Source of the DNA: Chloroflexota bacterium
GTDB lineage: Bacteria > Chloroflexota > Dormibacteria > Dormibacterales > Dormibacteraceae
Assembly (NCBI GenBank): GCA_005880315.1
Contig: VBHB01000078.1
Coordinates: 1 to 64,000, forward strand
Length of the DNA: 64,000 nucleotides
Reading direction: 5' to 3'
Shown: positions 1 through 64,000 of the stretch, piece after piece
Layout: each line of letters opens with the position of its first letter
How positions within the stretch are numbered: position 1 is the stretch's first letter
Program-made: the position numbers and the translations under genes
Notes under the pieces: model-generated
The model's database searches: none
What the model was told of the DNA's origin: nothing
What the model saw: only the letters and a program-made list of their open reading frames with translations

Positions 1-1
1 G

Positions 2-445
2 CACGTGGAGAAGACAACCCCGGAGACGATTGGGATGGATGTCGCCGCAGCGATGGCCTATCTCAAGTCAAAGGACGGCGGTGTGGTTCGTTCGGTCTTC
101 ACGGTCGGTTTCTGCTTTGGCGGCTCGAGCTCGTGGAACCAGTCCGCGCTGAATCCTGGTCTCAACGGCTGCATCGGGTTCTACGGCAGGCCCACCCGAA
201 GCGAGCCGTACATCTCGAAGATGAAGGCGCCTCTGCTCGTGCTCGTTGCCGGTGCCGATGCTGCCACGCCGGTGGAGGTTTCCAAGGACTTCGAGGCCAA
301 GCTGACCGCCGCTGGAGTGCCGCATGAGATGCACATCTACGAAGGCGCCCCGCACAGCTTCTTCGACCGCACGTACGAGCAGTGGAAGGAGGCGTGCGAC
401 GACGCCTGGCGCCGCATGCTCGCCTTCGTCAAGAAGCACAGCTGA
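2..445 (+). CDS. Dienelactone hydrolase family protein, C-terminal part (5' end outside window)
   Basis: This is the C-terminal ~147 residues of an alpha/beta hydrolase of the dienelactone hydrolase family, which is normally about 230-250 residues. The nucleophile elbow GFCFGG carries the family's catalytic Cys. The acid Asp lies in VAGADAATP and the His in GAPHSFF, so the Cys-Asp-His triad is complete. The frame is open to the left edge, so the GTG at position 5 is probably internal and the gene is cut by the window. The substrate cannot be told from the sequence; many members hydrolyse lactones or esters other than dienelactone. Confidence 0.85.
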   Translation, partial: HVEKTTPETIGMDVAAAMAYLKSKDGGVVRSVFTVGFCFGGSSSWNQSALNPGLNGCIGFYGRPTRSEPYISKMKAPLLVLVAGADAATPVEVSKDFEAKLTAAGVPHEMHIYEGAPHSFFDRTYEQWKEACDDAWRRMLAFVKKHS

Positions 446-530
446 CCCCCACTGTTAAGAGGGTATTGGCGGCTGGCGGGCGCGGCCGTATTCTGGCCGC
501 CAGGAACCCCCCGGGTGGGTGGTCTTTACA

Positions 531-587
531 CCCCACGAAATCTGCGATTTCGCGGGGACCCCTAGTTTTGGGGGAGGGCGGCTTAAG
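531..587 (+). repeat. Hairpin element related to the dispersed 150-bp repeat
   Basis: A 12-bp stem (ccccacgaaatc, loop tgc, gatttcgcgggg, one G-U pair) is followed by a second short hairpin (cccctagttttgggg) and then gggcggcttaag. The same order, hairpin then acccc then gggcgcttaag, recurs at 61983-62031. The rest of this 206-nt gap between the hydrolase and the regulator holds GC-rich sequence with no ORF. The element could end the upstream transcript or be a mobile-type repeat. Confidence 0.6.
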
Positions 588-639
588 ACGCACACTGCCA
601 ATTCGGTTCGACATCCGGGCCTAATCCCCGCGGCCGGCC

Positions 640-645
640 TATAGT
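640..645 (+). promoter_or_regulatory. Promoter -10 hexamer for a leaderless transcript
   Basis: TATAGT lies exactly 6 nt before the ATG at 652 and there is no Shine-Dalgarno sequence. With a normal -10 to start-site distance, transcription would begin at the start codon, giving a leaderless mRNA. The same geometry recurs many times in the window. Confidence 0.55.
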
Positions 646-651
646 CAATTC

Positions 652-1935
652 ATGGCCAGGGCAGCCACAAGGGTGGCCGCGAAGTCCAAACCGCCCTCGC
701 AGCTGCCGCCCGCCCTCATGGCCGAGCTCGAGCGGCGCCGGGCCGGGCTCGCGCGCCACATGGCCCGCGCCGTTGTCGCCGTCGTCCATTGGGACGACTC
801 CACCGGCGTCCCCCCGCAGCGGGAAGCGATCGCAAAAGCATGCGAGGCCGGCCTCGACCTCTTCCTTGCGACCGCACGCGAAGCCCGCCCCGCCACGCCG
901 GAGGAGCTGCGCCGGGTGGCCCAGCTCGGCATCTTGCAGGCGCGCAGCAGCCAGTCGGTCGAGCCGATCCTGGCCGCCTATCGAATCGCGGCGCGGGTGG
1001 CCTGGGAGGAGATCCTGCGGGCATGGCGTGGTCATCCCGAGGCGACGCCCGAGGCCATCATGCTCACCGCCAACTACGTGTTCGCGGCGCTGGACCAGGT
1101 CGCGGCCGAGGTCACCAAAACATACCTTCACGCACGCGAGCAACACATGCAGCGGGGCACCCGCGCACGGGCCCGCCTGTTCCACGCCCTGATCAGCGAC
1201 AACTTCGACTCGGAGCTGGAGCTGCAAAAGCAAGCGCTGGCGCTGAACATGCCGATTGCCGCCGGCGGCTACGTCGCCGTGGTGTCGAAGCTCGTGATCG
1301 GTAATCGCGACGGCGCCCGCGGCGGCGAGGCGCTGGCCGAAGTCGCTGGATCCCTGGAGACCCCGCGGGGCGTCATCCATCACGTCACCGATCCGACGAC
1401 GCTGGTCACGCTCTGGCCGGCGGAGTCGGCGAAGGACGGCGAGGGGGCGCGCCAGTTCGTGACTCAGCTGCACAAGGAAGCTGTCGAGCGCTCAGGTGCG
1501 GCTCGCGCCCGAGTGCGCGCCGGCGTCGGCGGATACCACCCCGGCCTGCGGGGGATCTCACGTTCCTATCTGGAGGCCCAGCAGGCGATCGAGGCGGGTC
1601 GCAAGCTGCGTCCGGAGGCGGTGTCGCATGGCCACGACGAGGTCATCCCCCACCTCGTCCTCGCCCAGAATCCTCGCCTAGCCGAACGCTTCGTCGCTCA
1701 CAGCCTCGGGCCGTTGCTCGACCCCAAGACCCGCGGCCGCGAGCAGCTGCTCGAGACGCTCGAGGCCTACCTCGACCATGGATCTGTCAAAGACGCCGCC
1801 GCCGCGCTCAATCTGCACCGCCATACCGTTCTCTACCGCCTTGACAAGCTGCGGGACGTGCTCGGCCCCGAGTTCGACTCTCCTGCCTCACGGCTGCGCC
1901 TCCATCTGGCCCTTGACCTTCGTAGGCTGATCTGA
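652..1935 (+). CDS. PucR/CdaR-type transcriptional regulator, FasR-like
   Basis: A 427-residue regulator with a helical N-terminal half, a central domain like the degenerate cyclase fold of CdaR/PucR proteins, and a C-terminal PucR helix-turn-helix (about residues 365-425) with the hallmark NLHRHTVLYRLDKLR. It sits directly upstream of the fab operon on the same strand. Streptomyces FasR, a regulator of this type beside the fabD-fabH-acpP-fabF cluster, activates fatty acid synthesis. By position and family I infer the same role here. The likely target is the inverted repeat at 1940-1960, just after this gene's stop codon. Its own mRNA looks leaderless. Which metabolite it senses is unknown. 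Confidence 0.75.
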   Translation: MARAATRVAAKSKPPSQLPPALMAELERRRAGLARHMARAVVAVVHWDDSTGVPPQREAIAKACEAGLDLFLATAREARPATPEELRRVAQLGILQARSSQSVEPILAAYRIAARVAWEEILRAWRGHPEATPEAIMLTANYVFAALDQVAAEVTKTYLHAREQHMQRGTRARARLFHALISDNFDSELELQKQALALNMPIAAGGYVAVVSKLVIGNRDGARGGEALAEVAGSLETPRGVIHHVTDPTTLVTLWPAESAKDGEGARQFVTQLHKEAVERSGAARARVRAGVGGYHPGLRGISRSYLEAQQAIEAGRKLRPEAVSHGHDEVIPHLVLAQNPRLAERFVAHSLGPLLDPKTRGREQLLETLEAYLDHGSVKDAAAALNLHRHTVLYRLDKLRDVLGPEFDSPASRLRLHLALDLRRLI

Positions 1936-1939
1936 AGCG

Positions 1940-1960
1940 GTTTGGACACAAGGTCCAAAC
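1940..1960 (+). promoter_or_regulatory. Candidate operator of the fab operon (inverted repeat)
   Basis: GTTTGGAC-acaag-GTCCAAAC is a perfect 8-bp inverted repeat with a 5-nt spacer. It lies between the regulator stop and fabF, centred about 76 bp upstream of the fabF GTG. If fabF is leaderless, that places the site upstream of the -35 region, where an activator would bind. The binding protein is inferred to be the FasR-like product of the preceding gene. Confidence 0.5.
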
Positions 1961-2012
1961 AACGTCCCGCCTTTTCCCACACGATGAGGATGTGACTAGG
2001 CCGCGGCGTCCG

Positions 2013-2018
2013 TATCCT
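2013..2018 (+). promoter_or_regulatory. Promoter -10 hexamer of the fab operon
   Basis: TATCCT lies 7 nt before the fabF GTG at 2026 and no ribosome binding site precedes that codon, so the operon mRNA is probably leaderless. A weak TGTGAC at 1991-1996 could act as the -35 element. Confidence 0.45.
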
Positions 2019-2025
2019 CAATGAC

Positions 2026-3288
2026 GTGAACGTCAAATCCAACGGTCGACGCGTGGCTGTTACGGGCATGGGCTTCATAACGCCCATCGGCAACGACCTG
2101 GAGACCGTGTGGTCGAACATGGTCGAAGGCGTGTCGGGCGTGGGGCAGATCACCCGCTTCGACACCAACGGTTTCGACACCAAGATCGCGGCCGAGGTCA
2201 AGGGCTTCAACCCTGAGGAATACATGGACCGCAAGACCGCCCGTCACATCGGGCGGTACTGCCAGTTCGCGCTGGCCGCCTCCAGGCAGGCGCTGGCCCA
2301 AGCCGGCCTCGACCCGGCTGAGATGGACCCCGATGACGTCGGTGTGATAGTCAGCTCGGGCATCGGCGGCATGGAAGAGATCGAGAAGAGCCACACGGCG
2401 CTCATGGAGCGCGGTCCCAAGAGGATCAGCCCCTTCACCGTCCCGATGATGATCGCCGACATGGCGGCGGGAATCGTCGCCATCCACACCCACGCCGGCG
2501 GGCCGAACTACGCCATCGTCAGCGCCTGCGCTTCCGGCTCACACGGCATCGGCGAAGCCGCCGAGATCATCAAGCGGGGCGACGCCGTCGCCATGCTCGC
2601 GGGCGGCTCGGAAGCGACCATCACCCCACTGACGATGGGCGCCTTCTGCCAGATCAAGGCGACCAGCGAGCGCAACGACGAGCCGGAGAAGGCATGCCGG
2701 CCGTTCGACCTCGGCCGTGATGGATTCGTCATGGGCGAGGGCTCGGTGATGCTCGTGGTCGAAGAGATGGAGCACGCGAAGAAGCGTGGCGCCCGAATCC
2801 TGGCCGAGATCGCAGGTTACGGAGCGAGCGCGGACATGTACCACTTCACCGCGCCGCACCCCGAGGGCAAGGGCGCGATCCGCGCCATGAAGAGCGCCCT
2901 CGAGAAGAGCGGCGTCGACTTGAAGGACGTCGGCTACGTCAACGCGCACGGCACCTCGACCAAGCTTGGCGACGTCGCCGAGACCAAAGCGATCAAGGCA
3001 GTGTTCGGCGACCATGCCCAAAAGCTCGCGGTGAGCTCCACCAAGTCGGTGCACGGTCACCTGTTGGGTGCGGCGGGCGCGATCGAGGCCGCCGCCTGCA
3101 TCCTCGCCATCGATCGGGGCCTGTTGCCTCCAACCATCAATCTCGACGACCCGGACCCGGAGTGCGACCTCGACTACGTGCCCAACAAGGCGCGCAAGGC
3201 CGATGTGAAAGTTGCGCTCTCGAATTCGTTCGGCTTCGGCGGACACAACGCGAGTCTCGTGATCAAGGCCCCTGAGGCCGGTAGGTAG
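2026..3288 (+). CDS. fabF: 3-oxoacyl-[acyl-carrier-protein] synthase II
   Basis: FabF condenses malonyl-ACP with acyl-ACP in fatty acid elongation. The 420-residue length is normal. The Cys-His-His triad is visible: Cys in VSACASGSHG, His in VNAHGTSTK and His in KSVHGHLLGAAG. The C-terminal glycine-rich NSFGFGGHNAS is also present. The GTG at 2026 is used because the ATG at 2021 runs into a stop after two codons. It is the first gene of fabF-acpP-fabH-fabD-fabG-accD-accA, and acpP follows after 7 nt. Confidence 0.95.
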   Translation: MNVKSNGRRVAVTGMGFITPIGNDLETVWSNMVEGVSGVGQITRFDTNGFDTKIAAEVKGFNPEEYMDRKTARHIGRYCQFALAASRQALAQAGLDPAEMDPDDVGVIVSSGIGGMEEIEKSHTALMERGPKRISPFTVPMMIADMAAGIVAIHTHAGGPNYAIVSACASGSHGIGEAAEIIKRGDAVAMLAGGSEATITPLTMGAFCQIKATSERNDEPEKACRPFDLGRDGFVMGEGSVMLVVEEMEHAKKRGARILAEIAGYGASADMYHFTAPHPEGKGAIRAMKSALEKSGVDLKDVGYVNAHGTSTKLGDVAETKAIKAVFGDHAQKLAVSSTKSVHGHLLGAAGAIEAAACILAIDRGLLPPTINLDDPDPECDLDYVPNKARKADVKVALSNSFGFGGHNASLVIKAPEAGR

Positions 3289-3295
3289 GAGAGAT

Positions 3296-3553
3296 ATGGC
3301 AAGTCAGCTCGATTTCAAGGAGCTTCAAGACCTCGCGGCGGAGATTCTCGGCATCGAACCCGGCGACGTCCAGCTGGACAAGAGCTTCCAGCGCGACCTC
3401 GCGGCGGATTCGCTCGACCTCGTCGAGCTCATCGCCGCCATCGAGGACAAGTACGACGTCGAGCTCTCCGAGGAAGAGCTCGAGAAGATGAAGGTCATCG
3501 GCGACCTCTGGAAATTCCTGGAGCAGAAGACCGCCGAGCGGCTGGAGGCGTAG
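3296..3553 (+). CDS. acpP: Acyl carrier protein
   Basis: An 85-residue acidic helical protein that carries acyl chains on 4'-phosphopantetheine. The attachment serine is in ADSLDLVEL. An AGGAGAG ribosome binding site precedes the ATG. The position between fabF and fabH is typical. The N-terminus is a little longer than in E. coli AcpP. Confidence 0.95.
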   Translation: MASQLDFKELQDLAAEILGIEPGDVQLDKSFQRDLAADSLDLVELIAAIEDKYDVELSEEELEKMKVIGDLWKFLEQKTAERLEA

Positions 3554-3557
3554 GGAG

Positions 3558-4595
3558 GTGGCCATCACGAACGCGTACCGCACACGATCCGACGCGGTGC
3601 CCTTGCGGTCGTACAAGGCCAAGGGCCGTCCCAGCGCAATCGCCGGGATGGGTGCCTACGCGCCCGACAAAATCATCGACAACTTCGACCTCGAAAAGAT
3701 GATGGATACGTCGGACAAATGGATCACAGAGCGCACAGGAATCCATCGGCGCCACATCGCCGAACCCGGTACGACAACTTTCGAGCTGGCGACCAAGGCA
3801 GCGCGCGCGGCGCTCGACGCCGCAGACATCAAAGCAGAAGACCTCGACATGATCCTGGTCGGCACCTCGTCTCCGGACGGGCCGTTTCCATCCGTCGCCT
3901 GCCGCGTCCAGAACGAGCTGAACGCCCCCGGCTCGGTGGCATGGGACACGTTGGCAGCGTGCTCGAGCTTCGTCTACGCGCTCTCGATCGCCGATTCGTA
4001 CATCGCTACCGAGCGCGCCGACAACGTGCTCGTGATCGGCGCCGAGGTGCTGTCTCGAATGCTGAATTACCACGATCGTGGTACCGCGGTCATCTTCGGC
4101 GACGGTGCCGGCGCGGCGGTGGTTCGGCCTGCGCCGACGGGCGGCGGTTTCAAGAGCTGGTGCCTGGGCTCGGACGGGCGCGGGTTCGCGCAGGTCACCT
4201 GCGGCAACATCGAGAAAGGCGCGTACGTGGCCAAAGACGCCCAGCCGTACATCGAAATGGTCGGTCCCGACGTCTTCAAGTTCGCGGTCGACATCTTCAT
4301 CCGCCAGGCGAACGAGGTCTGCAACACCGCAGGCGTGGCCCTCGAGGACATCGACCTCTGGGTGCCGCACCAGGCCAACTTCCGCATCATCGACGCCGCC
4401 GCGCGGCGCATCGGCCTTCCACTCGACCGCGTGGCGATCAACATCGACGAGTACGGCAATACCTCCAGCGCCTCGATTCCGCTGGCGCTCGAGGAAGCGA
4501 TCCGCCAGGGTCGGGTCAAGAGCGGGGACCATGTCCTGCTGGCCGGCTTCGGCTCGGGGTTGACCTGGGGGGCGACCCTGATGACGTGGGTCTAA
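3558..4595 (+). CDS. fabH: 3-oxoacyl-[acyl-carrier-protein] synthase III
   Basis: FabH starts fatty acid synthesis by condensing acyl-CoA with malonyl-ACP. The Cys-His-Asn triad is visible: Cys in LAACSSFVYA, His in VPHQANFR and Asn in YGNTSSASIP. The annotated GTG gives about 25 residues before the usual family N-terminus (near GMGAYAP). The GGAGG at 3554-3558 touches this codon, so the exact start is uncertain, but no better start with a ribosome binding site is seen. The final TAA is 2 nt before the fabD GTG. Confidence 0.93.
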   Translation: MAITNAYRTRSDAVPLRSYKAKGRPSAIAGMGAYAPDKIIDNFDLEKMMDTSDKWITERTGIHRRHIAEPGTTTFELATKAARAALDAADIKAEDLDMILVGTSSPDGPFPSVACRVQNELNAPGSVAWDTLAACSSFVYALSIADSYIATERADNVLVIGAEVLSRMLNYHDRGTAVIFGDGAGAAVVRPAPTGGGFKSWCLGSDGRGFAQVTCGNIEKGAYVAKDAQPYIEMVGPDVFKFAVDIFIRQANEVCNTAGVALEDIDLWVPHQANFRIIDAAARRIGLPLDRVAINIDEYGNTSSASIPLALEEAIRQGRVKSGDHVLLAGFGSGLTWGATLMTWV

Positions 4596-4597
4596 GC

Positions 4598-5551
4598 GTG
4601 GGCGTAAAGCTCACCGGCCCCATCGCGTTGCTGTTCCCAGGCCAGGGCGTGCAGAAGCCGGGGATGGGCCGCAACCTCCATGATCGGTACCCGGCCGCGC
4701 GCCGGGTGTTCGAGCGTGCCGAAGAGGTGCTGCAGATGCCCGTTCGTAGGCTGTGCTTCGAAGGCCCGGTTGAAGACTTGAACCGCACCGATGTCATCCA
4801 GCCCTGCGTCATGGTGGTGTGCTGGGCCGCGTACGAGGTGTGGCGCGAGAGCTACGGCTTCGAGAACGTGAGCGTCACCGCCGGCCACAGCCTGGGCGAG
4901 ATCGCCTCGCTGGCGGCCGCGGGGGCGATCCCGTGGGAGACGGCGCTGCTGCTGGTCAAGGAGCGCGGGCGCATCATGGCCCACGCGGCCGGCGAGCAGC
5001 CGGGCGGGATGATCGCGATCGTCGGCCTCGACGAAGCCCAGATCGAATCTATCCGCGAGGAAGCCTCGACACGCGGAAAGCTGTGGGTGGCCAACCGCAA
5101 CGCCGACGTCCAGTTCGTGCTCTCGGGCGAGACCGCGGCCGTCGAAGAGGCGGAGCGCCTCGCGCTGGCCGCCGGAGCCCGCCGCGCTCTCATCCTGACC
5201 ATCCCCCTTCCCGCGCATTCGCCGTTGATGGCCGGTGCGGCGGCGGCCTTCCGCAAGGTCGTCGACCGGCTGCAGTTCACCGCGCCCTCGATTCCGGTGC
5301 TGGCCAACGCTTCGGGTGAGGCGATGAGGACGGTCGCCGCCCTTCAGGAGGAGCTTCGGCTGCAGATGCTGCGTCAGGTCGATTGGGCTCGGACCATGGT
5401 CTCGATGCGGGCGATGAAGGTGAAGACGGTCGTCGAGCTGGGACCCGGGCGCGTGCTGGCGAGCCTGGCTGCCAAGCACATTCCGGGCGTCGACACCTGG
5501 AACGCCGAAGAGCTGTTCATCGAGTTCGCCGACAGCCCCGCCGCCGGATGA
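4598..5551 (+). CDS. fabD: Malonyl-CoA:[acyl-carrier-protein] S-malonyltransferase
   Basis: FabD moves malonyl groups from CoA to ACP. The 317-residue protein begins near LFPGQG and has the nucleophile Ser in GHSLGEIASL, the Arg in VKERGRIM and the catalytic His in PAHSPLM. I chose the GTG 2 nt after the fabH stop. The much longer ORF in the track (from 3719) is a shadow of fabH upstream of this point. The stop overlaps the fabG ATG (ATGA). Confidence 0.93.
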   Translation: MGVKLTGPIALLFPGQGVQKPGMGRNLHDRYPAARRVFERAEEVLQMPVRRLCFEGPVEDLNRTDVIQPCVMVVCWAAYEVWRESYGFENVSVTAGHSLGEIASLAAAGAIPWETALLLVKERGRIMAHAAGEQPGGMIAIVGLDEAQIESIREEASTRGKLWVANRNADVQFVLSGETAAVEEAERLALAAGARRALILTIPLPAHSPLMAGAAAAFRKVVDRLQFTAPSIPVLANASGEAMRTVAALQEELRLQMLRQVDWARTMVSMRAMKVKTVVELGPGRVLASLAAKHIPGVDTWNAEELFIEFADSPAAG

Positions 5552-6279
5552 GCGCAGATCTAGACGGCAAGACCGCCCTGGTCACGGGCGGTGGCAAGGG
5601 CATTGGGCGCGCCATCAGCCAGGCGCTGGCTGGAATGGGTGCGAAGGTGGTGGTCAACTACCGGTCCGACAAATCCGCGGCTGAGGAAACCGCGGGCGCG
5701 CTGCCCGGAGCGACCGCCGTTCAAGCCGACGTTGGCGACCCAGCCGCGGTCGAATCGATGGTGAAGGCGATCGGGCGGGTTGATGTGCTCGTCAACAACG
5801 CCGGCGCGGTGCGCGACAAGCTGCTGATCCAGATGTCGCCGACCGACTGGGAGGAACTGATCCGCACCGACCTGATGTCGGCCTTCGCCACCACCCGCGC
5901 GGCCATCATGTCGGGCATGATGCGGGCGAGATGGGGCCGGATCGTCAACATTTCGTCCATCGTCGGCCTCACGGGCAACGCCGGACAGTCCAACTACGCC
6001 GCCGCCAAGGCCGGGCTGATCGGATTCACCAAGTCGATCGCACGCGAGTACGGTTCTCGCAACATCACTTGCAATGCCGTCGCTCCCGGCTACGTCCGCA
6101 CCGAGCTGACGTCAGGATCGCTCACCGATGACATGGTCGGCGAGCTGGTGAAAATGACGCCCATCAAGCGGGAAGGCACCGCCGAAGAGGTTGCCCACGC
6201 GGTCGCGTTTCTCTGCTCGCAGGGGGCCGGGTTCATCACTGGCCAGGTGATCGCGGTCGACGGGGGGCTATCGCTCTGA
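5548..6279 (+). CDS. fabG: 3-oxoacyl-[acyl-carrier-protein] reductase
   Basis: An NADPH-dependent short-chain dehydrogenase of 243 residues that reduces 3-oxoacyl-ACP. It has TGGGKGIG (nucleotide binding), NNAG, the catalytic Ser in NISSIVG and YAAAKAG (YxxxK). Chain-extension context supports FabG rather than another SDR. It starts inside the fabD stop (ATGA), and its TGA overlaps the accD ATG. Confidence 0.92.
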   Translation: MSADLDGKTALVTGGGKGIGRAISQALAGMGAKVVVNYRSDKSAAEETAGALPGATAVQADVGDPAAVESMVKAIGRVDVLVNNAGAVRDKLLIQMSPTDWEELIRTDLMSAFATTRAAIMSGMMRARWGRIVNISSIVGLTGNAGQSNYAAAKAGLIGFTKSIAREYGSRNITCNAVAPGYVRTELTSGSLTDDMVGELVKMTPIKREGTAEEVAHAVAFLCSQGAGFITGQVIAVDGGLSL

Positions 6280-7106
6280 TGCAGCTCGCCAAGGTTCAGC
6301 ACGAGGTCCGGATGGCGGGCGCCAAGCTGCCCCCGATCGCCCTGCCCACCAATTGCCCAGGTTGTGGCGTCAGCCTTGATCCGGAAACGCTCCGCAAGCA
6401 CGCCTATGTCTGCGAGTGCGGCCATCACTTCCGGCTGGGCGCCGACGCGTGGATCATCCTCCTGGCCGACCGCGGAAGCTGGCATGAGCGGTGGGGGGAT
6501 GTTCGATCCCACGACCTGCTCAACTGGAAGGTGCCCAAGCCGTATCAGGCGACAATCGACCAGCTGGCCGACGAGGGCCTGAATGAAGCGGTGCGCACAG
6601 GCACCTGCACCCTCGGCGGCCGCCCCATCTGGCTGGCCGCATTCGACTTCCGATTCGTCGGCGGCACCCTGTCGATCGTCGCCGGCGAGCGACTGGCGCG
6701 CGGGATGGAGCAGGCCGCGGCCTCAGGGCTGCCTTACCTCCTCGTCTCGGCCTCGGGCGGCGCGCGCATGCAGGAAGGCGTGCTGGCGCTGATGCAGATG
6801 GCCAAAGTCAACGCCGCCGTCGGTCGCTTGCATTCGTCGGGCGTTCCATTCTTCTCGGTCCTCACCGATCCCACGTTCGGAGGCACCGCGGCGTCGCTGG
6901 CATTGCTTGCGGACATCAACATCGCGGAGCCTGGAGCAGCCATCGGCTTCACCGGTCCTCGCGTCATCAAACAGGCCACCTACGCAGACCTGCCCGCCGG
7001 CTTCCAGAGCGCCGAGTTTCAGCTCGCACGAGGGCAGGTCGACATGGTCGTGATCCGCACCGAGCTCCGCCGGCTGCTCGCCCATCTGTTGGAGATGTAT
7101 CCATGA
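6279..7106 (+). CDS. accD: Acetyl-CoA carboxylase carboxyltransferase, beta subunit
   Basis: AccD forms the carboxyltransferase with AccA and makes malonyl-CoA. The 275-residue protein has an N-terminal zinc ribbon and a crotonase-type core with ASGGARMQEG. Its second zinc knuckle reads YVCECGHHF, a CxC in place of the usual CxxC, while the first is a normal CPGC. Its length is slightly short for the family. Its stop overlaps the accA ATG. The biotin carrier accB and carboxylase accC are not in this window. Confidence 0.93.
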   Translation: MQLAKVQHEVRMAGAKLPPIALPTNCPGCGVSLDPETLRKHAYVCECGHHFRLGADAWIILLADRGSWHERWGDVRSHDLLNWKVPKPYQATIDQLADEGLNEAVRTGTCTLGGRPIWLAAFDFRFVGGTLSIVAGERLARGMEQAAASGLPYLLVSASGGARMQEGVLALMQMAKVNAAVGRLHSSGVPFFSVLTDPTFGGTAASLALLADINIAEPGAAIGFTGPRVIKQATYADLPAGFQSAEFQLARGQVDMVVIRTELRRLLAHLLEMYP

Positions 7107-7963
7107 CACGCCACGGCCGCCGGCTCGAAGAGACGACCCTGACGGTGTGGCAGGTCGTCGAGCTCGCCCGCCACGCCAGCCGGCCGTACTCACTCGACTA
7201 CATCCGCCGCCTTGCGCCCGACTTCATCGAGCTGCACGGCGATCGCATCTCGGCCGACGACCCGGCCCTGGTTGCGGGAGTCGGCACATGGCATGGCCGC
7301 ACCACCGTTTTCCTCGGCCACCAGAAGGGTCGAAGCCTGAAGGAGCGGGTGGCGCGGAACTGGGGGATGATGCACCCCGAGGGCTACCGAAAGGCGCTGC
7401 GTCTCGCGCACCACGCCGCGAAGTTCGGATTCCCGATCATCTCCCTGATCGATACCCCGGGCGCTTATCCAGGGGCCGGAGCGGAGGAGCGCGGGATTGC
7501 CGCGGCCATCGCGCGAGCCATCATGGAATGGTTCCGCATCCCCGTGCCGATAGTTGCCGCAGTGATCGGTGAGGGTGGCAGCGGCGGTGCGCTGGGCATG
7601 GGCGTGGCCGACCGCGTGATCATGCTCGAGAACTCGATCTACTCGGTGGCGTCCCCGGAAGCCGCCGCCTCCATCGTCTGGCGTGACAACTCTCGCAAAG
7701 TCGAGGCGGCGGAACAGCTTCAGCTCACGTCGCGCGACCTGCTGGCTATGGGTGTGGTGGAGGAGGTCGTCCCAGAGCCGGAGGGCGGCGCCCACATGGA
7801 CTTCGACGCCGCCGCCCGTGTGCTCGACGAGGCCCTATTTCGTCACGCGCAGCCCCTGCTCGCCCAGCCTGCCGACGTGCTGCTCCAGCACCGCTACGAG
7901 CGCTTTCGGTACATCGATTCGCTCATCCACGCGGAACCCCACTTCGGTCCCAAAATCGATTAA
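7103..7963 (+). CDS. accA: Acetyl-CoA carboxylase carboxyltransferase, alpha subunit
   Basis: AccA is the partner subunit of AccD and transfers the carboxyl group from biotin to acetyl-CoA. The 286-residue protein has the family motifs GHQKGRSLKERV, IDTPGAYPGAGAEERG, GEGGSGGALG and ASPEAAASIVWRD. The ATG overlaps the accD TGA, so the two subunits should be made in step. It lacks part of the N-terminal helix seen in longer AccA proteins. Confidence 0.94.
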   Translation: MTRHGRRLEETTLTVWQVVELARHASRPYSLDYIRRLAPDFIELHGDRISADDPALVAGVGTWHGRTTVFLGHQKGRSLKERVARNWGMMHPEGYRKALRLAHHAAKFGFPIISLIDTPGAYPGAGAEERGIAAAIARAIMEWFRIPVPIVAAVIGEGGSGGALGMGVADRVIMLENSIYSVASPEAAASIVWRDNSRKVEAAEQLQLTSRDLLAMGVVEEVVPEPEGGAHMDFDAAARVLDEALFRHAQPLLAQPADVLLQHRYERFRYIDSLIHAEPHFGPKID

Positions 7964-7972
7964 GTGGTCTGA

Positions 7973-8440
7973 GTGCGGGTAGTCGCACAGCGGGCGGCTT
8001 CGGGTTCGGTGACCTGGGAAGAGTCGGGCGCCCGACAGATTGCAACCATCGGCCCCGGCCTCGTGTTGTTGGTGGGTGCAGGTGCAGATGACGATGAATC
8101 CAATGTGCGCAGGCTCGCGGACAAGTTGATCGACATGCGCGTGTTCGGCGACGACGCGGGCAGGATGAACGTGAGCCTCGAAGACGTCAAGGGCTCGGCG
8201 CTGATCGTGTCGCAGTTCACGCTCTTCGCCGACATGAGCCGCGGGCGCCGCCCCAGCCTGCTCAAAGCGGGCGATCCCCGGCGGGCCGAGGAGCTGTACC
8301 TCGCCTTCGTGGAGCGGTTCAGAGAACGCGGAATAGAGACCCGTACCGGGAGCTTTGGAGCAGTCATGCGCGTGGCGATCGAAAACGACGGTCCCGTCAC
8401 GCTCGTCCTGTCGACCGACGACTGGCCGACCCGTGTCTGA
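7973..8440 (+). CDS. dtd: D-aminoacyl-tRNA deacylase
   Basis: Dtd removes D-amino acids mischarged onto tRNA. The 155-residue length fits the family. The two active-site signatures are visible: SQFTLFAD in the middle and NDGPVTLVL near the C-terminus. It starts at a GTG 9 nt after accA and is probably co-transcribed with the fab genes. The next gene's GTG overlaps its last codons. Confidence 0.9.
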   Translation: MRVVAQRAASGSVTWEESGARQIATIGPGLVLLVGAGADDDESNVRRLADKLIDMRVFGDDAGRMNVSLEDVKGSALIVSQFTLFADMSRGRRPSLLKAGDPRRAEELYLAFVERFRERGIETRTGSFGAVMRVAIENDGPVTLVLSTDDWPTRV

Positions 8441-9359
8441 ACGCCGAAGGCGGCTGCTGCCCTACCTTGCCTTCGCCGCCCTCGGGCTGATCTGGGGGGC
8501 TTCATTCCTCCTCATCAAGATCGGCGTGCGCGACATGAGCCCAACCGTGCTCGTGCTGATCCGCGCCGGGTCGGGCGCGATCGCCTTGGCCGTGATCATG
8601 CGGGCGATGGGGCGTCCCCTCATCGGGGCCAGCTGGAAGCAGAGGCTGCCGTCGTTCGTTTTCATGGCCGTCTCCAACGCACTCTTACCGTGGGTGGCCA
8701 TAGCGTGGGGCGAGCAGCACATCTCCAGCGGACTGGCCAGCATTCTCAACTCGACGACCACGCTCTGGGCCGCCATCTTCATCTACTGGGTCATCCCGGC
8801 TGAGCGCCCCAGCCTGGTGAACTATTTCGGGGTGCTGCTTGGAATCGCCGGCGTGGCGATCCTCGTTTTTCCCGACATCTCGAAGCACGGCGTAACCGGC
8901 AACGTCCTCGGCGTCCTGGCTGTCGTGGCCGCGTCGATGAGCTATGCGGTCAGCGCGCTCTACCAGCGGACGAAGATGCGGGGCATGAACGTCTACGAAC
9001 AGAGTCTCGGGCAGCTCGGCCTGACCGCGATCATCGCGATCCCGTTCGCGGCGCCATCTGTGTCTCAGGTTCACCTCGCCTTCATCTCGATCGCGGCGGT
9101 GGTCGCGCTGGGTGTGGCGGGCTCGGGGGTCGCGTACTTGCTCTATTACTACACGATGAACACGCTCGGCCCGGTTCGCGCGACCGGGGTCACGTTCGTG
9201 GTTCCGATCACGGCTGTGTTCTGGGGAGTCGTCCTGCTCCGCGAAAGCCTCGGCCTGCCGGTGGTCACCGGCATGCTCGTGATTCTCATCGGCGTGGTGC
9301 TCACGAATTTACGGCGAAGGCAGCGCTCCGCCGTCGAGCGCGAATCGGCCGTGGCTTGA
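8433..9359 (+). CDS. EamA/DMT-family transporter
   Basis: A 308-residue membrane protein with about ten hydrophobic segments in two homologous halves, as in EamA (DMT) metabolite exporters. The N-terminus has the typical GLIWGASFLLIKIG. The GTG at 8433 overlaps the end of dtd and is chosen because the family N-terminus follows closely. The substrate is unknown. A basic C-terminal tail follows the last membrane segment. Confidence 0.85.
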   Translation: MSERRRRLLPYLAFAALGLIWGASFLLIKIGVRDMSPTVLVLIRAGSGAIALAVIMRAMGRPLIGASWKQRLPSFVFMAVSNALLPWVAIAWGEQHISSGLASILNSTTTLWAAIFIYWVIPAERPSLVNYFGVLLGIAGVAILVFPDISKHGVTGNVLGVLAVVAASMSYAVSALYQRTKMRGMNVYEQSLGQLGLTAIIAIPFAAPSVSQVHLAFISIAAVVALGVAGSGVAYLLYYYTMNTLGPVRATGVTFVVPITAVFWGVVLLRESLGLPVVTGMLVILIGVVLTNLRRRQRSAVERESAVA

Positions 9360-10315
9360 GCGGGTTCGCTGAGCAACACGCCGCGGCCGTTCGCGAAGCC
9401 GCCGCGCGGATTCAGCCGTACGTGCGTCGCACGCCTGCGCTCCGGACGGACCTCGATCCCGGGCTGCGGCTGAAAGCCGAGTGCTTCCAGGTGACCGGTT
9501 CGTTCAAGCCGCGCGGCGCGTTCAACGCCATCCTGTCTCTGGTCGAGCGCGGCCCGCGCCCAAACGGGGTCATCGCGGTGAGCTCCGGCAACCATGCCCA
9601 GGCTGTCGCGTTGGCTGCTCGGACCGTCGGACTGCCCGCCCTCATCCTCATACCAGAGGATGCCAATCCGGCCAAGGTCGCGGCAACCCGCGCCTTGGGT
9701 GCAGAGGTCATGCAGGATGGCGTCACCTTCGCGAATCGCGAGCAGCGCCTGCGCGAGGTCACTGCCGAGCGGCAGCTGACCCTGGTGCATCCGTTCAACG
9801 ATTGGGACGTCATCCACGGCCAGGGCACGGCAACGCTGGAGCTGCTCACCGACGAGCCGGATCTCGACGTGATCGCGGCTCCGCTGGGAGGTGGCGGCCT
9901 GCTCTCGGGTGCCGCCATCGCCGCCAAGAGCCACGCCTCGAAGGTGAAGGTGGTGGGCGTCGAGCCGGCTGCTGCCGATGACGCGTACCGAAGCTGGAAG
10001 GCACACCGCATCGTTCCGCTCGAGCGGGCGCCCTCAACGCTGGCCGACGGTGTCCGGACCACCGCCATCGGCGAGCTTACGTTCGAGGTGATGTTCGGCA
10101 AGGGCCTCGTTGACGAGGTGGTCACGGTGACCGAGGCGGAGATCGCCTCCGCGGCCGGCCTCGCGTGGACGCGCCTTCACTTGGCGCTGGAACCGACCGG
10201 CGCCCTCCCGCTGGCGGCGTACCTCGCCGGCAAGCTTGGGCGCGGCCGAATCGGCCTCATCCTCAGCGGCGGCAACGCGAATCTAGAGACGATGGCTAGA
10301 CTGCTGACCCAATGA
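9356..10315 (+). CDS. Threonine/serine dehydratase-like PLP enzyme
   Basis: A 319-residue fold-type II PLP enzyme. The Schiff-base Lys lies in TGSFKPRGAFNA, the substrate loop is SSGNHAQAVA and the phosphate loop is GGGGLLSG. No C-terminal ACT domain is present, so it resembles catabolic threonine ammonia-lyase or a serine/threonine racemase-dehydratase rather than allosteric IlvA. It starts at a TTG overlapping the transporter stop (TTGA), and its TGA overlaps the next ATG. Confidence 0.85.
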   Translation: MSGFAEQHAAAVREAAARIQPYVRRTPALRTDLDPGLRLKAECFQVTGSFKPRGAFNAILSLVERGPRPNGVIAVSSGNHAQAVALAARTVGLPALILIPEDANPAKVAATRALGAEVMQDGVTFANREQRLREVTAERQLTLVHPFNDWDVIHGQGTATLELLTDEPDLDVIAAPLGGGGLLSGAAIAAKSHASKVKVVGVEPAAADDAYRSWKAHRIVPLERAPSTLADGVRTTAIGELTFEVMFGKGLVDEVVTVTEAEIASAAGLAWTRLHLALEPTGALPLAAYLAGKLGRGRIGLILSGGNANLETMARLLTQ

Positions 10316-10779
10316 TCCCGGTCAAAGAGGTGATGACGACAGATGTGATCACCTTCCGTGAGGACACACCCGTGGATGAGATCGCAGCGACGCTCGCTAC
10401 CAAACACATCACCGGTGCGCCGGTCATCGGAGCCGATGGCGACGTGACGGGGATCGTCTCAGAGGTCGACGTCTTCTCCAAGAAGGGCAAGGTGGCGCGC
10501 GACATCATGAGCTCGCACGTCATCACCGTCAGCGAAGACACTGGCATTGACGAAGCGGCCCGCCTGCTCATCGGCGAGCGCATCAGGCGTGTGCCGGTGG
10601 TTAAGCGCGGCAAGATGGTGGGTCTGCTCAGCCGCTCGGATGTGCTCGAGTTCTTTGCCAGCACACGCTGGACCTGCAATGTTTGTGGGCGCTGGGAACG
10701 GGGGCTGGAGATGCCGGAGCGCTGTTATTCATGTTCGAGCACGGAGATCCGACTGGAGCGCGCCGATCCTGGCCACTGA
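10312..10779 (+). CDS. CBS-pair protein with C-terminal zinc ribbon
   Basis: Residues 1-120 hold two CBS motifs (VMTTDVITF and IMSSHVITV), which usually bind adenosyl nucleotides. Residues 122-145 form a treble-cysteine-pair ribbon, CNVCG and CYSCSS, likely to bind zinc or iron. The protein is 155 residues and probably a small regulatory or redox-linked sensor. It overlaps the dehydratase stop (ATGA). What it regulates is not shown by the sequence. Confidence 0.8.
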   Translation: MIPVKEVMTTDVITFREDTPVDEIAATLATKHITGAPVIGADGDVTGIVSEVDVFSKKGKVARDIMSSHVITVSEDTGIDEAARLLIGERIRRVPVVKRGKMVGLLSRSDVLEFFASTRWTCNVCGRWERGLEMPERCYSCSSTEIRLERADPGH

Positions 10780-11944
10780 TCGTCTCTCGCTAAAGGCCCA
10801 GAGCTTCACCGAGTCGGTCATCCGCGAGATGACGCGCTTGAACCTTGCCCTCAATGGTCCCGAGCGCGCCATCAACTTCGCCCAGGGCTTCCCCGACTTC
10901 GAGACTGATCCCCGCATTCTCGACGCCGCCGCCAACGCGCTCCGCGACGGATACAACCAGTACGCGACGACGTGGGGCGCGCCTCAGCTGCGCGAAGCGA
11001 TCGCGAGGAGGCAATCGGTCGTCTGGGACCGGGCCGTCGACCCCGAGAAAGAGATCACAGTGTCGTGTGGCGCGACCGAGGCCATGATCGCGGCGATGCT
11101 CACCGTCGTGAACTCCGGCGACGAGGTCATCGTGTTCGAGCCGTTCTACGAGAACTACGGCCCCGACTGCATCCTGAGCGGGGCGACCCCGCGGTATGTG
11201 ACGCTCGAGGCGCCCGACTGGTCATTCGACCCCGATGCGCTGCGCGCGGCGTTCTCGGAAAAGACGCGGGCCATCGTAGTCAACACCCCGCACAACCCGA
11301 CCGGGAAGGTCTACGCGCGCTCAGAGCTGGAGCTCATTGCCCAACTTTGCGTCGAGCACGATGTGATCGCCATCACCGATGAGATCTATGAGCACCTCGT
11401 CTACAGCGGCCGGCATGTGAGCCTGGCCACCCTCGACGGAATGGCCGATCGCACGATCACGATCAGCGGTGCCAGCAAGACGTTTTCCGTCACCGGTTGG
11501 CGCGTTGGCTGGATGGTGGCCCCACCGGACCTCACGAGCGGGATCCGCAAGGTCCACGATTTCCTCACCGTCGGCGCGGCGCACCCGCTGCAGGTCGCGA
11601 TCGCTTCCGCGCTCGAGCTGCCTCCTTCCTTTTATATGCAGCTGGTGGGCGACTATCGCGAGCGCCGCGACGCCATCGTCACGGGGCTGCAGGAATGCGG
11701 TTTCGAAGCCTCGGCTCCGGATGGCGCGTACTACGTGATGGCGGGGATCGGAGGGTTCGGCTTCGACGACGACACCGCCATGGCGCGCCACCTCATCGAG
11801 CAGGTCGCGGTCGCCACGGTGCCTGCTTCCAGCTTCTACCACGATCCGGACAAGGGGCGGGGCTACTTGCGCTTCAGCTTTCCCAAGCGCCTGGAGACGA
11901 TCGAGCGCGGTATGCAAGCGCTGCGCACTTTGAAGAGGCGTTAA
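10769..11944 (+). CDS. Class I/II PLP-dependent aminotransferase, probable CTG start
   Basis: A fold-type I aminotransferase of about 391 residues related to kynurenine-oxoglutarate and aspartate-type enzymes. NTPHNPTGKVY and the PLP Lys in SGASKTFSVTGWRVGW are visible. The family N-terminus (FTESVIREMTRL then INFAQGFPDF) begins before the first usable ATG (10829). The only plausible start after an upstream ATG deep inside the CBS gene is the CTG at 10769, overlapping the CBS gene end. The true start could therefore be CTG 10769 or ATG 10829. Confidence 0.82.
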   Translation: MATDRLSLKAQSFTESVIREMTRLNLALNGPERAINFAQGFPDFETDPRILDAAANALRDGYNQYATTWGAPQLREAIARRQSVVWDRAVDPEKEITVSCGATEAMIAAMLTVVNSGDEVIVFEPFYENYGPDCILSGATPRYVTLEAPDWSFDPDALRAAFSEKTRAIVVNTPHNPTGKVYARSELELIAQLCVEHDVIAITDEIYEHLVYSGRHVSLATLDGMADRTITISGASKTFSVTGWRVGWMVAPPDLTSGIRKVHDFLTVGAAHPLQVAIASALELPPSFYMQLVGDYRERRDAIVTGLQECGFEASAPDGAYYVMAGIGGFGFDDDTAMARHLIEQVAVATVPASSFYHDPDKGRGYLRFSFPKRLETIERGMQALRTLKRR

Positions 11945-11982
11945 CAGGCAGGGTTCTCATCCTTCGCGCCGGCGCCTAGCGT
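11941..11982 (+). promoter_or_regulatory. Promoter with conserved TTAACAGGC-GGGTTC box
   Basis: TTAACAGGCAGGGTTC at 11941-11956 is followed, 36 nt from its first base, by the -10-like TAGCGT (11977-11982), which lies 7 nt before the ATG at 11990. The same box with the same spacing to TAGCCT is found at 24168-24209. A third copy of the box lies at 15487-15501 on the minus strand. Confidence 0.45.
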
Positions 11983-11989
11983 GGCCCGC

Positions 11990-12388
11990 ATGGGAAGAGT
12001 GATCCGGGCGCCGCTGACGTGGATGGTCGTGGCCGAGGTCGTGGTCGTGGTCGCGCTGGTGCTGGTGGCCTGGCACGCGTTCGCCGGCGCGACCGGGCCC
12101 CTGTCAGGGCCGACGGTCGGGTTTCCTTCCGCCGAGGCTTCGCCTGCCGACACCGCCCTGCCGGCAGCCGGAGTGCCCGCGGGCGGCGCGACTTTCCACG
12201 GCCCCTTCCCAGGCTTGAATCTCGGGATCGAGTTCTGGCGCGGCCGCATGTCGAGCCTCAACCGCGACGAAGCGGCCTTCGAGGCGCTGGAGTGGAGAGT
12301 GACCCACGCCGTCATGGCGGCGGCGCACGACTACCTGGAGACGGTCGTGCTCCCGGCGGTCAGGCGTGCCGAAGGGGGTGCTGTTTGA
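11990..12388 (+). CDS. Single-pass membrane protein of unknown function
   Basis: A 132-residue protein not recognised as any family. An N-terminal hydrophobic segment (about residues 10-30) acts as a signal anchor. A low-complexity Pro/Ala/Gly linker follows, then a helical stretch of about 60 residues (IEFWRGRMSSLNRDEAAF onwards). I prefer the ATG at 11990 to the GTG at 11981 because the -10 hexamer TAGCGT lies 7 nt before the ATG. It converges on the bactofilin gene with a 14-nt gap. Confidence 0.65.
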   Translation: MGRVIRAPLTWMVVAEVVVVVALVLVAWHAFAGATGPLSGPTVGFPSAEASPADTALPAAGVPAGGATFHGPFPGLNLGIEFWRGRMSSLNRDEAAFEALEWRVTHAVMAAAHDYLETVVLPAVRRAEGGAV

Positions 12389-12402
12389 CGAGCGTTTGGG
12401 GC

Positions 12403-12783
12403 TTAGGACTTCTCCGGGGACATGGTGACGTTGCCGTTCAGCGTGGCGCCGTCCTCGACGGTAAGCCGGCTGACCTTGACGTCGCCGTTGAGGTGCCCCG
12501 AGCCGCCGAGCGTCAGGCGGCGGCGGGCGGTCACGTTGCCGTTGACCTGGCCTCGCACGCTGACGTTCGAGCCTTCGATTGTGGCCTGGACGTTGGCGGT
12601 GCTGTCCACCGACACGTCGCCGCTGGCTTTGAGCTCGCCCTCGACGGTGCCGGCCACCTTGAGATCACCCTGGATCTCGAGGCGTCCGTGCAGGCTGTCG
12701 CGGGGCCCGAGATTGACCAGGTTGGTGCCACCGTTGGCGCTGGTGGCGGGGGCGTGTGTTCCGGATTTTTCAGCTTGGGCCAT
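12403..12783 (-). CDS. Bactofilin (polymer-forming cytoskeletal protein)
   Basis: A 126-residue protein with a disordered N-terminus and a right-handed beta-helix core built of short repeats such as GDLKVAGTVEGELKASGDV and GQVNGNVTARRRLTLGG. This is typical of bactofilins, which form filaments on the inner face of the membrane and help shape cells or place enzymes. The ATG at 12783 has GGAGG 9 nt upstream, so I prefer it to the start at 12798 given by the track. No M23 peptidase neighbour is present here. Confidence 0.88.
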   Translation of the reverse strand: MAQAEKSGTHAPATSANGGTNLVNLGPRDSLHGRLEIQGDLKVAGTVEGELKASGDVSVDSTANVQATIEGSNVSVRGQVNGNVTARRRLTLGGSGHLNGDVKVSRLTVEDGATLNGNVTMSPEKS

Positions 12784-12982
12784 TTGGGCGTCCTCCACTG
12801 GGGTGATCGAGCCTTTTCCTCGTCCTGCTCAACTCCGACGATGAACTTGACTTGCGAACAGATGCATAAGTCGGAAGAGAGGGGGATTTGACGAGCTAGC
12901 ATCGTAGCAAAGTGGTCGCCGGACATCTCGAGAGGGAGGCAACCGGGTTTCTGCAGCTCCTGCATGCCCTGGGGTCAGCTTC

Positions 12983-13831
12983 GTGGCGCTGATGGATCCT
13001 GACTCGTCCGACGAGATGATCGACCATCTGGTCGACTTCTTCGACCAGATCGCACCGACATACGACAGCTGGGCCAACGGTCAGCACGGCCGAGTTGCTA
13101 CACGGCTGGTCGAGCTGGTCAAGCCGAGGAAGGGACAGCAAGTGCTTGATGTCGGCACCGGCACAGGCCTGGTTGCGCACCTGGTGGCGGCGAAGGTGAC
13201 GCCGGGCTCGGTGATCGGCATCGACCTGTCGGATCGCATGCTCTCGATCGCGAGGTCGAAGCCGAGCAAGAACACGAAGTTTCTCGGCATGGCCGCCGAA
13301 CGCCTCGTGTTCAGGCCGGAGACGTTTGACCTGGTGACCATGGGCGACACACTTGCTTACCTCGCCGATCCCGGCGACGCGCTGAGCGAAGCACATCGCG
13401 TACTCAAGGTTGGCGGCCGGGTCGCGCTCTCGAGCCAGCGGCGCAGTCTCAGCACGCGGGCCCAGGACCTCTTCTTCCAGGGCCTCGCCCCGCTCGCGCG
13501 CAGGCATTACCTGAGCTTTCCGCGGTATAGCTCTGACCGTTCGCAGTTCGGCGAGCCGCGGGTCCTGCCGCAGTTGTTGGAGTCGGCCGGTTTCAAGGTC
13601 GATCTGTTGACCGAGATGGTGACCGGCGGCCGTACCGACAACGCGAGGGAGTGGACCAACCTGATGGCGGGAGCAGGCCCGCTCCCCTACACGCTGATAA
13701 GGGCCCTGGGACCGCGCTATCGCATGGAGCTAGAGGCCGAGGTGGACGAGGCCATGGGCAGCCTCGGCGATCCAGACGATGCGTTCCGCTACCACCATTC
13801 CTACCTGATGGCGGTGGCCACCAAGCTCTGA
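12983..13831 (+). CDS. Class I SAM-dependent methyltransferase (UbiE/MenG-like)
   Basis: A 282-residue protein with SAM-binding motif I VLDVGTGTGLVA, the acidic residue in GIDLSD and motif II at FDLVTMGD. The N-terminal FFDQIAPTYDSWANGQHG resembles ubiquinone/menaquinone methyltransferases, but the C-terminus diverges and no quinone gene is nearby, so the substrate is open. The start is GTG 12983 or ATG 12992. Its stop is 10 nt from the convergent MFS gene. Confidence 0.78.
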   Translation: MALMDPDSSDEMIDHLVDFFDQIAPTYDSWANGQHGRVATRLVELVKPRKGQQVLDVGTGTGLVAHLVAAKVTPGSVIGIDLSDRMLSIARSKPSKNTKFLGMAAERLVFRPETFDLVTMGDTLAYLADPGDALSEAHRVLKVGGRVALSSQRRSLSTRAQDLFFQGLAPLARRHYLSFPRYSSDRSQFGEPRVLPQLLESAGFKVDLLTEMVTGGRTDNAREWTNLMAGAGPLPYTLIRALGPRYRMELEAEVDEAMGSLGDPDDAFRYHHSYLMAVATKL

Positions 13832-13840
13832 CGCGTTTGG

Positions 13841-15343
13841 TCAGGTCTTCGAGGCCGCCCTCGGCTGCGTTCCGATCGTGAGCCCGGCCACAAGCGCGGC
13901 GAGCAGGCAGAGCGCCGCTGCGACGGCGAATATCTCGCGGTACTCCTGCAGGAAGGCGGCGGCCACCAGGCGCTCCAGGTGATCGACCCTGGCGCGGACG
14001 TCGGGGTCGTTGAGCTGTGGAGTGCCCAGGATCTGATGGAACCGATACAGGCCGTAGGCGGTTAGGGCCGCCAGGCCGACGAGCATTCCCATGGTCCTCG
14101 AAAGGACGACGAGGCTCGAGGCGAGACCGTGATGCTCCGTTTTTGTGAGCTCGAGCACGCGGGCGGCAAGCGGGGCGATGACGATCCCGAAACCAAGCCC
14201 GCATGCGATGAGCGCGAGGTCGGCGACCGGCAGTGGACCGGCGCGCGCGGCCAGCTCGTCCGCCCGCCAGCCCGTCATCTGCGCGAACGCTGCCGCCGCG
14301 AGGATCATGCCCGCGACCGCAGTGGCGCGCGCGCCGATCCGCGTGGCCAGCAGGCCGCCCAGTAACGCGCCGAGCGGCAGGCCGAGCAAGAAGCGGGAAA
14401 GGAGCAGGCCCGAGCCGAGCTGGTCGAGCTTGAAAACGAGCCGGCCGAGAAGTGGCACGTCCACCAGCGCGACCATGAGCGCGACCCCGATCAACAGGTT
14501 GGCGAGCGTGGCGCCGATGAATGCGCGGCTGCGAAGAAGGCTGGCTGGGATCAGAGGCTCGAGACGTGTGGCCTGGCGTCTCGCGTATAGGCCCAGCACG
14601 ACGAGGCTGAGAACGCCGAGCGGGATGAAAAGGCCGCTGGTGGCGCGGGTGTTGGGATCATCCGGGTACAAGGCGAGCACCAACAGGCCCAGGCCGGCGC
14701 CGAGCAGGGCGGCGCCGACCCAGTCCAGCGAAGCGGCGGTTGACGCATCGAGCCTGCTTTGCCGGCGGCTCCCGGCAACCAGGCCGGTGGCACACAGCAC
14801 GGCCAGCGGAAGGTTCAACCAGAACACGAAACGCCAGCCCCCGATCGATGCGGCGGCCGCCGCGAGTGTGGCTCCGTACAGCGGGCCGAACACGCTGCCT
14901 GCCTCTTGCATCGCGGCCACGGACCCCAACGCGGCCGTCCGGCGCTCGTTGCGGTAGAGGTCGGCGGCCAGGGCGAGCGAGAGCGGAACGAGGCCACCGC
15001 CTCCCAAGCCCTGCAGGAAGCGGCCGGCGACCAGCCAGGGCAGGCCGGCGAACGTCCACAAGCCGGCGGTGGCTGTGATCGCCGAGCCGGCGGCGAAAAC
15101 CAGCATGCATAGGGCGTAAACCGGAGCCCGGCCCCGCACGTCGGAGTACGCACCGAGCAATGGCATGGCGACGACGTAGCCGCCGAGGAAGCCCGTGACG
15201 ATCGGGGTCGCCTGCTCGAAACGGTCGATGGTCAGGCCGACGTCGGCAACCATGGCCGGCAGCAGGGTGACGACGACGTAGGCGTCGAGGGCGGTGATGA
15301 AGAGCCCGGCTCCGGCTACGAGGAGGAGCAAGGGTCGCCTCAT
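13841..15343 (-). CDS. MFS transporter, DHA2 (14-TM) family, P55-like
   Basis: A 500-residue major facilitator with about 14 membrane segments. I start it at the ATG at 15343, right before the first segment (RRPLLLLVAGAGLFITALDA); the track start at 15478 would add a basic non-membrane extension. It lies 154 nt downstream of an LppX/LprAFG-type lipoprotein gene on the same strand. In mycobacteria the LprG lipoprotein and the 14-TM MFS pump P55 (Rv1410c) form a conserved operon that exports lipids, and this pair has the same layout. A drug-exporter role is the alternative. Confidence 0.82.
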   Translation of the reverse strand: MRRPLLLLVAGAGLFITALDAYVVVTLLPAMVADVGLTIDRFEQATPIVTGFLGGYVVAMPLLGAYSDVRGRAPVYALCMLVFAAGSAITATAGLWTFAGLPWLVAGRFLQGLGGGGLVPLSLALAADLYRNERRTAALGSVAAMQEAGSVFGPLYGATLAAAAASIGGWRFVFWLNLPLAVLCATGLVAGSRRQSRLDASTAASLDWVGAALLGAGLGLLVLALYPDDPNTRATSGLFIPLGVLSLVVLGLYARRQATRLEPLIPASLLRSRAFIGATLANLLIGVALMVALVDVPLLGRLVFKLDQLGSGLLLSRFLLGLPLGALLGGLLATRIGARATAVAGMILAAAAFAQMTGWRADELAARAGPLPVADLALIACGLGFGIVIAPLAARVLELTKTEHHGLASSLVVLSRTMGMLVGLAALTAYGLYRFHQILGTPQLNDPDVRARVDHLERLVAAAFLQEYREIFAVAAALCLLAALVAGLTIGTQPRAASKT

Positions 15344-15367
15344 CGCCGCCTCGTGGTCAGGAATCGT

Positions 15368-15413
15368 GGGCCCCGCTCCGATTTTGAGCCCGAACGCACC
15401 CCTGGCGGGGCCC
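15368..15413. repeat. Inverted repeat upstream of the MFS gene
   Basis: GGGCCCCGC (15368-15376) and GCGGGGCCC (15405-15413) form a perfect 9-bp inverted repeat with a 28-nt interval in the leader of the MFS gene. It could be an attenuator or processing hairpin between the lipoprotein gene and the transporter. Confidence 0.35.
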
Positions 15414-15486
15414 TCCCTTCCCGTTTGCCGTCCCTCCCCCGACCGGCGCTCCTCGCGCCAGTTTGGGCAAGTTGACAAGAGGGCTC

Positions 15487-15501
15487 AACCCTGCCTGTTA
15501 A
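15487..15501 (-). promoter_or_regulatory. TTAACAGGC-GGGTT box between lipoprotein and MFS genes
   Basis: On the minus strand this reads TTAACAGGCAGGGTT, identical over 15 nt to the box at 11941. It overlaps the stop codon of the lipoprotein gene and would lie upstream of the MFS gene. The hexamer at the conserved distance here is CAAACT, a poor match, so promoter activity is less certain than for the other two copies. Confidence 0.35.
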
Positions 15502-16196
15502 GGCAACGACGGCGTGGCGATCACGACGCTGCCGTTGAACCCGCCCAGGTCGACTTCGACCGAGCTCGCCGCGCCGTTGTCACCGAACGGGCCCGAGAGC
15601 ACCGCCTTGCGGATCAGGTGGTCGGAGCCGCCGATCCAGATCACCGCGTCCACGTCGCCAGACGAGCTCAGCTGCGGCAGCATGCTGTGGACCTGGCCGG
15701 CGCTGTAGGTTGCCTGCACCTTGTGAGAATCGACCCCATCCACCTGCTCGGCGGCCAGGTATTTCGGGCTGCGGCCCGCTGGGATGACCGCGGGCAGACC
15801 GTTGGCGGCGTCGAAGAGCTTGGCGAGATCCGGGATGTCGGCGGCGTCCACCCCGGTCAGCTCGTTATAGCCAGAGAAGGGCAGGTGGAGGTAAACGTGT
15901 CCGCCCGAGATGATCACCTCGAGGGCGATCTGGACATCTTGCTGACGGACCGTGTACGTGGTGTCGCTGTCGGCCGGCAGGCGAAGGGCCGCCTTGGCCG
16001 TCATCAACTGGAATCCGCGAAAGCTGACCGAGCCTTTGGTGAACTTGAGGCTGGCGTTGACCGATTTCAGCTTCGCCATCGCGGCGCCACTCTCACGAAG
16101 GGCCCGGCCGGCGTCCTCCGGCTGCAGGCCCCCGCAGCCCGCGACCACGGCCAGCAGCAGCACACTGGCGCCAAACGACGCGAGCCTGGATTTCAC
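15498..16196 (-). CDS. LppX/LprAFG-family lipoprotein (LprG-like)
   Basis: A 232-residue lipoprotein. A signal peptide ends in the lipobox VVAGC (about residue 22), so the mature protein is anchored in the membrane by lipid. The body alternates short beta strands as in the LolA-like LppX_LprAFG fold, which binds acyl lipids in a cavity. I start it at GTG 16196, 6 nt after a GATACT hexamer; the track ORF begins nearly 190 nt upstream. The gene precedes a 14-TM MFS transporter, the same pair as LprG-P55 of mycobacteria. Confidence 0.75.
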   Translation of the reverse strand: MKSRLASFGASVLLLAVVAGCGGLQPEDAGRALRESGAAMAKLKSVNASLKFTKGSVSFRGFQLMTAKAALRLPADSDTTYTVRQQDVQIALEVIISGGHVYLHLPFSGYNELTGVDAADIPDLAKLFDAANGLPAVIPAGRSPKYLAAEQVDGVDSHKVQATYSAGQVHSMLPQLSSSGDVDAVIWIGGSDHLIRKAVLSGPFGDNGAASSVEVDLGGFNGSVVIATPSLP

Positions 16197-16202
16197 CACA
16201 CA

Positions 16203-16208
16203 AGTATC
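16203..16208 (-). promoter_or_regulatory. Promoter -10 hexamer of the lipoprotein gene
   Basis: On the minus strand GATACT lies 6 nt before the GTG at 16196, giving a leaderless start. It overlaps the region just beyond the end of ndh. Confidence 0.45.
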
Positions 16209-16243
16209 AGCCCCGCATCCGGCCCGTTTGTGACGCTCGCGTC

Positions 16244-17500
16244 TCAGTCGGAATGGTCGGGATCGGCCCTCACGATAAGACGGATGGGCCGGTCGTAGAA
16301 GAGATAATCCCAGGCCCAGTTGATGAGGACGAGGATCCGGCTGCGAAAGCTGACCACGTTGACCAGGTGCACCGTGAGCCACATCACCCAGCCCGGAAAC
16401 CCCGACAGGCGAACGCGGCCGAGCTGAGCCACCGCGGAGTTGCGGCCGATCGTCGCCATGGTGCCGGGGTCTTTGTAGACGAATGCGCTCGCCCCGCCGT
16501 TGGCGGCCATGTCCTTGATGGTCGCGGCCACCCGCCGGCCCTCCTGCATGGCGACCGGGATCAGCATCGGAAGCGGCTGACCCGCAACAACTGCGCCTGC
16601 GAGGTCGCCGATGACGAAGACGACCGGATGACCCGGCAGCTGCAGCGTGTCGTCAACCAGCACCCGCGCCTGGCGGCCTAGCTTGGCTCCGAGTACCGCG
16701 CCCAGCCCAGACGCTCGTACTCCTGCGGTCCACACGATCGTGCCCGCAGAGATGACCTCTCCACTCGCGAGACTGATGGAGTCCTCCGTGACCTGCGCCA
16801 CCTTGGCGTTCAGCATCACCTCGACATCCTTCTTCTCCAGCGACCGCTTCGCAGCCTCGCGCAGGACTGGGTCGAACGTGCTCAGCAGCCAGCCGGCGGC
16901 CTCCACCAAGATCACGCGCACCTCGCTGAGGTCGAGCTTTGGATAGTCCTTCTTGAGCACGTGCCGGATGAGCTCGGATAGCGCGCCGGCCATCTCCACT
17001 CCGGTAGGGCCGCCACCAACGATCGCGAAGGTGAGCATCATTCGGCGCCGCTCGGCTTCGGCGACCCACTGCGTCGCCTCGACCCGAGCGAGGACGCGGT
17101 TGCGCAGCGCCAGCCCCTCGCCGAGCTCTTTCAATCCGAACGCGTGCTGGGCGAGCGACGCGTTACCGAAGAAATCGCTCTGGCTCCCGGTCGCGAGCAC
17201 GAGGTAGTCGTAGGGGACGGGTCCGCGATCGGTGCTCAGGATTCGGCGCTGCATGTCGACACCCAACACCTCGGCCTGCCGGAACTCGACGTTGCCCAGC
17301 GGCCGCACCAGCTCGCGCACCGGGCGCGCGACCTCGCCCGGATCCAGGAGCGCTGAGGCCACCTGGTAGAGCAGCGGCGTGAAGAGGTGGTAGTTGTTGC
17401 GGTCGATCAACAGGACGTCGAGGGGCGCATGCTTCAGCGCCCGCGCACACGTCAGGCCGGCGAAACCGGCGCCCGCGATGACGACCCGGGGCCGGGTCAA
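16244..17500 (-). CDS. ndh: Type II NADH:quinone oxidoreductase
   Basis: A single-subunit, non-proton-pumping NADH dehydrogenase of 418 residues on the inner membrane face. It has the FAD site VVIAGAGFAGL at the N-terminus, the NADH site FAIVGGGPTGVEMAG near residue 165, VFVIGDLAG for FAD, and an amphipathic C-terminus. It starts at a TTG one nucleotide after the stop of the LigD polymerase gene, so it probably shares that transcript. Confidence 0.88.
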   Translation of the reverse strand: MTRPRVVIAGAGFAGLTCARALKHAPLDVLLIDRNNYHLFTPLLYQVASALLDPGEVARPVRELVRPLGNVEFRQAEVLGVDMQRRILSTDRGPVPYDYLVLATGSQSDFFGNASLAQHAFGLKELGEGLALRNRVLARVEATQWVAEAERRRMMLTFAIVGGGPTGVEMAGALSELIRHVLKKDYPKLDLSEVRVILVEAAGWLLSTFDPVLREAAKRSLEKKDVEVMLNAKVAQVTEDSISLASGEVISAGTIVWTAGVRASGLGAVLGAKLGRQARVLVDDTLQLPGHPVVFVIGDLAGAVVAGQPLPMLIPVAMQEGRRVAATIKDMAANGGASAFVYKDPGTMATIGRNSAVAQLGRVRLSGFPGWVMWLTVHLVNVVSFRSRILVLINWAWDYLFYDRPIRLIVRADPDHSD

Positions 17501-17501
17501 C

Positions 17502-18512
17502 TCAGTGTCCGGTCTGCTTGCCGTACCGCCTACCGCCGCCGCCGTGGCGCCGGTTGGCCATCTTCTCGAGCGCAGGCGCGCCGCCGGTTGCTTGCAGCAG
17601 CGATTTGGGGAGCTTCTGCTTCTTTTTGATCACCGGCTCGAACAGATCACCCAGCTTGGCGACCCGTTGCAGCACCTGGTCGGAGTCGAACACCAGCTTC
17701 GACGGGTCGCCCGACTTGAGGCACTTTTCGACCTCTTCCCACGACACCGGTGTCGAGACGGTCGGCCGCGACCGCGCTCGCAATGAGTAGACGTTGACCG
17801 TCGTCTTGTACTGGTCGTTCTGGCTCCAATCGATCAACACGCGACCGGTGCGGAGCTCCTTCAGCTGCTTGTGAACGACGAGGTCAGGATGCTTCTCCTC
17901 AAAGAGCTGGGCCAGACCCTTGGACACCACCTTGGTCTCGTCATATGTGACCTTCGAGTTCAGGGGCACGTAAAGCTGCAGCCCTTTCGAGCCCGACGTC
18001 TTTGCGCAGCAGTCAAGGCCGTGCTCCGCGAAGAGATCGCGAAGCATCAGTCCGACCCGGCAGCACTCGACGATCGTCGCCGGCGGTCCGGGGTCGAGGT
18101 CGAACACCATCGTCCTTGGCTCGGGCAGGTTGCTCGCAAGCGATAGCGATGTGTGGAACTCGAGCGTTGCAATTTGAGCCAGCCATACCAGCGTCGGCAG
18201 GTCCTGGCACAGGCAGTAGTACATGTCGCGGTTGTTGCCCCCGCTCCACACGGTCGCCGTCTCCACCCAGGGCGGCCGGTGCTTGGGACAGTTCTTCTCG
18301 TAGAAGAACTCCGCATCGACTCCGTTGGGATATCGCTTGAGCGTCAGCGGATGGTTCTTCGTGTGCGGCAGGATGGCGGGGGCGATGCGCGTGTAGTAGT
18401 CGATGACCTGCCCTTTCGTGAACCCGACTTCGGGGTACAGCACCTTTTCGAGATTGGTGAGCTTGAGCGTGCGGCCCTCGATGACGACCTCGACCGCTGT
18501 TTCCTTAGCCAA
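17502..18512 (-). CDS. LigD-type DNA polymerase/primase domain protein (NHEJ)
   Basis: A 336-residue stand-alone version of the LigD polymerase domain, which fills ends during non-homologous end joining. The metal-binding pair is in MVFDLDPGPP, the nucleotide-binding TSGSKGLQLYVPL is intact, and the third acidic residue is in VLIDWSQN. I start at the TTG at 18512, which overlaps the end of the ligase gene; the track start adds a shadow extension. Ligase and polymerase are separate adjacent genes here rather than one fused LigD. No Ku gene is in the window. Confidence 0.88.
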   Translation of the reverse strand: MAKETAVEVVIEGRTLKLTNLEKVLYPEVGFTKGQVIDYYTRIAPAILPHTKNHPLTLKRYPNGVDAEFFYEKNCPKHRPPWVETATVWSGGNNRDMYYCLCQDLPTLVWLAQIATLEFHTSLSLASNLPEPRTMVFDLDPGPPATIVECCRVGLMLRDLFAEHGLDCCAKTSGSKGLQLYVPLNSKVTYDETKVVSKGLAQLFEEKHPDLVVHKQLKELRTGRVLIDWSQNDQYKTTVNVYSLRARSRPTVSTPVSWEEVEKCLKSGDPSKLVFDSDQVLQRVAKLGDLFEPVIKKKQKLPKSLLQATGGAPALEKMANRRHGGGGRRYGKQTGH

Positions 18513-19935
18513 GCTCGCGCACCACCTCCTGTGGGGTCTTGTCGGTGCGCAGGCCCTTGAACGCCGGCGCGCGGAGCTGTCCGCCCTTGGTCCACTCGAC
18601 GAACTCGAACTCGCCGACCAGCCTGGGTTCGACGAAGTGCGCGCCTTTCGGGGGGTTCCCGCGATCCAACGGGCTCGTCTTGCGCTCAAGGGGTTTCATG
18701 AGCTGGATCAGCTTCTCGAGCATCGCGTCAGTGAAGCCGGTGCCGACCTTGCCCGCGTACACGAATTCACCATCGTCGTAGTAGCCGACCAGAAGCGCGC
18801 CCGGCAGCCCGCGACGCTTGCCCTCGCCCTCGAGCCAGCCTGCGATCACGAGCTCCTGGCCCATGCGGTTCTTCACCTTGACCCACTGGCCGCTGCGGCG
18901 TGCGGGCTCATAAGGCGAGTCGAGCTTCTTGCCGACAATGCCCTCGAGCCCAGCCTTGCGGCTCGCCTCGAGCATGGCCGCGCCTCCACCTTTCTCGAAG
19001 AGCGGTGTCTGCCACGATGGGCCCTTCAGCTTCAAAGCATCGAGCCGCTTGCGTCGATCGGTGTAGGCCAGCTTGAGCAGGGAATGGCCGTCTTGCCACA
19101 GCACGTCGAACAGCATGTAGGTGACCGGCACCTCTTTCATCTTGCGGCGGATCTCTGATTCTGACGTCAGGCCCATCCGCTGCTGGATCTCCTCGAAGCT
19201 GGGCCGCCCCTTGGCGTCGAGCGCGACGATCTCGCCGTCGAGGATCACCTCGGTGGCGCCGAGCGCCCGGCCCATCGCATGGATCTCCGGATAGCGGGGC
19301 GTGATCGTCTCGCCGCGACGGCTGAGCAGCTTGACCGTCCCGCCCTCGACGTAGGCCTGAGCGCGGATGCCGTCCCACTTGAACTCGAAACCCCATGCGG
19401 CGTCGGGGGTCGGCGGCTTCGAAACGAGCTTGGCAAACATGGGCTCGATGCGTGCGGGCATCGGCTCGCGCTCGGGATCCTGCGGCGGATCCATACGGTG
19501 GATCATCCAGTTCTCGCCGTTGGTCTGGAACAGCACATAGCGGCCTTCCACCTTCTTGCCGTGTAGGACCACCATCACCTCACGGTCGGACCACTTTTGC
19601 GTCTCGTACGTGCCGCTGTCCCAGATCTTCACCGTGCCACCGCCGTACTCGCCTTGCGGGATCTCGCCGGCGAAGTCGATGTAGTCGAGCGGGTGATCCT
19701 CGACGTGAACGGCGAGGTGGTTCTTCTTCGGGTCTAGGGGTACTCCTTTCGGCACTGCCCAGGACACGAGAACGCCGTCCTTCTCGAGGCGAAAATCCCA
19801 GTGCAGGCGGCGGGCGTGATGCTCCTGCACCACGAACCTCGGCGCCTTCGTGACCTTGCGGGGCACCTTGGCGCCGGGCTCGGGCGTCTTCTTGAAGTCT
19901 CTCTTGGCCTCGTACTCGGCGAGCTTCTTGGCCAT
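18505..19935 (-). CDS. ligD: ATP-dependent DNA ligase with 3'-phosphoesterase domain (LigD-like)
   Basis: A 476-residue NHEJ ligase. Residues about 30-150 form the 3'-phosphoesterase domain (EHHARRLHWDFRLEKDG). The ligase core follows, with the AMP-accepting Lys in EFKWDGIRAQ (KxDG), EVILDGEIVAL and the C-terminal GIVGKKLDSPYEP, then an OB fold. The order is phosphoesterase-ligase. The polymerase domain is encoded by the next gene. I chose the ATG at 19935, since the track ORF runs on upstream in shadow. Confidence 0.9.
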   Translation of the reverse strand: MAKKLAEYEAKRDFKKTPEPGAKVPRKVTKAPRFVVQEHHARRLHWDFRLEKDGVLVSWAVPKGVPLDPKKNHLAVHVEDHPLDYIDFAGEIPQGEYGGGTVKIWDSGTYETQKWSDREVMVVLHGKKVEGRYVLFQTNGENWMIHRMDPPQDPEREPMPARIEPMFAKLVSKPPTPDAAWGFEFKWDGIRAQAYVEGGTVKLLSRRGETITPRYPEIHAMGRALGATEVILDGEIVALDAKGRPSFEEIQQRMGLTSESEIRRKMKEVPVTYMLFDVLWQDGHSLLKLAYTDRRKRLDALKLKGPSWQTPLFEKGGGAAMLEASRKAGLEGIVGKKLDSPYEPARRSGQWVKVKNRMGQELVIAGWLEGEGKRRGLPGALLVGYYDDGEFVYAGKVGTGFTDAMLEKLIQLMKPLERKTSPLDRGNPPKGAHFVEPRLVGEFEFVEWTKGGQLRAPAFKGLRTDKTPQEVVRELG

Positions 19936-19945
19936 CAGTAGAAGG

Positions 19946-21544
19946 TTAGGCCACGGCCGCTTCTTCCTCGTGAGCCGCGATGGCAGCTTGCTTGTGCGCC
20001 CGCGCAAACGCGGCCGCGAACGCCGCCGCCACGAGCGCGACAATCGGCAGCACCAGGGTCGGGTGCATCGCGTCGACGAAGGCCTGCGTGAAGACGTAGT
20101 GCGCGATCGCCTGGACCTGCTCTGTTAGCTGCAGGCTGGCGCCCGACTGCCCCGCGCCGACCTCGAAACCGCTGTGAGCGGCATTGCTGAAGCCATTCAC
20201 GAACGGAGCCCGGTATTCGGTAGGCAGCTGCCCGGCGGCGGCGACCGCGTGGTCGTGGAGAGACAGGGCGAGCCGGTTCTGCAGGAAGGCGCCGACGACG
20301 GCGCTCGCCAGCACGCCACCCAGCTCCTGGATGGTGTTGATGACACCGGAGGCGACACCGCCGAGGTGTGCGGGCAGGTCGCGCGTGGCGATGCTGAACA
20401 CCGGCGTCCAGATGAAGCCCATGCCTAGGCCGCTCACGATGAGCCCGGGCGTGAACGCCCACCGGCCTGAATCGGCGTGCGCGGCCCAGTCGATGTAGCC
20501 CGAGCCCGCCGCCAGCATGAGCAGTCCGGGAACCAGAAGGTACTTGCCGTTGATCTTTTGGCTCAGGCCGCCTGCAAGTCCGGACGAGAAGAACATCGCA
20601 ACCGGCTGGATCGCCAGCGTGACCCCGGCATCGATGGCCGAAAGGCCCAGCACCGACTGCATATAGATGGTGAGCGGGAGGTAGAGGCCCAGGATCGCGA
20701 AACCCATGGCGGCCATGACCAGCGTCATCAACGTGAAGTTGCGGTTCTTGAAGACCTCGAACGGAAGCAGCGGCTCGCCGCCCTGGCGCCGTGCCTGGTG
20801 GTACAGGAACAACATGAGCGTGAGCACGCCGGCGCCGACGATCTCCGGAATCGTGATGAATCCGACGACCGTGCCCCAGTCGTAGCGCTGGCCTTCGATC
20901 AAGCCGTAGATCACGCCGAGCAGGCCTGCGGTGGCGAGTCCGACGCCGAGCAGGTCGAGCCGGTGACGCCGCCCCGGGCGCAAGTCGGGGATCACCAGCA
21001 TCGCGAGCGCAAACGTGAGGATTCCGATTGGGACGTTGACCATGAAGATCGAGCGCCATCCGAAGTGGGTGACGAGAAAGCCGCCCACGGTGGGACCGGC
21101 GATCACTGCGAGACCGGCCAGAACTCCGTAGATGGCAAAGACCCCACCGCGCTTCTCGACCGGGAAGATGGACAGCATCAATGGCATGCCCTGAGGTGCC
21201 AGGACGGCAGCTCCCAAGCCCTGCAGCGAGCGCGCGAGGATGAGCTGCGTCGGGTCCTGCGCCAGCGCGCTGATCACCGAGGCAGCCGTGAAGATGACGG
21301 TGCCGGCGGCGAAGAGGTTCCGCGGGCCGTAGATGTCGCCAAGCCTCGCCGAGGTGATTAGAAGGACGGCGTATAGCAGGCTGTAGGCGTTCAGCACCCA
21401 CAGCACCTGGTCGAGGCTTGCGTGGAGGCCGTCGAGGATCGACGGAATCGCGATATTGACGATGGTCAGGTCGAGCAGCGTCATGAAGACGCCCAGGGCG
21501 AGGACGCCGAGGGCGGCCATCGGGTGGTTTCGAATCCGTTCCAC
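19946..21544 (-). CDS. MFS drug efflux transporter (EmrB/QacA, DHA2 family)
   Basis: A 532-residue transporter with about 14 membrane segments, starting at GTG 21544 after a strong GAGGAGAG site. The first segment carries LTIVNIAIPSI, a form of the DHA2 signature, and YGVLAGLAVIAGPTVGGFL matches motif C of antiporters. It follows a methyltransferase gene by 14 nt. The pair diverges from a TetR-type regulator with two operators, the usual layout of a drug-inducible efflux operon. Confidence 0.87.
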   Translation of the reverse strand: MERIRNHPMAALGVLALGVFMTLLDLTIVNIAIPSILDGLHASLDQVLWVLNAYSLLYAVLLITSARLGDIYGPRNLFAAGTVIFTAASVISALAQDPTQLILARSLQGLGAAVLAPQGMPLMLSIFPVEKRGGVFAIYGVLAGLAVIAGPTVGGFLVTHFGWRSIFMVNVPIGILTFALAMLVIPDLRPGRRHRLDLLGVGLATAGLLGVIYGLIEGQRYDWGTVVGFITIPEIVGAGVLTLMLFLYHQARRQGGEPLLPFEVFKNRNFTLMTLVMAAMGFAILGLYLPLTIYMQSVLGLSAIDAGVTLAIQPVAMFFSSGLAGGLSQKINGKYLLVPGLLMLAAGSGYIDWAAHADSGRWAFTPGLIVSGLGMGFIWTPVFSIATRDLPAHLGGVASGVINTIQELGGVLASAVVGAFLQNRLALSLHDHAVAAAGQLPTEYRAPFVNGFSNAAHSGFEVGAGQSGASLQLTEQVQAIAHYVFTQAFVDAMHPTLVLPIVALVAAAFAAAFARAHKQAAIAAHEEEAAVA

Positions 21545-21558
21545 TTTTTTCTCTCCTC

Positions 21559-22248
21559 TCAGTTGGGGATTGCTGATTTCTTGAGACGCACCTCGAGGCC
21601 GATCCCCGAGGTCGTGATCTCGCAGGTCTGAAAGGGACTCTCCGCAACGAGAAGCTCGAGCTGAAGGGGCGAGTAGGCGCGGTTGCGAAGCCGCTCCAGC
21701 GTCGCCCTCGTCGTGAACGAGCTCAGCCACCCAAGGTTCATGGCCGCGACCTCGGCTTCGATGTCGGCATGGGTCGCATCCCGGCTCATGTCCTGGACGA
21801 TCGCCGTGCCGCCTGTGCGAAGGACTCGGTGCATCTCGGCGAGCGCTGTGCGCGGCAGCGTGAAGTTCTTGAACGCGGCCTGGCAGACAATCAAATCGAA
21901 CGACTCGGCGGCGAAGGGCATGCCGGCGGCATCACCCTGGCGAACATCAACGTTGACGCCGGCGTGGCGGGCGTTCTCCCTCGCGATCTGCACGAATGTC
22001 CGGCTGATATCCAGCGCAGTGATCTGCAGACGGCCGGGCCTCGCCATCTCGATCGCGAGGTACCCCGGGCCTGGCGCGACCTCCAGCACCGCGGCGCCGT
22101 CCGGCAGGCTGCTGGTGAGCTGCGAGCCCTGCTTGCGGTAGGCCTCGAGCTGGCTCTGCGAGCCGCGCACGCGCGCATACCAGCGCGCGATCGGCCCCTC
22201 CATCTCGGGACCCTTGAATCGCCATCGCCTCGTTTCCATCGCCTGCAT
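21559..22248 (-). CDS. Class I SAM-dependent methyltransferase
   Basis: A 229-residue methyltransferase with motif I VLEVAPGPGYLAIEMA, the acidic residue in ITALDISR and motif IV FDLIVCQAAFKNF. A GAGGAGG ribosome binding site precedes the ATG. It is the first gene of an operon with the MFS pump and lies under the TetR-type operators. A role in modifying a toxic compound or the regulator's ligand is plausible but is inference only. Confidence 0.82.
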   Translation of the reverse strand: MQAMETRRWRFKGPEMEGPIARWYARVRGSQSQLEAYRKQGSQLTSSLPDGAAVLEVAPGPGYLAIEMARPGRLQITALDISRTFVQIARENARHAGVNVDVRQGDAAGMPFAAESFDLIVCQAAFKNFTLPRTALAEMHRVLRTGGTAIVQDMSRDATHADIEAEVAAMNLGWLSSFTTRATLERLRNRAYSPLQLELLVAESPFQTCEITTSGIGLEVRLKKSAIPN

Positions 22249-22266
22249 CTCAATTTCCTCCTCGAT

Positions 22267-22316
22267 CTAACGCCGTTAGGGGCGTTGCTGGCATAGAATA
22301 ACCCTAACAACGTTAG
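22267..22316. promoter_or_regulatory. Two TetR-type operators in a divergent promoter
   Basis: CTAACgcCGTTAG (22267-22279) and CTAACaaCGTTAG (22304-22316) are near-identical palindromes whose centres are 37 bp apart. They lie between the methyltransferase-MFS operon and the divergent TetR-type gene. Two sites flanking the shared promoter region would let the regulator shut both transcripts. Confidence 0.75.
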
Positions 22317-22358
22317 ATATGCAAGCCCAACTATGAGAAATAGAGGAGAATCGCGAAA

Positions 22359-23531
22359 TTGAGCCCAGAAGAAGAGAAGCAGCGCGGTCTGACGCGGGAG
22401 CGGCTGGTCGCGGCAGCCCTCGAGCTGATCAACAAGGAGGGCCTGGAAGCGCTCTCGATGCGGGCGCTGGCGGACGAGCTCGAGGTAAAGGCCGCCTCAC
22501 TCTACTGGCATGTTCGCGACCGTCGCGAGCTGATGGAGCTCCTGGCGGAGTCGATCCTGGAGTCGGTGCCGCGACCCCGTCATCGATCGACATGGCGCGA
22601 GGGGGTTCTGGCTAGCGCCGACGCGCTGCGCCGGCGGGTCGCAGCTCAGAAGGACGCGAATCGGGTCCTGCTCGAGGTCCCCGATGCATTGGAGCGGAGC
22701 GACGCCTTCGCCGACCTGAAGGCGCAGCTGCAGGGCGCAGGCCTGCGCGCGGTCGAGGCCGCCGACATCGCGCTCCTGGCGATGACCTACGTAATTGCGG
22801 ACCGCTCCGCAGCCGATGGGTCCCATGTCGAGTTGGACGAAGGCGGCAAGCCCGCATCGATCGCAATCGACAGCGGATCGCGCGGTGTCCTTCTACGCGG
22901 CGGCAGCCCCGACATGCCGGACTTGATTCGGGTTCCGCACGAGCAGGCCGCCGCCTCGCCGGCGGTCGTCAGAGGCGAGACCGTGGTCGTCAGGCGGCTG
23001 CGTGGCATCGGGCGGGGAGAGATCGAGCTCAATCCTCGGCGACCGTGGCGATTCAAGGTCCAGGCTCCGACCTGGAACACAGTGCTCGACCTGCCCGCGC
23101 TGGACGTCCGAGAGATACATGTCGACAGCGGCGCCACCAACCTGGAGTGCTTTCTGCCCGAACCGCACGGTGTAGTGCCCATCCATATCTCGAGCGGCGT
23201 GGTGAACGTCACACTTCACCGACCCTCCGGAGCGGCCGTCGTCGCGCTGGTCCACACGGGAGTCCTGAAGTTGAAGCTCGATGACCTCTCGACCAAGGTT
23301 GTCCTGTCAGACCTGCACTGGCAGAGCGAGGGGGCTTCGAACGCTCGCGACCGCTACGAGCTTGACGTCAGCAGCGGCGTGGTGGACCTGCGCCTCGACG
23401 TTTACACACCAAAGGTGCAGCGCGCCGAAACGCCGGCCATCGAGCCCGCTTCAAAAAGCAAACCCGCGTCCGCACTCGACATCCTTCTCGACGGGGTCGA
23501 GAGCCGGGTTCGACGGGGCCGGACGGGATAG
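22359..23531 (+). CDS. TetR-type regulator fused to a C-terminal beta-rich (LiaF/DUF4097-like) domain
   Basis: Residues 10-60 are a TetR DNA-binding domain (LVAAALELINKEGLEALSMR and LYWHVRDRRELMELLAE), followed by helices like a TetR_C domain to about residue 155. From about residue 165 the protein changes to repeating beta strands (IHVDSGATNLECFL, IHISSGVVNVTLH, ELDVSSGVVDLRL), like the C-terminal domain of LiaF or DUF4097 envelope-stress proteins. At 390 residues it is nearly twice a normal TetR. It starts at a TTG after AGAGGAGA. It is expected to bind the two operators upstream. The beta domain may sense cell-envelope stress; that is inference. Confidence 0.78.
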   Translation: MSPEEEKQRGLTRERLVAAALELINKEGLEALSMRALADELEVKAASLYWHVRDRRELMELLAESILESVPRPRHRSTWREGVLASADALRRRVAAQKDANRVLLEVPDALERSDAFADLKAQLQGAGLRAVEAADIALLAMTYVIADRSAADGSHVELDEGGKPASIAIDSGSRGVLLRGGSPDMPDLIRVPHEQAAASPAVVRGETVVVRRLRGIGRGEIELNPRRPWRFKVQAPTWNTVLDLPALDVREIHVDSGATNLECFLPEPHGVVPIHISSGVVNVTLHRPSGAAVVALVHTGVLKLKLDDLSTKVVLSDLHWQSEGASNARDRYELDVSSGVVDLRLDVYTPKVQRAETPAIEPASKSKPASALDILLDGVESRVRRGRTG

Positions 23532-23541
23532 GCAGGAAAAG

Positions 23542-24117
23542 TTGGCTGAGGAGTCTGATCGGGTGCGGGTGATCCGCCCCGGACTGTTCGGGTACGTGTA
23601 CGCCCTTGCGTTTCCTGTAGTAGCGGTCATCTTCGGGCTTGCAATCATCTTCGACAGCTCGGCCACGCACGGAAAGGACCTGGCAGTACGACTACCGGCG
23701 GGTTTGTTCGTGGTCCTCGCCGGCGCATTTCCGGCGGCCCATTTTCTCGGTATACGCATAGAGGTAGATCCGAACCAGGTGAGCAAGGTCTACCTGTTCG
23801 GGCTCGTGCGCGAGAGCATCCCCATCTCCCAGCTGGCGGGCACCGTGGAAACCAGGTATATGCGGGGAAGCCGTTATCCGTATGCGCGCTTCATGAACGC
23901 GGATGGCAGGGGCGCGTTCAACCTGTATCCGAGGCAGGTGTGGCGATCGAGTGACGTGAACGAGTTGCTTCGGCTTGCCACGCGCCCGTGGGATTTTGCG
24001 GCGTCGCCCAAGCGCCAGCACGGCGCGGTCCTCGCGGTCATGGTGCTGCTGGCGATCGTCGTGTTCGTGTCGCTGTTCGTCTGGTTCGCCAAGAGCCAGC
24101 AGACCGCAGCGGTGTGA
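23542..24117 (+). CDS. Membrane protein with bacterial PH-type domain
   Basis: A 191-residue protein with two N-terminal membrane segments (about residues 20-70), a beta-rich middle portion (IEVDPNQVSKVYLFGLVRE to FNLYPRQVW) like bacterial PH (bPH) domains, and one C-terminal membrane segment. The TTG at 23542 follows AGGA; a GTG at 23563 is an alternative. It lies 10 nt after the TetR-fusion gene and is probably co-transcribed, so it may belong to the same envelope response. Not recognised beyond domain level. Confidence 0.65.
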   Translation: MAEESDRVRVIRPGLFGYVYALAFPVVAVIFGLAIIFDSSATHGKDLAVRLPAGLFVVLAGAFPAAHFLGIRIEVDPNQVSKVYLFGLVRESIPISQLAGTVETRYMRGSRYPYARFMNADGRGAFNLYPRQVWRSSDVNELLRLATRPWDFAASPKRQHGAVLAVMVLLAIVVFVSLFVWFAKSQQTAAV

Positions 24118-24167
24118 TGATTTGCCTTCCGCCGCATTCCAGGCGACACAAAGCCTGAGCTCTTGCC

Positions 24168-24209
24168 TTAACAGGCCGGGTTCCTAAGCCCTTCCGCCAT
24201 CCGTAGCCT
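24168..24209 (+). promoter_or_regulatory. Promoter with TTAACAGGC-GGGTTC box, upstream of the VirB2-like cluster
   Basis: TTAACAGGCCGGGTTC (24168-24183) is followed 36 nt from its first base by TAGCCT (24204-24209), the same arrangement as at 11941. The VirB2-like ATG lies 23 nt further on, with GGAGG before it. Confidence 0.45.
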
Positions 24210-24232
24210 CGGCGAAAACGCTGGAGGCTCAC

Positions 24233-24496
24233 ATGCTCTATTTCGCAGCGGACCCGAACATCGCCCCGATCACCGACCTGATCACGACCTGGATCCACAT
24301 CGGCCAGGCGCTGGTCGGCTCGGTCGGCGCGCTGGCTTTCATTTTCGCGTTTCTTTGGAAGATCACGGCCGCGGAATCCAAGTCGGCGCTGGCCGCCAAG
24401 CAGTGGATCCAGCGCATCGTCGTCGGCACCATCGGAGTCGAGGTCGCCGGCTCGCTGGTCGACATCCTCACCAAGTCGGTGCCCGCGAGCCACTGA
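24233..24496 (+). CDS. VirB2/TrbC-like small membrane protein (putative pilin)
   Basis: An 87-residue protein with two hydrophobic helices (about residues 22-45 and 60-78) separated by a short charged loop (KITAAESKSALAAKQW). This size and topology match VirB2/TrbC pilins of type IV secretion systems. The family is very divergent, so the call rests mainly on topology and on the VirB6-like gene that follows with an overlapping TGATG junction. It has a good GGAGG site. Confidence 0.5.
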   Translation: MLYFAADPNIAPITDLITTWIHIGQALVGSVGALAFIFAFLWKITAAESKSALAAKQWIQRIVVGTIGVEVAGSLVDILTKSVPASH

Positions 24497-25398
24497 TGGA
24501 TCCGGGGCGGGTGGTGGGTGATCTCCAGAACCTCATCGTCCAGCTCACCGGGATCGCGAACGCGCTGTTCCCATTCGCCCATCCGAATCTCGTCGTCAAG
24601 ACCCTGCTCGACGACAGCCTGGGGCTGCTGCTCAAGGTCTGGAGCGGCTTCATCCTCCACACCACCGACTTCGAGACGGGTCGCGATTTCACATCCAACG
24701 CGACCATTCAGAACTTCGAGCCGAAGGTTCGGGTCGTCGCAAACGCCGCCCTGACTCTGGTCGCGATCTGGGCTTCGTACCGGATCATGTGGAGCCACGG
24801 CCTGCGCAGCCAGTTCACCACGCGGATCATGCTGCCCCGGCTGCTGCTGTCAGCGGCGCTCATCAATTTCGCCCTCCCTTTGATCCAGGCGGTGGTCCAG
24901 GCGAGCAATGCCGCCTGCGACGCCATCCAGACATTTGGCACGCTCCCCGACTGGCCGGGCTGGCTCCACAACCTGGAGCTCGATCCGTCGAGCGGCGTCC
25001 TCCAGATCGTGTCGACCGTCGTGCTGATCGCCGGTTACGACGTGCTCGGGATCGCCTACCTGATCCGCTACACGATCCTCATCGTCCTCGCCATCACCGC
25101 GCCGCTCGCGGCGCTGTTGTTCACGCTGCCGGAGACCCACCACGTGGGCAAGCAGTGGAGCTCGCTCTTCTTGACGAACCTGCTGATGCAGCCGATGCAG
25201 TTGTTCGTGCTGGCGATCGGCTTCGCGCTCGAACGGAATGGCTACACCCCAGTCCATCACCTCTTCGCGCTGGCGTCGCTCCTCGTCGTGTTCAAGGTGC
25301 CCGGTGCAATGGGTGGTGCGGAGAAGGTTGCGCACAAGCTGGAGTCGGCGCTGAAGTCGGGCTTCAAGGCCGTCGAGCACGCCGTCGCGCGCGCATGA
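24496..25398 (+). CDS. VirB6/TrbL-like polytopic membrane protein
   Basis: A 300-residue integral membrane protein with about six hydrophobic segments, including RLLLSAALINFALPLIQAVV and a long central pair, as in VirB6/TrbL inner-membrane channel proteins of conjugation machines. The ATG at 24496 overlaps the preceding stop; the track start at 24355 is a shadow. The C-terminus is a basic amphipathic helix. No VirB4, VirD4 or relaxase gene is nearby, so a complete conjugation apparatus is not encoded here. Confidence 0.55.
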   Translation: MDPGRVVGDLQNLIVQLTGIANALFPFAHPNLVVKTLLDDSLGLLLKVWSGFILHTTDFETGRDFTSNATIQNFEPKVRVVANAALTLVAIWASYRIMWSHGLRSQFTTRIMLPRLLLSAALINFALPLIQAVVQASNAACDAIQTFGTLPDWPGWLHNLELDPSSGVLQIVSTVVLIAGYDVLGIAYLIRYTILIVLAITAPLAALLFTLPETHHVGKQWSSLFLTNLLMQPMQLFVLAIGFALERNGYTPVHHLFALASLLVVFKVPGAMGGAEKVAHKLESALKSGFKAVEHAVARA

Positions 25399-25886
25399 TG
25401 ATTCGGATCGCGGCGTTGGCTCTGGCGGCTGCGCTCATCTGGACTGTCGCGGCGTCTCGGGTAATCGATCAGCGACGGCTGCCCTTGATGGCGATCGTGC
25501 CCGGCGGCGTCGAGACGCTCCCATTCGGCTGCACGTCTTTTGCGCTGGAGCCGTTCGATCCATTCTGTCCGGGTCTGCACATCCACACCGGCATCGACCT
25601 CGCCGCGCCGGCGGGCGCGCCAGTGCATGCGGCCGCGGCCGGCATTGCGTTGGCAGGCTTCGACCCGGGCGGAGCCGGTATTTACGTGGCAGTGAACTTT
25701 GGCCCGCACGTCCGGCTGCTTTACTGCCACCTCTGGCGCGTGCATGTGGTGGCGGGTGAGTCGGTTTCGCCGGGCGAGGTCGTCGGCGAGGTCGGTTCCA
25801 CGGGACTTGCCACGGGCGCCCACCTGCATTTCGAGGTGCAGCTCGATGGACGCCCAGTCGACCCCGCAATTTGGCTCGGGTCTTAA
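25395..25886 (+). CDS. M23-family metallopeptidase (LytM-type)
   Basis: A 163-residue protein with an N-terminal signal anchor and one M23 domain. The zinc ligands are present in HIHTGIDLAAP (HxxxD) and TGAHLHFEV (HxH), with YCHL before them. M23 enzymes cut peptide crosslinks in peptidoglycan, and in type IV secretion clusters a wall hydrolase opens the path for the channel. The ATG overlaps the VirB6-like stop (ATGA). The ORF in the track begins far upstream in shadow. Confidence 0.8.
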   Translation: MMIRIAALALAAALIWTVAASRVIDQRRLPLMAIVPGGVETLPFGCTSFALEPFDPFCPGLHIHTGIDLAAPAGAPVHAAAAGIALAGFDPGGAGIYVAVNFGPHVRLLYCHLWRVHVVAGESVSPGEVVGEVGSTGLATGAHLHFEVQLDGRPVDPAIWLGS

Positions 25887-25952
25887 CAACCAGCATTGGC
25901 GGCGCGCCTGTCGCTTCTTACGCTGGGCTGGAAATTCTCAGGAGGTTTCGGA

Positions 25953-26309
25953 ATGATCAACAAGGTGATACTCATCGGCAATCTCACAGCGGACCCGGAG
26001 GTCCGCGCCACGCCAAAAGGCGTTTACGTCGCCAACGTGCGAATGGCGACCAACACGTACATAGGCAAGGACGAATCCGGCAACGCGAAGCAGGCGACGG
26101 AATTCCACCACCTGGTGCTCTTCGCGAGGCTGGCTGAGGTCGCCGGCGAATACCTGCGCAAGGGCAAGCAGATCTACGTCGAAGGCCGGCTGCAAACGAG
26201 CTCATGGGACGACGCCGCGTCGGGCGCCAAGAAGTACCGAACCGAGGTGATCGTCGAAGACATGAAGATGCTCGGCGGCAAGCCGCAGGAGGCGACCGCG
26301 GCGGCCTAG
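25953..26309 (+). CDS. ssb: Single-stranded DNA-binding protein
   Basis: A 118-residue SSB. The OB fold covers the whole protein, from MINKVILIGNLTADPEVR to VEGRLQTSSW and YRTEVIVEDMKMLG. A strong CAGGAGG site precedes the ATG. There is almost no acidic C-terminal tail (it ends QEATAAA), unlike replicative SSBs whose DDIPF-type tip recruits partners. The link with the transfer-like genes upstream, and the missing tip, suggest a secondary SSB. Confidence 0.88.
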   Translation: MINKVILIGNLTADPEVRATPKGVYVANVRMATNTYIGKDESGNAKQATEFHHLVLFARLAEVAGEYLRKGKQIYVEGRLQTSSWDDAASGAKKYRTEVIVEDMKMLGGKPQEATAAA

Positions 26310-26950
26310 CTTGCCACCGCCAGGGAGAGCACGAGCAGGGCCTGGCCGGCCTGGTACATGACGATGTTCACCGGCTGGCCCCAGCGCACGGGCTTGACGA
26401 AGCGGTACCACGCAAAGATCACGTCGGAATAGAAGAAGAGCAAGCCGCCCGCGGCCGCGACCAGGTTGCCGCTGGCGGTCGCGCTCACCGTCATCAGCGA
26501 GATGACGATCGCGTACGCGATGACCGGGTTACGCAGCCGGGCGCGGCTCGTGCCCTGCAACGCGGCGAGGACCCGGTGCAGAAAGAGGCTGGCGGTGGCG
26601 ATCACGATCGCGAGGCCTGCCAGCAGGCCCAGGGCGCTGAAGCCGGCGAACCGGAAACCGCCGGCGTACGCGAGGTGGCCGGCAAGAAACGCGACGATGC
26701 CGGGCAGAAGGTAGGTGTCGGGCAGCATCAGGAAGACGTCGCCGGCAAGCCCGAGGGCGAGGGCGGCCACAAATAGGGCCCGCTCGCCCTGGCTGGCAGG
26801 GTGGAGGACCAATGCGGCCAGGATCAAGAACACCATGACCGCGGGCTTGGTCGCGTACTCGAGGCGCTTGTCGTGGCGGAGGATCGAGATCATGTCGCCG
26901 GCCGATGCCAGGGCGGCCAGCCCGAAGGCGCCCCAGGCGAGCGAGTTCAT
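26306..26950 (-). CDS. YhhN/TMEM86-family membrane protein (lysoplasmalogenase-like)
   Basis: A 214-residue protein with about eight hydrophobic segments, of the YhhN family whose animal members (TMEM86) hydrolyse lysoplasmalogen. It has the family's GDVFLMLPD segment and the later YSDVIFAWYRF. The ATG at 26950 is 6 nt after GATACT, a leaderless arrangement; the track start at 27364 is a shadow. It overlaps the convergent ssb gene by 4 nt. The bacterial substrate is unproven. Confidence 0.78.
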   Translation of the reverse strand: MNSLAWGAFGLAALASAGDMISILRHDKRLEYATKPAVMVFLILAALVLHPASQGERALFVAALALGLAGDVFLMLPDTYLLPGIVAFLAGHLAYAGGFRFAGFSALGLLAGLAIVIATASLFLHRVLAALQGTSRARLRNPVIAYAIVISLMTVSATASGNLVAAAGGLLFFYSDVIFAWYRFVKPVRWGQPVNIVMYQAGQALLVLSLAVAS

Positions 26951-26956
26951 ACCCTG

Positions 26957-26962
26957 AGTATC
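26957..26962 (-). promoter_or_regulatory. Promoter -10 hexamer of the YhhN-type gene
   Basis: On the minus strand GATACT lies 6 nt before the ATG at 26950 with no ribosome binding site, indicating a leaderless mRNA. The divergent gene at 27009 starts only 58 nt away. Confidence 0.45.
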
Positions 26963-27008
26963 ATGGCCGCCTTGCGCCGTGGGGTGCCTGGGCGTAATGA
27001 TGTAATCC

Positions 27009-27515
27009 GTGACCGAAGACATCGGCGCCTGGTTCGCAAACCGGGTGCCCAAGACCTGGTTCGCGGGACCGCCCGAGGTGAGCTCCGACAGCGAGGAGAT
27101 CCTGGTCATCGGGGACCTGCCGGACGTAGAGCTTGCCGGCGGGACCTCGACCGAGGCGCGCGAGGCGGCGCGGGTGGCCCGGATCGACCGCTTCCGCGAA
27201 GAAACGCGGGACGAGCGCGTCAAGATCGCCCGCGACGCCGAACGCCGGTTCCGGCGGAAGGTGGCGTGGGGCGCCCGGTGCGGCGAGGAAACCAGGATCT
27301 TCACCACGCTCAGCCTCCCTGTCATGACCCGCCTACGGATGCCTGAGCGGGCAGTGCTCGACACACTGGTCGCGGCTGGGGTCGCACGCAGCCGGAGCGA
27401 TGCGCTGGCGTGGTGCGTCCGGCTGGTCGGGATGCATCAGTCGGACTGGCTCAAGGGCTTGCGGGACGCCCTGGTCAAAGTCGACGAGGCGCGTGGCAAG
27501 GGCCCTCTGAACTAG
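27009..27515 (+). CDS. Conserved hypothetical protein with RHH-like C-terminus
   Basis: A 168-residue soluble protein I do not recognise by name. Residues 48-95 form a long charged helix (EAREAARVARIDRFREETRD). Residues 100-145 (SLPVMTRLRMPERAVLDTLV to SRSDALAWCVRLV) resemble a strand followed by two helices, as in ribbon-helix-helix folds. It starts at a GTG with no Shine-Dalgarno sequence; an AATGAT hexamer 7 nt upstream would suit a leaderless start. Function unknown. Confidence 0.6.
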   Translation: MTEDIGAWFANRVPKTWFAGPPEVSSDSEEILVIGDLPDVELAGGTSTEAREAARVARIDRFREETRDERVKIARDAERRFRRKVAWGARCGEETRIFTTLSLPVMTRLRMPERAVLDTLVAAGVARSRSDALAWCVRLVGMHQSDWLKGLRDALVKVDEARGKGPLN

Positions 27516-27573
27516 CTTCAATCAGGCCCGAGCGCAATTACAGGGCTGGACCGGCGTCGGGACGGTTGATACT

Positions 27574-29097
27574 GTGCGCGACTTGGGTGCCAGGAACGGC
27601 CACCAACACGTTGTGATCGTCGGCGCCGGCCCGGCCGGGCTGACCGCGGCCTATGAGCTGATGAAGCACGACGTCCCGACCACGGTGATCGAAAAAGACC
27701 CGACCTACGTGGGCGGGCTGGCTCGCACGGTCGAGCACAAGGGCTACCGGTTCGACATCGGAGGCCACCGGTTCTTCTCCAAGAACCAGGAGGTCGAAGA
27801 CCTCTGGACCGAGATCCTCGGCCCGGAGATGCTGACGCGGGACCGCCTTTCGCGTATCTACTACCGAGGACGCTATTTCGCGTATCCGCTCAAGGCAGCC
27901 AACGCGCTCTGGAACCTGGGGCCGCTGGAGACGGTCAGATGCATGGCGAGCTACGCGAAGGCGCGGATGACACCCGTCAAGGATCCACGCAGCTTCGAGG
28001 ACTGGACCCGAAACCAGTTTGGCTTTCGCCTCTACAACATCTTCTTCAAGACGTACACGGAGAAGGTGTGGGGGATCAGCACCAAAGAGCTCTCGGCGGA
28101 TTGGGCCGCACAGCGCATCAAGAGCCTCGACATGTGGCTCGTCCTGAAGAGCGCCCTGTTGCCGCATCGCAAGCCCGCCAATCGAGGCGACCTGGTCACG
28201 ACCTTGATCGACAGCTTCCGCTATCCGCGGCTGGGGCCGGGGCAGATGTGGGAGCGGGTGGCCGAGATGCGTCGCGCCCGGGGCGAGCCGGTGCTGATGG
28301 GCCGGACGGTCGACCGCATCAAGCACGACCAGGGGCGCGTCACGACGGTCGTTACGAGAACAGTGTCAGGCGCCGTGGAGGAGCACAAGGGCAGCGACTT
28401 CATCTCGAGCATGCCGATCCGCGAGCTCGTCTCGCGGCTCGACCCACCAGCGCCCGAAAAGGTGCGCCGGGCGGCCGACAGTCTTGGCTATCGCGACTTC
28501 ATCAGCGTCGCGGTGATGATCGACCGCGCCGACGTGTTCCCCGACAACTGGATCTATATCCACGATCCGACTGTCAAGGTCGGGCGTATCCAGAACTTCA
28601 AGAACTGGAGCCCGGACATGGTCCCCGACCAGGGCAAGACTTGCCTTGGCCTCGAGTATTTCTGCTTCGAGGGAGATGGGATGTGGACGTCAAGCGATAG
28701 AGAGCTCATCGAGCGCGCGCGCACAGAGCTGGCCCAGCTTGGCATCTGCAGACCGGAAGAGATCTTCGACGGTGTGGTGGTGAGGCAGCGCAAGGCCTAT
28801 CCCGTTTATGACGACGTCTATCAGGCAAAAGTGGACGTCATCCGCGATTACATCAGCGCCCACCTCACCAACCTGCAGCTGGCCGGGCGCAATGGGATGC
28901 ACAAGTACAACAACCAGGACCACTCGATGATGACCGCGCTGTTGGTGGCGCGAAACATCGTGTCAGGGGGCGGCTTCGACCCCTGGAAAGTGAATGCCGA
29001 CGCGGTCTACCACGAGGAATCGCGGGTTGGGGACAAAGACCTCACCGGACGGCAGGTGCCGGAGCGAATCGCTGCCGGTGCGGCGCCGAAGAGCTAG
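27574..29097 (+). CDS. FAD-dependent oxidoreductase (protoporphyrinogen oxidase/UDP-galactopyranose mutase-like)
   Basis: A 507-residue flavoprotein with the N-terminal dinucleotide fold VVIVGAGPAGLTAAYEL, then YVGGLARTVEHKGYRFDIGGHRFF, which is characteristic of amine oxidase/UDP-galactopyranose mutase-like enzymes, and YNIFFKTYTEKVWG. The C-terminus has GRNGMHKYNNQDHSM. The start is uncertain: GTG 27574 directly abuts a GATACT hexamer, and TTG 27583 or GTG 27613 are alternatives. The substrate is unknown; a role in cell-surface sugar or lipid metabolism is a guess from relatives. Confidence 0.78.
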   Translation: MRDLGARNGHQHVVIVGAGPAGLTAAYELMKHDVPTTVIEKDPTYVGGLARTVEHKGYRFDIGGHRFFSKNQEVEDLWTEILGPEMLTRDRLSRIYYRGRYFAYPLKAANALWNLGPLETVRCMASYAKARMTPVKDPRSFEDWTRNQFGFRLYNIFFKTYTEKVWGISTKELSADWAAQRIKSLDMWLVLKSALLPHRKPANRGDLVTTLIDSFRYPRLGPGQMWERVAEMRRARGEPVLMGRTVDRIKHDQGRVTTVVTRTVSGAVEEHKGSDFISSMPIRELVSRLDPPAPEKVRRAADSLGYRDFISVAVMIDRADVFPDNWIYIHDPTVKVGRIQNFKNWSPDMVPDQGKTCLGLEYFCFEGDGMWTSSDRELIERARTELAQLGICRPEEIFDGVVVRQRKAYPVYDDVYQAKVDVIRDYISAHLTNLQLAGRNGMHKYNNQDHSMMTALLVARNIVSGGGFDPWKVNADAVYHEESRVGDKDLTGRQVPERIAAGAAPKS

Positions 29098-29297
29098 GCG
29101 GTCTTCGGCCTCGCGAAGTTCGCGGCGACGAAGCTGGCCACTGCCAGCACCGCGAAGAGGATCGCATGCTTGAAATGCGGGCCCGAGCTCGTGGATGCAA
29201 AGAGCTGCAGCACGCCCAGCGCATAGAGAGCGGCAACGATCAGAAAAACAACTCCCAAAACCGCCAGGCCGATCGCGAACGGGCTCGATTTCATCAC
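29094..29297 (-). CDS. Small two-TM membrane protein
   Basis: A 67-residue protein with two hydrophobic helices (AIGLAVLGVVFLIVAALYAL and HAILFAVLAVASFVAANFA). It starts at GTG/ATG codons overlapping the uppP stop and is therefore the last gene of the uppP operon. It is not recognised as any family. It overlaps the end of the convergent oxidoreductase gene by 4 nt. Confidence 0.6.
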   Translation of the reverse strand: MMKSSPFAIGLAVLGVVFLIVAALYALGVLQLFASTSSGPHFKHAILFAVLAVASFVAANFARPKTA

Positions 29298-30166
29298 AGG
29301 CTGAAATGTAACAAAGCCAGGCTGGCGACACCGGCCGCAACGCAGTACCAGCCGTACGGGTCGAGGCGTCCGGACCGGAAGTAACGCAAGAGAAATCGCG
29401 CGCTCGCGTAGGCCGCGAGGCCGGACAGCACCGCGGCCGCCAGGTACTCACCAAGCGGGACGCCAGTCGAGAAGAGCTGCGGCACCTCGACGATGCCGGC
29501 GCCCAGGATCGTCGGCGTGGCGAGCAGGAACGAGAAGCGCGCGGCCTCCTGATGACGGAGCCCGGCCAGCAGGCCGCCGCCGATCGTGACTCCTGAGCGC
29601 GAGATTCCGGGCAGGAACGCGAGCGCCTGGCAGGCGCCGATCACAGCCGCCGCAAAAAAGCTGATCCGCTCGGCCTGCGCGAAGCTCAGCTCCTGTTCCT
29701 CGCGGGGCTTGGTGTCGAGCGCCGCGCGACGCTCCGCACGCCGCCGGAGCTGCTCGAACGCGAAGAGCAAGACGCCGTTGACGACCAGGAATCCCGCCGC
29801 GACGTACGCGCTCGCGAAGAGCGACTTGATGCGGGTTTCGAAAAAGACGCCGAGGATTGCGGCCGGGATCGTCCCGGTCAGCAGCAGCATGGCGAGCCGT
29901 TCGGCGGGCGTCGTGATGCTGCCGCGGACGGCGGCTGTGAAAAAACCGCGACTGATCTCGATCCACTGCGAGCGGTAGAGCACCAGCAACGCGCCAGCCG
30001 TGCCCAGGTGAAGCAGGACGAGAAAGGGCACGAACGTCGGATCCGATTGCTTGAAGCTCCAGTGCAGGAGGCTCGGGATGATCACCGAATGTCCGAGTGA
30101 CGAAACCGGGAACAGCTCGGTAGCGCCCTGCAGCAGGCCCATGAACAGCGCCTGCGCCAGATTCAC
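29294..30166 (-). CDS. uppP: Undecaprenyl-diphosphate phosphatase
   Basis: A 290-residue BacA-type membrane phosphatase that recycles the lipid carrier of peptidoglycan synthesis and gives bacitracin resistance. The two conserved motifs are present: LLQGATELFPVSSLGHSVI near the N-terminus and FLPGISRSGVTIGGGLLAGL. About eight membrane segments are seen. The start is a GTG overlapping the stop of the preceding small gene (GTGA). Confidence 0.92.
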   Translation of the reverse strand: MNLAQALFMGLLQGATELFPVSSLGHSVIIPSLLHWSFKQSDPTFVPFLVLLHLGTAGALLVLYRSQWIEISRGFFTAAVRGSITTPAERLAMLLLTGTIPAAILGVFFETRIKSLFASAYVAAGFLVVNGVLLFAFEQLRRRAERRAALDTKPREEQELSFAQAERISFFAAAVIGACQALAFLPGISRSGVTIGGGLLAGLRHQEAARFSFLLATPTILGAGIVEVPQLFSTGVPLGEYLAAAVLSGLAAYASARFLLRYFRSGRLDPYGWYCVAAGVASLALLHFSL

Positions 30167-30456
30167 TTAGGCGAGAGCTTTTCTATGGCCTGAGCAAGCA
30201 GCCGCCGGGAATCATCGAACTCTCGATGGACCGCCTGGTCCTCAGCTCGCTCCAGGATCGCCACGACTTCCGCCCAGCGATCGGCATCACGTTCCTGCAG
30301 GGCCGCGCGCACCTGACCAATTGTTTGTGTCGCGAACAGGAGGCCACCGCCGGGGTTGTCGAGGATCTCGCCGGCAAGCTCCAGCTGCCGGCCGGCCCAC
30401 GGGATCACCTGGTCTTTTGGCTGCGTCTCCAGCTTCTTCGGGCGCAGGACTTCCAT
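30163..30456 (-). CDS. Small conserved helical protein upstream of uppP
   Basis: A 97-residue soluble protein, mostly helical after residue 25, with no recognised domain. I use the ATG at 30456 because AATAGT lies 6 nt before it, the local leaderless pattern. That promoter falls in the last codons of the GNAT gene. Its overlap with uppP suggests a linked role, but none can be assigned. Confidence 0.6.
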   Translation of the reverse strand: MEVLRPKKLETQPKDQVIPWAGRQLELAGEILDNPGGGLLFATQTIGQVRAALQERDADRWAEVVAILERAEDQAVHREFDDSRRLLAQAIEKLSPK

Positions 30457-30462
30457 GGCAGA

Positions 30463-30468
30463 ACTATT
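30463..30468 (-). promoter_or_regulatory. Promoter -10 hexamer of the small-protein/uppP operon
   Basis: On the minus strand AATAGT lies 6 nt before the ATG at 30456. No Shine-Dalgarno sequence is present, so the uppP operon mRNA probably starts at that codon. Confidence 0.4.
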
Positions 30469-30943
30469 GTCGGGCAAGACCCGAGAGCGCCTCGCCGGTC
30501 AAGCGATAGATGGTCCAGTCGGAATTCGGCCGTGCCCCGAGTCGCTCATAGAAGCGGATCGCCTCTCGATTCCAGTCGAGCACCGCCCACTCGAGGCGTC
30601 CGCAGCCGCGCTCGACGGCGAGGCGGGCGAGACTCGCCAGAAGCAGCCGGCCGATGCCCTTGCTGCGGTGCTCCGGCATCACGAACAGGTCCTCGAGGTA
30701 GATGCCGGGACGCCCGAGGAAGGTCGAGAAGTTGTGGAAGAAGAGCGCGAAGCCAACGGCGAGGCCCTCGTCCTCGGCCAGCAGGACCTCGGCGTACTGC
30801 CGTTCGCCAAACAGCGCGGTGGCAAGCAGGTCCTCCGTCATCACCACCTCGTGCTCCAGCTTCTCGAAGCGGGCGAGACCGCGAATCAGCTCGGCGATGA
30901 CGGGCACGTCGTCCTGGATCGCGGGCCGGATGCTTACCGTCAT
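30464..30943 (-). CDS. GNAT N-acetyltransferase (diamine acetyltransferase-like)
   Basis: A 159-residue acetyltransferase. The acetyl-CoA loop is in FVMPEHRSKGIGRLLLASLA, preceded by the strand IYLEDL, and FYERLGAR marks the last motif. LEDLFV and the acidic N-terminal helix resemble spermidine/spermine acetyltransferases, but the substrate is not certain. The ATG at 30943 follows directly after the hairpin at 30951-30977, which fills most of the gap to the DUF3052 gene. Confidence 0.82.
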   Translation of the reverse strand: MTVSIRPAIQDDVPVIAELIRGLARFEKLEHEVVMTEDLLATALFGERQYAEVLLAEDEGLAVGFALFFHNFSTFLGRPGIYLEDLFVMPEHRSKGIGRLLLASLARLAVERGCGRLEWAVLDWNREAIRFYERLGARPNSDWTIYRLTGEALSGLARQ

Positions 30944-30950
30944 CCGAGGC

Positions 30951-30977
30951 CCCCGCAAAATCGAAGATTTTGTGGGG
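30951..30977. repeat. Short intergenic hairpin of the ccccgcnaaatc family
   Basis: ccccgcaaaatc, loop gaa, gattttgtgggg is a 12-bp stem with one G-U pair. It fills most of the 37-nt gap between two minus-strand genes. Its core matches the hairpins at 531-557, 55097-55124 and 61983-62010 (four C, GC-rich step, AATC, short loop, and the complement). Confidence 0.6.
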
Positions 30978-30980
30978 TTT

Positions 30981-31400
30981 TCATTTGGGTCGGTCGCGCA
31001 AGCGGTAGACGAACCGCATGGCGCCGTGCGTATCCGAAAAGCTCGCGATCTTGTTGTCGACCAGCCCCGCCGCCAGGCCGGCGCCGATGAGGTCGGTGTC
31101 GCGGAGCGGGCCGCGTCCACCCTTTGCGCGCACCACCCAGACCGCGCCGTTGGGCTCTATCCACTCCTTGACCTCGCGAAGGCGCTCCAGGTCAGTGGCG
31201 TCGTCGGCCCCCATGAAGACGAGGTCGACCTTCGAGCGCGGCTTGCGGGTGACGACGTCAGCCGTGCGCTCCTTGACCTGTCTTATGAAACCAGGGTCGT
31301 CGAGGTTGACGATCGCGACCTTCGAGCCGGGCTTCACGCCCAGCTTGTCGAGCAGCGGCCGGGTCGAGACGCCGTCAGCGCTCGCGGGCTTGGCTGCCAT
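30981..31400 (-). CDS. DUF3052 family protein
   Basis: A 139-residue protein of the DUF3052 family, common in actinobacteria and relatives. It has the typical LLDKLGVKPGSKVAIVNL, a central VDLVFMGADD, GAVWVVRAKGG and the C-terminal GLVDNKIASFSDTHGAMRFVYR. The fold resembles a methyltransferase without an obvious SAM motif, and the function is not known. The ATG at 31400 has GAGGTGG upstream and overlaps the end of the membrane protein gene. Confidence 0.82.
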   Translation of the reverse strand: MAAKPASADGVSTRPLLDKLGVKPGSKVAIVNLDDPGFIRQVKERTADVVTRKPRSKVDLVFMGADDATDLERLREVKEWIEPNGAVWVVRAKGGRGPLRDTDLIGAGLAAGLVDNKIASFSDTHGAMRFVYRLRDRPK

Positions 31401-31596
31401 TGCCACCTCGAATCGCGCCAAACACGATGACGCCGACCAGCCACCCGGCGTACGCGCCCGCCAGCGTCAGCACCACTAAAGGCAGGTCGCTCGCGACCCG
31501 GCTGTCCAGCAGAAGCCCGAGACCGATGAAGCCGGCCAGCACGACGGCGCCGGCAAGGATCCCGATCACCGCGCCGGCCAGGTTCGCGGCGTTCAG
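31375..31596 (-). CDS. Small two-TM protein, AtpZ/AtpI-like, probable CTG start
   Basis: A 73-residue protein with two membrane helices joined by a short loop containing GLGLLLDSRVASDLP, similar to AtpZ/AtpI accessory proteins. The frame runs back to a CTG at 31596 that overlaps the TGA of the MBL-fold gene (CTGA). No ATG, GTG or TTG lies before the GTG at 31569, which would cut into the first helix. No ATP synthase genes are nearby, so the family call is tentative. Confidence 0.5.
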   Translation of the reverse strand: MNAANLAGAVIGILAGAVVLAGFIGLGLLLDSRVASDLPLVVLTLAGAYAGWLVGVIVFGAIRGGNGSQARER

Positions 31597-32282
31597 ACCT
31601 CGATCACCTGCAGGTCCGTCGCGGCGTCTTCGAGCGTGCCGGAGTAGAGGTGGTTGAACATGAAGCGGGTCTTCGGGTGACGCCGCTTCAGGTCCGCTGC
31701 GGACTCCCAGCTCATATGACTGAACACGTCGCCGGGACCGGTCGCCTCCACAATGGCGACATCGGCGCCTTCGACCAGGGCGTCGAGAGGTGCAGTCGCC
31801 TCGGTATCGCCGGAATAGGCGAGGAGGCGACCATTGACCTTGATGCGGTAGCCGTTGCTGCCGCTGCTGCCGTGGTCGAGCCTGATGGTCTCGTAGTCGA
31901 AGCCGGCCGCCGAACCCATCGGCGTGGCGGTCTGGTACGTGACCTTGAACTTGGGGCGCATGACCCTCTTCCAGTCGGGGCCCCAGCTCACGTCCCAGAG
32001 CGCCTCGAGCCTTTCCTCGACCCCCTCTGGCCCGACGAAAGTGAGAGGCCGATCATCGACGAAGACACGATGCAGCACGAAGGTCGGCAGGCCCAATGTG
32101 TGGTCGCCATGGAAATGGGTCAGGAAGACCGCGTCGATCGCACCCGGATCGACGCCGACCCGCTGCATGTGAGGAAGAAGCGGCGCGCCGCCGTCGAGGA
32201 GCAGGCGGCCGTTCACAACGACCGCTCCGTTGTAGCGGTCGGTGGAAAAAGCCGCCCCCGTCCCGAGGAAGGCGAGCTTTAG
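31593..32282 (-). CDS. MBL-fold hydrolase (RNase Z-like) without a standard start codon
   Basis: A metallo-beta-lactamase-fold protein with [14 protein letters not shown] (metal ligands), AYSGDTEAT and a C-terminal FNHLYSGT. The relatives' N-terminus, [21 protein letters not shown], is encoded upstream of the first listed start (GTG 32216) but has no ATG, GTG, TTG or CTG before it. The frame reaches a CTA that overlaps the aldolase stop as CTAA. Either an unusual codon is used or a base differs here; I mark the full conserved frame. The substrate is unknown; many relatives act on RNA or phosphodiesters. Confidence 0.7.
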
Positions 32283-33352
32283 GCGATGGTTACCGTCGGG
32301 TCCAGGTAAACGTCCTGGATTGCGTGCAGTAACTCGACTCCCTCCTTCATTGGGCGCTGGAATGACTTCCGGCCGGAGATCAACCCCATGCCCCCCGCAC
32401 GCTTGTTGATAACGGCGGTGCGCACGGCGTCCTTGAGATCGCTCGCGCCGCGAGATTCACCGCCGGAGTTGATGAGGCCAGAGCGGCCCATGAAGCAGTT
32501 GATCACCTGGTAACGACACAGGTCGATGGGATGGTCGGTGGCGAGCTTGTCGTACATGCCGGGTGCGGTCTTGCCGAATCCGATCACCTCGAATCCGCGG
32601 TTGTTGTCCGCGAGCTTCTGTTTGATGATGTCGGCCTCGATCGTCACCCCGAGGTGGTTGGCCTGGCCGGTGAGGTCCGCTGCCGTCTCGTAGTTGACGC
32701 CATCCTTCTTGAAGGCGGAGTTGCGCAGGTAGCACCACAGCACCGTGGCCATGCCCAGCTCGTGGGCTGCGTGGAAGGCGACCGCAATCTCCTGCAGCTG
32801 CCGGTCCGCCTCCGGAGAGCCGAAGTAAATGGTGGCGCCGAGCGCGACAGCGCCCATCTCCCAGGCCTCCTTGACAGTGCCGAACAAAACCTGGTCGTAC
32901 TTGGTCGGGTAGGTGAGTAGCTCGTTGTGGTTGATCTTGCAGATGAATGGGATTCGATGCGCGTAGCGCCGGGCCACCGACCCGAGGATGCCGAAGGTCG
33001 AGGCGACCGCGTTGCAGTTGCCTTCGATCGCCAGCTCGATGACCTTCTCGCCGTCGAAGTAGATGGGGTTGGGGGCAAACGAGGCGCCGGCCGTGTGCTC
33101 GATGCCCTGGTCGACCGGCAGGATCGACAGGTACCCGGTGCGGGCCAGCCGGCCGTGTCCGAACAACGACTGCAGGCTGCGCAGCACCCGAGTCGGGCGG
33201 TCACTGTCCTTCCAGACCCTGTCGACGAAGTCGGGTCCGGGAAGGTGCAGCTGCGAAGCCGGCACCGTCTGACACTTGTGGTGGAGGAGGTCGGACGCCT
33301 CAGCGCCCAGGATCTCCTCCAGCTTCAACGCCCCCTTGGTGACAGTAGCCAT
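32279..33352 (-). CDS. fbaB: Class I fructose-bisphosphate aldolase (DhnA/FbaB type)
   Basis: A 357-residue bacterial/archaeal type class I aldolase of glycolysis and gluconeogenesis. It has [13 protein letters not shown], the central [16 protein letters not shown] and the C-terminal phosphate-binding [12 protein letters not shown]. The last of these is typical of this family and unlike the metal-dependent class II enzymes. AGAGGAA lies before the ATG. It may be co-transcribed with the MBL-fold gene that overlaps its stop. Confidence 0.87.
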
Positions 33353-33423
33353 CAGTTCCTCTTACACATTTGGTTGGTGCGGATATCTCGTCCCGCAGGT
33401 ACTCCGGTTCACTCCCGTCACTC

Positions 33424-33429
33424 TATAGT
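33424..33429 (+). promoter_or_regulatory. Promoter -10 hexamer of the GGDEF gene
   Basis: TATAGT lies 8 nt before the ATG at 33438. There is no ribosome binding site, so the mRNA has at most one or two leader bases. Confidence 0.45.
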
Positions 33430-33437
33430 GCACCGAC

Positions 33438-34883
33438 ATGACCGAGCGAGCTAGCGACCTTCTCGGCGAGCTCGCGGACCGGCTCTCCGCCGACTCCCGG
33501 GACAGCGGCCAGGTGGTGGCGGAATCGGTCAGGACGCTCGAGCCGGAGCTGCTCCGAATGCAGAGAGAAGGCGGGTCGATCGACGACCTGGTGCGGACCT
33601 CCGTGGGCTTCCTGGAGATCCTGTTCCGCTCCCTCCGCGCCGACGCGCGCGTGCCCTGGCAGCACTACTACAACCTGGCCAGGGTGGCCTCCAGCCGGTA
33701 CGCGGAAAAAGGCATCCCGCTCGAGTCGGTCATGGAGGGCCTGGCGGTCTTCCGCCGCTCGGTCATGGCCCGGGTCACGGAGGAGTTGGCGGGTCGCGAA
33801 TACGCAGACGAGGCGCTGCTCCTCGCCCAGAGCCGGCTGGGCGACGTGGTCGAGCACCTGAACTCGAGCTTCATCCGTGGCTACCTCGACTACACCGAAC
33901 AGCGGTTTACCGCCCGCCAGAGGGAGCTCAACGGGCTGTACCAAATCGCCAGTGCCCTAGGGCGCTCCCTCGACGTGACAGAGATCGCCGAAGTAGGCCT
34001 TCGAGAGACGCTCAAGGTCTTGAGCCTCCAGGCCGGAGCTGTGTGGACCCGCGAGGGCGCGAGGCTGATACTGGCGAAAACGGTAGGCCTACAGCCCGGC
34101 GAGGAAGAAGAGTTCGAGTCTGGACGGGCGGGAGGGCGGGTGCGCGTGGTCGAGATCGCGTCCGGCCCGGCCGAGTCGCGAGTCGACCGCATCGCCGGCG
34201 AATGGAGCGCGATCCGCGCCGAGCTGCGGACCAAAGGCGTGCTCCTGGGCGCCATGACGGTGGCGACCCGCCTGCCGCGAACGTTCGAGCCCAGCGACCT
34301 GGCGTTCGTGGCCGCCGTCGCCGACCAGATCGCTGTCGCCCTCGACCGCGCCCGCCAGCACACGCGGGAGGCGCGCACCGATTACCTAACCGGTCTTGCC
34401 AACCGGCCCGAGTTCGAGCGCGCGATCGATCGAGCGGTCGCCGCCTCTGAGCGCCACAAGCGGCGTCTGGCGCTGATGATGATCGACCTCGACAACCTGA
34501 AGGAGATCAACGACCAGCACGGCCATCACATCGGGGACGAAGCCATCAGGGTGCTGGCGCACGAGCTCCAGCGCGCCGTACGTGCAACTGACACCTGCGG
34601 CCGGCTGGGTGGAGACGAGTTCGGGGTGGCGATGCCAGACGCCGACGAGCGCCACGCCAACGAGGTGGGCGGCCGCGTCCGAGCGGCGCTCGAAGAGCTC
34701 AACCGCGCCGGAAAGGCGCCGGTGCCCGTGGAGTTCAGCATCGGGGTCGTTGCATGGCGGCCGGGGATGGATTGGCAGGCCATGTACCAGCTGGCCGACA
34801 AGGCTCTCTATGTGGACAAGCGGCGCCGCCACGCACATCGGAAGAAAATTGGCGCCGGCCGCGCGCAGGGCGTCCCTGGCTAG
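33438..34883 (+). CDS. GAF-GGDEF diguanylate cyclase
   Basis: A 481-residue signalling protein. Residues 1-160 are an all-helical RsbRD-like input domain. Residues 170-310 are a GAF domain. Residues 315-465 form a GGDEF domain with RLGGDEFGV intact, DYLTGLANR before it and MIDLDNLKEINDQHGH for metal binding, so it should make cyclic di-GMP. No membrane segment is seen, so it acts in the cytosol. No RxxD inhibitory site was clearly seen. The 3-methyladenine glycosylase gene overlaps its end. Confidence 0.87.
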   Translation: MTERASDLLGELADRLSADSRDSGQVVAESVRTLEPELLRMQREGGSIDDLVRTSVGFLEILFRSLRADARVPWQHYYNLARVASSRYAEKGIPLESVMEGLAVFRRSVMARVTEELAGREYADEALLLAQSRLGDVVEHLNSSFIRGYLDYTEQRFTARQRELNGLYQIASALGRSLDVTEIAEVGLRETLKVLSLQAGAVWTREGARLILAKTVGLQPGEEEEFESGRAGGRVRVVEIASGPAESRVDRIAGEWSAIRAELRTKGVLLGAMTVATRLPRTFEPSDLAFVAAVADQIAVALDRARQHTREARTDYLTGLANRPEFERAIDRAVAASERHKRRLALMMIDLDNLKEINDQHGHHIGDEAIRVLAHELQRAVRATDTCGRLGGDEFGVAMPDADERHANEVGGRVRAALEELNRAGKAPVPVEFSIGVVAWRPGMDWQAMYQLADKALYVDKRRRHAHRKKIGAGRAQGVPG

Positions 34884-35499
34884 ACCGGCCGCGCAGGTCG
34901 AGGGCTCCGCAGAGGGCGCCCTGGTCGACCCCGAGTTCTTCGACCGGGACACCGTCACGGTAGCCCGCGACGTCCTGGGCAAGCTGCTCGTGCGCGAAGT
35001 CGAGGGCGTGCGGATGTGGGGTCGGCTGGTCGAGGTTGAGGCCTACCTCGGACCTGACGACCTGGCCGCTCACTCACGTGGCGGGCGGCGAACGCCTCGC
35101 ACGGAGGTGATGTTCGGCGCGCCTGGGCATGCCTACGTCTACTTCACCTACGGCATGCACTGGTGTTTGAACTTCGTCACGCGCGAGGTGGGCGTTCCGC
35201 AGGCGGTACTGGTCCGCGCGCTGGAGCCTGGGCCTGGCGTTGGACGATGCGGTGGTCCGGGCTTGGTGACGCGCGCGTTGAGCATCGACCGCGCCCTGAA
35301 CGGCATCACCCTGCAGCCGCCCGACCTGTATGTCATAGATGACGGTGCGCCCAAGCGGCGGATCTTTGTCACACCGAGGGTCGGCGTCCAGGGCACCGGT
35401 CGCTGGGAGAAGCGGCTCCTACGCTTCTGTTACGACTCCCCCGCCCTATCGAGGCCGATCCCTAGAGCTTTACGGCCAGCTGCCAGGCCTCGGGTCTAG
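34849..35499 (+). CDS. 3-methyladenine DNA glycosylase (AAG/MPG family)
   Basis: This base-excision repair enzyme removes alkylated purines. The family core is intact: DPEFFDRDTVTVARDVLGKLL, the catalytic Glu in VEVEAYLGPDDLAAHS, and AYVYFTYGMHWCLNFV. The start is TTG 34849 (216 residues, overlapping the GGDEF gene) or CTG 34876; no ATG or GTG fits before the conserved DPEFF. The 3' end overlaps the convergent cupin gene by 30 nt. Confidence 0.87.
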   Translation: MAPAARRASLARPAAQVEGSAEGALVDPEFFDRDTVTVARDVLGKLLVREVEGVRMWGRLVEVEAYLGPDDLAAHSRGGRRTPRTEVMFGAPGHAYVYFTYGMHWCLNFVTREVGVPQAVLVRALEPGPGVGRCGGPGLVTRALSIDRALNGITLQPPDLYVIDDGAPKRRIFVTPRVGVQGTGRWEKRLLRFCYDSPALSRPIPRALRPAARPRV

Positions 35500-35835
35500 C
35501 CGGGCCAGCTTCTCCCAGTCGGCGCGCACCGGTGCGAAAACGTCGACCGCCGTGGCGCCGTCCGGACCTGCTTCCGCATCGTGCGGCACGTTGCTCGGGA
35601 TGGCGTAGGTGTCGCCTGCGCGGAGCACTCGCTTCTCGGATCCGATTCGCATCGTCAGCGAGCCTGCGATCACGAATCCAAGCTGTTCGTTGTCGTGGTG
35701 GTGCTCGGGCGAGACGGCGCCCGGCTCGAGGTCGATGACCGCCATCGTGATGCGCTCGCCATTGACCGCTCGCGCTGTGATGCCGTCTCGAAGCTGGTAT
35801 GGGCGAAGGCCGCTGACCGGCTCGAACGTCTTCAT
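35470..35835 (-). CDS. Small cupin-domain protein
   Basis: A 121-residue single-domain cupin. The metal-binding motif 1 is PEHHHDNEQLGFVIAG and motif 2 is PSNVPHDAEA, giving three His and one Glu. It starts inside the thiolase stop (ATGA) and is the second gene of that operon. Substrate and function are not known; such proteins may be small oxygenases or binding proteins. Confidence 0.8.
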   Translation of the reverse strand: MKTFEPVSGLRPYQLRDGITARAVNGERITMAVIDLEPGAVSPEHHHDNEQLGFVIAGSLTMRIGSEKRVLRAGDTYAIPSNVPHDAEAGPDGATAVDVFAPVRADWEKLARLDPRPGSWP

Positions 35836-36995
35836 TCGACGACGCGGTCGATGATCGTCGCCGTCCCGAGGCCGCCGCCGCAGCACATGGTCTCGAGCCC
35901 GTACCGGAGGTCGCGGCGCTCGAGCTCGTAGAGGAGGCGGTTCATGAGGATGGCGCCGGATGCCCCGAGCGGATGCCCGACTGCGATCGCCCCGCCGTTG
36001 ACGTTGGTCTTCTCCAGGTCAGCGCCGGTCTCTTTCTGCCACGCGAGCACGACAGAAGCAAACGCTTCGTTGACCTCGAAGAGGTCGATGCTCGTGAGGT
36101 CCAGGCCAGCGCGCCTGAGCACCGCGGCGGTGCCCGGGATGGGTCCCTCGAGCATCAGCACTGGGTCGGTGCCGACCACAGCCTGGGCGCGGATGCGAGC
36201 CCGCGGCCGCAGCCCGAGCTGCTTAGCCTTCTCCAGCGACATCAGCAGGACGGCGGCAGCGCCGTCCGAGATCTGGCTCGAGTTGCCCGCGGTGATGGAG
36301 TGATCCGGGTTGAACGCCGGCTGCAAGGACGCGGTCGCTTCATAGCTGGCGTTGGCGCGAATGCCTTCGTCCTTCGAGAAGAGCTGGGTGTGGCCGTTGC
36401 CCTCGACGGGAACGTCGACCGGCATTATCTGCGACGTGAAGTAACCCTTTTCGGTTGCCTCATGCGCCCGCTTGTGGCTCTCCACGCCGAACTCGTCCAT
36501 CGCGCGGCGCGAGATGCCGTACTTGCGGGCCATCAGCTCAGCCGAGATTCCCTGCGGCACGAGGTCGTGGAGCTCCATCAGCTCTGGCGGGAATGGAGTA
36601 CCTGGCGAAACTGCGCTCGACCCCATCGGCACGCGGCTCATCGATTCGACGCCGCCCGCGATGGTGATGTCGCAGACGCCTGACTGGATGAGGTTGGCGG
36701 CGAAATGAAGCGCCTGCTGGCTCGAGCCACACTGGCGGTCGACGGTGGTGGCGGGGGTGGTGACCGGGAAGCCTGCGGTGAGCCATGCGTTGCGAGCGAC
36801 GTTCAGCGACTGTTCGCCGACCTGACTCACGCAACCGAAGACGACGTCCTCAACCTGGCTTGGATCGATGCCCGCGCGCTCCACGATCTCTTTCAGGACC
36901 AGCGAGCCTAGCACGACTGGATGGATGTCCTTGAGCTTTCCGTTGCGACGTCCAATCGGCGTGCGCACAGCCTCGACGATCACTGCTTCTCGCAT
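35832..36995 (-). CDS. Acetyl-CoA C-acyltransferase (thiolase)
   Basis: A 387-residue thiolase. The nucleophile Cys is in TVDRQCGSSQQAL, with NEAFAS, GHPLGASGA and the second catalytic Cys in ETMCCGGGLG. It either condenses two acetyl-CoA or cleaves 3-ketoacyl-CoA. No other beta-oxidation or polyhydroxybutyrate gene is adjacent, so the direction is not clear. The ATG at 36995 has GGAG 9 nt upstream. A TTGACA box at 37071-37066 on the minus strand, 17 nt from TTAGTG, is a possible promoter. Confidence 0.87.
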   Translation of the reverse strand: MREAVIVEAVRTPIGRRNGKLKDIHPVVLGSLVLKEIVERAGIDPSQVEDVVFGCVSQVGEQSLNVARNAWLTAGFPVTTPATTVDRQCGSSQQALHFAANLIQSGVCDITIAGGVESMSRVPMGSSAVSPGTPFPPELMELHDLVPQGISAELMARKYGISRRAMDEFGVESHKRAHEATEKGYFTSQIMPVDVPVEGNGHTQLFSKDEGIRANASYEATASLQPAFNPDHSITAGNSSQISDGAAAVLLMSLEKAKQLGLRPRARIRAQAVVGTDPVLMLEGPIPGTAAVLRRAGLDLTSIDLFEVNEAFASVVLAWQKETGADLEKTNVNGGAIAVGHPLGASGAILMNRLLYELERRDLRYGLETMCCGGGLGTATIIDRVVE

Positions 36996-37065
36996 GGTCA
37001 ACGTCTCCTTACGGCCTTGGTGTGCCGATTCTACGACCGCCTCACTAACGTCTCGTCGGATGTGG

Positions 37066-37071
37066 TGTCAA
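37066..37071 (-). promoter_or_regulatory. Promoter -35 box of the thiolase operon
   Basis: On the minus strand TTGACA is a perfect sigma-70 -35 box. After a 17-nt spacer comes TTAGTG, a weak -10. The thiolase ATG lies about 40 nt downstream of it, with a normal ribosome binding site. Confidence 0.45.
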
Positions 37072-37139
37072 GCCCCCAAGCGGTTGCCTGGCTGTGAGAT
37101 GTTTTTATTTGTTGACGCGCTCTTAGGCCCCTGTTAACT

Positions 37140-37292
37140 TTCGCGACGCCCCAAGCGGCTGAGTACGGTAAACCTGAGGATACCGAACGTCGAGTAGGTG
37201 AAAGGTGCGGCGCAAGCCGTGGCTGGAAACCGAAAAACGCATAGGGGACTTCAGGGTAAACAGGAAGGTCTCTTGGGGCATCTCTTTTCCCC
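37140..37292 (+). ncRNA. Candidate structured non-coding RNA
   Basis: This stretch of the 318-nt gap between the thiolase start and the next gene has no plausible ORF but folds well. GCCCCAAG (37148-37155) and CTTGGGGC (37272-37279) can close the element with 8 perfect base pairs. Inside are CGGTA/TACCG (37166-37170, 37181-37185), CGGC-GCAA-GCCG with a GNRA-type tetraloop (37208-37219), and GACTTC/GAA-GTC (37247-37252, 37264-37270, one bulge). A-rich unpaired segments (GTGAAAGG, GGAAACCGAAAAACG) favour the plus strand, as does a TTGACG box at 37112. I do not recognise the family. Confidence 0.4.
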
Positions 37293-37313
37293 AGCGCATC
37301 CACAGCCCCTTTC

Positions 37314-37592
37314 TCAATTCGGAAAGCCCATCTTGCGTGCTTCTGCGCAAGCTTTGTCCACAGCCTCGACATCGAATCTTAGACGCGCTCGCATAAGCTC
37401 CTTGACGCCCTCTTTGAGCCGTGTCACGGGCATCGGGTCCTCGTAGTGCAGCCAGTGATAGGCGATGGGCTCCGACCAGGTCTTGCCCGCGGCCGCGTAC
37501 ATGCGCCGGTGGGCGTCGACGACGATCAGCTCGACCCTGCGCAGAAGGCTGGGATCTCCCGAAACGATCGCGGCGAAGTCCTGCAGCGCCAT
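37314..37592 (-). CDS. Small conserved-looking protein downstream of HPRT
   Basis: A 92-residue soluble protein starting at an ATG 5 nt after GGAG, 35 nt downstream of the HPRT stop on the same strand. It is mainly helical, with WSEPIAYHWLHYEDPMP in the middle. Not recognised. Its codon pattern and ribosome site suggest a real gene, probably in the HPRT transcript. Confidence 0.55.
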   Translation of the reverse strand: MALQDFAAIVSGDPSLLRRVELIVVDAHRRMYAAAGKTWSEPIAYHWLHYEDPMPVTRLKEGVKELMRARLRFDVEAVDKACAEARKMGFPN

Positions 37593-37627
37593 CCACTCCA
37601 GGAGGCCCTGAAGCCTGGCTCCCGCTC

Positions 37628-38644
37628 CTACTTGAGGTCCTCCACGACGGTGGGTCCGCCGGCGCCGGCATGCGCCCCGGCGGCGAGCTCGAACACGCTC
37701 GCCTTCAAGGCACATATGAAAGGAAGGTTCCGGTACAGCTCGCGGTAGTCGAGCCCGTAGCCGACCACGTAGTCGTTGGGAATCTGGAAGCCGACATATC
37801 GGACGGGCACCTTGACCAGGCGGCGGCCGGGACGGTCCAGCAGCGTGACCACCTCGATCGATTCCGCGCCGCGCTCACGCAGCTCCGACAGCACGTAGTC
37901 GAGGGTTAGGCCGGTGTTGACGATGTCCTCCACCAGCAAGACGTGCCGGCCCGCGATCGGGTAGTCGATGTCCCGTGCGATGCGGACGCGTTCCCGCGGC
38001 TGGGCGCCGGCGTATCGCCTGAGATCCAGGTAGTCGATGACGAACGGGACCTTGATCTGACGGGCGAGGTCGGCTAGGAAGAAGGTGACGCCCTTGAGGA
38101 CGCCGACCAGGACGATCGACTGCCCCCGGTAGTCGCGGGAGATCTTCCGCGCCAGCGCTCGCACGCGCGTCTCGAGCTCAACCGGAGATATGAGGATCTG
38201 GCCGATGTCCTCCTTGCGCAGGTGCTGGACTTCGAGCGATCCGTAGCCGGCCTTGGCGAGCAGCTGCTGGTAGTCCTTGCGGTACAGGAGCCTGACGTTG
38301 ACGTCGGGATAGATCTCGCGGAGCATCCGTAGCTTGCGGTTCTTGGGCGTCACCAGCGACTGCTTCATCGTGGTCAGCTCGATATACAGGTCGTGCTCGG
38401 GCAGATAGAAGTCGGGCGTGAACATCTCCGACACCTTCGTGCCATCCCAAGCGACGGGGAACGACACCGGCTCGTATACCCACCGAATTCGGTAGTAGTC
38501 GAGAAAGCGAGCGAATTCTTGCTCGGACGGATGAGCGAACTCGATCCTCGAGTGCGCCGGCCCGGATCGCCTGACGAGACGCGATCTTTGGCGGACTGGG
38601 CGGCGCCATTTCTGCGGAACGGAGAGATGGACGGACGACGCCAA
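37628..38644 (-). CDS. hpt: Hypoxanthine phosphoribosyltransferase with N-terminal PD-(D/E)XK-like domain
   Basis: Residues about 160-338 are a standard HPRT for purine salvage: LVGVLKGVTFFLADL, the PRPP loop in LLVEDIVNTGLTLDYVLSEL, and VGYGLDYRELYRNLPFI. Residues about 32-135 are an added domain that resembles a restriction-endonuclease fold (EFARFLDYY, then FTPDFYLPEHDLYIELTTMK, then VRLLYRKDYQQLL). The expected ExK is ELT here, so nuclease activity is doubtful. HPRT alone is normally about 180 residues. The start is a TTG 12 nt after TACAAT (38662-38657, minus strand). Confidence 0.85.
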   Translation of the reverse strand: MASSVHLSVPQKWRRPVRQRSRLVRRSGPAHSRIEFAHPSEQEFARFLDYYRIRWVYEPVSFPVAWDGTKVSEMFTPDFYLPEHDLYIELTTMKQSLVTPKNRKLRMLREIYPDVNVRLLYRKDYQQLLAKAGYGSLEVQHLRKEDIGQILISPVELETRVRALARKISRDYRGQSIVLVGVLKGVTFFLADLARQIKVPFVIDYLDLRRYAGAQPRERVRIARDIDYPIAGRHVLLVEDIVNTGLTLDYVLSELRERGAESIEVVTLLDRPGRRLVKVPVRYVGFQIPNDYVVGYGLDYRELYRNLPFICALKASVFELAAGAHAGAGGPTVVEDLK

Positions 38645-38689
38645 GGAAACGCCGAGATTGTACTCTCAGCCTAGGAGTTGCCACGGGCG

Positions 38690-39310
38690 ATGAGCACACC
38701 GGCGCAGAAGATGGTCGCCGAGCAGCTGCTGCCAAACGGCGTCACCGATCCCCGCGTGATCGAGGCTATGTCCCAGGTTCCGCGCGAGGAGTTCCTGTCG
38801 GGACGGCTCCGCCGGCATGCATACGAAAACCGCGCGCTCGCCATCGAATGCGGCCAGACGATCTCCCAACCGCTCGTGGTGGCGCTGATGACCCAGGCGC
38901 TCGCGCCGCGACCCGGGGACCGCGCGCTCGAGGTCGGCACAGGATCGGGCTACCAGGCCGCCGTGCTGAGCCGGCTCGTCAGTCACCTGGTCACGCTGGA
39001 GCTCGAGCCTGCGCTGGCGGAGCACGCGTCCGAGACGCTGCGGCGGCTGGGCTACTCGAACGTCGAGGTGGCCGTCGCGGACGGCGCCCAGGGCTGGCCC
39101 GCATATGCCCCGTACGACATCATCCTGGTCGCGGCCGCTTCACCTGAATTGCCGTTGGCGCTGATCGACCAGCTGTCGCCGCAAGGCCGCCTGGTCATTC
39201 CGCTGGGACGAGCTTCGGACGAGCACCAGGACCTCCGCCTTTACGAACGCCACGGCGACGACATGATGTCGCGGTCGCTGTTCCCGGTCCGGTTCGTCCC
39301 GCTACGGTGA
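38690..39310 (+). CDS. pcm: Protein-L-isoaspartate O-methyltransferase
   Basis: A 206-residue repair methyltransferase acting on isoaspartyl residues. SAM motif I is ALEVGTGSGYQAAVLS, and the Pcm-specific substrate loop is ECGQTISQPLVVALM. The C-terminal QGRLVIPLG is typical. I prefer the ATG at 38690 (GGGCG before it) to the TTG at 38678. It diverges from the HPRT gene with a gap of 45 nt and overlaps the convergent UPF0182 gene by 9 nt. Confidence 0.92.
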   Translation: MSTPAQKMVAEQLLPNGVTDPRVIEAMSQVPREEFLSGRLRRHAYENRALAIECGQTISQPLVVALMTQALAPRPGDRALEVGTGSGYQAAVLSRLVSHLVTLELEPALAEHASETLRRLGYSNVEVAVADGAQGWPAYAPYDIILVAAASPELPLALIDQLSPQGRLVIPLGRASDEHQDLRLYERHGDDMMSRSLFPVRFVPLR

Positions 39311-42145
39311 GGGCGAAGGGGAGGCGCGAGACGGTGGAGTCGGCGACGGCGAGGCGGTCCCGGCCGACGGCGCCGTCCCGGTGATCTTCTGCAGCTGCTG
39401 CAGGATCTTGCCGACCTGGTCCATCTCCGCGGCGAAGCCCGCGAAGTTGCCGCTTTTCAAGTCAATGTAGGCGGCGTTGTAGTGATCGTTGGCCTGGGCA
39501 ACCAGGTCTTCGATCTGCTTCACCTGGGCCGCGGTGAGCGTCGCCGGCGGTGGCGTGGTGTTCGTCGGCGGGCTCGCGGTCCCGACGAGCTGATCGATAG
39601 CCTGCTGCAGAGTGTCGGCGTAGGCGACGTTGTCCTGGTCGGCGAGGATCACCTTCTTCAGCTCGGGCAGGCTCGACCCGGATGTGGCTTTGAGGTAGAT
39701 CGGCTCGAAGTACAGGAACGAGTCGCCGACCGGCACCACCAGGAGGTTGCCTTGCTGCACCTGTGACCCGGTGCCATGGAAGAGCGTGAAGTCTCGTGAG
39801 ATCACCGGGTCCTGGTTGATGCGGTTGGCCACCTGCTGCGGGCCGAAAATCACCTTGTCTTTGGGGAGGACGAAAGACACGTACTCGCCGTAATGGGACC
39901 CGTCGTTGCGAGCCGCCATCCACGACGTCAGGTTGTTCTTGTTGTGAGGGGTGAACGGCATGATGAGCAGATACTCCGGTGTCTGCTCGCCAGGGAGCCG
40001 GAAGAGCACGTAGTAGGGCGACACCGCGGTGGGCGGATTGCCCGGGGCTGCCGGCGCCGTCGGGATGTCCCATACGTCTTCGCGGGCGAAGAAGACCTTG
40101 GGGTCGGTGATGTGGTACGTCGCGTAGATCTGGATCTGGGTGTTGAAGAGGTCGAGGGGCACGCGAATGTGCGCCCGCAGGCTCGCCGGCATCGCGTCCG
40201 ACGGCGTGAACAGGTGCGGGAAGGTGGCCTCGTAGGCCTGGATGATCGGATCCTTCGGGTCGAACACATAGAACACCGCTGTGCCTTCGTACGCGTCGAT
40301 GACGACCTTCACCGAGTTGCGGATGTAATTGATCTCGCTGTTGCCCTGGAACAGGACGGTCTGCGAGTAGGGATAAGTGCTTCCCGTCGTGTAGGCGTCG
40401 ACGATCCAGTAGAGATGGCCGTCGACGACGACGACATACGGGTCCGAGTCGTAGTTGAGGAAGGGAGCGATCTCGTTGACCCGGTCGATGATCTGGCGCC
40501 GGTAGAGCATCAACGTCTGGCTGGTGACCTGGCCTGAGACCAGCAGGTTGAAGTCTCCGAGCTTGAGCGACCACATCGCCCGATTCACCGTCGTCATCGG
40601 CACCCCGTGCGTGCCTTTGTAGTTGTTATAAACGTCGGGGTTGGATGGGTAGTCGAACTCCTTGTTGGTGTTCGGCGCCAGGACGTAGTCGGTAGTCGCT
40701 TCGCCGAAGTAGATCGCCGGCTGTGTCACCGCGATCTGGCCCGCGGGTGGAATGTCGCGGATCACGTAGTCAGGCAGGCCCTCGCCCACCACCGCGTTGA
40801 CGGGGCTGGCGGCCACGCCGTACCCGTGTGTGTACTGCAGGTGCCGGTTGACCCAGTTCTTGGCCGCGTCAGGCAACTTGTTGAAGTCGAACTCGCGCGC
40901 GCCGATCTCCAGCGAGGTGTACTGGTTGTTGACGTTATAGCGGTCGATATCGATTCGATTGAACGAGTAGTAGGTACGGATCGTCTGCTGCTGGTCGTAC
41001 GTGTCGATGAGCGGCGCGAAGTCCCAAAGCCGCAGGTTGTTGATGGTCACGCGGTCGTTCTGGACGTCGGCCAGGGTCAGCGGCTTGTCGCCCGTGAACT
41101 GGCTGACGCTCACATGGCTCAATCCGTAGGCCGCTCGCGTGCCGGCAATCTCCCGATCGATGTAGGGAAGCTCATATGTCTGCGCGTTCGGCGTGACGAA
41201 GGCGTACTGGACGACCGCGGGATAGATCCCTCCGATCAGCAGAAACGCCACCCAGACGAGCGCTGCGGTCACCCCCAGCCACAGCCGGCGCAGCCATACG
41301 TTGACGAGCAGGGCGCCGCCCAGCACGACCGCCAGCCCGGACTGGAACGTGATGATCGGCAGCCTCGCGTTGACGTCCGTGTACGCGGCGCCCCAAACCA
41401 CGTTGGTGTTGTGCTGATAGAGAAGGTCATACCGCCCAAGCCACATGAACGCTCCGAGAACGATCGCGAACATTGCCAGCAGGGCGGACAGGTGCCCGAT
41501 CGCGAGTGGGCTGAGGTTGAGGTCGAACGTGTCGCCACGCCACGCGTAAATGACGCCGACCAGCAGGGGGGTCAGGAATCCCAGGCCGAGCGCCCAGTTG
41601 ACCACCGAGTGCAAGAACGGCAGCGTCAACAGATAAAAGGAGATGTCCTGCCCGAGCACGGGGTCCGTGACGCCGGTCGGCTTCGCATGCTGGAACAGGG
41701 CCAGGCTCTGCCACTGCGTGCCCGCCCCGCCGGAGAGCACGAGCGCCACCAGGATTGACGCGCCCAGGGCGGCGCCGCCGATGCCGCTTCGGATGCTCGA
41801 GCGCCTGATCCCGACGGCGCGCAGGCTGGGGCCCGATCGCAACCGCAGCGCGATGAGGACGTTGGCCGCCAGGTAGATGAGCGCGAGAGCGAAGCTGGCC
41901 ACGAAGAGCGCGACCTGCATCGAGAGCCTGGTGGTGAAGACGTCCTTGAAGCCGAGCGCGTCGTACCACTGCATCTCGGTGAAGAACCAAACGACCGGGC
42001 TGGCGAAGAAGAAGATGAGGACCGCCAGGCCGAACAGCCCGGCGCCGACCCAGAAGCGCCGGGGCGGGCGAGGAAACCGAATCTCTCGGGGCTCGAACGG
42101 TCCGCCGCGCTCGAACGGATCAAACGGCCGGTACCGGCGGGTCAT
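39302..42145 (-). CDS. UPF0182 family membrane protein
   Basis: A 947-residue protein of the UPF0182 family, found in actinobacteria and related phyla, with no known function. The N-terminal third has about seven membrane segments after a basic, Pro-rich start (FPRPPRRFWVGAGLFGLAVL). The remaining ~600 residues form an extracytoplasmic domain (for example TRAAYGLSHVSVSQFTGDKP and DPYVVVVDGHLYWIVDAYT). It ends in a Thr/Pro/Ser-rich tail. The ATG at 42145 has GGAGG upstream; the track start at 42385 translates repeat sequence. Confidence 0.87.
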   Translation of the reverse strand: MTRRYRPFDPFERGGPFEPREIRFPRPPRRFWVGAGLFGLAVLIFFFASPVVWFFTEMQWYDALGFKDVFTTRLSMQVALFVASFALALIYLAANVLIALRLRSGPSLRAVGIRRSSIRSGIGGAALGASILVALVLSGGAGTQWQSLALFQHAKPTGVTDPVLGQDISFYLLTLPFLHSVVNWALGLGFLTPLLVGVIYAWRGDTFDLNLSPLAIGHLSALLAMFAIVLGAFMWLGRYDLLYQHNTNVVWGAAYTDVNARLPIITFQSGLAVVLGGALLVNVWLRRLWLGVTAALVWVAFLLIGGIYPAVVQYAFVTPNAQTYELPYIDREIAGTRAAYGLSHVSVSQFTGDKPLTLADVQNDRVTINNLRLWDFAPLIDTYDQQQTIRTYYSFNRIDIDRYNVNNQYTSLEIGAREFDFNKLPDAAKNWVNRHLQYTHGYGVAASPVNAVVGEGLPDYVIRDIPPAGQIAVTQPAIYFGEATTDYVLAPNTNKEFDYPSNPDVYNNYKGTHGVPMTTVNRAMWSLKLGDFNLLVSGQVTSQTLMLYRRQIIDRVNEIAPFLNYDSDPYVVVVDGHLYWIVDAYTTGSTYPYSQTVLFQGNSEINYIRNSVKVVIDAYEGTAVFYVFDPKDPIIQAYEATFPHLFTPSDAMPASLRAHIRVPLDLFNTQIQIYATYHITDPKVFFAREDVWDIPTAPAAPGNPPTAVSPYYVLFRLPGEQTPEYLLIMPFTPHNKNNLTSWMAARNDGSHYGEYVSFVLPKDKVIFGPQQVANRINQDPVISRDFTLFHGTGSQVQQGNLLVVPVGDSFLYFEPIYLKATSGSSLPELKKVILADQDNVAYADTLQQAIDQLVGTASPPTNTTPPPATLTAAQVKQIEDLVAQANDHYNAAYIDLKSGNFAGFAAEMDQVGKILQQLQKITGTAPSAGTASPSPTPPSRASPSPSP

Positions 42146-42173
42146 CTGCCTCCGAAGCTTAGACGGTTCCCTT

Positions 42174-42204
42174 ATGAGCGAAAACCTCGGCGGTTTTCGC
42201 TCAT
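42174..42204. repeat. Perfect 13-bp hairpin upstream of UPF0182
   Basis: atgagcgaaaacc-tcggc-ggttttcgctcat is a perfect inverted repeat, 28 nt before the UPF0182 start. Its left arm plus loop (atgagcgaaaacctcggcgg) recurs intact at 42348-42367. A second perfect hairpin, gtcggc-tgc-gccgac, follows at 42211-42225. It may be a terminator for the epimerase transcript or a leader structure for UPF0182. Confidence 0.6.
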
Positions 42205-42286
42205 CGCCCGGTCGGCTGCGCCGACGGGGCTGCTCACTTTCCCCGGGATCGGATTGATTGAAAGGGCTAGCGCACACACCGCGTCG

Positions 42287-42430
42287 GCGGTAAGAGCAAC
42301 GTCGGGGACGGCCGGAATAATCCGGCCTACATGCCACGCGGTGCTGTATGAGCGAAAACCTCGGCGGAGTCAGCGGTACGAGCAACGCCGGGGGCCGGAG
42401 TAATCCGGCCTACACGCCATGAGGTGCTGT
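42287..42430. repeat. Pair of ~60-bp direct repeats with internal palindromes
   Basis: Copy 1 (42287-42347) and copy 2 (42373-42430) share gcggta-gagcaacg-cgggg, ggccggantaatccggcc, cctaca-gcca and ggtgctgt. Each contains the palindrome GGCCGGA-nTAA-TCCGGCC (42310-42327 and 42393-42410). Copy 2 runs into the last codons of the epimerase gene, so that gene's C-terminus is partly repeat sequence. No ORF is visible in the rest of the 264-nt gap. Confidence 0.7.
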
Positions 42431-43390
42431 TTCTAGAGCGCGGTCGTCGGCGGTGAAATCCATGTTTGCATCGGACGGCGGGTTGTCCAGGTGCCAGCGG
42501 ACGGTGGTGCGCAGAGTCTCGACCGGATCCGAGGTCGTCCAGCCGAGCAATGTTCGCGCTCGGTGCGCGCTGGCGGCGATGTGCTGCGGCATGGTGCCGG
42601 TCGGCTTCAGGTCTTCCGGCAGCGCGGCGTCGTCGACCCGTACCAACTCCGCTTCGGAGCCAGCGGCCTCGACGATCATGTGCGCCCACATCCGCATCGA
42701 GAAGGTGCGGTCCTCGCAGAGATTGAGCGCGATACCTCTCGTCGCCGGCGACTCGAGTGCCAGCCGCGCGCCGCGCGCGATATCGCGCACATAGCCTCGG
42801 CATGCGAGCCACATGCCCGCGCCGAATGGGATGCGCCGGCGTCCGCCGCGGACTCGCCGCAGGATGAACTCCTCCCGGCGCTGGTAGTCGTGCTCCCCGT
42901 AGACCATCGGCAGTCGCAAGGCGGTGGCCCCGGCGGGGAGGTATTCGTCCTCAACGTCCAGCTTGTCGTAGTCGTCCATGTCCGGGAGGCGGCCGCGGTA
43001 CGGGTAACGCTCTAGCCGGACGGGTGAATCCTCGTCGATGGGCACGGGGTCGGTCTCACGCTGCTCGTGGAGCGCGCCGAAAGCGCGATACACATCGATG
43101 CTCGAGATGACCGCGAGCCTGATTCCGCCAGGCAAGGCATCCAGAGCCGCCTGCGCGTCCGCACGCGAAAGTGCCCGGCAGTCGATCGCCGCATCAGGCT
43201 GGAACGCGGCGAGCTCGGCGCGATGGTCGCGCAGCTGCGAGCGGTCAGTATGAAGATGTTTCGCGGCCGGCAGTCCCTCCGGCTCGAGCGTCCCGCGGTG
43301 CACGATCAGCAGCTCGTGGCCCGCCGCGGCCAGCTCGTCGACGATGGCGCGGCCTATGAACCGCGTGCCGCCGAGGATGACTGCTCTCAG
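42410..43390 (-). CDS. NAD-dependent epimerase/dehydratase family protein, probable CTG start
   Basis: An extended short-chain dehydrogenase of about 326 residues. The NAD site AVILGGTRFIGRAIVDEL lies upstream of the start given in the track (GTG 43303). The frame reaches a CTG at 43390 that overlaps the clpP stop (CTGA) with GGAG 6 nt before it, and no ATG, GTG or TTG is available. Later parts have SSIDVYRAFG and RLPMVYGEHDYQRR. The usual YxxxK is not clear. Substrate unknown. Its 3' end overlaps a direct repeat. Confidence 0.75.
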   Translation of the reverse strand: MRAVILGGTRFIGRAIVDELAAAGHELLIVHRGTLEPEGLPAAKHLHTDRSQLRDHRAELAAFQPDAAIDCRALSRADAQAALDALPGGIRLAVISSIDVYRAFGALHEQRETDPVPIDEDSPVRLERYPYRGRLPDMDDYDKLDVEDEYLPAGATALRLPMVYGEHDYQRREEFILRRVRGGRRRIPFGAGMWLACRGYVRDIARGARLALESPATRGIALNLCEDRTFSMRMWAHMIVEAAGSEAELVRVDDAALPEDLKPTGTMPQHIAASAHRARTLLGWTTSDPVETLRTTVRWHLDNPPSDANMDFTADDRALETAPHGV

Positions 43391-44022
43391 CCCTTCTCCT
43401 TGACCTTCTCCCCGGTGGGGAGGGGCGATGCCACATGCGGGTTCTTATCGACGATCAGGTCGATGAGGCCCCAGTCCTTGGCCTCCTCGGGATTCATGAA
43501 GAAGTCGCGCTCCATCGCGCGCTCGACGTCCTCCAGCGGCCGGCCCGTGTGCTTCGCGTAGATGCGCGCCATCGCCTCGCGCTGGCGGAGGATCTCCTGG
43601 GCGTGCAGCTGGATGTCGGTCGCCTGTCCCTGGATGCCCTGCGTGAACGGCTGATGGATGAGGATCTGCGCGTGTGGCAGCGACATCCGCATGCCCGACG
43701 TTCCGCCGGCAAGCAGGATCGATGCCCCGCTCGCTGCCAGCCCCGTACACAGCGTTCCCACCTTGGGGCCGACGTACTGCATGGCGTCATAGACGGACAG
43801 CGCAGCGGTCAGCGAGCCACCTGGACTGTTGATATAGAGCTGGATGTCGCGGTCCGGCGCCTCGTTCTCGAGGAACAGGAGCTGCGCCGTCACATTGCTC
43901 GCGAGCTCGTCGTCGATGACGCCGCGCACGAAGACCACGCCGTCTTTCAGCAGCCGGGAGTAGATGTCATAGGCGCGCTCGCCGCGCCCGTCGTTGGTGA
44001 TCACGGTCGGAATCAGGTGCAT
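43387..44022 (-). CDS. clpP: ATP-dependent Clp protease, proteolytic subunit
   Basis: A 211-residue ClpP that forms the barrel of the Clp protease with an AAA+ unfoldase. The catalytic Ser is in GLAASGASILLAGG, the His in AQILIHQPF and the Asp in RDFFMNPEEAKDWGL. INSPGGSLTAALSVYDAM is typical. AGGAGG precedes the ATG at 44022 and itself overlaps the stop of the ClgR-like gene, so the two are coupled. The short Lys-rich tail is unusual. Confidence 0.93.
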   Translation of the reverse strand: MHLIPTVITNDGRGERAYDIYSRLLKDGVVFVRGVIDDELASNVTAQLLFLENEAPDRDIQLYINSPGGSLTAALSVYDAMQYVGPKVGTLCTGLAASGASILLAGGTSGMRMSLPHAQILIHQPFTQGIQGQATDIQLHAQEILRQREAMARIYAKHTGRPLEDVERAMERDFFMNPEEAKDWGLIDLIVDKNPHVASPLPTGEKVKEKG

Positions 44023-44028
44023 CGTCAC

Positions 44029-44451
44029 TTACCTCCTGGTGTCAAAGCCGATTCGTGGCCTGGCCTTGGGTGGCGGGTTGGACATGGCCATGTACGCGCT
44101 GAAGTCGGCGACGCTGCGCAGCGCCTCGAGCGGGAGGCTCGCCGTTGCGAGCCGGAGCTTGGCCGGCGGGTCCTCGGGCCACGAGGGCCGATCCGAGTCG
44201 GCGCCGAGCAGCCGAGCGAGCTCCGCGTAGAGGTCTGCCGGACGAATCCCCAGCGCGTGCGCGACCGCCAGCAGCCTTTCGGTCGAGACCTCCTTCCGGC
44301 CTCGCTCGACCTCGGAAAGATGGGCCGGAGAGAGCCCGGCTTCGGCCGCCACCTCGGTCAGGGTCCGGTGAGCCGCCTCACGCCGCTGCCGGATCACTGC
44401 CCCGAGGGCGCCACGGACGATGTGGGCTGATTCGCTGTAGGCGAAAGGCAT
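44029..44451 (-). CDS. XRE-family regulator, ClgR-like
   Basis: A 140-residue protein with a helix-turn-helix at residues 12-70 (LGAVIRQRREAAHRTLTEVA, then LSPAHLSEVERGRKEVSTERL). This matches ClgR of actinobacteria, which activates clp protease genes and is itself a Clp substrate. Here the gene stops 7 nt before the clpP ATG and its last codons contain the clpP ribosome site. The C-terminus (GFDTRR) lacks the classic LAA-type degron of ClgR, so proteolytic feedback is not certain. Confidence 0.78.
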   Translation of the reverse strand: MPFAYSESAHIVRGALGAVIRQRREAAHRTLTEVAAEAGLSPAHLSEVERGRKEVSTERLLAVAHALGIRPADLYAELARLLGADSDRPSWPEDPPAKLRLATASLPLEALRSVADFSAYMAMSNPPPKARPRIGFDTRR

Positions 44452-44467
44452 TCTTCTGTAGCGAAGT

Positions 44468-44995
44468 CTACCGGAAGGTGGGGCGCGGTGGCGGGGGAAT
44501 CGCGCGGCGCTCGGCTTCGGTCTTGGCCCTGCGTCTTTGCAGCTCGAGGTTCAGGCTCTCCTCGCCACGGGCCATGGCCCAGCGGTGGTTGGCGCCGAAG
44601 ATGGGGCGGAAGATGAAGGTCCCGTATCGAAGGAGCGGCTTGTCGGCCCGGATCCGCCAGTCGTAGATGACGTCCACGACGCCTTCCGACTCTTCGAAGG
44701 TCCAGACGCCGGTGCCGACGAAGTCGCCCTCGGCAGCGAGCGTGAAGCCATCGAACCCACGCGATTCGGTGACTGCGAAGCGCCAGCGCAGCGTGTAGGG
44801 CAGCCATCCTTTCGTGTAGAGGTCGATGACGCGGCCGACGTGGGTGACCGGGTCGCCGGGATCGAGCTCGTGCACCTCGAGGTAGACCGACGGCCACCAG
44901 CGCGCGAGGCTGAGCGGGTCGCCAAGCACCTCCGCCACCTCGCGCGCCGTGCCTCGAATCTTCCAGCGCGTGACGAAGTGGTACTCAGCCGCCAT
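44468..44995 (-). CDS. SRPBCC/polyketide cyclase-like protein
   Basis: A 175-residue START-like (SRPBCC) protein that likely binds a hydrophobic ligand. The N-terminal FVTRWKIRGTAREVAEVLGD and WWPSVYLEVHELDPGD are typical of this fold, and the long C-terminal helix holds WAMARGEESLNLEL. It follows the FAD oxidoreductase gene by 25 nt on the same strand in the order oxidoreductase then SRPBCC. No specific function can be given. Confidence 0.72.
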   Translation of the reverse strand: MAAEYHFVTRWKIRGTAREVAEVLGDPLSLARWWPSVYLEVHELDPGDPVTHVGRVIDLYTKGWLPYTLRWRFAVTESRGFDGFTLAAEGDFVGTGVWTFEESEGVVDVIYDWRIRADKPLLRYGTFIFRPIFGANHRWAMARGEESLNLELQRRRAKTEAERRAIPPPPRPTFR

Positions 44996-45020
44996 CAGTG
45001 ACCTCGGGTGCTGGGCACCG

Positions 45021-46244
45021 CTAGTCCTTGAGGTTGTTGGGGTCCAGCAGCTCCTGCTTGGGGCGGTCGATGTGCTGGCGCGACCGCATGATCTCGATGA
45101 GCTTCTTGCGGCCCTTCGGCGGCCCGATCATGATCGCGCCCACCAGCCTGTCGTCTTTGAAGAAGAGCTTGCGATAGAACTTCTCTTCGAAGCTGTAGGT
45201 GCGCACCGACTCGAGGCCGGGCTGCACGTCGGGCGTCACTCCCATCACCGCCAGCGTCGAGCCGAACATGGTCGTCGTGTACGTGGGCACGTCGAAGAAG
45301 TCCTCGTCCGCCCCCGCCATGTTGCGAGCAGCCACACGGCCGTGGGCCTCGGCGTTGTCCCACGTGCCCATCTGGTTGTGGCGTTCGACCATCAGGTCGT
45401 AGAACACCGCGATGTCGCCGGCGGCATAGACGTCTGGCGCCGACGTGCGCAGCTTGGAATCGGTGACGATGCCTTTGTCCAGCTTGACCGTGCCGCCGTT
45501 CACCGGCTCGGTGTAGTAGTCGAGCCCGACGCCATACGTGAGCAGGTCGAACTCGACGCGCTTGCCGTTGACGGTCTCGGCCAGGAAGCGACCGTTGAGG
45601 CGGCTGAACTTCTGCACCTCGTCGGATGTGACGAACTCCACGCCCTGGGCCTCTCCGAGCTGCCGGCACAATTGTCCGCCCTCCTCGTCGAGGACATAGC
45701 GGAGGAACCACGGCCCGCGCATGATCCAGGTGAGCTGGGCCTTCTTGCGGAAGCTCACCCCCTCGGCGAGCTCGTACCCGATGAAGCTGCCGCCCATCAC
45801 CAGCACGCGCTCGGCGGTATCGGCCTTCTCGATGATGGCGTCGGTGTCGTCGAGGGTCTGGAAGCCGATGGTCTGCGAGACCTCATCGCAGCCCGGCCAC
45901 GGCGGCGGCTTCGGGCGGCCGCCGGTCGCCACCAGCAGCGCGTCGTACGCATGCTCTTTGCCGGTGTTGGTGCGCACGACCTTGCGCGTCACGTCAACCT
46001 CGGTCGCCCACGTCTCGAAGTGGATTTCCAGGTTCTGCCTCGCGTAGTCCTCGACTTTCCGCATGAAGACTTTCTCGCGGCGCACCTGGCCGCGCAGGTA
46101 CCGGGGCAGGGCGACGCGGTTGTAGAGGGGGTGACGCTCGGCGGCGATCATGACGATCGACGCATCGGCGTCGAGCTTGCGAAGATCCTCCGCGGCCGTC
46201 TGCCCGGCGATGCCGTTGCCGACGATTACGTAACGACGACTCAA
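45021..46244 (-). CDS. NAD(P)/FAD-dependent oxidoreductase (NirB/rubredoxin reductase-like)
   Basis: A 407-residue pyridine nucleotide-disulfide-type oxidoreductase. It has YVIVGNGIAGQTAAEDL for FAD, VLVMGGSFIGYELAE for NAD and VYAAGDIAVF near residue 275. NPLYNR-like HPLYNRVALPRYLRG resembles the first domain of NirB and rubredoxin reductases. No redox-active CxxC is seen. It begins at a TTG directly after the GNAT gene stop. Its electron partner is unknown. Confidence 0.8.
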   Translation of the reverse strand: MSRRYVIVGNGIAGQTAAEDLRKLDADASIVMIAAERHPLYNRVALPRYLRGQVRREKVFMRKVEDYARQNLEIHFETWATEVDVTRKVVRTNTGKEHAYDALLVATGGRPKPPPWPGCDEVSQTIGFQTLDDTDAIIEKADTAERVLVMGGSFIGYELAEGVSFRKKAQLTWIMRGPWFLRYVLDEEGGQLCRQLGEAQGVEFVTSDEVQKFSRLNGRFLAETVNGKRVEFDLLTYGVGLDYYTEPVNGGTVKLDKGIVTDSKLRTSAPDVYAAGDIAVFYDLMVERHNQMGTWDNAEAHGRVAARNMAGADEDFFDVPTYTTTMFGSTLAVMGVTPDVQPGLESVRTYSFEEKFYRKLFFKDDRLVGAIMIGPPKGRKKLIEIMRSRQHIDRPKQELLDPNNLKD

Positions 46245-47093
46245 CTAAAGCGTGAGCGCGTAGATGTAGGCGTGGTCGTCGTCATTCGCGAAATCGTATC
46301 CGGAAGCCCGGAGGTCATCGGCGGCCGGATGATCGCGGGGCAGGGTCACGACCACGTCGTCCAGACCATCGGCGTCGGCCTCGAAACGCAGCTCCATGAG
46401 CAGGTCGCGAAGCGCGCTGCCTGCGCCGGCGATGAAGCCGACGGCGATGTTGTCTCCCCAGGGCCGCCGCATACCAGCCACGGCGCGGCCGCCCGGGCCC
46501 ACGCGCAGCATGCCGATCTCGGCCAGCCGCGCCAGCTCGGCCGCGCCGAGGTCCCGCGCGCCGTTGAAGTCGGCAACCACGCCGTGGTACAGCTCGATGC
46601 CGGGGGTCTTGGCGATCGCCGGCCACAGCTTCTCGGCCTCGGCCGCACCAGGGATCCGCGCCGATTCGCCACCCTCGATGCGTGCTCCCCTCCACCAGCG
46701 CACGTCCACCAGCCTTTCGAAACCGACCGATTCAAAAAGAGACACTGCATCCAGGTTGCCCGTCGCCAGGCGCATCTCGCGATGTCCCTGCTCTTTCGCC
46801 TCCATGATCGCCGAGGTCAACATCGCGCGCGCCAAGCCCTGCCGGCGGTGGCTCGACGCGACGCGCAGGCCCTCGTACCAGACCAGGCCGGGCGCGTACG
46901 GCCTCATGCGCTGCACGCCCACCACCACGCCATCGACCTCCAGCGCCTCGAAGGCCGATGCGGCGTCGGCAACCCAGTCGTCGAAGACCTCGGGGAGATA
47001 GTCGTGTCCGCCCCAGACGTCCCTGGTCATCTCGACGATGCGGTCCCGATCGGCCGGCCTCACCGGCCGCATGACTAAGTCGCGGGTTTCCAA
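46245..47093 (-). CDS. GNAT-family N-acetyltransferase with C-terminal extension
   Basis: A 282-residue protein. Residues 1-140 are a GNAT domain (LRVASSHRRQGLARAMLTSA binds acetyl-CoA; LFESVGFERL follows). The C-terminal half is less clear and may be a second, degenerate acetyltransferase domain, ending in DDVVVTLPRDHPAADDLRASG. The start is TTG 47093, overlapping the methyltransferase gene, or ATG 47072. The substrate is unknown. Confidence 0.75.
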   Translation of the reverse strand: METRDLVMRPVRPADRDRIVEMTRDVWGGHDYLPEVFDDWVADAASAFEALEVDGVVVGVQRMRPYAPGLVWYEGLRVASSHRRQGLARAMLTSAIMEAKEQGHREMRLATGNLDAVSLFESVGFERLVDVRWWRGARIEGGESARIPGAAEAEKLWPAIAKTPGIELYHGVVADFNGARDLGAAELARLAEIGMLRVGPGGRAVAGMRRPWGDNIAVGFIAGAGSALRDLLMELRFEADADGLDDVVVTLPRDHPAADDLRASGYDFANDDDHAYIYALTL

Positions 47094-47899
47094 TGCGCGA
47101 TCCCCGATAGAGCGATGCCGCTGTCGATCACGATCTGGTCGCCATCCCTGGTGGACATCTCATCGAGCAGGTTACGGGCGCGCGCCTCGTCCCAGCCCGC
47201 GCCGAACAGCATCTGGCTGTCGGCCAGCGCCTCGTCCATGTCCGCGTAGCGGTTGACGACTGGGTAGCGCACGAAGGTCACCTCGGGCGCGATGCCCATC
47301 TGGATGAGCAGCATGAACAGGTCGCTGAATTGCGGCACGGGGAGGTCGGGCGTGCCGAGCATCCGCCTGCGCAGCTCGGTGGCCGGATGCGGAACCGGGC
47401 CCTGTCGCAGCATGATGAAGACGCGCTCGCGCGCGGACGCCTGCAGCTTGGCGATGAATGGGATGGGTGCTTCGATGCCGTACAGGACATGGCAGCAGAT
47501 GACGATGTCGGCGGGGGCCACCTCCGCGTCCTGCCACGTGCTCGCGACGACAGTCATGTTGTCGCGATGAGGGATCTGCGCGCGCATCCCCTCGGAGGGT
47601 TCGACCGCTGTGACCCACTCCATCAGCTCGGCCAGCGGCACCGCGTGCCGGCCGGCGCCGGCGCCGGCGTCGATCAGCGTCTTGCGCGGCGAGATGTACG
47701 GTCGGACGACTCGCAGGAACTCGTCGTGGCGCTGCCTTGTGATCCGCGCGTAGGAGGGCGCGCGACGGTCCCAGTAGTCCGAACGCCGGTGCTCTCCGGG
47801 GTGCCCACCTTCTCCTGCGGCTGCGCGCCGGGTGACAATCTCGCGCCATCGTTCGGCCCAATCGGCCGCCGCCTTTGCCCCGGTTATCCCCACCTGCAT
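47075..47899 (-). CDS. Class I SAM-dependent methyltransferase
   Basis: A 274-residue methyltransferase with motif I TLIDAGAGAGRHAVPLAEL and ADIVICCHVLYG as motif IV. The N-terminal SDYWDRRAPSYARITRQRHD is common in small-molecule methyltransferases. It is first in a four-gene minus-strand run (methyltransferase, GNAT, oxidoreductase, SRPBCC). TAGCGT lies 9 nt before the ATG, so it has little or no leader. Substrate unknown. Confidence 0.78.
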   Translation of the reverse strand: MQVGITGAKAAADWAERWREIVTRRAAAGEGGHPGEHRRSDYWDRRAPSYARITRQRHDEFLRVVRPYISPRKTLIDAGAGAGRHAVPLAELMEWVTAVEPSEGMRAQIPHRDNMTVVASTWQDAEVAPADIVICCHVLYGIEAPIPFIAKLQASARERVFIMLRQGPVPHPATELRRRMLGTPDLPVPQFSDLFMLLIQMGIAPEVTFVRYPVVNRYADMDEALADSQMLFGAGWDEARARNLLDEMSTRDGDQIVIDSGIALSGIAHWKPAT

Positions 47900-48033
47900 T
47901 TGACCCGAACGCTAGCTTGTTAACACCTTTGGGGACAAGCAGGGGACAACTTCGAGGGCCTCGGCCCAGATGATGGGGTCATTGTTGTCACACCCACCAG
48001 ATATAGGGCCGAGGCTAGGATAGGCGGGAATCC

Positions 48034-49614
48034 ATGGCAGTCGAACCGTCGTCGGAATTCAACGCCGCCGAGGCCAGTGTCCTCGCCCGCTACTTCACCA
48101 ACCTCGATCGCCCGGTGTTCGCGCTTCGCAACCTGCCCGAGGTCGTCAAGGGAGCCCTCTTCTCGCGCTACTCGCGCACCGAGAAGAGCCTCCGCCGGGT
48201 GCTGCTCGACGAGTTCATCAACGAACCCGACTCCGGATTCGAGGCGCTCGCCACCGCTTCGGGAGGGGTCGACGACATGGTCGCCGTCCGCCGGGCCGAG
48301 GAGTTCTACGAGAGGGTCCTGGTCGGTTACGGCGACGATTCGGTGGCCGAGCTCGCGGGCGCCCACGTCGCGGTCGAGCGCACCTCGACGCTGGCCGCGA
48401 AGGCCCTGGAGGACAGCCGCATCGGGATCTCTCCGCTCGAGAAGTCGACTCGTTATGTGAGGTTCGACCGCCCCGGCCGGGACGGACGATTTCTCTACCA
48501 CCGCGGCCCCGAGCTGGCGCATCCCGATTACGAGCCGGCGGCAGACCTGCTCTTCGAGACCTACAGTGCGCTGGTCGAGCCGCTGACGCTCGCCATACGC
48601 GAGCGGTTCCCGATCGAGGAGGGCGAGACCGATCGCGCCTGGAAGGCCGCGACCCGCGCCAAGGCACTCGACATGCTGCGCGGTCTATTGCCCGCGGGCA
48701 CCCTCACCAACCTCGGCCTCTTCGGAAACGGGCGGGCGTTCGAATACCTGATCACGAAGCTCGCCGCCCACGAGCTTCCGGAATGCCGCGCGCTGGCGAC
48801 CGACCTGCATCGCGAGCTCGCCTTGGTCATCCCCGCTTTCGTGAAGCGCGCGCTGGACGAGCGCTACGGCCTGCCGGCAGCCGAACGGCTGGCTCGGGTG
48901 CGGGAAGCGACGGCCGGGCTGGCCTCGAGGAATGGCGCCCGGGAATCGGCGCCGGTGGTTCGCCTTCTCGAACACGACCCGGATGCCGAACGCAAGGTCG
49001 CCGCCGCGGCGCTGTTCCCGCACTCTGACGCCCGCTGGGAGGAGGTGCGCGCTGACCCCGGCCAGGCGCTCGAAGCGCTGCTGGCCGATCGTTCCAACCG
49101 GCGGCAGCGCCCGGCGCGAGCCCTGGAGCACGCGCAGTACGCCTTCGAGATCGTCGCCAACTTCGCGGCCTACCGCGACCTGCACCGCCATCGCATGCTC
49201 ACCCAGGAGCGCCAGCTCCTCGGCACGTCGCTCGGCTTCGATACGCCGCCTGGGCTCGCCGAGCTAGGCATGGAGGGCCGCTTTACCGCCGCCATCGAAG
49301 CCGCTGCCGCGGCTCATAGCCGCATCGAGAGCGACCTGGGTCCGGCGCTCGCGCAGTATGTGGTCCCGCTCGCTTATCGCGTGCGCTGGTACTTCCGCAT
49401 CAACCTCCGCGAGATCTACCACCTGTGTGAGCTGCGCACGACTCCCCAGGGCCACCCCGATTACCGATGGGTCGCGCAGGAGATGTTCCGGCAGGTGAGC
49501 GAGGTCCATCCCCGGCTGGCGCGATACGCCAAGTTCGTCGACATGGGGCCGGGCGACGAGCTGGAGCGCCGGCGCTCGGAACGCCGCCTGGACGAAAAGC
49601 TTTCGTCAATTTGA
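48034..49614 (+). CDS. Tandem ThyX-like protein (FAD-dependent thymidylate synthase family)
   Basis: A 526-residue protein made of two ThyX-like domains; ordinary ThyX is about 220-250 residues. Domain 1 (about residues 1-250) has SRIGISPLEKSTRYVRF, matching the second half of the ThyX motif RHRxxSxNExSxRY but lacking RH. Domain 2 (about residues 280-526) has RDLHRHRMLTQERQLLG, keeping RHR but not the SxRY part. It may make dTMP from dUMP with complementary sites, or be a non-catalytic relative. No thyA is in the window. TAGGAT lies 12 nt before the ATG. Confidence 0.75.
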   Translation: MAVEPSSEFNAAEASVLARYFTNLDRPVFALRNLPEVVKGALFSRYSRTEKSLRRVLLDEFINEPDSGFEALATASGGVDDMVAVRRAEEFYERVLVGYGDDSVAELAGAHVAVERTSTLAAKALEDSRIGISPLEKSTRYVRFDRPGRDGRFLYHRGPELAHPDYEPAADLLFETYSALVEPLTLAIRERFPIEEGETDRAWKAATRAKALDMLRGLLPAGTLTNLGLFGNGRAFEYLITKLAAHELPECRALATDLHRELALVIPAFVKRALDERYGLPAAERLARVREATAGLASRNGARESAPVVRLLEHDPDAERKVAAAALFPHSDARWEEVRADPGQALEALLADRSNRRQRPARALEHAQYAFEIVANFAAYRDLHRHRMLTQERQLLGTSLGFDTPPGLAELGMEGRFTAAIEAAAAAHSRIESDLGPALAQYVVPLAYRVRWYFRINLREIYHLCELRTTPQGHPDYRWVAQEMFRQVSEVHPRLARYAKFVDMGPGDELERRRSERRLDEKLSSI

Positions 49615-49636
49615 CCAACGAGTGCTATAGCATCGA

Positions 49637-49861
49637 GTGTCTCGAAATACGAGAGGGAGAGTGGTCCTAGTGCCCAGCGAAAACCAGGTTGCGCGCGGTG
49701 CCGAAAGGCGATCGACTATTCGGCGTTCGAACCCCGAGCGGCGCTTCGGCGAGAGGCGGTCGCCCGAGCGCGCGACCGTCGGCCGGCGTGACCAGTTCGT
49801 GCCCGACCGGCGAACCGAGGAACGCCGGGTGATGGACCGCCGCGCCTTCCAGCCCGCTTGA
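49637..49861 (+). CDS. Small arginine-rich repeat protein
   Basis: A 74-residue (GTG 49637, 5 nt after TATAGC) or 63-residue (GTG 49670, after GAGGGAGA) protein made of RR-containing repeats such as ERRSTIRR, PERRFGERR and DRRTEERR. It is highly basic, with no hydrophobic core, so probably disordered. It could bind RNA, DNA or acidic partners. It lies between the ThyX-like gene and the asparaginase operon. Not recognised. Confidence 0.5.
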   Translation: MSRNTRGRVVLVPSENQVARGAERRSTIRRSNPERRFGERRSPERATVGRRDQFVPDRRTEERRVMDRRAFQPA

Positions 49862-49870
49862 AGTAGCGCA

Positions 49871-50692
49871 CTGGCCTCTCCCGCGCTCATCGTCCACGGA
49901 GGCGCGGGCCCAGTTGGGGCCGCCGAGCGGCCGCGGCGTCAAGCCGCAGTCGAGCGCGGGCGGGAGCGGGGGTGGGCCGAGATCGGCAAAGGCGCGCTGG
50001 CGGCCGCGGTCGCCGCGGTGCGCCACATGGAAGACGAGCCTCTACTGAACGCCGGCGTCGGCGCCTGCCTCAACGCCGACGGCGAGGTGGAGCTGGATGC
50101 CGGCGTGATGGAGGGCGCGACGCTGCGGGCGGGTGGGGTCGCCTGCGTGCGTGACGTGCGCCATCCCGTGGATCTCGCAGCCGAAGTCATGCGCGACGGC
50201 CGCCATGTGTTGCTCTCGGGGTCGGGCGCGTCGCGTTTCGCGCGGGACCACGGGCTCGAGATGACCGACCCGTCGATCTTCATCAACAACCGCAAGCGCC
50301 AGCAGCGCCTTGCCGGCGCCGACACCGTTGGCGCCGTCGCTCGCGATGCCGACGGCCGGCTGGCGGTGGCGGTGTCGACGGGTGGAATCAGCGGCAAGCT
50401 GCCGGGCCGGATCGGTGACTCGCCCATTCCTGGCGCCGGGATGTACGCCGACGACCTGTTCGGCGCGGTCTGCGGCACGGGGCAGGGCGAGGCGTTCATC
50501 CGCCTCGGCCTCGCGCGTCTGATGGTTGTCGAGCTGCAGCATGGAATGGATCCGGCTGCGGTGGCGAAGGGCGCCGTCGCCCTGCTGGGCAAGGCAATGC
50601 AGGCGCAGGGAGGGGTGATCCTCATCGGAAGGAACGGACCTCCTCACGCAGCTTTCAACACCCAAGCGATGCCGTTCGCGACTGCTCAGTGA
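49871..50692 (+). CDS. Isoaspartyl peptidase/L-asparaginase (T2 Ntn-hydrolase), probable CTG start
   Basis: A 273-residue Ntn-hydrolase. The conserved N-terminus ALIVHGGAGP lies upstream of the listed start (GTG 50018) and has no ATG, GTG or TTG before it; the CTG at 49871, 9 nt after the previous stop, fits. The autocleavage and nucleophile Thr is in ADTVGAVA, and the substrate site in STGGISGKLPGRIGDSPIPG. It removes isoaspartyl or Asn side chains. It opens an operon with a TPP enzyme, glutamate dehydrogenase and a thioesterase. The GTG of the next gene overlaps its stop. Confidence 0.82.
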   Translation: MASPALIVHGGAGPVGAAERPRRQAAVERGRERGWAEIGKGALAAAVAAVRHMEDEPLLNAGVGACLNADGEVELDAGVMEGATLRAGGVACVRDVRHPVDLAAEVMRDGRHVLLSGSGASRFARDHGLEMTDPSIFINNRKRQQRLAGADTVGAVARDADGRLAVAVSTGGISGKLPGRIGDSPIPGAGMYADDLFGAVCGTGQGEAFIRLGLARLMVVELQHGMDPAAVAKGAVALLGKAMQAQGGVILIGRNGPPHAAFNTQAMPFATAQ

Positions 50693-52314
50693 GCGACTCC
50701 GCCAACGCCGGCGAGCTGATCGTGCTGGCGCTCAAACGCGCCGGCGTCAGCCACCTTTTTACTCTCAACGGCGGCCACATCTGGCCGATCCTCGTCGGTG
50801 CCCAGGAGCACGGCATCCGCATCATCGACGTGCGTCACGAGCAGTCGGCGGCGTTCGCCGCGGAAGGGTGGGCGAAGGTAACGCGCGAATGCGGTGTCGT
50901 CTCCGTCACCGCGGGTCCTGGCGTCACCAATGCGGTCACGGCTCTCGCCCAGGCGCAATCGGCCGACAGCCCGCTGCTGATGATTGGGGGGCGAGCGCCC
51001 GAAGCGCGCTGGGGGATGGGTTCGCTGCAGGAGATGGACCACGTCGAGGTCGTCCGCAGCCTCACCAAGAAGGCACTGACGCTCGGCTCGGCGGAAGACG
51101 CTTACGGCACGGCCGCCGAGCTGATCCGCACGGCATTGAGTCGGCGCACCGGCCCGGTGTTCATGGACGTCCCCCTCGATGTGTTCTTTGGCGCCGCCGA
51201 CATCCCCGAGGCGACCGAGCACCTCACGCCCGACCTCGGGCCGCCGCCTGACCCGGACACGGTCGAGCGGATCGGCCGGCTCATCCGCGACGCGGAGCGG
51301 CCGGCCGCCATCGCCGGAAGCGGCGTCTGGTGGTCGCACGCGGAGGATGAGCTGAGACGGCTTGTGGATGCCGCGCACCTGCCGCTGAACGTCAACGGCA
51401 TGGCCCGAGGCGTGCTCCCGCCGGGCCATCCGCTGTTCTTTCCTCGGGCTCGCGGCAAGGCCTTGGGTGAGGCCGACCTCATCCTCGTCATCGGAGCGCT
51501 GCTCGATTTCCGTCTCAACTTCGGCCAGCCCCCGGTGTTTGCCGAAGACGCCAAGCTCGTCTACGTGGACGTCGACGACCACCGCAAGCACCGGCCGGCG
51601 GCGGCCGCCCTTTACGGCGACCTTCGGGCGTCACTCGCGGCGCTGGCCGCGGCGGCGGCCGCGCCCCAGCGATCCGAATGGCTCGCGCGACTGCTCGAAA
51701 CCGAGGCGGCCGCGCGGTCCCGGGACGTTGCGCTGACCGTGGTGGACTCGTCGCCCGTGCACCCGGCACGGCTGATCGCCGAGGTCGACCGCTTCGCGGA
51801 CCCAGGCGCGATCATCGTCGGCGACGGCGGCGATTTCGTGTCCTTCGCGGGCCGCCTCGTCGAGCGCCGCGAGCCCGGCCTGTGGCTCGATCCGGGGCCC
51901 TTTGGCGCCCTCGGCTCGGGCCCGGCCTACGCGATGGCGGCCAAGCTTGCCCGCCCCGACCGGCAGGTCCTCCTGCTCTCGGGCGACGGAGCCTTCGGGT
52001 TCTCGGCTATGGAGTTCGACACCATGGTCCGGCACCGAATCCCCGTGGTCTGCGTGGTCGGCAACAACGGGATCTGGGCTCTCGAGAAGCACCCGATGCA
52101 GAACATGCTGGGGATGAGCGTCGCCGCCGACCTGGGCCAGGGCACCCGCTACGACAGGCTGGTCGAGGCTTTGGGCGGTCACGGCGAGATGGTCGACCGC
52201 CCCGATCAGATCCGCCCCGCGCTCGAGCGGGCTTTCGCCTCAGGCCTGCCCGCCTGCATCAACGTAATTTGTGATCCCCAGGCGGAATATCCGCGATCAT
52301 CGGTGCTGATGTGA
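50689..52314 (+). CDS. Thiamine pyrophosphate-binding enzyme (acetolactate synthase-like)
   Basis: A 541-residue ThDP enzyme with the usual three domains. The N-terminal Pyr domain has the activating Glu in DVRHEQSAAFAAEGWAK, a central domain follows, and the C-terminal PP domain has LSGDGAFGFSAMEFDT to VVGNNG (GDGx25NN). It resembles acetolactate synthase and related acyl lyases. No small subunit ilvN or other branched-chain gene is adjacent, so its product is uncertain. GTG start, overlapping both neighbours. Confidence 0.82.
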   Translation: MSDSANAGELIVLALKRAGVSHLFTLNGGHIWPILVGAQEHGIRIIDVRHEQSAAFAAEGWAKVTRECGVVSVTAGPGVTNAVTALAQAQSADSPLLMIGGRAPEARWGMGSLQEMDHVEVVRSLTKKALTLGSAEDAYGTAAELIRTALSRRTGPVFMDVPLDVFFGAADIPEATEHLTPDLGPPPDPDTVERIGRLIRDAERPAAIAGSGVWWSHAEDELRRLVDAAHLPLNVNGMARGVLPPGHPLFFPRARGKALGEADLILVIGALLDFRLNFGQPPVFAEDAKLVYVDVDDHRKHRPAAAALYGDLRASLAALAAAAAAPQRSEWLARLLETEAAARSRDVALTVVDSSPVHPARLIAEVDRFADPGAIIVGDGGDFVSFAGRLVERREPGLWLDPGPFGALGSGPAYAMAAKLARPDRQVLLLSGDGAFGFSAMEFDTMVRHRIPVVCVVGNNGIWALEKHPMQNMLGMSVAADLGQGTRYDRLVEALGGHGEMVDRPDQIRPALERAFASGLPACINVICDPQAEYPRSSVLM

Positions 52315-53582
52315 GCACTGCCGAGCTGCACCCCGTCGTCGAAGCCGATGAATGGCGAACCGCGCAGTCGCAGTTCGACACCGCGGCCGAGATCATCAAG
52401 CTCGAGCCGTGGTTGCGCGAGGTCTTGCGCGAGGTCCAGCGCGAGTTCACCTGCAACTTTCCTGTGGAGATGGACGACCAGACGCATCGCATCTTCACCG
52501 GCTATCGGGTGCAGCACAACATCAACCGCGGCCCGGCCAAGGGCGGCATCCGCTACCACCCCGACGTCTCCCTGAACGAGGTCAAGGCCCTGGCGATGTG
52601 GATGACCTGGAAGTGCGCTGTGGTCAACATCCCGTTCGGCGGCGCCAAGGGAGGCATCATCGTCAACCCGCGCGTGCTGTCCCCACGCGAGCTCGAACAC
52701 ATGACCCGACGCTTCGCGACGGAGATATCGATCCTTATCGGCGCCGACCGCGACATCCCGGCGCCCGACGTAAACACGGACGGCCAGACGATGGCCTGGA
52801 TCATGGACACGCTTTCGATGCACCTCGGTTACTCGGTACCCGCCTCCGTGACCGGCAAGCCGATAGAGGTGGGCGGCTCGTTGGGTCGTGTAGAAGCAAC
52901 CGGTCGCGGCGTGACCATCTGCTCCATTGCAGCCCTCGAGCACCTCGGCCGCCAGCCTCACCAGACGCGCGTTTCAGTGCAGGGTTTCGGCAACGTCGGC
53001 AGCATCAGCGCGCGGCTGCTGGAAGAGGCCGGCTGCACGATCGTCGCGGTCAGCGAGGACTACGGCGGAATCTACAACCCGCTCGGCCTCTCCATCAAGC
53101 GCGTGCTCGAATATCGCGCGCGCGAAAAGACGCTTCGCGGGTTTCCGGGAGCGACGGAGATCGGCAACCAGGATGTGCTGACGGTCGATTGCGACCTGCT
53201 CGTGCCGGCCGCGATCGGCAACCAGCTCACCTCGCGCAATGCGCGTGACGTGAAGGCGAGCCTCATCGTCGAAGGCGCCAACGGGCCGACGACGCCTGAG
53301 GCGGACGCGATCTTTCGCGAGCGCGGCATCTTCCTGGTGCCGGACATCCTCGCCAACGCGGGCGGGGTCACAGTGTCGTATTTCGAGTGGGTGCAGGACT
53401 TGCAGTCATTCTTCTGGTCGGAGCACGAGGTCAACCAGAAGCTGAAGGCGATCATGACACGCGCTTTCTCCGAGGTCTTGAAGACAAAGCTGGATTTGAA
53501 GCTGGACATGCGGATGGCCGCTTACGTGCGTGCGGTCTCACGTGTCGCAGGCGCCACCCGAGAACGAGGGCTTTATCCCTGA
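52311..53582 (+). CDS. gdhA: Glutamate dehydrogenase
   Basis: A 423-residue Glu/Leu/Phe/Val-type dehydrogenase that interconverts glutamate and 2-oxoglutarate plus ammonia. It has GPAKGGIRYHPDVSLNEVKAL, the catalytic Lys in PFGGAKGGIIV, VQGFGNVGS for NAD(P) and VEGANGPTTPEAD. The GTG overlaps the TPP-enzyme stop (GTGA). With the asparaginase two genes upstream it suggests an amino-nitrogen operon. Confidence 0.92.
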   Translation: MSTAELHPVVEADEWRTAQSQFDTAAEIIKLEPWLREVLREVQREFTCNFPVEMDDQTHRIFTGYRVQHNINRGPAKGGIRYHPDVSLNEVKALAMWMTWKCAVVNIPFGGAKGGIIVNPRVLSPRELEHMTRRFATEISILIGADRDIPAPDVNTDGQTMAWIMDTLSMHLGYSVPASVTGKPIEVGGSLGRVEATGRGVTICSIAALEHLGRQPHQTRVSVQGFGNVGSISARLLEEAGCTIVAVSEDYGGIYNPLGLSIKRVLEYRAREKTLRGFPGATEIGNQDVLTVDCDLLVPAAIGNQLTSRNARDVKASLIVEGANGPTTPEADAIFRERGIFLVPDILANAGGVTVSYFEWVQDLQSFFWSEHEVNQKLKAIMTRAFSEVLKTKLDLKLDMRMAAYVRAVSRVAGATRERGLYP

Positions 53583-53974
53583 GCGGAGAGAATCCGCTCG
53601 CGGCGATGCCGTTCGCGACCCTGATCGGCGCCGAGCTCGTCTCGGCATCGCCTGAAGAGGCGCGTGGGCGCATGGAATGGGCGCCGGAGCGGTGCACGAC
53701 AGGCGGCGTTCTGCACGGGGGCGTGCTGATGGCCCTCGCCGACTCGGTCGGCGCCTACTGCGCGGTGCTCAACCTTCCCGCGGGCGCCGGCACAGCCACG
53801 ATCGAGTCGAAGACCAACTTCTTCCGCGCGGTGCGCGAGGGATTCGTGGAGGCGGTGAGCACGCCGCTGCACGTCGGCCGCACGACGATCGTGGTGCAGA
53901 CCGACATCCTCGACGCACAGGGTCGGCGCGTCGCCCGGGTGACGCAGACACAGGCGGTGATACCGGCGTCCTGA
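53579..53974 (+). CDS. PaaI-type hotdog thioesterase
   Basis: A hotdog-fold thioesterase of 131 residues (CTG 53579, overlapping the glutamate dehydrogenase stop as CTGA) or 122 residues (ATG 53606). The active-site helix region is TGGVLHGGVLMALADSVGAY, with ESKTNFFRAVREG next, as in PaaI-type acyl-CoA thioesterases. The first residues of relatives usually reach the PFATLIGAEL segment, so the ATG may be the true start. It would cleave a small acyl-CoA. Confidence 0.82.
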   Translation: MSGENPLAAMPFATLIGAELVSASPEEARGRMEWAPERCTTGGVLHGGVLMALADSVGAYCAVLNLPAGAGTATIESKTNFFRAVREGFVEAVSTPLHVGRTTIVVQTDILDAQGRRVARVTQTQAVIPAS

Positions 53975-53984
53975 TCCGAGCTGG

Positions 53985-54061
53985 ATCGCGCCATTCGGGC
54001 ACAGATGGTCGTATGGGCTGCAGAAAGATCCCGCGATTCGGGCACAAATGGTCGTATCCGG
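53985..54061. repeat. Tandem repeat in a convergent gap (period 43 nt)
   Basis: ATTCGGGCACAgATGGTCGTAT (53993-54014) and ATTCGGGCACAaATGGTCGTAT (54036-54057) differ at one base. Weaker similarity extends to GATC-CG before and GG after each copy. They fill the gap between convergent genes (thioesterase and ABC permease). A similar paired repeat occupies the convergent gap at 59640. Confidence 0.75.
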
Positions 54062-54083
54062 CCGCCCCGACGGCTCCAGGCCC

Positions 54084-54947
54084 CTAGATCTCGCGGGTTC
54101 GGAAGCTCCAGATCGCAAGAGTGAGCATCAGCGCGAACCACACCACGACCCAGGCTAGGAATGCATTCGGAGGCGGGTCGACGGCGCTGAAGGGATTGGC
54201 ACGCCCGGCGGTCCCGGCCGCACGCAGCGCCGCCAGGATGACGTCGGGTTCCATCGCGTAGACAGCCCCGCGCCACAGGCCGTCGGTGGGCAGGAGCAGG
54301 TGGCTGATCGTGCCGACGTTCTGCAGCGCCGAGTTCTGCAGCCCCGCCCCGATGTCGCCGACGACGCCGGCGATCCATGCCATCAGCCATGCCACCAGCG
54401 CGATCACCCCGCCCGTGATGCCGGATAGGCGCGTCGAAAGGACCAGCCCAAGTGACAAAAGGGATAAGCCTTCGGCCGCCACATAAAGGACGAGCTCGAT
54501 CGGATGCGGCGGCAGGTATCCAGTCGCCCAGTTCACCGCCGCCAGCTCGAGGAACGCGGAACCCGCGGCGTACACGAAGACGAGCACCGCGAGCCCGAGC
54601 CATTTTCCGATGACCACCTCGCTGCGCCGGACCGGCCGGGCGAGCATCGAGAGGAGAAGTCCGCTTTCCACCTCGCTCGAGATGAGCGGTCCCGCGACGA
54701 CTGCGGCGCTCAGCGCCAGGACCCCGCTGTACATGAAGGTGACGACGATCAGCAGCTGCGACGTGATCAGGGTCACCTGGGTCGGCGGGAGCAGCGTGCC
54801 GTCGCTGCGGGTGACGGTCGTGATCTTGTGAAAGCCCCACGCGGAGAATCCGACCACGAGGAGCGTGAGTACGAGCAGCGCCAACAGCAGGCGGCGGCGT
54901 GACGCCTCCTGAATGGTGAGCCTGGCGAACACCAGAACCGGCGGCAC
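54084..54947 (-). CDS. ABC-2 type transporter permease
   Basis: A 287-residue permease with about six membrane segments (for example ALLVLTLLVVGFSAWGF and ALSAAVVAGPLISSEVESGLL, where the latter is the ABC-2 cytoplasmic coupling region). GGAG lies 7 nt before the GTG at 54947, so I prefer that start to the ATG at 55019, whose extension is encoded by repeat-flanking DNA. The ATPase gene lies upstream on the same strand, separated by a dispersed repeat. Confidence 0.83.
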   Translation of the reverse strand: MPPVLVFARLTIQEASRRRLLLALLVLTLLVVGFSAWGFHKITTVTRSDGTLLPPTQVTLITSQLLIVVTFMYSGVLALSAAVVAGPLISSEVESGLLLSMLARPVRRSEVVIGKWLGLAVLVFVYAAGSAFLELAAVNWATGYLPPHPIELVLYVAAEGLSLLSLGLVLSTRLSGITGGVIALVAWLMAWIAGVVGDIGAGLQNSALQNVGTISHLLLPTDGLWRGAVYAMEPDVILAALRAAGTAGRANPFSAVDPPPNAFLAWVVVWFALMLTLAIWSFRTREI

Positions 54948-55024
54948 TAGTGTCTCCGCCCCGAGGTCCGCCGCATATTTCGCGACATCGGCGGCCGGAG
55001 CCAAGGAGACGACGAGCACGCGAG

Positions 55025-55168
55025 CGAGCGCATCGCGTAGATGCGTGACCGAGCGCGCGCAGGAGTCGACGCAGGCTTCAGCGCCTCTCTCGGGGTCCCC
55101 GCCGAATCGTCAGATTCCGCGGGGTGAGACGGCGCCCGGCCGACTAGGTCGCGAAGATGCAAGGACCT
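55025..55168 (-). repeat. Dispersed ~150-bp intergenic repeat, copy 1 (minus orientation)
   Basis: Read on the minus strand, this shares aggtcc-ttgcatcttcgcg-cctag-cggccgggcgcc, a hairpin (ccccgcggaatc, loop, gattcggcgggg), ggggaccccgaga and gcgct-aagcc-gcgtc with copy 2 at 61938-62080. It lies between the two genes of an ABC exporter. Its chance ORF (54947-55183) translates to sequence similar to the chance ORF of copy 2. Confidence 0.85.
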
Positions 55169-55182
55169 TCGGGGACGGGACA

Positions 55183-56151
55183 CTAGGACTTCTCCTCCTC
55201 GTGAAGAAGCTGCAGGAATCGATCCTCCAGCGTCTGGTGCCTCGGCGCGACCTCGTAGATCCTGCCGCCCAGGGCAACGATGGTCGACACCAGCTCGGGG
55301 ACGCGCTCGACGTCCAGCTTCGTGAAGGTCAGGTGCTCGCCTTCATCGTCCAGCGGGCCAAAGCCGGCGAGCTTGGTCCGGGCCGCGCCATCGAGGCCGC
55401 CGACTCGGACGCGCACGGCCGTGCCGCTGAGCAGCTCGTCCATGGTCCCCGAAGCGATGACGCGGCCGTGGTCCACCACGGCGACGCGGTCGCAAACCTG
55501 CTCCACCTCGCTCAGCAAGTGGGAGTTGAGGAAGACCGCGGTGCCGCGCGCAGAAAGGCCGCGAATGATCTCGCGAACGTCGTGGCGTCCAACCGGGTCC
55601 AGGGCCGACGTCGGTTCGTCTAGAAATACGAGCTCGGGCCTGCCGAGCAAGGCGGCGGCGAGGCCCAGGCGCTGCTGCATGCCTTTCGAGAAAGTGCTCA
55701 CCCGGTCGTCCGCGCGGTCGGTGAGACCGACCGTGGCCAGCGCCTTCGTTATCTCCTCTTTCCACGTCGAGCGCTCCAGCGGCGCAAGCTCGCAATGAAG
55801 GGCAAGCACCTCGCGTGCATCGAGCCAGCCCTGGTAGCGGAAGAGCTCGGGCAGGTAGCCGATGCGATTGCGGGTTTTGAGATCGCCGATGGTTTCCCCC
55901 AGCAGCCACGCCTCTCCCGAGGTTGGCTTGAGCAGACCGAGCAACAGCTTCACCGACGTCGTCTTGCCGGCGCCGTTGGGGCCGAGGAATCCGAAGATCT
56001 CGCCACGCGGGACCGTCATCGAAAGCCCGGTGAGCGCGACCGTGCTCCCGAATCGCTTCGACAGGTCGACGGTGTGTATCGCTGGAGATGAAGCGGCCAC
56101 CCCGCTTGGGATGGCCGCTGTGGAAATAGAAGACGAGGCTGTTTCAGCCAC
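55183..56151 (-). CDS. ABC transporter ATP-binding protein
   Basis: A 322-residue ATPase. It has Walker A GPNGAGKTTSVKLL, signature FSKGMQQRLGLAAALL, Walker B LVFLDEPTSALD and the switch His in NSHLLSEVEQVC. The first 25 residues are Ser/Ala-rich, and the C-terminal 90 residues form the accessory domain common in exporter ATPases of the CcmA/NatA type. It works with the permease downstream. The GTG start is 10 nt after the anti-sigma gene. Confidence 0.9.
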   Translation of the reverse strand: MAETASSSISTAAIPSGVAASSPAIHTVDLSKRFGSTVALTGLSMTVPRGEIFGFLGPNGAGKTTSVKLLLGLLKPTSGEAWLLGETIGDLKTRNRIGYLPELFRYQGWLDAREVLALHCELAPLERSTWKEEITKALATVGLTDRADDRVSTFSKGMQQRLGLAAALLGRPELVFLDEPTSALDPVGRHDVREIIRGLSARGTAVFLNSHLLSEVEQVCDRVAVVDHGRVIASGTMDELLSGTAVRVRVGGLDGAARTKLAGFGPLDDEGEHLTFTKLDVERVPELVSTIVALGGRIYEVAPRHQTLEDRFLQLLHEEEKS

Positions 56152-56160
56152 GCATGCAGG

Positions 56161-57264
56161 CTAGCTCTTCAGGCCGTTTGCGATCTTGACGACCTCAATC
56201 TGCTTCAGTGGGCCGACGACCGCGAAGACATGGCCCTTGATCCAGATCACGCCCGAGCCGAGGCCGGTGTTGTCACCGACCGCAACGCCCTTGACGCCCT
56301 GGACCGTGACCGAGGTCGAGGTGGCGTACTGGATTGGCACCGGAATGATCAGCGTGCTGGTGGGGTCCCCGATGGCCTTGAGCGCGGCCTTCAGGTCCTT
56401 CGACAAGCCGGGAATGGACAGGATGTAGTCCTCGAGCTGCTTGGTGGTCACCTGGGTCGACGTCACCTGCGGCGCCGCCGACTCGCCGATCACAAGCTCG
56501 GGCACGTTGATCTGCTGTGAGCTGGCGTCCGAGCTCGAGCTCGCGTTCATCTTGCCGTACACCTCGACGATCGCGGGCCCGACGGTCACCGTGAGCTTGG
56601 AGCCGTCCATGCCCTTCGGAAGCTTGGGCAGCGACTGGCCCGTCTGGGCAGCCGCCGTCGCCGCCTTGCCGGCGTCGAATGTGAACACGGCGACCGCTTT
56701 CGGCATCGCGGCGTAGGTGATCGTCTTGGACATCGTGGACGGCAGGTAACCGGCTGCCGGCGCCTTGAAGCCGGCGATCGCCTCGGCGTCGGCCGCGGAA
56801 AGGACGATCTTCGGCTGCGGCTGCGTCGACCACGTCAGCGTCCCGTACTCGCTGAGAGCGGAGAGCGACTGGATGTCGGCAACCGTCACCGGCACGGGCT
56901 CGACCGTCTTCGGCTGGAACAGGGGCAGGACGTTGGCAAAGGCGGTGGCCACCACGGCGAGGGCGACGGCCGCGGCTGCGACGCCCACGAACATCGGCCG
57001 CGAGGATGGGCGCAGGATCGGCAGGCTGAAGCCGAAGCGAGGCTTCGCGGCCGGCGCGGATTGCACGCGCTTGAACGCCGATGCCACATCAGGTTGGAGG
57101 TCGGGCGCGGCCAACAGGGTCGCGACGGCGCGTGCGTCGTCCGCCATCCCGGCATACCGTGCCTGGCAGCCGGCGCAGCCGGCGTAGTGCTGCCTGTCCG
57201 AGCTGGTGAGAGCGTCCGGATCGTCGAACATCCGGCGCAAAGTTCCTTCAGATAGATGAGCCAC
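56161..57264 (-). CDS. Putative anti-sigma factor with large extracytoplasmic domain
   Basis: A 367-residue single-pass protein. The N-terminus has a zinc-finger-like cluster (RQHYAGCAGCQARYAG), as in anti-sigma factors. A membrane segment lies at about residues 90-115 (FVGVAAAAVALAVVATAFA). About 250 extracytoplasmic residues follow, rich in Thr/Val beta strands. Its GTG overlaps the stop of the sigma factor gene. It probably holds the sigma factor at the membrane; the signal sensed is not known. Confidence 0.78.
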   Translation of the reverse strand: MAHLSEGTLRRMFDDPDALTSSDRQHYAGCAGCQARYAGMADDARAVATLLAAPDLQPDVASAFKRVQSAPAAKPRFGFSLPILRPSSRPMFVGVAAAAVALAVVATAFANVLPLFQPKTVEPVPVTVADIQSLSALSEYGTLTWSTQPQPKIVLSAADAEAIAGFKAPAAGYLPSTMSKTITYAAMPKAVAVFTFDAGKAATAAAQTGQSLPKLPKGMDGSKLTVTVGPAIVEVYGKMNASSSSDASSQQINVPELVIGESAAPQVTSTQVTTKQLEDYILSIPGLSKDLKAALKAIGDPTSTLIIPVPIQYATSTSVTVQGVKGVAVGDNTGLGSGVIWIKGHVFAVVGPLKQIEVVKIANGLKS

Positions 57265-57796
57265 GGGTGACCTCCTTGCGCAGCGCTGCTTCTGCGCGTC
57301 TCAGCAATGTTCCGATCTGACCTGTTCCAACTCCCAGCGCCTGCGCCACCTCGGCATAGCTGAGGCCGCTGGCGCGTAGCACGAGCACGGCGGCCGGTTT
57401 CGGCGCCAGCCGGGCGAGCGCGGCTCGCACGACTCGCCTGTCCTCGCCGACCTCGAGCATCTGCTGCGGATCCACTGTTCTCGAGGCTTCCTCGGGTGCC
57501 TGCGCGAGCTCTCGCTTCTCGCGCCGACGGCGGCCTCGAACGCGATTCAACGCGGTGTGCGCCGCCGCTCGGTGGAGCCATGCGGGCGCAAACGGCGCGC
57601 TCGCCGAGTGGAGCCGGTGGAAGTTGATGAAAACCTCCTGGGCGACGTCCTCGGCTTCATGCGGATCGGCCAGCACCCGGTTGGCGATGCCGGCCACACG
57701 CGCGTATTCACTTTTGAACAGCGCCTCGAACGCCTCTTCGCGGGACTTCACCAACCTGGTTCTGCCCTCAGGCACAGCCTCGAGATTCGCCGCCAT
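57248..57796 (-). CDS. ECF-type RNA polymerase sigma factor
   Basis: A 182-residue sigma-70 factor of the ECF class. Region 2 is FEALFKSEYARVAGIANRVL to DVAQEVFINFHRLH. Region 4 is ALARLAPKPAAVLVLRASGL to VAQALGVGTGQIGTLLRRAE. No region 3 is present. The 3' end overlaps the anti-sigma gene, and the ABC exporter follows, so the exporter may be one of its targets. The start is ATG 57796 or TTG 57799. Confidence 0.87.
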   Translation of the reverse strand: MAANLEAVPEGRTRLVKSREEAFEALFKSEYARVAGIANRVLADPHEAEDVAQEVFINFHRLHSASAPFAPAWLHRAAAHTALNRVRGRRRREKRELAQAPEEASRTVDPQQMLEVGEDRRVVRAALARLAPKPAAVLVLRASGLSYAEVAQALGVGTGQIGTLLRRAEAALRKEVTRGSSI

Positions 57797-57813
57797 CAAT
57801 CACCAAGCACCAC

Positions 57814-58308
57814 CTAGCCCTGCTTTGTGACAGGGCGGCGAAAGATGAAGACGAGCTCTTTCGCGAGCGCGCGCAGAAAGGGCCCGCCCCAGAGCCCGAC
57901 CGATAGGAGCGAGATGAAGATGATCACGGCGTCGATGCTCTCGCGCCCGGCTCCAGTCCAGTAGACGTCCTGGAGGTTCAGCCAGAGGGCGAACTCATCG
58001 AGGGTGAGCGCGGCGCCTACCCCGAATCCGAGGGCGGTGACGCTGGCGATCCAGTTCGACCCGACGCCCTGTTCGATGAGCCACACATAGCCGACGAGGA
58101 TCAGGATGAGGATGCCCCAGACCAGGTGGTGGATGTGGAGGCCGCCGGCGCTGACATTGTGAATCGGCCCAACGCCCGCCCGGATCAGGTGTGTGACGCC
58201 GCGGACGATGCCGAACGTGAGCAGGAACCCGACGGAGGCGAGGAACAGCCGCTCCCGCCGCTCGCTCTTGAAATGAAAGGTATAGAGCTCCGTCAGCCTC
58301 TTTTTCAA
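57814..58308 (-). CDS. Conserved four-TM membrane protein with intramembrane histidines
   Basis: A 164-residue protein with four hydrophobic segments and the striking GGLHIHHLVWGILIL, placing three His at a membrane boundary, plus TLDEFALWL. This resembles an uncharacterised integral membrane family common in actinobacteria. The His cluster may bind a metal or haem. It follows the EVE-domain gene directly (stop and start adjacent). Confidence 0.68.
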   Translation of the reverse strand: MKKRLTELYTFHFKSERRERLFLASVGFLLTFGIVRGVTHLIRAGVGPIHNVSAGGLHIHHLVWGILILILVGYVWLIEQGVGSNWIASVTALGFGVGAALTLDEFALWLNLQDVYWTGAGRESIDAVIIFISLLSVGLWGGPFLRALAKELVFIFRRPVTKQG

Positions 58309-58881
58309 TCAGCTGGCCGCGAGGGACCGTTTCTGCCGCGCGCTCCGTGCAATCTCGTCCTCGACGATTCCAAAGTCGTTGCGTGGCAGGGCGTGGATGT
58401 GGCCCTGGAACGCAAGCGTCCAGTGTTCTGGTGGCCACTTGCGCACGTAGTCGAGGCGATAGGCGAGCTCCTTCGCCGGCACCCAGTCGGAATCGTCCAG
58501 GACGATGTCGGGCCGGATGTGCACGCGCCACGGATAGTCCTCGTCGCGACGAGCGGAACGCCAGGTCGGAGTGTGGTCCTCGTACATCGGCGAGGCCACG
58601 GTCACGGTCGCCGAGAACGCCATGCGTCCCGTGACGTAGTACAGGACTCGGTCGCCGACGCGCATCGTCTCGACCCGGCGCCGGTGCCGGCTCTTCAAGC
58701 CCTGGATCGTGAAGCCCAGCTCGCGTGTCTTGCGGAAGTTCTCCGGAGAGCTGACCACCATCCAGTACTGAGCGGCCCGCCCCTCCGACTTCCCCGACTT
58801 GCGCTTGCGCCGCGACCGGCCCGACTTGGGCGGCCGGTCGGAAGCGGGCGCCGGCGACGCGGCCGGTTCTTCGTCGCTCAC
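58309..58881 (-). CDS. EVE-domain protein
   Basis: A 190-residue protein. Residues 1-38 are a basic, Pro/Ser/Lys-rich tail (RSRRKRKSGKSEG). Residues 38-185 are an EVE domain of the PUA-like superfamily (YWMVVSSPENFRKTRELGF, then MRVGDRVLYYVTG and the late WTLAFQGHIHALPRNDF). EVE domains read modified bases in DNA or RNA in some restriction systems, but no other defence gene is nearby. GTG start overlapping the DinB-like stop. Confidence 0.82.
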   Translation of the reverse strand: MSDEEPAASPAPASDRPPKSGRSRRKRKSGKSEGRAAQYWMVVSSPENFRKTRELGFTIQGLKSRHRRRVETMRVGDRVLYYVTGRMAFSATVTVASPMYEDHTPTWRSARRDEDYPWRVHIRPDIVLDDSDWVPAKELAYRLDYVRKWPPEHWTLAFQGHIHALPRNDFGIVEDEIARSARQKRSLAAS

Positions 58882-59402
58882 GGAGTCACATCATGCGACT
58901 GCAGCGGGCCCAGGTCCCCGGGGTCGGGAAGCAGGGCGGTGAGGTTGCGGATCTGGGCGATGTGGGCCACCTCGTGGCGTGTGACGAGCTGGCAAACCTC
59001 GAGAAGGGTGAACGTGCCCCCTCGAGGATCGGAGATGGTTCGCTCCCACTCGGTCTTGCCCCAACCATGAAGCAGGTCGACCGTGCGCCGGCGCACGCGC
59101 GCGAAGTCCTCGAGGGCCTCCTGAAGCGGCCGGTCGAGCTCATGGTCGTGGCTGGGGTCGATGGTGGCGCGCACGTCCGCCGCGGCCAGCCCGTCCAGGT
59201 GGGCATGCCGGAGAAGGCCGTCCACCTTCGATCCAGACTCGAGCAGGTGCCCGATCAGGCCGCCCAGCGTGGGGAACGCCGGGCCGTGGCGGTAGCGCAG
59301 CCGGGCCTCATCGAGGCCGTAGACGAGATCCCCGATGCGCTCCGGCACCGAGCTCATCAGTAAGACGGCGTCAGCGGGGGATAGCTCCTCCTGGAGTTCC
59401 AT
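58878..59402 (-). CDS. DinB/YfiT-family putative metalloenzyme
   Basis: A 174-residue four-helix-bundle protein of the DinB/YfiT superfamily. The metal His residues are in LIGHLLESG and TRHEVAHIAQI. Relatives act as thiol-dependent transferases with bacillithiol or mycothiol, or have no known function. TACATT lies 7 nt before the ATG, so the mRNA should be leaderless. The promoter abuts that of the divergent zinc-ribbon gene. Confidence 0.82.
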   Translation of the reverse strand: MELQEELSPADAVLLMSSVPERIGDLVYGLDEARLRYRHGPAFPTLGGLIGHLLESGSKVDGLLRHAHLDGLAAADVRATIDPSHDHELDRPLQEALEDFARVRRRTVDLLHGWGKTEWERTISDPRGGTFTLLEVCQLVTRHEVAHIAQIRNLTALLPDPGDLGPLQSHDVTP

Positions 59403-59409
59403 TGAGTGA

Positions 59410-59421
59410 AATGTACATACT
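59410..59421. promoter_or_regulatory. Back-to-back -10 hexamers of a bidirectional leaderless promoter
   Basis: On the minus strand TACATT (59410-59415) is 7 nt before the DinB ATG at 59402. On the plus strand CATACT (59416-59421) is 7 nt before the zinc-ribbon ATG at 59429. The hexamers touch, so both leaderless mRNAs would start about 26 bp apart from one short region. Confidence 0.55.
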
Positions 59422-59428
59422 CAACTCA

Positions 59429-59626
59429 ATGCAACAGACCCAGGCCGCCTGCGATGCCTGCGGGGCCCAGCTGGTCCCGAACGCCGCCTACTGCGAGCGG
59501 TGCGGCGCGCGAACGCGCAGGGCGCGGCGCCTGGTTCGCCTGGCGATCAGGGTCGAGCTGCTGTTTTTCCTGCTCGTGGTCGGCGTAGTCATCGCCTTCA
59601 CCTGGACCTACGCCGCCCAGCGATAA
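59429..59626 (+). CDS. Small zinc-ribbon membrane protein
   Basis: A 65-residue protein. Residues 8-27 are a zinc ribbon (CDACG and CERCG), a basic linker follows (TRRARRLVRLA), and residues 37-58 are a membrane segment (LLFFLLVVGVVIAFTW). This zinc_ribbon_2 plus single-TM layout is common, and the function is unknown. I use the ATG at 59429, 7 nt after CATACT, rather than the TTG at 59402. Confidence 0.65.
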   Translation: MQQTQAACDACGAQLVPNAAYCERCGARTRRARRLVRLAIRVELLFFLLVVGVVIAFTWTYAAQR

Positions 59627-59639
59627 CGACCGTTCGGCG

Positions 59640-59695
59640 CCAAACGTGCGGAAAAAACGCGCTTGATACGCCTGTTTGGGTCCAAAGATGCGGAA
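59640..59695. repeat. Paired direct repeat in a convergent gap (period 42 nt)
   Basis: CCAAAcgTGCGGAA (59640-59653) and CCAAAgaTGCGGAA (59682-59695) lie 42 nt apart in the 79-nt gap between a plus-strand and a minus-strand gene. CCAAAC and GTTTGG (59674-59679) can also pair. The layout mirrors the repeat pair at 53993, whose period is 43 nt. Confidence 0.6.
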
Positions 59696-59705
59696 GCGGC
59701 GGGGG

Positions 59706-61100
59706 CTAGCGGCGGTAGACCGCTCGGCCTTCGACCTCGTCCTTGTTGAGGCGCTTGTTCAGGTGCAGGCCCTCGAGCAGGAACTCGATGACCGAGGCGC
59801 GCACCTCCGGGCGATCCGGCAGCGAGAGCTTCTTCAACGCGGTCGCGATCTCAGGCAGCTCGCCGATAGCGCGCGTGTATGTGCGCGCGGGAATTCCTTC
59901 GCCGACCTCGAGCATCGCGCCATCCTCGAACCGCGCGACGATGCCGTCGAACTGAGCCGCGGAGAAATGACGGCTGAACACCGCACTGATCGCGCCGCGC
60001 TCGAGCCGTGAAAGCACCTGCTCTTCTTTGCCTTCGTCGAGCGCTTCGATCTCGACGCGACCTGCTGTCGATGAAGTGAGGTAGGCGAGGTCGGTGATGC
60101 GCGGTACCGCCAGAGACTCGCCCAACCGCGCCGCGCGTCGCACGGAGTTGCTGGCGAGGTTTTCGAAGTTCGCGATCGACATGCGCACCGACACACCCGA
60201 GGACTGCGATATGTGCGGGCTGCGGCGCGCGAGGTGCGTGAGCTCGGCGACGATCTCTTTCATGTAGCTCGGGAAGATGAGCTCGAAATCTTCTGGAACC
60301 GAATGTCGTTCGGCTTCCATGATCTGCATCTCTTCGCCGATGGTCAGCGGATAGTGCGTGCGCACCTGCGAGCCGAAGCGATCCTTGAGCGGCGTGATGA
60401 TGCGGCCCCGCGACGTGTAGTCCTCGGGATTGGCGCTCGCGATGACGAAGAGATCGAGTGGCAGGCGCACGCGGTAGCCGCGGATCTGCACGTCCTTCTC
60501 TTCCATGATGTTGAGCAGGCCGACCTGGATGCGCTCCGCGAGGTCGGGGAGCTCGTTGATTCCGAAGATCCCGCGATTGGTGCGCGGCAAGAGACCGTAA
60601 TGGATGGTCAGCTCGTCGGCGAGGTAGCGTCCCTCGGCGACCTTGATGGGGTCGACCTCTCCGATGAGGTCTGCGATGGAGATGTCCGGCGTCGCGAGCT
60701 TCTCGCCATAGCGCTGGTCGCGGTCGATCCATGTCACCTCGACCTTGTCCCCGTTCTTGGCCACGAGATCCAGGCAGCGCCGGCAGATGGGGGCGAAAGG
60801 ATGGTCGTTGATCTCACAGCCCGCAATCGCGGGCACCTGGGGGTCGAGGAAGTTGATGAGCGAGCGCATGATGCGGCTCTTCGCCTGGCCGCGCTCGCCG
60901 AGCATGATCACGTCGTGGCCGGAGATCACCGCGTTGGCCAGCTGCGGCAGCACCGTATCGTCGTAGCCGACGATGCCAGGAAGAAGAGGCTCACCGCTGC
61001 GCAGGCGTGCCAGCAGGTTTCGTCGCATTTCCTGCTTGACGCTCTCCCGCACATGGCCTGAGGATCGGAGGTCGCCAATGGTTTTAGCGGGGGCGGTCAT
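59706..61100 (-). CDS. MoxR/magnesium chelatase-type AAA+ ATPase
   Basis: A 464-residue AAA+ protein. Walker A is LGERGQAKSRIMRSL (GxxGxxKS), Walker B is GIFGINELPDL, and FVIASANPEDYTSRGRI is the sensor region typical of MoxR/ChlI ATPases. A pair of Cys motifs (AGCEINDHPFAPICRRC) is inserted after the P-loop. Partners of such ATPases are usually VWA-domain proteins, but none is in the window. The ATG at 61100 is 7 nt after TATAGT. Confidence 0.83.
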   Translation of the reverse strand: MTAPAKTIGDLRSSGHVRESVKQEMRRNLLARLRSGEPLLPGIVGYDDTVLPQLANAVISGHDVIMLGERGQAKSRIMRSLINFLDPQVPAIAGCEINDHPFAPICRRCLDLVAKNGDKVEVTWIDRDQRYGEKLATPDISIADLIGEVDPIKVAEGRYLADELTIHYGLLPRTNRGIFGINELPDLAERIQVGLLNIMEEKDVQIRGYRVRLPLDLFVIASANPEDYTSRGRIITPLKDRFGSQVRTHYPLTIGEEMQIMEAERHSVPEDFELIFPSYMKEIVAELTHLARRSPHISQSSGVSVRMSIANFENLASNSVRRAARLGESLAVPRITDLAYLTSSTAGRVEIEALDEGKEEQVLSRLERGAISAVFSRHFSAAQFDGIVARFEDGAMLEVGEGIPARTYTRAIGELPEIATALKKLSLPDRPEVRASVIEFLLEGLHLNKRLNKDEVEGRAVYRR

Positions 61101-61107
61101 CATCAGC

Positions 61108-61113
61108 ACTATA
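61108..61113 (-). promoter_or_regulatory. Promoter -10 hexamer of the AAA+ ATPase gene
   Basis: On the minus strand TATAGT lies 7 nt before the ATG at 61100 (4 nt before the adjacent ATG at 61103). No ribosome binding site is present. Confidence 0.5.
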
Positions 61114-61165
61114 GACAAGCCGGACGCCAGAAAAGCGCGGCGGCGCGGTTAGACTTTCCGGCGCC

Positions 61166-61924
61166 TTGACTCAATCCATCCGCGACCGTTACGAGGCAGC
61201 ACACGATGACGGCCGCCCGCTCATCGGCGGGCACCGCGGCAATCCGGCGCAGCACCCCGAGAACACGTTGCGGTCGTTCCGGTCAGCGATCAGCGCCGGC
61301 TGCGACCTCATCGAATGCGACGTGCACCTCTCGTCCGACAGCCGTCTGGTGGTCATCCACGACCACACGCTCGAGCGAACGACCAATGGCAAGGGCCTTG
61401 TTCGCGATCACAGCGCCGCGGAGCTTCGCCGGCTTGACGCGGGCGAGGGCGAGCGTATCCCGCTCCTCCAGGAGGTGATCGAGCTGGCGATTGGCAAGGT
61501 GGGGCTGGTAATCGAGATCAAGCAGGTGCCCATCCAGTACCCGGGGCTCGAGGAGAAGCTCGTAGCCATGCTGCGGCAGCTAGGAGCGGTTTCGGAATGT
61601 GCAGCGGTGTCGTTCCATCACCCCTCGATCCGCCAGCTCAGGGAGATGGAGCCGAAGCTGCAGCTCGGCGTGCTCGAAGGCGCGCGGCCAATCGACCCGG
61701 CCCGGATCATGCGAGAGGCGGGGGCCGACGTCTACTCCCCGCACTGGGGCGCCACGGACCCCCAGCTCGTCAAGGAGATCCACTCCGCCGGCGGCGCGGT
61801 CGGGGTGTGGACGGTGGACGACGAGGCGGCCGTCGCGTGGTGCCAGCTGTGCCGTCCGGATTCGATCTTCACCAACCGGCCGCTCGAGATCGCCCCGATG
61901 CTTCGGTCCTACGCCACCGCTTAG
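61166..61924 (+). CDS. Glycerophosphodiester phosphodiesterase family protein
   Basis: A 252-residue GDPD with a TIM-barrel fold. It has GGHRGNPAQHPENTLRSF, the metal site in LIECDVHLSSDSRLVVIHDH, GLVIEIKQ and SPHWGATDPQLV. GDPDs release glycerol 3-phosphate from deacylated phospholipids. No signal peptide is seen, so it acts in the cytosol. The start is a TTG; TAGACT lies 10 nt upstream. Confidence 0.88.
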   Translation: MTQSIRDRYEAAHDDGRPLIGGHRGNPAQHPENTLRSFRSAISAGCDLIECDVHLSSDSRLVVIHDHTLERTTNGKGLVRDHSAAELRRLDAGEGERIPLLQEVIELAIGKVGLVIEIKQVPIQYPGLEEKLVAMLRQLGAVSECAAVSFHHPSIRQLREMEPKLQLGVLEGARPIDPARIMREAGADVYSPHWGATDPQLVKEIHSAGGAVGVWTVDDEAAVAWCQLCRPDSIFTNRPLEIAPMLRSYATA

Positions 61925-61937
61925 GGTCCAGCTCCGG

Positions 61938-62080
61938 AGGTCCCTTGCATCTTCGCGGCCTAGGCGGCCGGGCGCCGACTCACCCCGCCGAATCTAGCGA
62001 TTCGACGGGGACCCCGAGATGGGCGCTTAAGCCAGCGTCACGGGGCCTGGCGCGGCGTCGTCGCGCATCAACAATGCGCT
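61938..62080 (+). repeat. Dispersed ~150-bp intergenic repeat, copy 2 (plus orientation)
   Basis: This holds the same string of blocks as the copy at 55025-55168 on the other strand. The hairpin is ccccgccgaatc-tagc-gattcgacgggg (61983-62010), followed by accccgaga and gcgcttaagcc. The hairpin and tail also match the shorter element at 531-587. It makes up most of the 298-nt gap between the GDPD gene and the sigma factor gene; the remainder shows only the sigma-factor promoter. Confidence 0.85.
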
Positions 62081-62210
62081 CCTCCTTGCGCCACCCGTTC
62101 CTTGGCTCCGGCCGCCGATGCCGCGAATCTGCTGGCGGGCCCCCGGCGCCGGACCCTAGCGTTACACCAGCCCCGTTGGGGGCGTTGGCTCAAGTACCGA
62201 TGCATACCCA

Positions 62211-62216
62211 TACGAT
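62211..62216 (+). promoter_or_regulatory. Promoter -10 hexamer of the second ECF sigma gene
   Basis: TACGAT lies 6 nt before the GTG at 62223, again a leaderless arrangement. No Shine-Dalgarno sequence is seen. Confidence 0.5.
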
Positions 62217-62222
62217 TCGGCC

Positions 62223-62729
62223 GTGCTTGCCGACCGACCGCCCTTCGAGGACCTCTACCGGGAGTTCCTCGGCCGGATCTACGCGTACGTTCGCGCGCAG
62301 GTCGCGACGTCGGCCGACGCGGAGGACATCACTGCGCAGGTTTTCATGAACGCCTACCAGGCCTACGGGCGTTTCGAGGTGCGCAACACCACGCCGGCGG
62401 CGTGGCTGTTTCGCATCGCGCGGAACGCGACACTCGACCACTTCCGCGCCCACGGCAGGCGGGAGCGGTTGCGGCGCACCATCGAGCATCAGCCGATGAG
62501 TGAGGAAGACCCGGCCGGGATGGCCGAGGAACGCATCCAGTACAAAGCCCTTCTGCAGCATGTGGCCAAGCTGCCGGAGCGCCAGCGCGAGGCCATCTCG
62601 CTGCGACACTCGGGCCTGAGCTTCGAAGAGGTCGGGGTATTGATGACCTGCAGCGAGGACGCCGCCAAGATGCTGTACCACCGGGCGCTGAAGGCGCTTC
62701 GTGAGTCGGTCAAGGAACAGATGGCATGA
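62223..62729 (+). CDS. ECF-type RNA polymerase sigma factor
   Basis: A 168-residue ECF sigma factor. Region 2 is FEDLYREFLGRIYAYVRAQV to DITAQVFMNAYQAY. Region 4 is VAKLPERQREAISLRHSGLS to GVLMTCSEDAAKMLYHRALK. The ATG of the next gene overlaps its stop. It is a different subgroup from the factor at 57248, judging from the low similarity of the two. Confidence 0.88.
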   Translation: MLADRPPFEDLYREFLGRIYAYVRAQVATSADAEDITAQVFMNAYQAYGRFEVRNTTPAAWLFRIARNATLDHFRAHGRRERLRRTIEHQPMSEEDPAGMAEERIQYKALLQHVAKLPERQREAISLRHSGLSFEEVGVLMTCSEDAAKMLYHRALKALRESVKEQMA

Positions 62730-63949
62730 GCGACGAAGAGGACCTCGAGCTCCAGGCGCTGCAGCGGCAGCTCGACGACGCCTTCCAGACCACCCGCCCG
62801 CGCGCGGGCTTCGAGGACCATCTATGGGCGGAGCTTCAGGTGAGGCGGCCGTGGTGGCAGCGCGTGCGCGCCGGCATAGCCGGGCTGGTGGGCGGCATTC
62901 GGCGCATACCCGCCGCTCCCGCCGGCGCGGTCGCCGCGCTGCTGGTGGTTGCGATCTTCATCGGCGTTCTCGCTCAGGGCGGATTCCATCTCCGCGGTGG
63001 GGGTGCCGCCACGTCGGCCGGCTCGCCCTTCCAGGACGAGAAGGGCGCCCAGCACGTTCCTGCCGTCGGTTCAGGTTCGTTCGGCCGTCTGCCGGCACCC
63101 GCGGCTCCCGGCTCAGCAAGCAGCACATATCCCTCCCAATCGTCGCTCGCCCTCAACGCTCCGCTCTACACCGGTCCGGCGACGCTGGTGTGGGCCGGGC
63201 ACCTGAGTATTCCCGTGTCGACCGCCCCGGTCTATCGGTTCTATGAGCCCACTGCCGTCGACGCGGACAAGTTCGCAATGGCGCTGGGGGCATCGCCCGC
63301 CTTGCAATCATCCGGCGCGCAAGAGCTCGGGCGATATTCCGGCGACGGTTTCACGCTCGAGGTGCTCTCGAGCACACCCAACTCACGCGAGCCGCTGTAC
63401 GTCGTCAATGTCACGGATCGCTCGCGGCTTCCAGCTCCGGGCCCGACGCCGGCCAGCACGGCCGATTCGTTTCTAGCCGCCCATCGTCTTTCACCAGGGT
63501 GGCCCGATAACGTGACTGTCGACCAGTCGGGCAATCTCATGTACGTGAACTACCTCCGCCAGTTCGCGGTGCCGGGCTACACCTTCGCGTACCTGGTCGA
63601 CCCGTCGGGCACGGGCTATGGCCTCCGGGTGCAGCTTGAGAGCGGCCAACCCGTCATGGTCACGGGGCCGCTGCCCCTGAGCATCGAATCGGCCGACTAC
63701 CGCATCATCTCGGTCGACCAGGCGGCCCGATCAGCGGTTGCCAGCTCGACCAACGGTGGCGGATTTGCAACACCGCCACCTACTGTGAGGTTGACCAGCG
63801 CGAAGCTTGTCTACGCGCTCGTGTGGGCGGGCGACCACAGCTTCTATGAGCCCGCGTTTCTCTTCTCGGGCACCTTCACCCACAACGGCGTGACTTATGT
63901 GAAGCGGGTCCTCGTGCCCGCGGTGGACCCCTCGCAGCTATCGTCCTGA
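62726..63949 (+). CDS. Single-pass membrane protein, putative anti-sigma partner
   Basis: A 407-residue protein starting inside the sigma gene stop (ATGA). Residues 1-55 are cytoplasmic and helical (ELQALQRQLDDAFQ to FEDHLWAELQVRR), residues 62-85 span the membrane (AVAALLVVAIFIGVLAQ), and about 320 residues lie outside, beta-rich with a Ser/Pro/Gly linker. No zinc motif is seen at the N-terminus, so it is a non-ZAS anti-sigma factor if it is one. Gene coupling is the main evidence. Confidence 0.65.
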   Translation: MSDEEDLELQALQRQLDDAFQTTRPRAGFEDHLWAELQVRRPWWQRVRAGIAGLVGGIRRIPAAPAGAVAALLVVAIFIGVLAQGGFHLRGGGAATSAGSPFQDEKGAQHVPAVGSGSFGRLPAPAAPGSASSTYPSQSSLALNAPLYTGPATLVWAGHLSIPVSTAPVYRFYEPTAVDADKFAMALGASPALQSSGAQELGRYSGDGFTLEVLSSTPNSREPLYVVNVTDRSRLPAPGPTPASTADSFLAAHRLSPGWPDNVTVDQSGNLMYVNYLRQFAVPGYTFAYLVDPSGTGYGLRVQLESGQPVMVTGPLPLSIESADYRIISVDQAARSAVASSTNGGGFATPPPTVRLTSAKLVYALVWAGDHSFYEPAFLFSGTFTHNGVTYVKRVLVPAVDPSQLSS

Positions 63950-64000
63950 CGATCGGGCACTCGACGCGGACGCTCGATGAGCTCGTCGAGCTGCTGGCGT
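63946..64000 (+). CDS. DUF488 family protein, first 18 codons, probable CTG start
   Basis: After the previous stop the frame reads xTIGHSTRTLDELVELLA, the typical N-terminus of DUF488 proteins, and continues past the window edge. The only start is the CTG at 63946, which overlaps the preceding TGA as CTGA. The family's function is not known. Confidence 0.6.
   Translation, partial: MTIGHSTRTLDELVELLA

Follow-up and report, generated by a model that had tools for sequence, protein, structure and literature searches.

Few structured RNA classes are conserved throughout a phylum, and several of them have proved to be core machines or major regulators. OLE, GOLLD, ROOL and raiA are conserved structured bacterial RNAs whose function was unknown when they were found, some of them with protein partners. 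OLE RNA forms a ribonucleoprotein (PMC11332333). Chloroflexi-1 RNA (RF01698), likewise a candidate structured RNA from Chloroflexota, is listed only for Chloroflexus aggregans (PMC2864571). The RNA described here is encoded in a 64-kb stretch of Chloroflexota DNA (the window). It is smaller than OLE, GOLLD, ROOL and raiA and so far confined to Chloroflexota, and Chloroflexi-1, although present in Rfam, shows no match to it.

The locus was compared with all 4227 families of Rfam 15 by a cmscan of the whole window, and no family matched there. Relaxing the threshold to an E value of 5 for the 441-base region returned nothing, and at E values up to 10 the only hit in ten homologous loci was a neighbouring tRNA. 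Searches of papers, which covered open-access main texts, gave no description of the RNA. It is not in Rfam 15 and was previously uncatalogued. The suggestion of a new small RNA, made in an earlier note on this DNA, is borne out by this lack of an Rfam match together with covariation and conservation across the phylum.

Two known families share features with the element. The closing helix is like that of RNase P RNA (RF00010), and the look-alike strings GGTAAAC and CATAGGG occur in the new RNA, but the conserved core is missing and RF00010 does not match at the locus. An RNase P identity was raised because no RNase P RNA was found in the window's own assembly; it was ruled out by the separate RNase P RNA that scores above the cut-off, elsewhere in the genome, in 54 of 61 relatives, so that the earlier note was right to set it aside. 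The similar size, the paired ends and a sigma70-type promoter of its own recall 6S RNA (RF00013), but the fold is different and the 6S covariance model gives no match at the locus.

Position, transcription signals and distribution of the RNA gene

The RNA gene occupies positions 37148–37290 of the + strand (covariance-model match 37141–37290), its ends being placed from the promoter, the closing helix and a T-run. The RNA would be about 140 nt long, with a predicted start near G37148 and an end within the T-run at 37285–37288, and the whole unit from promoter to end extends from about 37112 to 37290. It sits between two genes of the − strand, a thiolase gene (35832–37001), which is divergent from the RNA and its neighbour in family f1 only, and a gene for a T7-endonuclease-I-like domain fused to hypoxanthine phosphoribosyltransferase (HPRT; 37628–38644). 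In f1, the family of the window, a small unnamed open reading frame without a Pfam match (37314–37715, − strand) separates the RNA from the fusion gene. It is only 45%–66% identical among most f1 members, and the RNA is thus much better conserved than the adjoining coding sequence.

A DNA search located the element in 31 of 61 relatives, all from f1, and in none from the sister families f2–f4. When the f1 homologs were aligned in one orientation, the flanks were variable, the promoter boxes were kept and the RNA part was nearly invariant, with about 100 such positions within the family, conserved unpaired segments included. Within the 64-kb window the covariance model gave a single strong match (132.8 bits, E = 5.7e-36); the next best reached 8.8 bits, and noise, gauged on unrelated loci and on the remainder of the window, did not exceed 10.3 bits. 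The folding energy of the element was no better than that of shuffled sequences (z = −0.01) and is therefore not counted as evidence; support comes from conservation and covariation. Judged on these, it is nearly certain that the locus carries a stand-alone structured non-coding RNA gene.

The TTGACG box that had been reported before the element is present at 37112–37117 (+ strand) as the predicted −35 box, and a −10 box, TTAACT, lies at 37134–37139 (+ strand) and reads ATAACT in several relatives. Most homologs have a promoter match here: of 59 homologs, 40 match TTGACA-N16–18-TATAAT at 9 or more of 12 positions immediately ahead of the point where the model begins, compared with 1.2% of control windows, and 27 do so at 10/12, compared with 0.08%. 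The window's own sigma70-type promoter scores 8/12, under the 9/12 threshold. From these boxes, transcription is predicted to begin with the first base of the closing helix (P1), whose 3′ strand is followed by a terminator-like T-run (37285–37288, + strand) that is longer in many homologs. These signals suggest that the RNA is transcribed as its own unit from the predicted promoter. The sequence TTGCCTGGC (37084–37092), some 20 nt ahead of the −35 box, is kept in nearly all f1 homologs and is possibly a regulator site or an UP-like element. The earlier note had also described a repeated GC-rich block; the copy at 37072 is present but not conserved in relatives, and the repeat therefore looks like chance.

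Homologs in more distant genomes were sought with a covariance model of family f1 (R1) and with models built from successive finds (R2 and R3). R1 alone recovered diverged homologs in six families besides f1. Of the 400 Chloroflexota genomes sampled, 46 in total carry covariance-model homologs; they represent 19 families and 33 genera, and a single genome may have as many as five copies. When 84,980 species genomes were scanned with a pattern, true homologs appeared only in records of Chloroflexi or Candidatus Dormibacterota metagenome-assembled genomes, one of which has four copies, and the pattern had no match in viruses or plasmids. Pattern matches outside Chloroflexota (L098, L105, L111 and L113) were without covariance-model support and were rejected as chance. 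The RNA gene is ancient in Chloroflexota, and its interior has diverged strongly between families.

Fold and covariation

The 8-bp closing helix claimed for this ORF-free element is confirmed, with GCCCCAAG at 37148–37155 facing CTTGGGGC at 37272–37279, and is extended to 11 pairs in relatives (P1, + strand, 37148–37158 with 37269–37279). Phylum-wide, 9 of these 11 pairs show double-sided changes and 96.8% of cells are paired. Inside P1, helix P3 joins CGTC (37188–37191, + strand) to AACG (37236–37239, + strand); all four pairs are doubly changed across the phylum, the fourth being C·A in the window's own family. Between P3 and P3b, the strand AGTA (37193–37196, + strand) and its partner GAA (37232–37234) are conserved and probably form a bulged-G (sarcin-ricin)-like three-dimensional motif, AGUA/GAA in the RNA. 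P3b (37197–37231, + strand) pairs GGT (37197–37199) with ACC (37229–37231), changes on both sides in 3/3 pairs and encloses P4.

The hairpin P4 (37204–37224, + strand) has the GCAA loop, at 37212–37215, that was noted before, and its stem is compensated in relatives, where CCGGC/GCCGG, CCGGA/TCCGG and CCGGG/CCCGG are found. P4 varies in length and is closed by GNRA or UUCG loops; in L118 it is absent, and a GGAA loop caps P3b. A long-range helix, P5, pairs CCTGA (37173–37177, + strand) with its distant partner TCAGG (37251–37255, + strand), and both sides change in all four modelled pairs. The 5′ strand of P5 lies between GGTA (37167–37170, + strand) and TACC (37181–37184, + strand), the nearly invariant strands of a helix P2 that P5 would cross. 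Because P2 hardly varies, its pairing is putative; if it forms, P2 and P5 make a pseudoknot, for which the covariation comes from one side, P5. The earlier description of three internal hairpins thus gives way to one terminal hairpin arm (P3-P3b-P4) and a P5 that would cross P2.

For the close family, the structure computed by RNAalifold was nearly invariant and hence uninformative; a structure derived by hand took its place and was put to the test on diverged sequences. In a phylum-wide set of 37 sequences, 21 of 25 pairs of the nested part are changed on both sides; there are 152 doubly changed cells, compared with 36.2 ± 7.2 in shuffles, and 93.8% of cells are paired, compared with 30%–49% in slid controls, values that come from an alignment fitted to the covariance model and so favouring the structure. 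A MAFFT alignment of 20 diverged sequences, not fitted in this way, gave 93.4% of cells paired over P1-P2-P3-P3b-P4-P5 (84.0% in shuffles and 30%–46% in slid controls), with changes on both sides in 17 of 33 pairs. Compensatory changes in the homologs exceed the controls, and P1, P3, P3b, P4 and P5 are supported by covariation. The comparison with relatives that the earlier note had proposed thus shows both conservation and covariation of the helices, and its proposed covariance-model comparison with Rfam left the locus without a family.

The linked endonuclease-I-like protein and possible roles of the RNA

The T7 endonuclease I fold binds branched nucleic acids. The domain encoded next to the RNA matches T7 endonuclease I (PDB 3cae, 1m0d and 2pfj) by profile over about 90 residues, with an E value of 4.1e-5 for 3cae_A when the domain profile is run against the PDB, and a Holliday junction resolvase of PHROG with an E value of 1.1e-9; the Pfam model Phage_endo_I stays below its cut-off on this protein. 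The HPRT part is recognised by the Pfam PRTase model (E = 3.6e-25). The active-site Asp and Glu of T7 endonuclease I align in the linked protein, but the catalytic Lys is a Thr (ELTT) in nearly all aligned members of the family. The D/E/K catalytic set is not intact, and binding is therefore likelier than cutting. Unlike T7 endonuclease I, the linked protein is often fused to HPRT and GAF domains, and its gene stands beside an RNA gene. An AlphaFold2 model from close-family sequences had a mean pLDDT of 45, too low to use. The matches found by PADLOC were weak (E values of 0.0016 and higher), and no defence role is claimed. Databases name such fusions only as hypoxanthine phosphoribosyltransferase; on the megaplasmid of Thermomicrobium roseum the fusion gene (L216, NC_011961.1 368419–369420) is annotated only as hpt and overlaps mutM.

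The RNA and the endonuclease-I-like gene are statistically tied. Among the 400 genomes drawn for the RNA survey, 132 have the domain, 44 of the 46 RNA-positive genomes and 88 of the 354 RNA-negative ones (Fisher p about 1e-21, and about 2e-13 outside f1, with phylogeny ignored and the counts inflated by shared ancestry). The domain is present in all 19 RNA-positive families, and the two RNA-positive genomes without it are G352 and G009, the latter 84% complete and with its RNA on a short contig. The 88 genomes with the domain and no detected RNA may in part reflect models that miss diverged copies, as was seen when the regions beside the linked gene were searched with filters off in genomes that the covariance-model survey had missed. 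This search added six families (f11, f27, f40, f54, f58 and f90) and further members of f10, a family in which two genomes each consist of one contig (1,469,720 and 1,362,151 bases). Some of these finds score low (L203 12.5, L187 13.2 and L188 12.1 bits); L187 and L188 are backed by close sequence similarity to the higher-scoring L190.

Adjacency of the RNA and the domain gene is seen in 15 families, where the two may be convergent, divergent or in tandem. In f1, f10, f27, f34, f43, f58, f68, f77, f81, f88 and f89 the RNA lies near the endonuclease-I-like gene; in most of these 11 families the domain is shown fused to HPRT, and the pair is usually convergent. The neighbour in f11, f40 and f54 is an endonuclease-I-like domain without HPRT. 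RNA and domain gene are divergent in f11 and point in the same direction in f90. For about ten families, the RNA lies away from the gene of the protein. Both are missing from the f1 genomes G008, G016 and G020 and from families f2–f4, which have ordinary HPRT only, and in G025 the fusion and thiolase genes lie side by side, the RNA having been lost from the locus. A functional tie, rather than a frozen gene order, is favoured by adjacency in three orientations, by neighbours that have the domain with HPRT as well as without it, and by co-occurrence where the genes are unlinked.

We infer that this orphan structured RNA is most likely the RNA part of a ribonucleoprotein with the endonuclease-I-like protein, a reading to which we assign a probability of roughly 0.55. 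RNA polymerase would start at the first base of P1 and stop at the T-run after its 3′ strand, so that the two ends of the RNA would pair. Inside P1, the arm formed by P3, AGUA/GAA, P3b and P4 would be accompanied by the long-range P5, with its 5′ strand in the P2 loop as a pseudoknot. The small T7-endonuclease-I-like protein would assemble with this RNA, and the protein part would bind branched nucleic acids rather than cut them. Speculatively, the GAF and HPRT domains found in many lineages could give the complex a part in the sensing of purines or nucleotides. The partnership of RNA and protein taken by itself has about an even chance of being real. Rather more tentative is the wider proposal of a new kind of phylum-wide ribonucleoprotein, in which a pseudoknotted RNA would be bound by an endonuclease-I-like protein without its catalytic Lys and, through fusions to GAF and HPRT domains in some lineages, purine nucleotides would control the complex. 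If the partnership is true, it would provide a function for the little-studied endonuclease-I-like/HPRT fusion; the RNA and its linked small protein, related to a phage enzyme of DNA junctions, suggest an undescribed RNA-protein machine.

The RNA might instead be a trans-acting regulator or decoy that binds mRNAs or a regulator and whose place next to the HPRT-type gene is inherited from an ancestral order of genes. This is unlikely, but it would accord with a stand-alone transcription unit with strong predicted promoters, with as many as five copies per genome of variable interior (the several copies of family f43 have diverging, purine-rich interiors) and with an RNA that is not in every case placed beside the protein gene. 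About 100 near-invariant positions in a complex conserved fold would be unusual for a base-pairing sRNA, however, and ancestral order does not readily explain an adjacency kept in three orientations or a co-occurrence that holds with the genes unlinked. Still less probable is a ribozyme or ligand-binding RNA that acts itself, with the protein as an accessory. The pseudoknot, the bulged-G-like module and the conserved unpaired segments do resemble those of RNAs with tertiary structure, but the RNA matches no known ribozyme or riboswitch family, is followed by no consistent gene on the same strand and differs strongly in its interior from one family to another.

That the RNA is a diverged Chloroflexota 6S RNA is very improbable. 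Beyond the likeness in size, ends and promoter, 12 RNA-positive genomes are without a 6S match; the idea is nevertheless largely refuted by a separate 6S-like RNA downstream of aspS (identified by reading the upstream frame) in G009, G011 and G023, all three of which carry the new RNA too, and the long hairpin with a central bubble is missing and variants as short as 61–92 nt exist. The weakest readings can practically be dismissed: a cis-acting leader for the thiolase operon, which the earlier note had suggested and which would accord with the nearby thiolase gene in f1, is contradicted by the predicted transcription of the RNA on the opposite strand, away from that gene, by the thiolase gene's own promoter-like TTGACA-N17-TTAGTG (− strand, 37071 down to 37043) and by homologs in other families that lie beside other genes, the endonuclease-I-like/HPRT neighbour alone recurring, while a chance feature is excluded by the covariation and a coding one is at odds with homolog lengths that differ by non-multiples of three.

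Variant and additional copies

Several genomes carry the RNA in more than one copy or in altered form. In two f10 genomes a tandem pair (L189 and L190), about 300 nt apart, lies beside the fusion gene. Miniature forms of 61 nt, consisting of P1 and GAGUA...GAAAGG, occur in families f41 and f48 (L140, L143, L169 and L170), and no clear TTGACA promoter was found for these. Second, diverged copies are present in three f1 genomes (L148 4001–4141, L074 1501–1645 and L145 4051–4194), none of them preceded by a good sigma70 promoter match. In G009 and G023 a second copy of the RNA's 3′ third lies shortly downstream of an intact copy, the duplicated segments being located at L061 1300–1401 (− strand) and L062 1723–1799 (+ strand).
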